Part shown: piece after piece, positions 1 through 23,353 of the stretch
Numbering within the stretch: position 1 is the stretch's first letter
How the letters are laid out: every line of letters starts with the position of its first letter
Source: a virus
Reading direction: 5' to 3' (one strand)
DNA: 23,353 bases
Virus record (IMG/VR): IMGVR_UViG_3300021347_000038
Coordinates: 1 to 23,353 of that record
Position numbers and translations under genes: made by a program
The notes under the pieces: generated by a model
The model's database searches: none
Seen by the model: the letters and a program-made list of their open reading frames with translations, nothing else
Told to the model about the DNA's origin: nothing

Positions 1-3000
1 AAGGTTATGGTATCCGGCAAGAAGCTGATCGACTGCCTCTTTCTTGTTGGCTTTGTCTGTTTTGACAACGTGAGCAAGGCCGAATTTGTTTTTCATTAGA
101 TCGGACAGTATCTTAAACTGCCGCTCGATAGGCATATTCTTACCGATTGCGGGGGTTATTCCGGCATCTCTGAACGCCTGTCCTTGGAGCGAGGAGAACC
201 GCCGCATTGAGACTTTATCAACGAGCGTTCCAGGTTTCTCGGTGCGCTGGCTATCGAGGTCTGATACTGCGAGTACGGAATCTTCCGTAGTTTCCACAGT
301 TTCTTCACTAGCCACCTCGGCTCGGCGCGTTCTTTCAGCATCATCTAACCTTGCTTTGATTGAGGCTGTATCTGCTTCTTTAAGACCTTGGCCGCCTCTC
401 TGAACGCGGGGTTTTTGTACTTGTTCGCCACTCTGTTTAGGGCGTTTGCCAGTGCCATCTGTCTCTTGGAGGAGTTTTCCTTGATTTGGGTCATCTTTCT
501 TTCCACCCTTTGCTCTTTTTTCAGCTTCTACTCTCGCCCTTCGACTGCTCTCTTGTATCAGTCCGGCGGGTGTTGTGTTGTCAACAAACATTCCAGCACC
601 TTGAGCAGACATATTCTGTGCTTCTTGTGAGAAAAATTCCAGTAGTTCTGTAATTTCTTTTTTTGATTTTGCTCTGCCAAATCCATCTGTATAAAAAGCT
701 GTAACCAAAGCCTGTGTTTCTGGTGACATTTCAACGCTGCCAAACATGGATTGTTGGCCTAATATGTCTACTAACGGTTTCTGGTCTTTTCTTGCTTGCG
801 CAATAACTTGGGCTGCTTCAACCATGAATTGCGTAACATCAAACTCTGGCGCTACCTCACCGTTTTGTATTCTGCTTTTAAGGATGGCTAGTTTAGGCGC
901 AGCGGCTAAGTAAGCATCCCCGATTGATTTTACTTTATTATCTGTATCCTCAAGAAAAGTCGCCAAGATAGAAGTGTCATTATACGCAGACGCTAAAATA
1001 GCAGCATTTATCCTGTCCATGCCTGGCTTTGTTAGCAGACCTTGACGGGTCATAGACCCACGTTCTGATTCCGCTACTGTTCTTTGGATAAACGTATTTA
1101 CAAAATCTTGGTTAGCTGCCGAATCAAGTGATGATTCCGGTCTATACAAATCAAAAATATCTATCCCTATATTTTTAGCGTCTTTCCTTGCTGCCTCTGT
1201 AGCAGAAAACGCTGCTTGTGATGGAGCGTTAGATATGTCTGCAAACTTAGACAATTCTTGGGAAGTCATGTCCTGATCGAGCATCATTACAAGAATAGGC
1301 GTTTCGTAATTTTGGTCGCTTGTTCCATAACCTTCGATTGTTTGTTTATAATTTGCGTACTGGTCTGGGTACTCATTTTTAGCAAGTTCAAGAGACAAAA
1401 CACGACCATTGCCAGATATTATTGTGCCATCCCTTGCAATGATTGGAGCGCCAAAGCTGGTGACGGGGCTTTCCATCAGCTGCGCTGGGTCTAAGTCTTT
1501 AGCCCTTTCTCGGACACCAACATCACTTTCTTTCGTGGTTCTGTCTCTTGGCTGGAAAATACCTTTAGCTTGTTTTAAGTCAGCAAGGTCTATGATAAAT
1601 GGTTTTACCTCTACTGTTTGCTCACTGTTTGGTGTGCGAATAGTTAGCGTCTTTTGCTGCCCATCAGTATCAGCCACCGGCCGTGCAAACGGAATAACCG
1701 GCTGGGCTTGCGGGTTCGCTTGCTCGGCTGCTGGTGCTGGTTGGGCTACTGGCTGAACAGCTGGTGCTGTCTCGGCTGCCGGTGCTGCCATTTCTTCTTG
1801 CATAAACTCGATGGCTTGCTTTTTCTGGCTTGCGCTATCCATCCAGAAGCTAGGCTGTTTTTCTAGTTCTGTGCCAGCCTCGTCAACCTCGACCCATCCT
1901 TCGTCATCAACGTGGGTTATATATCGTGTGTTTGTGCCGTCACTGATCGCTGTTAAGGTTTCTCGCGGATCGGTGCTTGGCTGGCCACCAATCATTTGTG
2001 GAACAGTTTTAGACGTAAACACTTGCTCGGCTGCCGGTGCTGGTTCAACTGCAACTGGCTCGACTACTGGCTGTTCGACTACCGGCTGTTCGACTACCGG
2101 CTGTTCGACTACCGGCTGTTCGACTACTGGAGCAGCCTCCGCTGCTTGCACTGGTGCAGCAAACTCTTCGGCTCTTTGTATTGCGTCAAGCAATAGCGAT
2201 CCAGTAGGCTCACCTTCTGTTTTAACCTCGGTCAGCTGGGCGTTAGCTGGATTTAACATATCCGCAGCAATAAACCCTGCCACAGTCTTTTCATCGTCAG
2301 AAATCAGCGGGTCGGGGGTTATGGCTGATTGAACACCACCGACTGTTTCAGTGCCAGTTTGTACGCCAAGCCTTATACCTCCACCAACAACGGCTCCGGC
2401 CGCCATAGATTCTTTGAACCTTGTCCAGACTTCGCCTTGCTTAAAATTCTTGCCTACGGATGCCTCAAGGCCAATACCAATACCTTCTTGCGCACCTTCA
2501 ACAAGACCTTCGGCAACCATACCACTCAGAACGGCAGCGGCAATTCTACCGCCGAAATGTTTACTTACTTTTTCGGCAAACCATTTTCCACCTAGCTTGC
2601 CAACCAATTCCTTTGGCATCCCCTTAACAAGAATACCCAAACCGACATTCTCTAAAAATCCCGCAACCAAACCGCCGCTGGAAGCCAAGGCTAATCGCTT
2701 TTCTTTCGACAGCCCTTTAATTTCCTTTAGGTTTGTGTTGTATTCCCCAGCCATTAACAGCGGAGACATCCAGCCGCCGGTCGCCAAACTAACAAGCATT
2801 GGCTCACCTGACGATCCCAAGCTGGTCTTTGCCCAATCTAAAAAATCACCAAAGTTGTCAATGTCATCAGTGGTCATCTGGCGATAACCCATAGCTTTGG
2901 CCTGATCCATCAGCCTTGTAGCGTCTTGCTTTGCCGCAGCTTCCGCAGCAATAGATGCTTTTTCGTTAGCGTTTTCTGGAAGCGGAGCAGCGCCAAAAAA

Positions 3001-3663
3001 CTCTCTGATAGGATTGACCACAGGCAACGCGGCGTTTTGCATTGTCTGCATCATTTGCATAGGCGCGGTTTCTCTCAAAACACTTTCGGCATCCGCAACA
3101 AGATTCTTAACATTGCTTTGCGCTGTATCTCGACCAAACGCAACCGCTCTGCCAAAATCCCTGTTAGGATTAAACAGCCCAGCATCGGCCCGTTCTTGGG
3201 TAGCCATCGGTTGCTGTTCTATTGCAGACATTTCATTTTGGACAATCTGTGCGTTATCGACCGGCAGCGGGTTAAACACACTAACCGGATTAACGCCATC
3301 ACGACCCAGCTGGACAGGCGCAACCATAGCAGATGGCGCTGGCTGCATGGCCATTGCGTTTTCAATGTTGTTCGATGTGTTGGCCTGTTGCGTTACCTGA
3401 TTGGCTATCTCAAAAGCATCTGGCGGCGGGGTTAGTATGCCGTCAGCCTTTGACTTAAAAGCATTGTTTCTTGCAATCTGTGCGTCAATAGGGTCTACCG
3501 GCGACTCCACCGCTGTCAGTGATGAGGGAGGAACACCATCATTGGGCGATGCCGCCGGTAGCTTGTCAATCGAATCCAACAAAAGTGAGCCAGTTGATTT
3601 GATGGCTTTTGGTGCGGGTTTCGCATTGTTTTGGCTGTCAATAAGATCAAGCAACAAAGACAT
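1..3663 (-). CDS. Giant polyvalent/ejected virion protein with DdrB-type ParB domain (partial, C-terminus outside window)
   Basis: The frame is open from ATG at 3663 to the window edge (1221 codons, no stop), so the C-terminus is missing. Residues 1-290 are low-complexity. About 290-400 is rich in small and hydrophobic residues and ends in an EGLVEGAQEGIG stretch, a pattern I associate with large phage internal proteins. About 480-670 is a Pro/Ala/Glu linker with four VVEQP repeats. About 686-825 looks like a DdrB-type ParB domain, with GAPIIARDGTIISGNGRV around residues 738-755. About 1145-1221 resembles a large polyvalent protein-associated domain (MPIERQFKILSDLM, then EAVDQLLAGYHNL). Such proteins are known in phages and conjugative elements and are thought to enter the cell with the DNA. 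Its place after the gp14/15-position genes matches T7 gene 16. I infer it is packaged and ejected. The start is 7 bases after the previous stop with only a weak GGGA SD. Family confidence is moderate to high; the biochemical activity is unknown. Confidence 0.85.
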   Translation of the reverse strand, partial: MSLLLDLIDSQNNAKPAPKAIKSTGSLLLDSIDKLPAASPNDGVPPSSLTAVESPVDPIDAQIARNNAFKSKADGILTPPPDAFEIANQVTQQANTSNNIENAMAMQPAPSAMVAPVQLGRDGVNPVSVFNPLPVDNAQIVQNEMSAIEQQPMATQERADAGLFNPNRDFGRAVAFGRDTAQSNVKNLVADAESVLRETAPMQMMQTMQNAALPVVNPIREFFGAAPLPENANEKASIAAEAAAKQDATRLMDQAKAMGYRQMTTDDIDNFGDFLDWAKTSLGSSGEPMLVSLATGGWMSPLLMAGEYNTNLKEIKGLSKEKRLALASSGGLVAGFLENVGLGILVKGMPKELVGKLGGKWFAEKVSKHFGGRIAAAVLSGMVAEGLVEGAQEGIGIGLEASVGKNFKQGEVWTRFKESMAAGAVVGGGIRLGVQTGTETVGGVQSAITPDPLISDDEKTVAGFIAADMLNPANAQLTEVKTEGEPTGSLLLDAIQRAEEFAAPVQAAEAAPVVEQPVVEQPVVEQPVVEQPVVEPVAVEPAPAAEQVFTSKTVPQMIGGQPSTDPRETLTAISDGTNTRYITHVDDEGWVEVDEAGTELEKQPSFWMDSASQKKQAIEFMQEEMAAPAAETAPAVQPVAQPAPAAEQANPQAQPVIPFARPVADTDGQQKTLTIRTPNSEQTVEVKPFIIDLADLKQAKGIFQPRDRTTKESDVGVRERAKDLDPAQLMESPVTSFGAPIIARDGTIISGNGRVLSLELAKNEYPDQYANYKQTIEGYGTSDQNYETPILVMMLDQDMTSQELSKFADISNAPSQAAFSATEAARKDAKNIGIDIFDLYRPESSLDSAANQDFVNTFIQRTVAESERGSMTRQGLLTKPGMDRINAAILASAYNDTSILATFLEDTDNKVKSIGDAYLAAAPKLAILKSRIQNGEVAPEFDVTQFMVEAAQVIAQARKDQKPLVDILGQQSMFGSVEMSPETQALVTAFYTDGFGRAKSKKEITELLEFFSQEAQNMSAQGAGMFVDNTTPAGLIQESSRRARVEAEKRAKGGKKDDPNQGKLLQETDGTGKRPKQSGEQVQKPRVQRGGQGLKEADTASIKARLDDAERTRRAEVASEETVETTEDSVLAVSDLDSQRTEKPGTLVDKVSMRRFSSLQGQAFRDAGITPAIGKNMPIERQFKILSDLMKNKFGLAHVVKTDKANKKEAVDQLLAGYHNL
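2071..2130 (-). repeat. Four 15-bp tandem repeats encoding VVEQP
   Basis: Four head-to-tail copies of ctgttcgactaccgg (plus-strand reading; the last copy has one C-to-T change) start at 2071, 2086, 2101 and 2116. A degenerate partial copy lies just before, at 2059-2070. The unit is five codons, so copy-number change keeps the frame. It encodes a Pro/Glu/Val linker in the polyvalent protein, before the ParB-like domain. Confidence 0.95.
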
Positions 3664-3669
3664 AAAATG

Positions 3670-5184
3670 TTATCCCAAGATAATTGCAATTTGTTCTGCA
3701 CTGAATCCGTACTGATTAAAAAGCGCTGTAATTGAGTTCAGAAATTTATCAGGTTGATTGGCTTTAAGCGCTCTGATTGCTTTATCGTTTTCTACATTGC
3801 CAGTAGTTGCATTAAGCTCATCAAGCAAAAAGTTTGGCACATTAAATGTATCGTCATAAATTCTGCCAGAGTTAGGCACTTCAAACTCAGTAAATCCTCT
3901 TGATAATTTTTGAGTTATGAACGCTTTTGCTTTTGGTATGCTCTTTTTAGCGCCCATAGCTGACACTGACGCATTGACTAGCTGGTTGACGATTGTTGCA
4001 GCATTAGACATTCCATCAATTACATTTTCGGTGTCTTGTTCATCGATAAAATTTCTCAACGCGGTATCGTCACTTGGGGAAACTGCAAAATCAACGCTTC
4101 CACTGCCTCTAGTGCTGGCATCTTTTTCATAACCAGCGCCCTTAATGACACGCTGGCCGTCAGCGTTTGGCTCAACGCCAAGCGCATCAGCCGTAGCCTC
4201 ATCCATGTAGACATCGCCCTTGCCTACTGTGACCTTTACATCACCAGGTTTTTCGCCGCCATCTAAGATATACAGCCCTTTGTATTCGCCCTCTGTCTGG
4301 ATTGGGATTTTAGCTTTCTTGGCGCTAACCGGATCAATAACAAGGATTTTTCCAGGCTCTATAGTAAACTCAACAGTGCGATTGTCGTGCTTGTAGCGAA
4401 CAGTCGCATCGGCAGCTTTGTTCTTGTCACGGTCAACACCAGCTTGCACATCATCACCGTATTTACTTGCTTTCAGTTCATTGTCGGCCTTGTGGATGTT
4501 CCAGCGTTCCTTGGCAGCGGTCAAATCACCGGCAATCGCTTTTGTTGTTGCGTTGTCGCGTTTGTTGTTTCTATCGCCTTGGCCGTCCTCTCCAAACCTT
4601 GCTTCGGTTTCGTCTAATTTCCCCTCAAGTGTTTTTGCGTTTTTGTCCAAATCTGCGGTTAAAGCATTTGCAATTTCGGTGTCAGCTGCACCAGCATCAA
4701 AGTATTTTGTTGGGTTTAGCCCTTTGGCTATTGCGCCACGGCGTATTGCATCAGCATCGCCACCAAATATCATGCTTTCAGCCACACGACTTGCACCAGC
4801 ATCACCAAACACTTTTGCGGCATTTGCCATTTGCTGTGCAGTACCGCCACTTCCAAGAAATGTTTGTGCTAAATTACTAGCGGCGGGTGTTCCTAATCTC
4901 ATTTGGCTAGAGGATGGCGGCCCCATAAATTGAGGGGATATTGTGTCTAGCCCCATCGCATTTGCCACAACACCTTGATATTGCGGTTGATTAATAAGAG
5001 CATTACGAGCAGTATTTACAAGCCCTGTTTGTGTTGTGTCCTGTTCGGTGCTTCTTGTCTGCGCATCCCGATAGTTAGCAAGCGCAATCGCAGCATCATC
5101 AGAAGCGCTACCAAGCATGGCCTTACTTAGTGCGCCACCTATTCTGGCCAGATCATTAGAAAAATTGTATGCGTTTCTTTTCAT
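3670..5184 (-). CDS. Putative internal virion (ejection) protein, 504 aa
   Basis: I recognise no family. The protein is soluble in appearance. The N-terminus is Ala-rich and helical (GALSKAMLGSASDDAAIALA), the middle (about residues 175-260) is highly charged and likely helical or coiled coil, and about residues 265-345 look like a compact beta-rich segment (TVEFTIEPGKILVIDP, then KGLYILDGGEKPGDVKVTVG). The C-terminus is helical. It sits between an MCNP-type internal protein and the giant polyvalent protein, the position of T7 gene 15. I infer an internal core or ejected protein from position alone. The ATG at 5184 is preceded by an AAGGA-like SD at very short spacing, and the stop is 7 bases before the polyvalent start. 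Confidence 0.8.
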   Translation of the reverse strand: MKRNAYNFSNDLARIGGALSKAMLGSASDDAAIALANYRDAQTRSTEQDTTQTGLVNTARNALINQPQYQGVVANAMGLDTISPQFMGPPSSSQMRLGTPAASNLAQTFLGSGGTAQQMANAAKVFGDAGASRVAESMIFGGDADAIRRGAIAKGLNPTKYFDAGAADTEIANALTADLDKNAKTLEGKLDETEARFGEDGQGDRNNKRDNATTKAIAGDLTAAKERWNIHKADNELKASKYGDDVQAGVDRDKNKAADATVRYKHDNRTVEFTIEPGKILVIDPVSAKKAKIPIQTEGEYKGLYILDGGEKPGDVKVTVGKGDVYMDEATADALGVEPNADGQRVIKGAGYEKDASTRGSGSVDFAVSPSDDTALRNFIDEQDTENVIDGMSNAATIVNQLVNASVSAMGAKKSIPKAKAFITQKLSRGFTEFEVPNSGRIYDDTFNVPNFLLDELNATTGNVENDKAIRALKANQPDKFLNSITALFNQYGFSAEQIAIILG

Positions 5185-5194
5185 ATCCTTGCCC

Positions 5195-5779
5195 TCACGC
5201 TTTTAACCCATAACCAGTGCTTACACTTCCAGCCATTTGCAGCACGTCACCAAGCGGTGAATGTGCTTGGTTCTTAGCGTTTCTAAGTTGAGCGTTAAGA
5301 ACATTTGCGTTACCAGCCATCATGTTCCCCATCATCTGACCGGTTTCAGCTGATCGGTTCATTTGTGGATTGATGGTATTAGCCAAATAATCACCAAAGC
5401 CTTGTAAATTGGCCAACGCATCGTTTTGTTGTTTGTTAAAAGCGGCAGCATTAGCAAGTTGAGTATTCATTGCATTACCGATAATTGCTGGCGCACCAGA
5501 TGATATTGGCAGTGTATTAGTAGGCATGTTGGTCGTATCATTAAACAACGCAGCCAGACGATTAGTCGCCTCGCCCTGACCGGCTCCAAAGTCTTGTTGC
5601 TCAAACATTCCTCTTGTATTATCGACCGCATCCCTGCCCTCAGTTTCAAGCGCAAGGTTCTTTTGGCCGTATTCATCAACGGCCACTTCTGACATTCGAT
5701 TAGCCCTGTTTGCTGCTTGATTTTTTAAGTAAGCCCCGCCAACAGTAGCAGCGATTCCTATTGCTAAAGGATTACACAT
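5195..5779 (-). CDS. Internal virion protein, gp14-like (MCNP family), 194 aa
   Basis: The protein begins MCNPLAIGIAATVGGAYLKN, a short hydrophobic start after Met-Cys-Asn-Pro that is characteristic of gp14-position internal proteins of podoviruses. The rest is Ala/Asn/Gln/Met-rich and predicted helical, ending in a Gly-rich tail. T7 gp14 is 196 aa, so the length fits. T7 gp14 is ejected and forms the outer-membrane part of the DNA translocation channel; I infer a similar role from N-terminus, length and position, not from alignment. The start follows the previous stop directly (TAA then ATG), with AAGGGTGG upstream as a possible SD. Confidence 0.75.
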   Translation of the reverse strand: MCNPLAIGIAATVGGAYLKNQAANRANRMSEVAVDEYGQKNLALETEGRDAVDNTRGMFEQQDFGAGQGEATNRLAALFNDTTNMPTNTLPISSGAPAIIGNAMNTQLANAAAFNKQQNDALANLQGFGDYLANTINPQMNRSAETGQMMGNMMAGNANVLNAQLRNAKNQAHSPLGDVLQMAGSVSTGYGLKA

Positions 5780-6862
5780 TTACACCACCCTTATACTTTT
5801 TGAGCCAAACGGGCTTGAAATACCCGTGTTTGTTACCGGTGTTATGCTGCCAGTTTGCGGAGCGCCGGTCACTGATTGCGGGGCTACATTTGCAATCGGA
5901 TTAGCTGGCGCGGCCACTTGATTATAGCCTTGGAAGAAATTTAACCCACCTTTAGCGCCTGGTGTTTTTAGCTTGTCTATGTCTTTACTAAAATCAAAAG
6001 CATTAATAGCAGCCGTTTGGGCATCAACATCAGCTGCCGTGGTTGCACCGCCAGCCAATGCTGCCAGCTGATCGCCCAAAGCGGATTGTCTTTTGGCAAT
6101 TTCATCACGTTTTGCTTGAGCATATTCGGATGCGCCTTGACCTATACGCTCCATTTCAGCCGCTTTTGAGGTATCAAGACCGGCAATCGCTGCATCGACA
6201 TCACTTTGTTTGAGCAAGCCCTGTGCCTTAAAACCATCATAAATGCCCCGCAATGAAGCGTCATAGCCTTGTGTAAGTAGTGGGTTTTGGAAATCTCTAT
6301 AAGCTGATTCTAAATCACCATAAAAATCATTATTGAATATGCCAAAAGCATTTGCCAGTGCAGACTGTTGATTGCCTAGAGCGGCAGCCCGTCTTTGTCT
6401 TGCAGCTGCTAGTTCTGCATTGCGCATTGCACCCGCATTGCTTTCACCCGCTCCGTCATTGCCTCCACCAAAAGGGCCGCCTGGTGGGCTTATTGTATTA
6501 AACCTATTATCGCCCGTGTAAACTTGTGGCGTTTGACCGCCGTTTAACATTGTTCCTAAAGCGGTCAAAGTACCAGGCATTGCATCAGACTCATACCCTA
6601 CTTGCTGCCCATAGTTGGGGTTGGCAACCTCCTTGTAAGAATTGTTAAATGATCCGCTGCCGTCGCCCTTTCCAGCCCCAACATACTGGCTAATTGTTTC
6701 CCGCGTATCAAAAACAGGAGTACGCATTTCAGACCCGCTTGGGTCGAGAAGGCCGCCAATCCCTGATTTTGGAGCCGAATACGCCCCTGCGGCCATACGA
6801 TCAGCTGGGTTCATTTTTGAATAATCGTCCTTGCTGTCGCCGCCCTCTGCATCACCAGACAT
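5780..6862 (-). CDS. Putative virion structural protein sharing an FxxFxxDF segment with the 199-aa protein, 360 aa
   Basis: No known family recognised. Residues 1-145 are Gly/Asn/Ser/Pro-rich and probably disordered. About 146-290 is helical and charged. The C-terminus is Pro/Thr/Val-rich. Residues 173-220 align without gaps to residues 37-84 of the 199-aa protein at 7324-7923, sharing F173, F176, D179, F180, A187, Y188, P194, Y200, A213, L216 and S220. The two are therefore likely paralogues, with a long N-terminal extension here. The start at 6862 has a strong TAGGAGG SD. I infer an internal or tail-associated virion component from its place between two ejection-type genes. Confidence 0.75.
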   Translation of the reverse strand: MSGDAEGGDSKDDYSKMNPADRMAAGAYSAPKSGIGGLLDPSGSEMRTPVFDTRETISQYVGAGKGDGSGSFNNSYKEVANPNYGQQVGYESDAMPGTLTALGTMLNGGQTPQVYTGDNRFNTISPPGGPFGGGNDGAGESNAGAMRNAELAAARQRRAAALGNQQSALANAFGIFNNDFYGDLESAYRDFQNPLLTQGYDASLRGIYDGFKAQGLLKQSDVDAAIAGLDTSKAAEMERIGQGASEYAQAKRDEIAKRQSALGDQLAALAGGATTAADVDAQTAAINAFDFSKDIDKLKTPGAKGGLNFFQGYNQVAAPANPIANVAPQSVTGAPQTGSITPVTNTGISSPFGSKSIRVV

Positions 6863-6871
6863 ATTAGCCTC

Positions 6872-7327
6872 CTAATGAATTGTTACATTGGACGTAAAAT
6901 ATCCAATGCGATTGTTTTTAAGACCACGTTTGAAAAACGCTTTACGGCAATGACCTTTGTAATGAAGGTCAAACCATTTCTTTGTGCTGCGCACCATTTC
7001 TCGCACACCGCCAAACGGAGCCACCATGTCAATTATCCATAGCTGGCCTTGTTCCGGTGCGGTTATCCAATCAATCGGCTGCAATATTCTTGTGCCGTTG
7101 ATGTAACCGCTTTCGGCTTCTGGTGTTAGAAAAGTCCATGTCATAAAGCCGACTAATTCCTCTGTTTCATCGTCAAAGTAACATCGCGCTCGATCGTGAT
7201 AGACGGCCGGAACGATTAGCCTGTTAATGTCAGACGCACTATATCGGCGGTGAAACTTACTTTCGGACATTAAGGCGACCACCTCGCCAACAATAAAATC
7301 ATCTGAAAGTTGCACAGCTAACATCAT
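6872..7327 (-). CDS. HlyC/ApxC-type RTX-toxin-activating lysine acyltransferase homologue, 151 aa
   Basis: The sequence matches the toxin-activating acyltransferase family, whose members move an acyl chain from acyl-ACP to internal lysines of RTX toxins. Residues 24-42 (KFHRRYS, then INRLIVPAV) correspond to the HlyC segment around catalytic His23, giving H26 here. The block LVGFMTWTFLTPEAE matches the HlyC VAYCSWANLSLENE strand. Residues 86-106 (DWITA, then LWIIDMVAPFG) match the HlyC DWTSG and WFIDWIAPFG block holding Asp92, giving D100 here. Both catalytic residues thus appear kept. HlyC is 170 aa. The gene overlaps the previous stop (ATGA), and ATG at 7327 or 7324 could start it. No RTX toxin is in the window; the substrate is unknown and may be a virion protein. 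Confidence 0.8.
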   Translation of the reverse strand: MMLAVQLSDDFIVGEVVALMSESKFHRRYSASDINRLIVPAVYHDRARCYFDDETEELVGFMTWTFLTPEAESGYINGTRILQPIDWITAPEQGQLWIIDMVAPFGGVREMVRSTKKWFDLHYKGHCRKAFFKRGLKNNRIGYFTSNVTIH

Positions 7328-7923
7328 CCCACATTCCTTGCTGATGATTCGGGTGCAAAAAGCCCTGTTGGATAACGTGCTTTAGTTCTTCGCTCCAAGT
7401 CAGCTTGCGTTGCCAGACCTTCGGCTGCCGAGGCAAATAAATTAGTTATCGGATCAAATACCGGCACTTCGTTTAATTGCTGGGCGCGGGTCAAAGCATT
7501 AGCCGATGCAAGCGCTGGATCAGCCATATTCATATTTTGGCTTTGTAGCCCACTTCTAGCAGCTTCAATGTCAGCCCTTGCCTTGTTTGAATAATCTTCA
7601 GCGGTAAGATTCATCTTACGGGTCATCTCGCCAAGCTGCTTTTCCAACCGCCCTCTTCGCCGCGCTGCTATTGAAGATTGTGACAAATTGCTTGCAGCCA
7701 GAGTCTTGCGCAATTTTTCAAAGGCATCTTGGTACTGCTCATTAATTTGAGGCTGCGCATAGCCAGTGTAAGCCTCGCGCCGACCTTTGAAAAAATCATC
7801 GTCAAACTGGCTAAAGGTATCGTTTATAGCTTTATTGCCAGCCCGTATTCGGCCTTGCCGTTCTTCCTCTTGGCGTTTTCTTTCGGCTGCACCGCCGTCA
7901 CCGCCACCGCCACCCATGCACAT
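7324..7923 (-). CDS. Putative virion structural protein (MCMGGGGG type), 199 aa, paralogue of the 360-aa protein
   Basis: It starts MCMGGGGGDGG, followed by a strongly charged helical region (residues 13-30, RKRQEEERQGR) and a long helix-rich body. Met-Cys-Gly-rich starts are common among internal virion proteins of marine podoviruses. Residues 37-84 (FSQFDDDFFKGRREAY onward, with P58 and Y64) align without gaps to residues 173-220 of the 360-aa protein. The Arg-rich stretch AARRRGRLEKQ follows. It overlaps the upstream GNAT-like gene by one base (TAATG). Function is unknown; I infer a helical internal or connector-associated protein. Confidence 0.78.
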   Translation of the reverse strand: MCMGGGGGDGGAAERKRQEEERQGRIRAGNKAINDTFSQFDDDFFKGRREAYTGYAQPQINEQYQDAFEKLRKTLAASNLSQSSIAARRRGRLEKQLGEMTRKMNLTAEDYSNKARADIEAARSGLQSQNMNMADPALASANALTRAQQLNEVPVFDPITNLFASAAEGLATQADLERRTKARYPTGLFAPESSARNVG

Positions 7924-8447
7924 TACGCTACTACTCCTGGTTTATGCCACTTAACAGAACCCTGCTCTGATTGTGGCTGCCTTACATAAGAAAAGTTAAT
8001 AAAGTCCTCGCCATTACAGCCGTATCCTCTCAAGACACTCTCTTCTTCCAGACCTAAAAACTTCAACCAATTATGCACACTCTCGTATCCCACTATTGAT
8101 TGCGCCTCGACCCTGTGCGCACCGGCATTATCCAACGTAGGTATTATACTCTTTATGATGAGTTTTGTCAGCGAAAGGTGGATTTTGTAGAACTGGTCAG
8201 TCGCAAAAAGCCCCATATTCCACACACCCCTGCGCTGCGGTATGTAGGTAAACGCGGCAATGCCTCCGTGTTCCTTTGTTCCGCATACAATGCTTGTTTC
8301 AGAACGTGACCAAGATCGTGCAATTTCATCAGCCAGATCATGCCGGTTATCGGTAAAACTTAATGCCGAACACTCGTCATAGTCGCGCTGCCTCATGTTA
8401 AGAGCAATGTCATAAAGAGCGCCAATGCTTGCTCGATGCCAGATCAA
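7923..8447 (-). CDS. T7 gp13-like internal virion protein with GNAT-type acetyltransferase fold, 174 aa
   Basis: The order of elements suggests a GNAT fold. A central pair of strands (TSIVCGTKEHGGIAAFTYI, about residues 51-69) is followed by a long helix (about 86-103) and then HRVEAQSIVGYESVHNWLKF with LGLEEESVLRGYGCNG, the usual GNAT C-terminal pattern. The classical acetyl-CoA loop (R/QxxGxG/A) is not visible before the long helix, so it may not be a working enzyme. Its position right after the tail nozzle matches T7 gene 13, needed for virion assembly. The start is TTG at 8447, overlapping the nozzle stop (TTGA). A GGGGAG SD 9 bases upstream supports TTG over the next ATG (codon 18). Confidence 0.75.
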   Translation of the reverse strand: MIWHRASIGALYDIALNMRQRDYDECSALSFTDNRHDLADEIARSWSRSETSIVCGTKEHGGIAAFTYIPQRRGVWNMGLFATDQFYKIHLSLTKLIIKSIIPTLDNAGAHRVEAQSIVGYESVHNWLKFLGLEEESVLRGYGCNGEDFINFSYVRQPQSEQGSVKWHKPGVVA

Positions 8448-10516
8448 GATGCGTCACTCCCCTCATAATGTACAGCTACATTGCCTAACTTTGCTGCACC
8501 AGCCTGGGTACAAGTAAATTTAGGGGCTATGTGAGTTGAGTACCCTGTCATCGAGACTCGGCCAAGGCCGTAGGTCGTCCGATTGACTGTCGCAATATCT
8601 TGCAAAATTGTTATATCTGTTGGGTCAGTTGCCGCCTCAACATCCCATTGATTTGTACAAGTCACATCTATGCCAGTAAAATCCTTGCTAGTAGCCGGTG
8701 CGCTGGCATCCAAAAATGGCATTTGCACTTCTACTGTAGCATTATCGTAAGTGTTGCCGTTTTCACCACCAAGCGAATAGAGGCCATCCCCGCTGCGGCA
8801 AAGTATTTGGCTGCCATCATAAGCCCAATTATCAATGGCAAATCCTGGCTCATAGGTTGACCACGCCGAAACTTTTGATGATGGAAAATAGCTAAAGACA
8901 AAAACTGTGCTGCCAATTGCCAACAAATATCTGCCAGTACGGGGGTCTAATATCCCCTGCGCCTCGGTTCCTGACGCAGTATCAGCATTAACAGCTTCAA
9001 TAACAGTTTCATCAATCGGGTTGCCAATGTCTCCGACAAAGGCGGCATTTGAAGAATCTCTTGCTCTAAGGCTTCGGACACCCGACACACTAAGATAGAA
9101 TACGTCATTGTCGCCAAACTCCACTACTGATTGCGGAGCCATCGTACCAGTGTTACTTAACACTTGAACTTGCTGGTTAAGGCTTTCGTCTGCACTTACA
9201 AACCAAATCTGAATGGCTTGCTGTGCAAAAACCGCAATGTTGTCAAAATAGTTGGCAATCGCTTGCAAATCTTCAGAGCCAGAGGCGTTGTTTGAGAGGT
9301 TAATAAAACCAGCACCAGCTGATCCGTCATTCCATTCGGTAGGGTCATTTGTTCCGCTAAAATGCAGTAAGCTATCAGACAGCGCATACATTTTTGTTTT
9401 TACCGGACGAATAAAACCTCCTGGTGTGTAACCGTTTATAGAACTGTCAGTTGCGCCGCCGTCCAAGAAATTTTGGCTTGTCGGGCTAAATGCTGTTGTG
9501 ACATTGCCAGCAACGCTCACGACAATTACAAAATTGTTAAATGATGTGCCGGACGCTTTAGAAATAATATTTACGTCAGCGCCAGTTGCGGTTGCTTCAT
9601 ACTCTGGCGCAGAATTGAAATCATTTATAGCATCAGCCACTAGGGATGCTGTAGCTGAATTAGATGTAGCCCAAGGAATTTGGGCAGGGATAATGTTAAT
9701 TCCGTTGACTGTAATATTTGTAACAGCGTTATCTACACCACCAGACATATTGTTAATGGTGCTTACGCCAGCTGCGCCGTTTGTTTGAACTGCAACAACA
9801 AAGCCATTTACGGCTATGCCTACTGTAACTGACGTTATTGTAATAACCGCTCCAGAAGCAGACGCAGTGTAATTAGGATTGGTTGTTGCGGCATTTATTG
9901 CGTTAACAACATTAGTCGCTGTAGTGGCGTTATTGCCGGTATGAGCAACAGATGTAGAAATAAGGTTTACGTTGTTTACCGTAATTGTTCTTATATCATC
10001 GCCTGGGTTTGCTGTACCGGCTGAAATTGTAAACGACCCAGAAGCCGCCGTGCCGCCTGCCGTGCCGCCTGTTATCTGTATTTTAGCCCTAGCCCTGCCA
10101 TCGAACCAATCCGTAATTCTTGCGCCATTGTAATAATGGTAAATTCGGCCGTCAGCAAACTGCGCAGCCGCATACACTTGTCCATTAAAGAAGTCAGTGG
10201 CCAGCACTTTTGTCAAAGCTGTGCCGCTTGGATGTTGCAACCGCACATAGTTTACGTTTGCCGGAGTGTTGCTAGGAAATGTGACGGCTGATGCCGCCTG
10301 ATGACCAAACACATAAATTTGTCCGTTAGCAGCTGCAAGACCGGTTGTATTGGTTGGCAATGTGCTTAGAGACACAAACGCTGGTCGTTTTTCTATTTCA
10401 CCGCCCCGTGTAACATGAGCGTTTTTGATAGAAACTAGAGTTCCAGGCAAGGCAGTCACGTTTGACCGCCTTGTGTCTAACCCGCCTCTAAAATCTTCGA
10501 CCAGTATATATGGCAT
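8444..10516 (-). CDS. Tail tubular protein B / tail nozzle (T7 gp12-like), 690 aa
   Basis: The N-terminus (DFRGGLDTRRS, then LVSIKNAHVTRGGEIEKRPAF) is the typical opening of podovirus tail-nozzle proteins. Kelch-like blocks such as ANGQIYVFGHQ, ADGRIYHYYNG and KMYALSDSLLHFSG fit the propeller platform of this family, which closes the tail and contacts fibres and adaptor. Residues about 176-262 and 265-354 form two similar beta-rich repeats (ITVNNVNLISTSVAHTGNNA and ITVNGINIIPAQIPWATSNS) inserted after the ITDWFDG segment; these look Ig-like. The remainder (FAQQAIQIW, then SVVEFGDNDVFYLSVSGVRSL) returns to nozzle sequence. T7 gp12 is 794 aa. It lies directly after the adaptor gene, as in T7. 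Confidence 0.88.
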   Translation of the reverse strand: MPYILVEDFRGGLDTRRSNVTALPGTLVSIKNAHVTRGGEIEKRPAFVSLSTLPTNTTGLAAANGQIYVFGHQAASAVTFPSNTPANVNYVRLQHPSGTALTKVLATDFFNGQVYAAAQFADGRIYHYYNGARITDWFDGRARAKIQITGGTAGGTAASGSFTISAGTANPGDDIRTITVNNVNLISTSVAHTGNNATTATNVVNAINAATTNPNYTASASGAVITITSVTVGIAVNGFVVAVQTNGAAGVSTINNMSGGVDNAVTNITVNGINIIPAQIPWATSNSATASLVADAINDFNSAPEYEATATGADVNIISKASGTSFNNFVIVVSVAGNVTTAFSPTSQNFLDGGATDSSINGYTPGGFIRPVKTKMYALSDSLLHFSGTNDPTEWNDGSAGAGFINLSNNASGSEDLQAIANYFDNIAVFAQQAIQIWFVSADESLNQQVQVLSNTGTMAPQSVVEFGDNDVFYLSVSGVRSLRARDSSNAAFVGDIGNPIDETVIEAVNADTASGTEAQGILDPRTGRYLLAIGSTVFVFSYFPSSKVSAWSTYEPGFAIDNWAYDGSQILCRSGDGLYSLGGENGNTYDNATVEVQMPFLDASAPATSKDFTGIDVTCTNQWDVEAATDPTDITILQDIATVNRTTYGLGRVSMTGYSTHIAPKFTCTQAGAAKLGNVAVHYEGSDAS
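8457..8462 (-). promoter_or_regulatory. Ribosome binding site GGGGAG supporting a TTG start
   Basis: GGGGAG (plus-strand ctcccc) lies 9 bases before the TTG at 8447, inside the end of the tail nozzle gene. It is the reason for choosing the TTG start of the GNAT-like gene over the internal ATG 17 codons further on. Confidence 0.6.
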
Positions 10517-10519
10517 ATT

Positions 10520-11227
10520 TTAACTCGATGCTATAAGCGGTGGGTTTCTTGGGCGATAAAGACCTTCTGGCTCACCGCCGCCAATAATAAATGTTTCTGA
10601 TTTTGCTAACCGCGCTTTTAGCCGTGAATAATGGGCTTGCGCTTGCGCTAGTTTGTTTTGAGAGTCAGCTTGCTTTTGCCTCGCTAACATTTCAGCTGCG
10701 CCGTACAAAACAATAAGCTGGTCGTCCAAGTCGGCTTTATCGCTATCGTTTATTAAGCCGCCAAGGTTTTTGATGCCGTGCAAACGAATCATGCCGTCAC
10801 CGGTTAATGGGTCACTATTAGCGGATGGCACTGGCCACATTTCTATTTGATCGTTTTCAGATGCGTCATAGCGCTGTATAGGGCTTGAGGTTTTTCCTCG
10901 ATCGCTGTCATACTGGTTGTATTGGGCAGCACCTACGCCATACTCGACCTTTTCCCAATAATCCCCACGCTTAAACTCAACACGCTCGATACGCTCAAAC
11001 ACCATATCGGCTGGCAAATCGTAATACCGCTGATTTTGTGAAATTGTAAGATCGCGCATTACTCTTAAAAAAGGCCATGCGTAATCATCCCAAAGCCTCC
11101 TTTGTGTTCTTTGAATAACATTAATCAGCACATCCCTAGTTGATTTACCGAGGTTTGGCTCAAGTGAATGACCAATTTCAGATCGCAAATCATTTATCAG
11201 GATTGCTAGGGTTGTGCCTCTTGCCAT
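10520..11227 (-). CDS. Tail tubular protein A / portal-tail adaptor (T7 gp11-like), 235 aa
   Basis: Features of the gp11/gp4-type adaptor are clear. There is a helical N-terminus (LINDLRSEIG), then RRLWDDYAWPFLRVMRDLTI, then a QRYYDLPADM strand and loop, and ERIERVEFKRGDYWEKVEYG. The C-terminal helices (LYGAAEMLARQKQADSQNKL) end in an extended tail (EGLYRPRNPPLIASS). Adaptors form a dodecameric ring under the portal and join it to the nozzle. T7 gp11 is 196 aa. The ATG at 11227 has a strong GAGGAG SD, and the nozzle starts 3 bases after the stop. Confidence 0.88.
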   Translation of the reverse strand: MARGTTLAILINDLRSEIGHSLEPNLGKSTRDVLINVIQRTQRRLWDDYAWPFLRVMRDLTISQNQRYYDLPADMVFERIERVEFKRGDYWEKVEYGVGAAQYNQYDSDRGKTSSPIQRYDASENDQIEMWPVPSANSDPLTGDGMIRLHGIKNLGGLINDSDKADLDDQLIVLYGAAEMLARQKQADSQNKLAQAQAHYSRLKARLAKSETFIIGGGEPEGLYRPRNPPLIASS

Positions 11228-11230
11228 TAT

Positions 11231-11659
11231 TTACTCCTCGGTTGTGACCCACGCCTCGTTCTCGTCAGTCGTTGGGTCGTCTGCAACGAACGCTCCCTTC
11301 GCCGTCCTAGCACGTTTTTTGGTTGTTTTTTTGGCTGCTTTTTTGGGGGCTTCTTTTGAGTCTCTAAGCCACATTTTATCCATATAGCTTTCTTCCACTT
11401 TTGCATCTGCAAGAGTTGCGGGAACCTCGCCAAACTTGCCAAAAACTTCTTCAACCTTTTCATCATTATAAAGTTCTCCTAGCCTGTTTCTTTCAGCATC
11501 GGAATCATGGTCAAACGATCCTGTTGGTCTAATTTCAGAAACAGCTGTTTCGCCATGAATGGCGCGGAGAAGCACAATCTCCGGTGCGGTGACATAATCT
11601 TTAGTAATAGTGTGAGTAATATCAGAGCCTATTGCTAAAGCTACAAAATGGTAATCCAT
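11231..11659 (-). CDS. Small head-associated protein with Lys-rich histone-like tail, 142 aa
   Basis: The start chosen is ATG at 11659, because GAGGG lies 5 bases upstream; a longer frame from 11743 would run back through the hairpin and into the capsid gene. The N-terminal half (AIGSDITHTITKDYVTAPEI, then VLLRAIHGETAVSEI) resembles small proteins found after the capsid gene in marine podoviruses, whose function I do not know. Residues 102-121 (SKEAPKKAAKKTTKKRARTA) are a Lys/Ala/Thr tail like histone H1 or bacterial histone-like proteins. The last 20 residues are acidic. A head-completion, decoration or DNA-contacting role is possible; the position between capsid and adaptor fits. No homologue is claimed. 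Confidence 0.8.
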   Translation of the reverse strand: MDYHFVALAIGSDITHTITKDYVTAPEIVLLRAIHGETAVSEIRPTGSFDHDSDAERNRLGELYNDEKVEEVFGKFGEVPATLADAKVEESYMDKMWLRDSKEAPKKAAKKTTKKRARTAKGAFVADDPTTDENEAWVTTEE

Positions 11660-11664
11660 GTTTT

Positions 11665-11669
11665 CCCTC
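11665..11669 (-). promoter_or_regulatory. Ribosome binding site GAGGG deciding the start at 11659
   Basis: GAGGG, within AGAGGGA, sits 5 bases before ATG 11659 and just after the hairpin at 11683-11709. It supports the 142-aa reading over the 170-aa reading that starts inside the capsid gene. Confidence 0.65.
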
Positions 11670-11682
11670 TTTTCATAAAAGC

Positions 11683-11709
11683 AAGGGAGCAGCCATAAGC
11701 TGCTCCCTT
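11683..11709 (-). terminator. Intrinsic terminator-like hairpin after the major capsid gene
   Basis: A perfect 11-bp stem (plus-strand aagggagcagc at 11683-11693 and gctgctccctt at 11699-11709) has a 5-base loop. In the transcribed direction it starts 6 bases after the capsid TAA and is followed by GC and then a short T run (TTTT). The weak T tract suggests partial termination. It would lower transcription of tail genes relative to capsid, as T-phi after gene 10 does in T7. An RNA-stabilising or processing role is the alternative. Confidence 0.7.
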
Positions 11710-11715
11710 TTGTTG

Positions 11716-12768
11716 TTAGGCGATCTCGTAAACACCGTGGCAATTAAGCTGCGATGCTGTGAGAACAGCCGTGGTTGTGATTGCGCGATACATGACGTAC
11801 TGCGTAGCCGGACGGGCTGGCGCATGACGCTTCATCTTCTCACCATCCATGTAATAAAGACATAGCTTGCTCGGATCGATGATGTAACAGCGCTTTGACG
11901 GGTCTTTGCCAGAAATGGTCAAATCATCAAGTGATGGGTCGTATTGGAAAACGAGGCCGTTATACGCAATCTCACCCACTGAAATATCCTGACGATTAGC
12001 AAAACCGGTGTTGCTGTAGTTGCCGTTGCGGCGTAGTTCGTCAGCAAGACGATCTAAGAACGCAGAACCACAAACAGCAATAGTTGGCTTGCCACCAAAA
12101 CGCTTTAACTGGCGCATTTCAGTGTGCAGTGTTTCAATTAACTCTTGGCCAGTAGCCGAGGTTGTAATTGCAACATTTGCGCGGTTTCTCCACCATGTAT
12201 TTGTTACAGTAGAAAGACCACCAACAGTTGTACCGGACGCAGCAGGGTTATCAACAATCGCTGAACGGATACCAGCAAGTGCGGTTGCACTACCGGAACC
12301 ATCTCCGTACAACAATGTGTTCATGCCTCTGCTATAACCTTCCATCATATCATCCAGCTTATCCTCAAGAAGATTTGCTAGAACGTGGCTATCACGGCCA
12401 GAATGATTAGAAGTTGATGCACTATTAAGTGAATCGGTAACACTAATTCCGTCCTTTTTCAGTTCGGTTAGTGTTAGCGAAATGCCGGAATGGTGTTCTT
12501 TCCAAGCATAATTCACTCGGTTAATGTTAGCTGGGTTTGCATAAGACACTGTATCGTTATGCGTATAACCAGCAACAGTTGTGGTGTATGTGCCTTTTAC
12601 CGCAAGAGAAACATTCTCTTTACCGCCTGGAAAAGTCTTTGAGCCTTTGTCCATTGCAGCAAGAAGAGGTTTATCTTGAAGCGAGTTAGCATACACCTTG
12701 CCTTTATCGATATAGTAATCGAGTGCGGCGTTGGCGATATTCGCCAATTCGGCTGAAGAAAATGCCAT
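11716..12768 (-). CDS. Major capsid protein, HK97-like fold, 350 aa
   Basis: I identify this from order (portal, scaffold, this gene, then tail adaptor) and from sequence style. The N-terminal helix (ELANIANAALDYYIDKGKVY) is followed by a Gly-rich E-loop-like region and the conserved-looking segment SGISLTLTELKKDGISVTDS. A helical spine (LEDKLDDMMEGYSRGMNTLLYGDGSG) follows, then an A-domain-like stretch (GGKPTIAVCGSAFLDRLADE) and late strands (RCYIIDPSKLCLYYMDGEKM). Length 350 aa is usual for podovirus capsids (T7 gp10A is 345 aa). A TTTGGAG SD precedes the ATG. The hairpin right after the stop suggests it is the most highly expressed gene of the region. It forms the icosahedral shell. Confidence 0.85.
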   Translation of the reverse strand: MAFSSAELANIANAALDYYIDKGKVYANSLQDKPLLAAMDKGSKTFPGGKENVSLAVKGTYTTTVAGYTHNDTVSYANPANINRVNYAWKEHHSGISLTLTELKKDGISVTDSLNSASTSNHSGRDSHVLANLLEDKLDDMMEGYSRGMNTLLYGDGSGSATALAGIRSAIVDNPAASGTTVGGLSTVTNTWWRNRANVAITTSATGQELIETLHTEMRQLKRFGGKPTIAVCGSAFLDRLADELRRNGNYSNTGFANRQDISVGEIAYNGLVFQYDPSLDDLTISGKDPSKRCYIIDPSKLCLYYMDGEKMKRHAPARPATQYVMYRAITTTAVLTASQLNCHGVYEIA

Positions 12769-12785
12769 TTTAGTTTACTCCAAAA

Positions 12786-13763
12786 TTAGGAGGAGCCAGC
12801 CGCTACGGCGTTTTGCACTGCTTCCAACAGGCTTTTAGGTTCCGCAACAGGAGTTCCACCAAGTTTACCACCTGATGCCGTGCGTATTGCCCTTTTTGTT
12901 CCTATTCGCGCCTTAAACCTCTGGTTCACCGCTTCATAGGCTTCATTAGCCATAGAAATCGCATCCTCTTCAGTATTTGGACTGCCACGCTCAGAAACTA
13001 AGACCCTCACACGATCATCAATCTCATCTTGTTTGAGGTCGTAATCGGGATCGTTTTGACGGGTTTGATCTTCCCAAGCAGTAACAGTTCTGGCTAAATG
13101 ATTTTTATGCTGTTCGCTTTGTGCATTGTTTTGCTGCGTCAGCACTCTGTCATTTATCCGTTTTTGGTTGTCTGCCTCTGCTCTCGCTCTCGATAACTCC
13201 CTACCCGCATCCTCGTCCATAAATCCATCATCGACCTTATTACGAATGTCGTCTGGCAGCACTTCACCGGTTAATTCGCGTAAAGTATTAACAAAAGGGG
13301 TTAATGCTTCTAACGCCTTGGCCGGATCATTTTTCATTAATGCCATGATTTGTAAGCCCGTTTGCGCTTCATCTGCATTAATGTTGTTGTGGCTTAGATA
13401 GTTCGTAATCTTATTAAACTGATCTGCGCCGTGCTTAAATTCGTTCTTCTCGGCAATGACTTCTTGAAAACGCTTATACGGAACGGGAGCCTTGTCTGAT
13501 GCTTCTTCATTATCAACATCATTTGATGCTGCTAACGGTTCTGCATCCCCGTCATCTTCTCCTTCAACTTCCTCAATTTCGGATTGCGATTCCGCTTCCT
13601 CCGGTTCTTCGACTTCCATTGCTGATTGCACAACGGAAAGCAAATCCTCTTCGGTTTCGCTGTCTGCGCTAGACGTAGGCGCTTCCTGATCTACTGCTAG
13701 ATCAAGTTCGTCTTGTGTTTGTGAGTCAGAGGACGAATCTAACTCTTTTGGCTCATCAACCAT
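12786..13763 (-). CDS. Capsid scaffolding protein, 325 aa
   Basis: The first 90 residues are extremely acidic and Ser/Glu/Asp-rich (EVEEPEEAESQSEIEEVEGE), with no predicted fold. The middle is helical (PYKRFQEVIAEKNEFKHGAD and later RARAEADNQKRINDRVLTQQ). The C-terminus is basic (QRFKARIGTKRAIRTASGGK), the usual capsid-binding end of scaffolds. The gene lies between portal and major capsid, as T7 gene 9 does. Scaffolds guide procapsid assembly and leave before or during DNA packaging. The ATG at 13763 has an AAAGGGA SD. Identification rests on position and composition, since scaffolds diverge fast. Confidence 0.83.
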   Translation of the reverse strand: MVDEPKELDSSSDSQTQDELDLAVDQEAPTSSADSETEEDLLSVVQSAMEVEEPEEAESQSEIEEVEGEDDGDAEPLAASNDVDNEEASDKAPVPYKRFQEVIAEKNEFKHGADQFNKITNYLSHNNINADEAQTGLQIMALMKNDPAKALEALTPFVNTLRELTGEVLPDDIRNKVDDGFMDEDAGRELSRARAEADNQKRINDRVLTQQNNAQSEQHKNHLARTVTAWEDQTRQNDPDYDLKQDEIDDRVRVLVSERGSPNTEEDAISMANEAYEAVNQRFKARIGTKRAIRTASGGKLGGTPVAEPKSLLEAVQNAVAAGSS

Positions 13764-13783
13764 TTGCGTCCCTTTCTTAATAC

Positions 13784-13812
13784 ATTCTAGCCTTGTTGGT
13801 CGTAAGTTTCAA
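13784..13812 (-). promoter_or_regulatory. Possible sigma70-type promoter before scaffold and capsid genes
   Basis: In the 56-base gap between portal and scaffold, the minus strand reads TTGAAA (13812-13807), a 17-base spacer, then TAGAAT (13789-13784). These are 5/6 and 5/6 matches to the -35 and -10 consensus at ideal spacing. The expected start is near 13777, leaving a short leader that holds the scaffold SD. This is one of few real gaps in the window. The call is from pattern alone. Confidence 0.45.
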
Positions 13813-13819
13813 CAAAACG

Positions 13820-14524
13820 CTATTGATTATTACCCATAGGCGGCAATGAACCAGCCGATTGAGCATTTAACATAGGTGCATTGGATGCCCCTCCCGATGG
13901 TGCGCCAGCTAGTGCCGGATCACCCGTACCCTCACCCTGCGACTGATTCATAGCCACAATGCTTGGTATTTTTTCTACAATCGCCTGTGTAATATCCAGC
14001 TTGTCATCGAGGCGCTTCAACAATTCCTTGGCCAACCAACTTGGGTCTATGCCAGGAATTTGCAGTAAGAATGGCATGATACGCTCGATGTTCTGTAGTT
14101 CAGCTGCACGGTTTGGCTTTCCTGTCGATCCAGCTTCAATTTCAAGAAAAACCTCTTCCATTATTTCTTCACGGGTCATTTCCGGCCATGTTGCGCCTTG
14201 CCCAACTATCTTTTTAACTTCTTCACCCGACATTTCGTAAAGCATAATCTGCCCAGCTGCCCTAGCAACTTCCGACATAAAGCTATCGAGGTCATCAATA
14301 TTAGCGCCAAGGCTGGACATACGGCTTGACTCGGCAATGCTAGTTTCTGTAGCCGTAGCCTTGGAAACACCGCCAAAGTTAGCTTCTTGCGATCCCACTA
14401 CCAGCTGCACATCGTCAAATATTGTGCGAACCTCATACAAATTTGGGTCAATTCCAATTTGCTGAACCGGCTGAATAACGTCATTTACTTTTTGACCGGA
14501 TGCCAATGCTTGCAGTTCGATCAC
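13820..14524 (-). CDS. Portal protein, C-terminal part after an in-frame TAA, 234 aa
   Basis: This frame is the same as that of the upstream portal part and is open from directly after its stop at 14552. The first in-frame start codon is a GTG at 14524, but no SD precedes it. The intervening codons read KLATHPANA. The sequence (VQQIGIDPNLYEVRTIFDDV, then ATATETSIAESSRMSSLGAN) is typical of the portal wing and stem helices, with AAGQIMLYEMSGEEVKKIVG following and a Gln/Gly/Pro-rich tail. It therefore belongs with the upstream gene: read through the TAA, the portal would be 689 codons, a normal size for such portals. I infer a nonsense mutation or a sequence error rather than two real genes. 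The gene ends in TAG. Confidence 0.75.
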   Translation of the reverse strand: MIELQALASGQKVNDVIQPVQQIGIDPNLYEVRTIFDDVQLVVGSQEANFGGVSKATATETSIAESSRMSSLGANIDDLDSFMSEVARAAGQIMLYEMSGEEVKKIVGQGATWPEMTREEIMEEVFLEIEAGSTGKPNRAAELQNIERIMPFLLQIPGIDPSWLAKELLKRLDDKLDITQAIVEKIPSIVAMNQSQGEGTGDPALAGAPSGGASNAPMLNAQSAGSLPPMGNNQ

Positions 14525-14551
14525 CGCATTTGCTGGATGAGTAGCCAGCTT

Positions 14552-15889
14552 TTACTTATCGGCATCCTCTAGCATACCGGCTGGCGCGGCATACTTTGGC
14601 CTGTTTGCCCGTCTATGCTCTCTCAATCCCTGCCGTGCGCGATTGTACTCGTTCTGCATTGGCATAAGAAGTTTAATATCTGACGGTGGGAACAGCACAT
14701 CCTTATGCTCAACCTCATTAAACACCAGCGGGAAGATCGGGAAAAACCCTTCGACTTTTACATCAGGAGCCATCGGCTCTCGTAAGAAATCGTCATATCC
14801 GTCAGCGACACAATATTGCAGCCCACTTTTCTGATCGTAATATTCGTAAACTAACACCAGCCCTTCTTTTTGATGCTTGTTAATATCCACTTCGCCGTAG
14901 GCTTTTCTCTCGTATTGCGCATCCGACATCAAACGACCTTTGACATCGTAGGAATTATAATCGTTCTTGAGGTCTACACCGTAAATCTCTTCAACATCAT
15001 TTGGTGTAAGATACATTTCATGCGCTATCCAGTTTGCACCAACAAACCCGCGCAGCTGGCGACACATTGGATCAATGATAATGCTGCTTGCTTCTGGGAA
15101 ATCAAACAGCAATCCCTCACGCACGATCATCATTGGTTCTTCAGTTAGTGCTTTAAGCGAGAGCATTAGTTCTTCGATCTGCGGATCATCTTCTTCAATA
15201 TCGCCCTTTGCTGCACCTTTGGCTATGCGCGAAATATAATCAATTTGCGCTTGAACATCGGCTATTTGGGCAGAAACCTCTGGCATCCTGTCCATATCGC
15301 GCTGGAAGCCAACCTTTACATAACCCACACCGCAAGTAATTACCCTTCGCACCAGCCCTTTCATTTGTGACTTAAATGACGGGGTTTGCTCATTCATAAA
15401 ATAATCAAAAAGCTGCTCTAATGTTTTTGCTACATTATCGAGCATTTTGCGGTGATTTTGACCGGCCATATAATCTTGGATGATTGCTTGAGCCTCAAAA
15501 GGCACAGGCAAGTTAGCTTGAGCGGCAGTTTGTGATGCCTGATAGGCCATAGCAAGTGAGGTTTCTTCACCATCCCAAATAGCATAATCCATCCGGTCGC
15601 GTCTGGTCGCTACCGCTTGCGGGTTTTTTGCGTAAAGGGAGGCTGTTCGCTGTTGAACATGACGCTGCAAAATGTTGGCAACATAATTAGTGTCGTTCCA
15701 TTCTGCATCATCAAATCCCTTGAGCGCAGCGTCCATATCCTTAAACATTTGCTTAAAAGGCTTTTCATGGAACGCTTTTGCAGTCTTAATTCGGGCAATC
15801 AAGTCCGATACAAGTGCTTTACGGCGCTCGGATGGTTCCGGTTTCTTTTCTTCAACAACCGTCACTTCCATAAAATTGTCTTTTTCCAT
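14552..15889 (-). CDS. Portal protein, N-terminal part, ends at in-frame TAA, 445 aa
   Basis: A long-type portal (P22-like style) is suggested by the helical N-terminus, the TNYVANILQRHVQQRTASLY segment, GVGYVKVGFQRDMDR, the acidic insertion around residues 220-240, and the diagnostic LLMPMQNEYNRARQGLREHR near the end. Portals form the 12-mer DNA gate at one capsid vertex and bind TerL and adaptor. The chosen start is ATG 15889, overlapping the TerL stop (TGATG); GTG 15892 is the alternative. GGGGG lies upstream. The frame stops with TAA after MLEDADK, within the conserved helical region, and continues intact beyond it. TAA could arise from CAA (Gln) by one transition. Confidence 0.88.
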   Translation of the reverse strand: MEKDNFMEVTVVEEKKPEPSERRKALVSDLIARIKTAKAFHEKPFKQMFKDMDAALKGFDDAEWNDTNYVANILQRHVQQRTASLYAKNPQAVATRRDRMDYAIWDGEETSLAMAYQASQTAAQANLPVPFEAQAIIQDYMAGQNHRKMLDNVAKTLEQLFDYFMNEQTPSFKSQMKGLVRRVITCGVGYVKVGFQRDMDRMPEVSAQIADVQAQIDYISRIAKGAAKGDIEEDDPQIEELMLSLKALTEEPMMIVREGLLFDFPEASSIIIDPMCRQLRGFVGANWIAHEMYLTPNDVEEIYGVDLKNDYNSYDVKGRLMSDAQYERKAYGEVDINKHQKEGLVLVYEYYDQKSGLQYCVADGYDDFLREPMAPDVKVEGFFPIFPLVFNEVEHKDVLFPPSDIKLLMPMQNEYNRARQGLREHRRANRPKYAAPAGMLEDADK

Positions 15890-17469
15890 CACCAGCCCCC
15901 TGTTGTGCTGTGGATTCGCTCATGCCTTTTGCGCATTTCAGAATCCCATTTAACCCAAGCAAAGGTTCCTACTTCGGGTATTTTGTTGTCTTTAGGCAAC
16001 CCGCCACCAGGAGTTGCCATCCTATCCAGACCCATGCCAACCCAAGCCAGTGTGTCAACAAAGTCATCATGGCGGCTATTCGGGAACTTTAGTAATTCAT
16101 CTACAGCCTTTTGTGTCCACGGGGATGTTTTTGGCAACTTGACCTTTTTCATAGCCATTCGGCCTAATATGGACTGCGCTCGTTGCACCTTATTTGCTAC
16201 CGGTGTCACTTCCTCAATGCGGCAATATGTTTTTTCCTCTGCCATGCGCTTGCGCAAAAATGGCTTGATTGCCTTGCTGATATGGCCTTTTTCAGCCCAC
16301 CAGATTAACGGTTTGTGCTTTTGCATGAGGTTTAGCATTGCTGTTACTACTTTATCTGTGGGCTGCTTTTCCCACCAGCAATCGATTAGATATATGTCAT
16401 CGTTGCCGTCAACGCCTACAATCAACAGGCAAGTTGCATCATTCCTTGTCTTATCCACGCCAACAGCATGATCTGATGCCGCATAAATTCGTAAATCCTT
16501 GGGCAAATCCTTCTTATCGTAGAAACTCAAATTTGCCCTATTGAACAAATCACCATCTTCCGGCGTAGGTCTTTGCTGATACAGTGCAGTGAATCCACGG
16601 CTATCAAGTCGCCGCTGCGCAGTCATAAACTCCATATCAAAGCGTTCTGGCCACAACAACTCGCCAACCTCGCGCCCCAGAGGGTCATCATCCTCTGCTA
16701 ATGCCGGTAAGTTAATGATCTTCCACTTGGCAGCTTCTTCTGGCGTATAATGCGGATTAGTGGGGTCAGTAAGCCTACCAATCAAGTCATCTTCGTGCCA
16801 CCTAGTCTGCACAATCACAATGCTGGCCGATGCTGTCATCAAGCGGGTCATTAACACTTGAGTAAACCATGTCCAAAGCTGCTCACGCAGCGTAGGAGAG
16901 CCAGCTTCCAAGCTATCCTTGATAGGGTCATCGAGGATCACAAAGTCGCCTCCACGGCCTGTTATCGAGCCTCCACGGCCAACAAAAACAGACATACCGC
17001 CGGAACTTGTTTGAATACGAGACTTTGAAGCACCGCCCTGACGCAGACTATGATGCGGAAAAACGTGTTTGTATTGCGGAGAAGTCATAATCGCCCTGCA
17101 ATCAGCACCAAAGTCCTTGGCAAAATCTTCGTTATAGGTGGCAAATATTATGTTTCGGTAATTATCTTTGCCCACCAGCCAAGGGATAAACCGGCGAGAT
17201 ATGAGTTCAGACTTGCCGTGCCTTGGCGGCATACACACTATTAAACGCGGTATATGGCCCTTTTCTACCTTTTCCAGCACTTTGGCCAACGCTCGATGGT
17301 GCTTGGCATCCTTGAAGATAGACATTTCGGTGTTATCAAAATCTTCGGGATCAGGCATTGTAAATTTAACAAACTTTAGAAAATCATCGCGCCCTTCAAT
17401 AGCTATCTTCTGCCGCTTGGCAGCTGATATGCGCTTTTCAAGATCGTTTATCTGCTTCGCCGTTGCCAT
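15889..17469 (-). CDS. Terminase large subunit (TerL), 526 aa
   Basis: All TerL landmarks are visible. Walker A is PPRHGKSE (residues 81-88), Walker B is FVILDDPIKD (about 176-185), and the coupling motif is in VIVQTRWHEDD (about 218-228). The RNase H-like nuclease has candidate metal residues D333 (AASDHAVGVD), E393 (WWAEKG) and D468/D469 (SRHDDFVDTLA). The protein pumps DNA into the procapsid through the portal and cuts the concatemer. Length 526 aa is normal. Its ATG shares one base with the endolysin stop (TAATG), and its TGA overlaps the portal start. No small terminase subunit was recognised nearby. Confidence 0.95.
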   Translation of the reverse strand: MATAKQINDLEKRISAAKRQKIAIEGRDDFLKFVKFTMPDPEDFDNTEMSIFKDAKHHRALAKVLEKVEKGHIPRLIVCMPPRHGKSELISRRFIPWLVGKDNYRNIIFATYNEDFAKDFGADCRAIMTSPQYKHVFPHHSLRQGGASKSRIQTSSGGMSVFVGRGGSITGRGGDFVILDDPIKDSLEAGSPTLREQLWTWFTQVLMTRLMTASASIVIVQTRWHEDDLIGRLTDPTNPHYTPEEAAKWKIINLPALAEDDDPLGREVGELLWPERFDMEFMTAQRRLDSRGFTALYQQRPTPEDGDLFNRANLSFYDKKDLPKDLRIYAASDHAVGVDKTRNDATCLLIVGVDGNDDIYLIDCWWEKQPTDKVVTAMLNLMQKHKPLIWWAEKGHISKAIKPFLRKRMAEEKTYCRIEEVTPVANKVQRAQSILGRMAMKKVKLPKTSPWTQKAVDELLKFPNSRHDDFVDTLAWVGMGLDRMATPGGGLPKDNKIPEVGTFAWVKWDSEMRKRHERIHSTTGGW

Positions 17470-18014
17470 TAAACCGGCACTCCTTCATTTTTCAAAACTT
17501 CGATGTTTTCCATTTCCAAAGCTGTATCAGTTGTATGCTTGTTGCGGTTTAGCCAACCATCGCCAAACGTATCGAATGTTTTTAGTTCGCGGTAAAAGAG
17601 TTCCCGCTCAACACCCATAGCGCGGATAATGTCGGACGGCTCCATTTCAGCTACAGCTGCCAGAGTTTGCGGCCCAATACCGCCGTCAATGGTAGCGCCA
17701 ACAACCCTTTGCAATATTTTACCAGCCCTGCCGCTGCCGGAATTAACGGCAATATCAAAAACTTGGAGGTCAACGCCGGTAGGCAAGTCCTCGCAACGGC
17801 AACGCAGCCAGTAATTTTCATAATAGATTGGCCTTACGTCAGATTCTTTTAATCCGCGCATAGTCTCTTCGTCTGCATCAGTCTCATAAAACTCATCGTA
17901 AACAGCTTTGGTTACGCCAAGATTGGTCTGGCCGCCTGGATCATCTTTGTGCCAGACATAACCACCTTCTGACTTCAGCATTATTTTCAAGCAATAATCG
18001 AAATTATGTTCCAT
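17469..18014 (-). CDS. Endolysin, GH108 N-acetylmuramidase family, 181 aa
   Basis: The N-terminus carries the GH108 signature: a helix, then SEGGYVWHKDDPGGQTNLGV, with the catalytic Glu at residue 16 from this start. The lower half (IYYENYWLRCRCEDLPTGVD, VFDIAVNSGSGRAG, GGIGPQTLAAV) matches the peptidoglycan-binding type 3 region usually fused to GH108. The enzyme cuts glycan strands of peptidoglycan at lysis. No signal peptide is evident, so release would need the holin just upstream. The chosen start is ATG 18014, overlapping the holin stop (TGATG); a GTG one codon earlier is possible. Confidence 0.92.
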   Translation of the reverse strand: MEHNFDYCLKIMLKSEGGYVWHKDDPGGQTNLGVTKAVYDEFYETDADEETMRGLKESDVRPIYYENYWLRCRCEDLPTGVDLQVFDIAVNSGSGRAGKILQRVVGATIDGGIGPQTLAAVAEMEPSDIIRAMGVERELFYRELKTFDTFGDGWLNRNKHTTDTALEMENIEVLKNEGVPV

Positions 18015-18400
18015 CACTTTTTCCCAAAAAACTTGGTTGCTGATCTGACGGCAAATGACGCGCTCACAATCACGCCCAAGGTATATTGATAGTAGTCAGG
18101 CATAGCCTCTAAGGCCGCAAAGCCCTCGGCCACAATCTCCCTGCCCCAATCGCCGCAAAAGGCAAGGATTAGCGGGATCGAAAACAGGATGGTCAGCCAT
18201 TCATCTTTCCATGAGTTCTGGCTGCCCTTCGCCATCAGCTTTTCCCACTCGGCAGTCGATGTCGCTGCTGACACCATTACGGCAGCTTCGCTTTCTGCCT
18301 TAACCTTTGCCACCGCAGCTTTGCCAGCTTGCTCGGCAGTTTTCTTGTCCATCCATGAACCAACAAGGCCGCTGATAGGCCCAATTAACGCCTGTATCAT
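18014..18400 (-). CDS. Holin, 3TM gene-transfer-release type, 128 aa
   Basis: The segment WKDEWLTILFSIPLILAFCG, then the GFAALEAMPDYYQYTLGVIV stretch ending in ASFAVRSATKFFGKK, matches the 3TM holin family named for gene-transfer-agent release, common in Alphaproteobacteria and their phages. The N-terminal 65 residues are Ala/Lys/Glu-rich and helical; two clear membrane segments lie near residues 69-84 and 104-119. It would permeabilise the inner membrane to free the GH108 enzyme, whose gene overlaps its stop. Its ATG overlaps the previous stop (ATGA), which suggests coupled translation. Confidence 0.85.
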   Translation of the reverse strand: MIQALIGPISGLVGSWMDKKTAEQAGKAAVAKVKAESEAAVMVSAATSTAEWEKLMAKGSQNSWKDEWLTILFSIPLILAFCGDWGREIVAEGFAALEAMPDYYQYTLGVIVSASFAVRSATKFFGKK

Positions 18401-18708
18401 TTCCTAGCCATCCATGCAGTTGTAGTCATATAGCCGCCGACTATTCCAGCGCCCGAAATATAGAAAAGGTTAGAAATGTCCGAGAGCGCCTTAACTCGAT
18501 CGAGCGGCACAAAGAACATTGCGACTGTAAAAATTCCCATTGCAATCAAGGTAAATCGAGCCATCCTCAGTTGAGCCAAGTTCTTGCGTGACTCATCCTC
18601 GGTTTTTTTAATCTCTTTTACGCTTGCCAATTCCTTATCGCTAACGATGCCGTCACCATCCGCGTCATAATCGGCAAACTTAGATTTTTTCTGTAACTTT
18701 TTTTGCAT
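18397..18708 (-). CDS. Membrane protein with EF-hand calcium-binding loop, 103 aa
   Basis: Residues 15-26 (DADGDGIVSDKE) form a textbook EF-hand loop with Asp at positions 1, 3 and 5, Gly at 6, Ile at 7 hydrophobic core and Glu at 12. A Lys-rich stretch precedes it and a charged helix follows. Two membrane segments follow at about residues 52-68 and 80-98. The N-terminal loop would face cytoplasm or periplasm depending on topology. It sits between a C-anchored coiled-coil protein and the holin, overlapping the latter, so a role in lysis timing (for example antiholin or pinholin) is possible but unproven. Start ATG follows the previous stop directly. Confidence 0.78.
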   Translation of the reverse strand: MQKKLQKKSKFADYDADGDGIVSDKELASVKEIKKTEDESRKNLAQLRMARFTLIAMGIFTVAMFFVPLDRVKALSDISNLFYISGAGIVGGYMTTTAWMARK

Positions 18709-19167
18709 TTACAAACTCATTAATATCTTGACGTAAATTCCGAGTGCTATGACACCGCATAGCATTACTGCGCCAGCAATAATAAATGTAATCATTTGCT
18801 CCCGTTTATGTTGTGCCAGTTTCAAAGCCCTTTGCCGCCTTGCCCTTTCTTCTGCAATCGTTTGTTGCAACCTTTCCCATTGTCCTGGTGATCCATAAAG
18901 TTGAAACAAACTCCTCATTTCATTCCGTAAGCGCCGCACTTCTTCTTGTTTGAAATGCTTTTCAATAGCGCTTTCCTCAACAACGCCCAGCTTGGAAAAG
19001 ATACTATTCTTCTTTGTCGATACCCCATGCTGTAAATCTGCTTCAGCTTTTGCATACTTAGAAATATGACCGCTTAACGATGCTAAATCCCGACCAGCTT
19101 TAACCGCAGCGGATATTGCTCCGGCTGCGCTGGAAATTGCTGCATACGCTGATAGTGGATCAACCAT
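18709..19167 (-). CDS. Coiled-coil protein with C-terminal membrane anchor (MVDPLSA type), 152 aa
   Basis: The N-terminus MVDPLSAYAAISSAAGAISA is Ala-rich and helical, followed by VKAGRDLASLSGHISKYAKA. Residues about 70-123 are charged and coiled-coil-like, with FQLYGSPGQWERLQQTIAEE in the middle. A single membrane segment lies at about 125-147. Proteins with this plan and this N-terminus occur in many marine phages as conserved hypotheticals. The tail-anchor layout and lysis neighbourhood could fit a spanin-like or inner-membrane role, but I recognise no tested function. An AAGGGG SD precedes the ATG. Confidence 0.75.
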   Translation of the reverse strand: MVDPLSAYAAISSAAGAISAAVKAGRDLASLSGHISKYAKAEADLQHGVSTKKNSIFSKLGVVEESAIEKHFKQEEVRRLRNEMRSLFQLYGSPGQWERLQQTIAEERARRQRALKLAQHKREQMITFIIAGAVMLCGVIALGIYVKILMSL

Positions 19168-19184
19168 CGATTTTGCCCCTTATG

Positions 19185-19427
19185 TCAGTCGTTTCTTTCA
19201 ACACTGCGGCTCAAAACACGATCTAGTTTATCCTCCACACGATGCAGCCCTTCCATTACACGCATCATGTCATCCCTAGCATCCGATCTTGTAGCGTAGT
19301 CCTCCCTTGTTCTATTCAGTAAAATTTCTACCCTCTTAACCTCTTTCTGCAAAGTCGATGCCCAGTAAGCAAAGCCCATCACCACTATTGCAATCAGGCC
19401 GTCAATGATGTGGATAAGGTTGCCCAT
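19185..19427 (-). CDS. Small N-anchored coiled-coil protein, possible spanin-like, 80 aa
   Basis: One membrane segment (about residues 6-24, HIIDGLIAIVVMGFAYWAS) is followed by about 55 highly charged residues with heptad character (VKRVEILLNRTREDY, then MRVMEGLHRVEDKLDRVLS). An N-terminal anchor plus a periplasmic coil is the plan of inner-membrane spanins and also of unrelated small phage membrane proteins. No outer-membrane spanin (lipobox) was found overlapping it. The start overlaps the stop of the last fibre gene (ATGA). Confidence 0.7.
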   Translation of the reverse strand: MGNLIHIIDGLIAIVVMGFAYWASTLQKEVKRVEILLNRTREDYATRSDARDDMMRVMEGLHRVEDKLDRVLSRSVERND

Positions 19428-19933
19428 CAGCCAGCAATTTCCATTAAAACAAAATTTTGATGATAATTGTTAGGGGCTGCTTCTGTAACTAATGTTATTC
19501 GATTAGTTGTACTCGCAGTTGCTAATTGGATTTGATAAGTAACTTGAGAAATAGTTGCTGGTGAATCCAATGCTGTCAAACTTACAGCATGATAATTGTT
19601 TCTATTACTAGCACTACCATCTCCAATATATGCACCTACAAATCTTCTTTGAATTATAGTGCTACCACGTTTAATTAAAATTGAACCTCTGTTATTTACG
19701 CTACTAGCTGCGTAATTATCTATTCTACCAGTAAACATAACTAGTATTTTGTTACTTGCACTTTGAGGCGTAATTGATACGTTAAAACCAGTTGCATCTG
19801 AAAGAGTAGATGATTCTGTAAAATAATTACTTTGTGGAATAGTGCCTTGAACAACTTGTACTATTGCTCCAGTTGGTAAACCAGCCGATGTAACTGCGCT
19901 AAGAGACTGATTGTTCAGTTTTGTTAATCCCAT
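19427..19933 (-). CDS. Putative tail fibre / receptor-binding protein, 168 aa
   Basis: The opening MGLTKLNNQSL, then PTGAIVQVVQG, is typical of short fibre proteins in marine phages. The rest is Ser/Thr/Asn-rich and beta-strand-like (FNVSITPQSASNKILVMFTG, IQLATASTTNRITLVTEAAP), with no Cys. It is the last of the fibre run and is preceded by AATAGGAG as SD. The C-terminal domain probably forms a trimeric beta head that binds host surface; this is inferred from style and context. Confidence 0.7.
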   Translation of the reverse strand: MGLTKLNNQSLSAVTSAGLPTGAIVQVVQGTIPQSNYFTESSTLSDATGFNVSITPQSASNKILVMFTGRIDNYAASSVNNRGSILIKRGSTIIQRRFVGAYIGDGSASNRNNYHAVSLTALDSPATISQVTYQIQLATASTTNRITLVTEAAPNNYHQNFVLMEIAG

Positions 19934-19942
19934 ATCAGTCTC

Positions 19943-20530
19943 CTATTTTAATGCTGTGATAGATAAAATTGGAATGTCAGCCCAACCAGCGTTACCACCA
20001 TCCCAATAATGAGTATGATGCACTTTGCCAGGATAACTGGCATTATATCTTCTAATCGTCATATCTATTGTTTTTGATGAAGTCCAACTAGCAACACGCC
20101 CTGTTGTTGTAGAGGCAGAGCCGCCAATAGGAATACGCCACTTAAACTGATTATGAACTTGATCGTATGTACCAGAACACCCAGAAGTTTGTCTTGAGTC
20201 TGTGATTTGCGTACCATCTATTCTCAGAGCTGTATGATAAATCCCAGGATAGCTTGTGTTTTCCCACGCAACTTTATATTGAAACTCGTAGATTACGCTA
20301 GTTGCCCCTGTCGGTGGGGTATAAGAAATACTAGAGCCAGTAATAACTACATGACTATCAGTTAAACTATAACTAGCTGTTACATCTGTTGGTGTATAAG
20401 TTCCGCTTGGTACTGTTATAGCTTCGCCATTACAAGCAACCGTAAATGTTTCTAAAATGTTACTGCCGCCAAAATCAAATGGATTACCAGCCGCAGTTTG
20501 GATGGAGTCTACTTTTAATACGCTCGTCAT
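19943..20530 (-). CDS. Putative tail fibre / receptor-binding protein, 195 aa
   Basis: The N-terminus TSVLKVDSIQTAAGNPFDFG carries the short signature shared by three fibre genes here (x-L/I-x-V-D/E-x-L/I-Q). It is followed by a beta-rich body with many Thr, Tyr and His residues (YHTALRIDGTQITDSRQTSG, then KVHHTHYWDGGNAGWADIPI). Such starts probably form a common attachment piece, with the C-terminal part giving specificity. An ATAGGAG SD precedes the ATG. Host receptor unknown. Confidence 0.7.
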   Translation of the reverse strand: MTSVLKVDSIQTAAGNPFDFGGSNILETFTVACNGEAITVPSGTYTPTDVTASYSLTDSHVVITGSSISYTPPTGATSVIYEFQYKVAWENTSYPGIYHTALRIDGTQITDSRQTSGCSGTYDQVHNQFKWRIPIGGSASTTTGRVASWTSSKTIDMTIRRYNASYPGKVHHTHYWDGGNAGWADIPILSITALK

Positions 20531-20544
20531 GTGTATCTCCTATC

Positions 20545-21126
20545 CTATTTACAACCATAAATATTAATTGTGCCAGCCGTAAAGGTTGACGATGTACATA
20601 CAACTTGAACACTTGTTATTGCTGCATTGTTTCTCCAATGCCCTGACTGAAAGTTTTGAACATCATTTGTTCCAGTATCTTGAATTGATGACCACTCTGT
20701 TGATTTCCAATGAGCAGTACCATTAGGGAAATAAACACGCATGATTGCGTTGTTGTTTGTGTTTCCGTTGGTGAAGCCAGCAGCGCCTGTTTGCCCCAAA
20801 TGAAAGCTAGTTGTAGTACCACCACCAGCACTAGGAGAGTTATTAGCGTCCTCTGTAAGCCTTGCCCATTTATAATTAGAGCCACTATCAGAGTTAAACC
20901 TAACACTTGCTTCATATCCAGCAGCCGCATCAAGACCATAAATATGAATTAATAAATGGTTAAAATCTGAAGAGCTAACTGATACAGAAGTTGATGCTCC
21001 TGATATTGAAGATGTTGCTAACAAGTTAGTAGTAGTTGGCATTAGCACTTGACCACTGCTATTAATTGTCATTGCTGTTGTACCGTTAGTATGTTGGAGG
21101 GTTTCCACTCCTATAATTGAAGCCAT
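20545..21126 (-). CDS. Putative tail fibre / receptor-binding protein, 193 aa
   Basis: The N-terminus ASIIGVETLQHTNGTTAMTI and following SSGQVLMPTT are found in many marine phage fibre proteins (signature plus 'xxIxSSGxVL'). The body is Ser/Thr/Asn/Gly-rich and beta-like, ending INIYGCK. One strong ATAGGAGG SD overlaps the stop of the gene before it. It is inferred to be a distal fibre or appendage subunit; the receptor is unknown. Confidence 0.72.
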   Translation of the reverse strand: MASIIGVETLQHTNGTTAMTINSSGQVLMPTTTNLLATSSISGASTSVSVSSSDFNHLLIHIYGLDAAAGYEASVRFNSDSGSNYKWARLTEDANNSPSAGGGTTTSFHLGQTGAAGFTNGNTNNNAIMRVYFPNGTAHWKSTEWSSIQDTGTNDVQNFQSGHWRNNAAITSVQVVCTSSTFTAGTINIYGCK

Positions 21127-21127
21127 G

Positions 21128-21628
21128 TTATCCTCCTATCCGATACGCGATAATGAACCTACTTGATTGTCCACCGAAGTAAGTCCTAGTGCTTCCTGTT
21201 GACTGATAAATTTTAGCAGTAACAGTATCACCTTCCTTTAGATAACGAACCCCATCACAGTGTACAGTTGGATAACGGTAGTCTGAGTTGCTATTGACAT
21301 TTATCTCAGTAAACCACTCAAAAGGCTGACTGTCTGGCCCAATGCTTATTGTGAGCATGTCTCTCGTTGAAACCCAATCTTGCCGACTTCCAACCTTGAT
21401 CCAATAATATCCAGCTAATCCTGTTGGTATTTTTATTCTGTTACTACCTAAATCAGCTAATCCATGTGTATCAACAAACACCGTGTCTATTACCGATACT
21501 GTAGTAGTAGCATTAGCTACGCCAGTTTGAGGCGATGCACCATAAACATGCACAAAAGGAACTGTTGGAAGTTGAATAAGATTACCAGTTGTTTTTGGCT
21601 GCAATTCATCTACATAAAGTTTACTCAT
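21128..21628 (-). CDS. Putative tail fibre / receptor-binding protein, C1q-like in style, 166 aa
   Basis: The N-terminus SKLYVDELQPKTTGNLIQLP carries the shared fibre signature. The rest resembles jelly-roll head domains of the C1q/TNF style seen in phage fibres: paired strands such as NRIKIPTGLAGYYWIKVGSR and a late VRYLKEGDTVTAKIYQSTGS, then SRFIIAYRIGG at the end. The resemblance is by eye. The gene is one base after the stop of the MPYIGKQP gene, with a weak GGTGG SD. Confidence 0.7.
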   Translation of the reverse strand: MSKLYVDELQPKTTGNLIQLPTVPFVHVYGASPQTGVANATTTVSVIDTVFVDTHGLADLGSNRIKIPTGLAGYYWIKVGSRQDWVSTRDMLTISIGPDSQPFEWFTEINVNSNSDYRYPTVHCDGVRYLKEGDTVTAKIYQSTGSTRTYFGGQSSRFIIAYRIGG

Positions 21629-21629
21629 A

Positions 21630-22103
21630 TCACACCACCGTAAAAGTTCCGTTGACGGTCAAGGTTGTGCTTGAGCCGATTGTAAAAGGGCCAGCTACCA
21701 AAGCGTTCTCACCGCTGGCAATTGTTGTATTATCTGTAAGGCTGTTAGGGTTAACTCTTATGTGCGCTGCACCACCACGGCTGATTGTTGAGGACAGTTT
21801 GTTAGTATCCACTGAACCGTCTGTTGGGGTCACAGTGTTACCTACCTCACCAAGCGACAACACATAATCAATCGTGTCGGATGCGCTTAGTGTTTCTGAG
21901 AAGATTAGGTTACTGCCGGAAATACTGTAACTTAAATTCGGAGCTTGGGTTATGCCTCCAAGAGAAACGATTAGCTGTTCCGCTGTGGCTGGCTTGTATG
22001 GTGCGCCATTGATTGTCATTGCGTAAGTATCTGTGGCAGATGCGGCTGGCACTGTTACCATTTTGAATTGCCCCGCAAGGGGCTGTTTGCCAATATAGGG
22101 CAT
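21630..22103 (-). CDS. Tail fibre-associated protein (MPYIGKQP type), 157 aa
   Basis: MPYIGKQPLAGQF is a very common start among marine phage fibre or tail-associated proteins. The first half is a small beta domain (ATDTYAMTINGAPYKPATAE, then QLIVSLGGITQAPNLSYSIS). The second half (DGSVDTNKLSSTISRGG) is a spacer leading into a short C-terminal beta strip. It may form a fibre shaft or attachment module. The start shares one base with the stop of the 57-aa ORF (TAATG), whose end carries the GAGGAGG SD. Confidence 0.75.
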   Translation of the reverse strand: MPYIGKQPLAGQFKMVTVPAASATDTYAMTINGAPYKPATAEQLIVSLGGITQAPNLSYSISGSNLIFSETLSASDTIDYVLSLGEVGNTVTPTDGSVDTNKLSSTISRGGAAHIRVNPNSLTDNTTIASGENALVAGPFTIGSSTTLTVNGTFTVV

Positions 22104-22276
22104 TAGTCTGCCTCCTCTATTGTCAGTTCGCCAGCCGCTACTTGGCGCAGGATTTCTGCGTAGTGACGGTTGGCTGGGTCAAGGGGTACATACATAGTCG
22201 CACCGTCAACGACAGTAATAATACTGACAACTTCACCGTCTAAATTATTTTGATATTTTGCTGATGTAATATTCAT
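22103..22276 (-). CDS. Small conserved-type phage protein, 57 aa
   Basis: A short frame from ATG 22276 to TAA at 22103. It encodes MNITSAKYQNNLDGEVVSII and then a VPLDPANRHYAEILRQVAAG segment, ending IEEAD. The NRHY...VAAG pattern resembles small proteins near phage fibre genes, possibly fibre chaperones or assembly factors, but function is unknown. It fills the space exactly between two fibre genes: the previous TAA is adjacent to its ATG, and its stop overlaps the next start. Its codons contain the next gene's strong SD. Confidence 0.75.
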   Translation of the reverse strand: MNITSAKYQNNLDGEVVSIITVVDGATMYVPLDPANRHYAEILRQVAAGELTIEEAD

Positions 22277-23290
22277 TTATATTTCCGCACTTGCAGTTGC
22301 CGCATTAGAACCGTCCCCAAACTTTGCATAGTTGTTGCCGGTATTATAGTAAGTAGCATTTACGTTATTAAGATTGTCTGCGGTTCCTTGAACCCCACCC
22401 CCTAAAGTTGGTGTTGCTCTCATTTCTACTGGGTATTGCCAATTTACAAAATTGTAAGGTGCGCCGTAGGGACTGATTAGACCAGTAGTTGATGTTTTGC
22501 AAAAGTACCGCTGACACTTGAGTAACGTAGTTCCTATGTCGGCATCATGCTCAAAAGGCGTAGCTACTTCCCCGATTTCAAGCTGTGCGCCAGTCATAAA
22601 AAATGTGTTGTCAGTGCTATCAAAGAAAGACTGACATCCCGGCATCCTATTAGCTTGAGTTGCGGCTAACCATGTTGAATTTATTGTGCCGCTTGTTAGG
22701 TTTGAACCAGCGTGTAAATTTATAACGCAATATATTCCAGTACCATTATTATTATCAATATCGCCTATAGAATCTGCGTTGGTGTTATTAAAAAGTATTT
22801 CAAATCGTTGCCACGATGAAGTTACAGTAAAGGTATGTGATTGTGATGAGGTTGTACTGTCCTCTTTGTAAAGTTCTGCAACATAAGTTTTAGTAGCATT
22901 AGCTTTTGCATAAAAACTAAACACTAAAGGTTTTGCGCCGGAAGTGCCAAACCCCAGCGACTGTAAATTTTGTGCTTCAATAGCTTGAATAATACTTAGC
23001 TGTTCGTCTGCTCCGATAGATGTGTCAGCAGTAGTGCAATCCAATTTCAAGGCTGTAGTAAAACCAGACAGGTCTGTAATTGCTTCTTGAGTAACAGTAA
23101 ATCTTCCTGCGCTTGAGCCGCCATTAAAACAATACCACCTATCCGTAACATAAGGACTACTACTACCACCCAGTCCAGTAAACGAGGTTCCACGCTGACT
23201 AATTTTGTGTTCACCATTAATCAGAAAATTCCTGTTACTTTGGATAGCAGTATCAGTCATGCTATCACTTCGTATTTTAGATAAAGCCAT
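22277..23290 (-). CDS. Putative tail fibre protein with carbohydrate-binding-like body, 337 aa
   Basis: The opening (ALSKIRSDSMTDTAIQSNRN, then FLINGEHKISQRGTSF) with VTDRWYCFNGGSSAGRFTV is a frequent phage fibre module with a galactose-binding-like beta sandwich (about residues 20-240). The segment MTGAQLEIGEVATPFEHDAD, then LLKCQRYFCKT, marks its end. The C-terminal 80 residues are Asn/Thr-rich and short, so the distal tip may be truncated compared with longer relatives. It is the largest member of the fibre run. Host receptor unknown. The start lies 2 bases after the stop of the gene that enters from the window edge. Confidence 0.78.
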   Translation of the reverse strand: MALSKIRSDSMTDTAIQSNRNFLINGEHKISQRGTSFTGLGGSSSPYVTDRWYCFNGGSSAGRFTVTQEAITDLSGFTTALKLDCTTADTSIGADEQLSIIQAIEAQNLQSLGFGTSGAKPLVFSFYAKANATKTYVAELYKEDSTTSSQSHTFTVTSSWQRFEILFNNTNADSIGDIDNNNGTGIYCVINLHAGSNLTSGTINSTWLAATQANRMPGCQSFFDSTDNTFFMTGAQLEIGEVATPFEHDADIGTTLLKCQRYFCKTSTTGLISPYGAPYNFVNWQYPVEMRATPTLGGGVQGTADNLNNVNATYYNTGNNYAKFGDGSNAATASAEI

Positions 23291-23292
23291 AA

Positions 23293-23353
23293 TTAACCAA
23301 TCCTAAATCCATTAAAGTGACTGTAACCACCCCCAATTGTGGTGGCATTTCCA
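23293..23353 (-). CDS. C-terminal end of a further fibre-type gene (partial)
   Basis: A frame enters from the right edge and ends with TAA at 23293. The 19 visible residues are GNATTIGGGYSHFNGFRIG, a Gly-rich end like those of fibre proteins in this run. The gene lies immediately before the 337-aa fibre gene with a 2-base gap. The rest is outside the window. Confidence 0.6.
   Translation of the reverse strand, partial: GNATTIGGGYSHFNGFRIG

Follow-up and report, generated by a model that had tools for sequence, protein, structure and literature searches.

Podophage ejection proteins such as T7 gp16 and injected polyvalent effectors of the P1 DdrB type are treated apart in the literature that we compared, and the locus described here would tie them together. 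T7 gp16 (PHROG 342, internal virion protein with endolysin domain) is encoded by the last ejection gene, behind the genes for the tail tubular proteins A and B and smaller ejection genes. A genome clamp in its C-terminal part has been inferred from mutants. The N-terminal transglycosylase is not universal in gp16-type proteins and is absent in P22-like phages (PMC8954989). P1 DdrB, a protein of 995 aa encoded in the dar operon, was detected in the virion with 39 peptides; among virion proteins known from experiments, it is the closest one that has the ParB module discussed below (PMC9024508). It takes part in EcoB/EcoK anti-restriction (PMC12810830), and its gene is dispensable for plaque formation in the laboratory (PMC10695390). 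The polyvalent proteins described by Iyer et al. (2017), which combine DdrB-ParB, MPTase and LPD domains, bring unlike activities together in one late-gene polypeptide; DdrB-ParB architectures are covered there in general, and the accessible part of that article contains no link to gp16 (PMC5512222). Finally, the N4 virion RNA polymerase joins an effector, an HExxH domain and a helical C-terminal domain of ~1,100 aa in one protein, whose gene closes the virion cluster (PMC12633501). Polyvalent proteins are thus already known, and the link to gp16 and the mosaicism of the cassette are the additions made here.

The window analysed, 23,353 nucleotides of the IMG/VR virus record IMGVR_UViG_3300021347_000038, contains a minus-strand ORF that begins with an ATG at 3663 and is still open after 1,221 codons at position 1, the contig edge. 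The first-pass annotation had read the same edge-open frame of 1,221 codons; the strand was absent from it. The encoded protein is 91% identical to that of another IMG/VR contig (L002), and dN/dS values of 0.08-0.42 were obtained, varying by region of the giant gene, so that a chance frame can be excluded. The protein of L002 comprises 2,015 aa and ends at a true stop. By collinearity with L002, the intact protein should have a length of ~2,480 aa, the window holding its first half; no contig with the exact leftward continuation of the window was found. Both in the window and in the relatives, the giant gene lies in a late/virion gene context, with conserved order and strand of the ejection-cluster genes, and a tail tubular B-type gene was found upstream on the same strand in 47 relatives. 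The gene follows the ejection genes, as had been proposed before, and is also the last one in the late operon of the relatives. PADLOC gave no match. The features are listed in Table 1.

Table 1. Features of the giant gene and of the upstream ejection cluster (window coordinates; residues refer to the window protein).
Feature	Position	Strand	Basis
N-terminal 1,221 aa of the giant polyvalent protein (ejection type), truncated at the contig edge	1..3663	-	frame and comparison with L002
Ala/Gly-rich hydrophobic N-terminal segment, ~residues 290-450	2314..2796	-	sequence
PVVEQ/PVVEP linker repeats, residues 511-540	2044..2133	-	repeat reading
DdrB-like ParB domain, residues 681-793	1285..1623	-	PF18763; AF2 model; match to 5k5d
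QPRDR, residues 704-708, at place of ParB Box I (putative)	1540..1554	-	86-96% conserved; Box I by motif
SGNGR, residues 750-754, at place of ParB Box II (GxxR)	1402..1416	-	conservation; PMC12704722
Helical extension of ParB module, residues 794-1040	544..1284	-	shared with P1 DdrB; alignment, conservation, model
Conserved chassis start, residues 1151-1221	1..213	-	matches Mae-Yong1326-1 giant and L002
Ejection-cluster gene, upstream of giant gene, 504 aa	3670..5184	-	synteny with relatives
Ejection-cluster gene, upstream of giant gene, 194 aa	5195..5779	-	synteny with relatives
Ejection-cluster gene, upstream of giant gene, 360 aa	5780..6862	-	synteny with relatives
Internal-virion-protein-like gene, 174 aa	7923..8447	-	phrog_308, synteny
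Tail tubular B-type protein, 690 aa	8444..10516	-	named by position
Tail tubular A-type / SU10 adaptor protein	10520..11227	-	PF24175, synteny

The ParB-like domain that had been noticed from the letters alone was confirmed by Pfam, where the window protein matched PF18763 (ddrB-ParB) with an E-value of 3.4e-24 and 85.7 bits compared to a cut-off of 27.6, and the description as a polyvalent protein with a DdrB-type ParB is supported. The SGNGR motif lies exactly where it had been placed; the GxxR motif of ParB has been described (PMC12704722). Its arginine (R754) is conserved in 98% of 56 aligned homologues, P1 DdrB among them, and Y772 is conserved to the same extent in these sequences. According to Iyer et al., DdrB-like ParB domains carry a conserved pocket arginine and a family-specific tyrosine in an extra helix (PMC5512222); R754 and Y772 agree with this pair and were equated with it by position. 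The helical extension contains conserved N812, E823, D828 and R884 and a Box III-like pattern, N-x10-E-x-A. Together with the ParB domain it aligns with P1 DdrB, phage P7 Prt and proteins of other phages over residues 703-986, with 29.7% identity to P1 DdrB, which also has a zincin HExxH further on. An AF2 model of residues 665-1045 reached a pLDDT of 88 and a pTM of 0.80. Its only high-probability matches in the PDB were to the ParB-N structure of pNOB8 (5k5d), with a probability of 0.99 but an E-value of just 0.02. Sequence searches of the PDB with the window protein, the ParB module, the zincin and the chassis gave no matches. No match was obtained either when the profile of the ParB module was compared with that of chromosomal ParB, fold and motifs being what agrees, and for this reason Boxes I to III, including the putative Box I QPRDR, were assigned by motif. 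The ParB fold binds CTP, ATP or GTP, and a 2025 survey treats NTP binding as a general property of the fold, with no mention of the nucleotide of DdrB-type ParB (PMC12704722). It seems likely that the module binds an NTP as well.

A large-polyvalent-protein-associated domain had also been claimed for the window. None was found in the 1,221 residues by Pfam (up to E = 1), NCBIfam or PHROGs; the region after ParB is the helical extension shared with P1 DdrB. An LPD is not a feature that all polyvalent proteins must have. An LPD1 domain (PF18796, E 5e-11) was observed beyond the window edge, in L002. Thus, ParB is the only domain recognised by Pfam in the window protein, and addition of the C-terminus of the 91% identical relative extends the architecture to ParB, zincin and LPD1. 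The suggestion that the missing C-terminus may hold further effector domains is supported in part: in this relative it contains a zincin metallopeptidase, LPD1 and a virion-type region of ~950 aa, but no further recognised nucleic-acid effector. The zincin, LPD1 and the gp16-like region described below lie outside the window and were taken from L002. The zincin HExxH (HEWFHALD in the relatives) is located just downstream of residues 1151-1221, off the contig. The HExxH, the Asp three residues on and the downstream Glu expected of a zincin were observed in the relatives only, where HExxH..D and the E/ARxxE residues are invariant, as are Y948, E954, R958 and E961 of P0002. In the first set of relatives the invariance of HExxH was an artefact, since all 82 loci contain the search motif NSFAHEW. 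In loci collected by a second search, made with a query from the C-terminal region and independent of this motif, HExxH..D was still kept while neighbouring residues change. The first C-terminal chassis alignment was too diverse to serve as a search query. Foldseek found only weak zincin matches for the zincin model in the PDB and, in the viral library, mostly unnamed proteins of uncultured phages, some of them labelled LPD-containing. No match to the P1 DdrB zincin (HELGHH, residue 872) was obtained with the profile of the chassis zincin.

We refer to the rear ~1,300 aa as the chassis. This conserved region occurs in about 100 viral contigs, where it is encoded at the end of the late operon, after the ejection genes. 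It is shared with Microcystis phage Mae-Yong1326-1 (1,334 aa, 28%, E 4e-128) and ~80 other loci. The Mae-Yong1326-1 giant (UUJ74515) is encoded at the corresponding position of a syntenic late operon, but lacks ParB and carries an M78-like HELGH segment in its N-terminal half. The position of the gene had been likened to that of T7 gene 16, and this likeness goes beyond analogy. Phrog_342, against which T7 gp16 itself scores 1,355 bits, was matched by 11 of 27 chassis C-termini (best E 4.7e-18; relatives, not the window's own residues). An hhalign comparison of the chassis with residues 795-1204 of T7 gp16 gave a collinear alignment of 381 columns with an E-value of 5e-4 (reversed control 0.23), at a probability of just 31% with a single T7 sequence. 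On sequence evidence, mainly that of the PHROG profile, the C-terminal part of the chassis is homologous to T7 gp16 (T7 795-1204). Both proteins also have hydrophobic stretches near the C-terminus and a basic C-terminal tail; the mean net charge of the tails is +2.3, compared to 0.0 for internal 15-mers. On the other hand, the giant is about twice as long as T7 gp16 and carries the zincin, LPD1 and the ParB cassette before the shared region, and no SLT transglycosylase was found in the 1,221 aa, in L002 or in 39 N-terminal halves of relatives. P1 DdrB, in turn, shares the ParB module but has no gp16-type chassis. In the N4 protein, the place of the effector is taken by an RNA polymerase. Between the chassis and the N4 C-terminal domain, no sequence homology was detected: hhalign of 64 chassis against 10 N4-like C-terminal domains gave a best E-value of 0.035 (prob 1.4), confined to the HExxH stretch.

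The giant is probably a gp16-type podophage ejection protein carrying a ParB effector cassette, and it is very likely packaged in the head and ejected into the cell. The chassis, comprising zincin, LPD1 and the ~950-aa rear region, would join the other ejection proteins in the virion and enter the cell ahead of the DNA or together with it, and its gp16-homologous C-terminal region would form the section of the ejection channel that lies in the inner membrane and cytoplasm. ParB and the helical extension would constitute a nucleotide-binding, DNA-handling cassette that acts on the incoming genome in the cytoplasm, where NTP-controlled binding would most likely shield the DNA from restriction. 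Such protection of the entering DNA is put forward tentatively, by likeness to the anti-restriction role of P1 DdrB. Since the N-terminus of T7 gp16 stays in the periplasm, a nucleotide-binding ParB would be idle there unless released or translocated. The zincin between cassette and chassis may cut the polyprotein and thereby free the cassette, for which we see an even chance. Its location exactly at the cassette-chassis junction and the invariance of HExxH..D and E/ARxxE argue for this role, and P1 DdrB is cleaved prior to packaging (PMC5512222). The zincin might instead be an effector against a host protein or a folding or structural module, as perhaps in the N4 polymerase, which is packaged uncut and in which an HExxH domain is retained ahead of a large helical one (PMC12633501, PMC5512222); this is possible, if rather doubtful.

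The ParB module is carried by 44 of 62 complete relatives and absent from 18, its distribution on the chassis tree requires at least seven gains or losses, and two relatives that differ by ParB (present in L153, absent from L155) have chassis that are 92% identical. ParB is therefore an exchangeable cassette in front of the chassis. If this is true, a large podophage family, mostly environmental, would use its final ejection protein as a delivery chassis whose front cassette can be exchanged. The same distribution, and the plaques formed without P1 ddrB (PMC10695390), make it unlikely that the cassette is structural, bringing the giant or partner proteins into the capsid or securing the end of the DNA inside the head, and plays no part after entry, even though P1 DdrB is listed as aiding DarB addition to the capsid (PMC9024508) and deletion of Hdf and DarA keeps other Dar proteins out of the P1 head (PMC12810830). 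A nuclease-type role of DdrB-like ParB domains has been proposed by Iyer et al., who also review ParB/Srx relatives with DNase activity, and an effector of this kind, a nuclease (or NTPase) directed against the DNA of the host or of rivals or nicking DNA so that replication can begin, would agree with the strong conservation of the pocket arginine and the tyrosine. However, the same article favours NTP sensing or degradation over DNase activity for these domains (PMC5512222), NTP binding is general to the ParB fold (PMC12704722), and the one member studied genetically, P1 DdrB, is a dispensable anti-restriction/capsid-assembly factor (PMC9024508, PMC12810830, PMC10695390), so that such an effector is quite unlikely. 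Very improbable is an ejection channel that itself contains a DNA clamp of the ParB type, gated by NTP. The cassette would then hold the end of the genome that enters first at the gp16-like ring in the cytoplasm, ratchet or control entry by nucleotide binding and hydrolysis and shield the DNA, the zincin freeing it after entry; a ParB switch would constitute, or assist, the genome clamp known from T7 gp16-C.

In front of the exchangeable ParB cassette, the Ala/Gly-rich hydrophobic segment and the VVEQP linker of the first-pass annotation were both recovered. An N-terminal 'GE..E..QE' motif was dropped as a conserved feature, being present in only 7 of 64 sequences. The Ala/Gly-rich segment is mosaic: it is strongly conserved in L013, L030, L067 and L069, but not in L028, the full-length relative nearest by chassis. 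The linker consists of five PVVEQ/PVVEP repeats in the window protein, compared to 10 copies in L002.

In the window, an IMG/VR virus fragment of 23,353 bases, the giant gene begins with the ATG at 3663 on the minus strand, and its frame stays open through position 1, giving 1,221 codons. Within these residues, a ddrB-ParB domain (PF18763, residues 681-793, E 3.4e-24) is the sole Pfam domain above the cut-off. The SGNGR motif lies at residues 750-754 of the translation, as the first-pass annotation had placed it; the LPD domain that was also claimed is not present in this part. Genes on this strand run in the order terminase, portal (in two separate frames, with weak matches), a scaffold-like gene, major capsid (phrog_9953), SU10-adaptor/tail tubular A, tail tubular B, a phrog_308 internal-virion-type gene, further ejection genes and, last, the giant gene.

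All statements on the protein past residue 1,221 derive from relatives. L002 (IMGVR_UViG_3300037621_000439), a metagenomic virus contig, matches window residues 512-1221 at 91%. Its frame runs on for 1,255 codons past the matched part before reaching a stop, and this rear half carries a zincin motif (HEWFHALDHY), an LPD1 domain (PF18796, E 5e-11) and ~950 more residues. By collinearity with L002, not by observation, the intact window protein should have ~2,480 aa. The N-terminal part is supplied by L003, a contig from the sample that also gave L002. Both contigs end close to a PVVEQP repeat of variable number (5 copies in the window, 10 in L002), which is a probable assembly hazard and likely the point where they broke.

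The rear ~1,300 aa, termed the chassis, recur in the product of the final virion gene in Microcystis phage Mae-Yong1326-1 (28% across 1,334 aa, E 4e-128). In a set of relatives that depends on the search motifs, the chassis was also observed in 77 viral loci and in 5 loci of genome bins labelled Alphaproteobacteria; scanning again with a query from the C-terminus yielded more. Where visible, the genes upstream in the same orientation include tail tubular B (47 loci), a 199-aa gene (43) and a phrog_308-type gene (36).

Most chassis members have matches to PHROG families of structural virion proteins in their C-terminal ~530 aa. In 11 of 27 this part matches phrog_342 (best E 4.7e-18), the family of the T7 DNA-delivery protein gp16 itself, which scores 1,355 bits; the single sequence of one relative, L050, aligns to positions 745-1093 of 1,235 (E 2.6e-14). 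Aligning 64 chassis sequences with T7 gp16 in hhalign gave a single collinear alignment of 381 columns (T7 795-1204, E 5e-4), compared with E 0.23 for reversed gp16. By the description in PMC8954989, T7 795-1204 takes in the later portion of the cytoplasmic gp16-C together with some of transmembrane region II. Chassis C-termini are basic, like that of gp16. The window protein, L002 and 39 N-terminal halves of relatives were searched for an SLT domain, and none was found. The earlier statement that the position matches T7 gene 16 thus holds and extends to partial homology of the rear, but the front half has been replaced. Homology and synteny identify the giant protein as a gp16-type ejection protein closing the late operon. 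N4 virion RNA polymerase is organised in the same way (effector, HExxH, ~1,100-aa helical domain; PMC12633501); no sequence homology to the chassis was detected.

The ParB cassette is exchangeable on a common chassis. Among the 62 relatives whose front half is complete, 44 have ParB and 18 lack it; these counts are not a population frequency, because the relatives found depend on the search motifs. One of the 18, L046, carries an ADP-ribosyltransferase in place of ParB on the same chassis; most have no recognisable domain in the front half. On a quick chassis tree with a simple model, seven changes are needed to explain where ParB is present, each of them forced by branches with good support. 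L153 and L155 have 91.7% of 1,412 chassis residues in common, and the ParB-bearing residues 659-1185 of L153 correspond to 22 residues in L155. The hydrophobic N-terminal segment is mosaic, being strong in L013, L030, L069 and L067 and largely missing from L028, the full-length relative nearest by chassis. Comparison of the window with L002 gives a dS of 1.06 for the helical extension and of 0.09-0.29 for adjoining segments, with dN/dS <0.5 in all regions; the raised dS suggests intragenic recombination.

This ~250-residue helical extension accompanies ParB and is also present in DdrB of phage P1 and in other phages. Q704, R706, D707, R708, G738, P740, SGNGR, Y772, P789, N812, E823, D828 and R884 are conserved throughout the ParB modules. 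By motif reading, QPR, SGNGR and N812-x10-E-x-A stand at the places of chromosomal ParB Box I, II and III; profile comparison of the module with chromosomal ParB found no link. With the ParB model (pLDDT 88), the only probable PDB matches in Foldseek were two pNOB8-like ParB-N chains (prob 0.99, E 0.02-0.03). A ParB-fold survey (PMC12704722) reports binding of CTP, ATP or GTP and does not mention DdrB. The window, L012 and L028 have Met at residue 793; in 88% of aligned modules this position is Arg.

In the first set of relatives, HExxH is invariant by construction, since the search used NSFAHEW. Loci found without this motif retain HExxH and the Asp that follows it by three residues, with varying neighbours (HEWMH, HEWGH, HEWTH, HEHWH, HELWH); the Asp is consistent with the phage-type MPTase of Iyer et al. 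(PMC5512222). Y948, E954, R958 and E961 (P0002 numbering), none used in the search, are invariant. Three chassis (L142, L147, L158) lack a zincin match. The AF2 model of the zincin is confident (pLDDT 90), with weak matches to solved zincins. The Mae-Yong1326-1 protein has a second HExxH segment, M78-like by a weak match in Pfam (E 0.09), in its front half, the place of ParB in relatives.

By analogy with T7, the giant protein would be packed in the head and, at infection, its rear part would reach the inner membrane and cytoplasm, with the ParB cassette travelling in alongside. The zincin, between cassette and chassis, would be well placed to release the cassette. P1 DdrB, which has this cassette too, is a protein of the virion (39 peptides, sequence coverage 59.5%; PMC9024508). 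It is one of the co-ejected Dar proteins, which shield DNA against type I restriction (PMC12810830), and P1 can do without it under laboratory conditions (PMC10695390). According to PMC5512222, DdrB is cut before packaging, whereas N4 virion RNA polymerase is uncut. Given this dispensability and the cassette exchange, an anti-defence role fits better than a structural one. DdrB-ParB, MPTase and LPDs are already known from polyvalent proteins (PMC5512222), and public protein databases seem to include unnamed members of this family; a limited search of open-licence literature found no description of the gp16-C link, of cassettes exchanged on a shared chassis or of the Box III-like motif.

Positions of features in the window and in related loci
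Feature	Location	Strand	Basis or remark
Helical extension	window 544-1284	-	
Residue 793	window 1285-1287	-	alignment of ParB modules
PVVEQP repeat	window 2044-2133	-	also L002 start, L003 end
HlyC/RTX-toxin acyltransferase-family protein, 151 aa	window 6872-7327	-	PF02794 E 5e-20; phrog_20210 (unknown function)
Integrase-like ORF	L002 6940-8010	-	by-eye reading of translation
Polyvalent ADP-ribosyltransferase	L046:2530-5160		PF18760 E 3e-29
M78-like segment, HELGH at 954	L004 (Mae-Yong1326-1) giant protein, residues 924-968		

In L002, the nearest relative, the integrase-like ORF and the giant gene are convergent, a hint that the phage may be temperate. The HlyC-family protein sits among the ejection genes and carries SxxHR-type and D..APFG motifs; it might acylate an ejection protein. 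Its gene occupies the same place in L016, L070 and L074 and is absent in L003.
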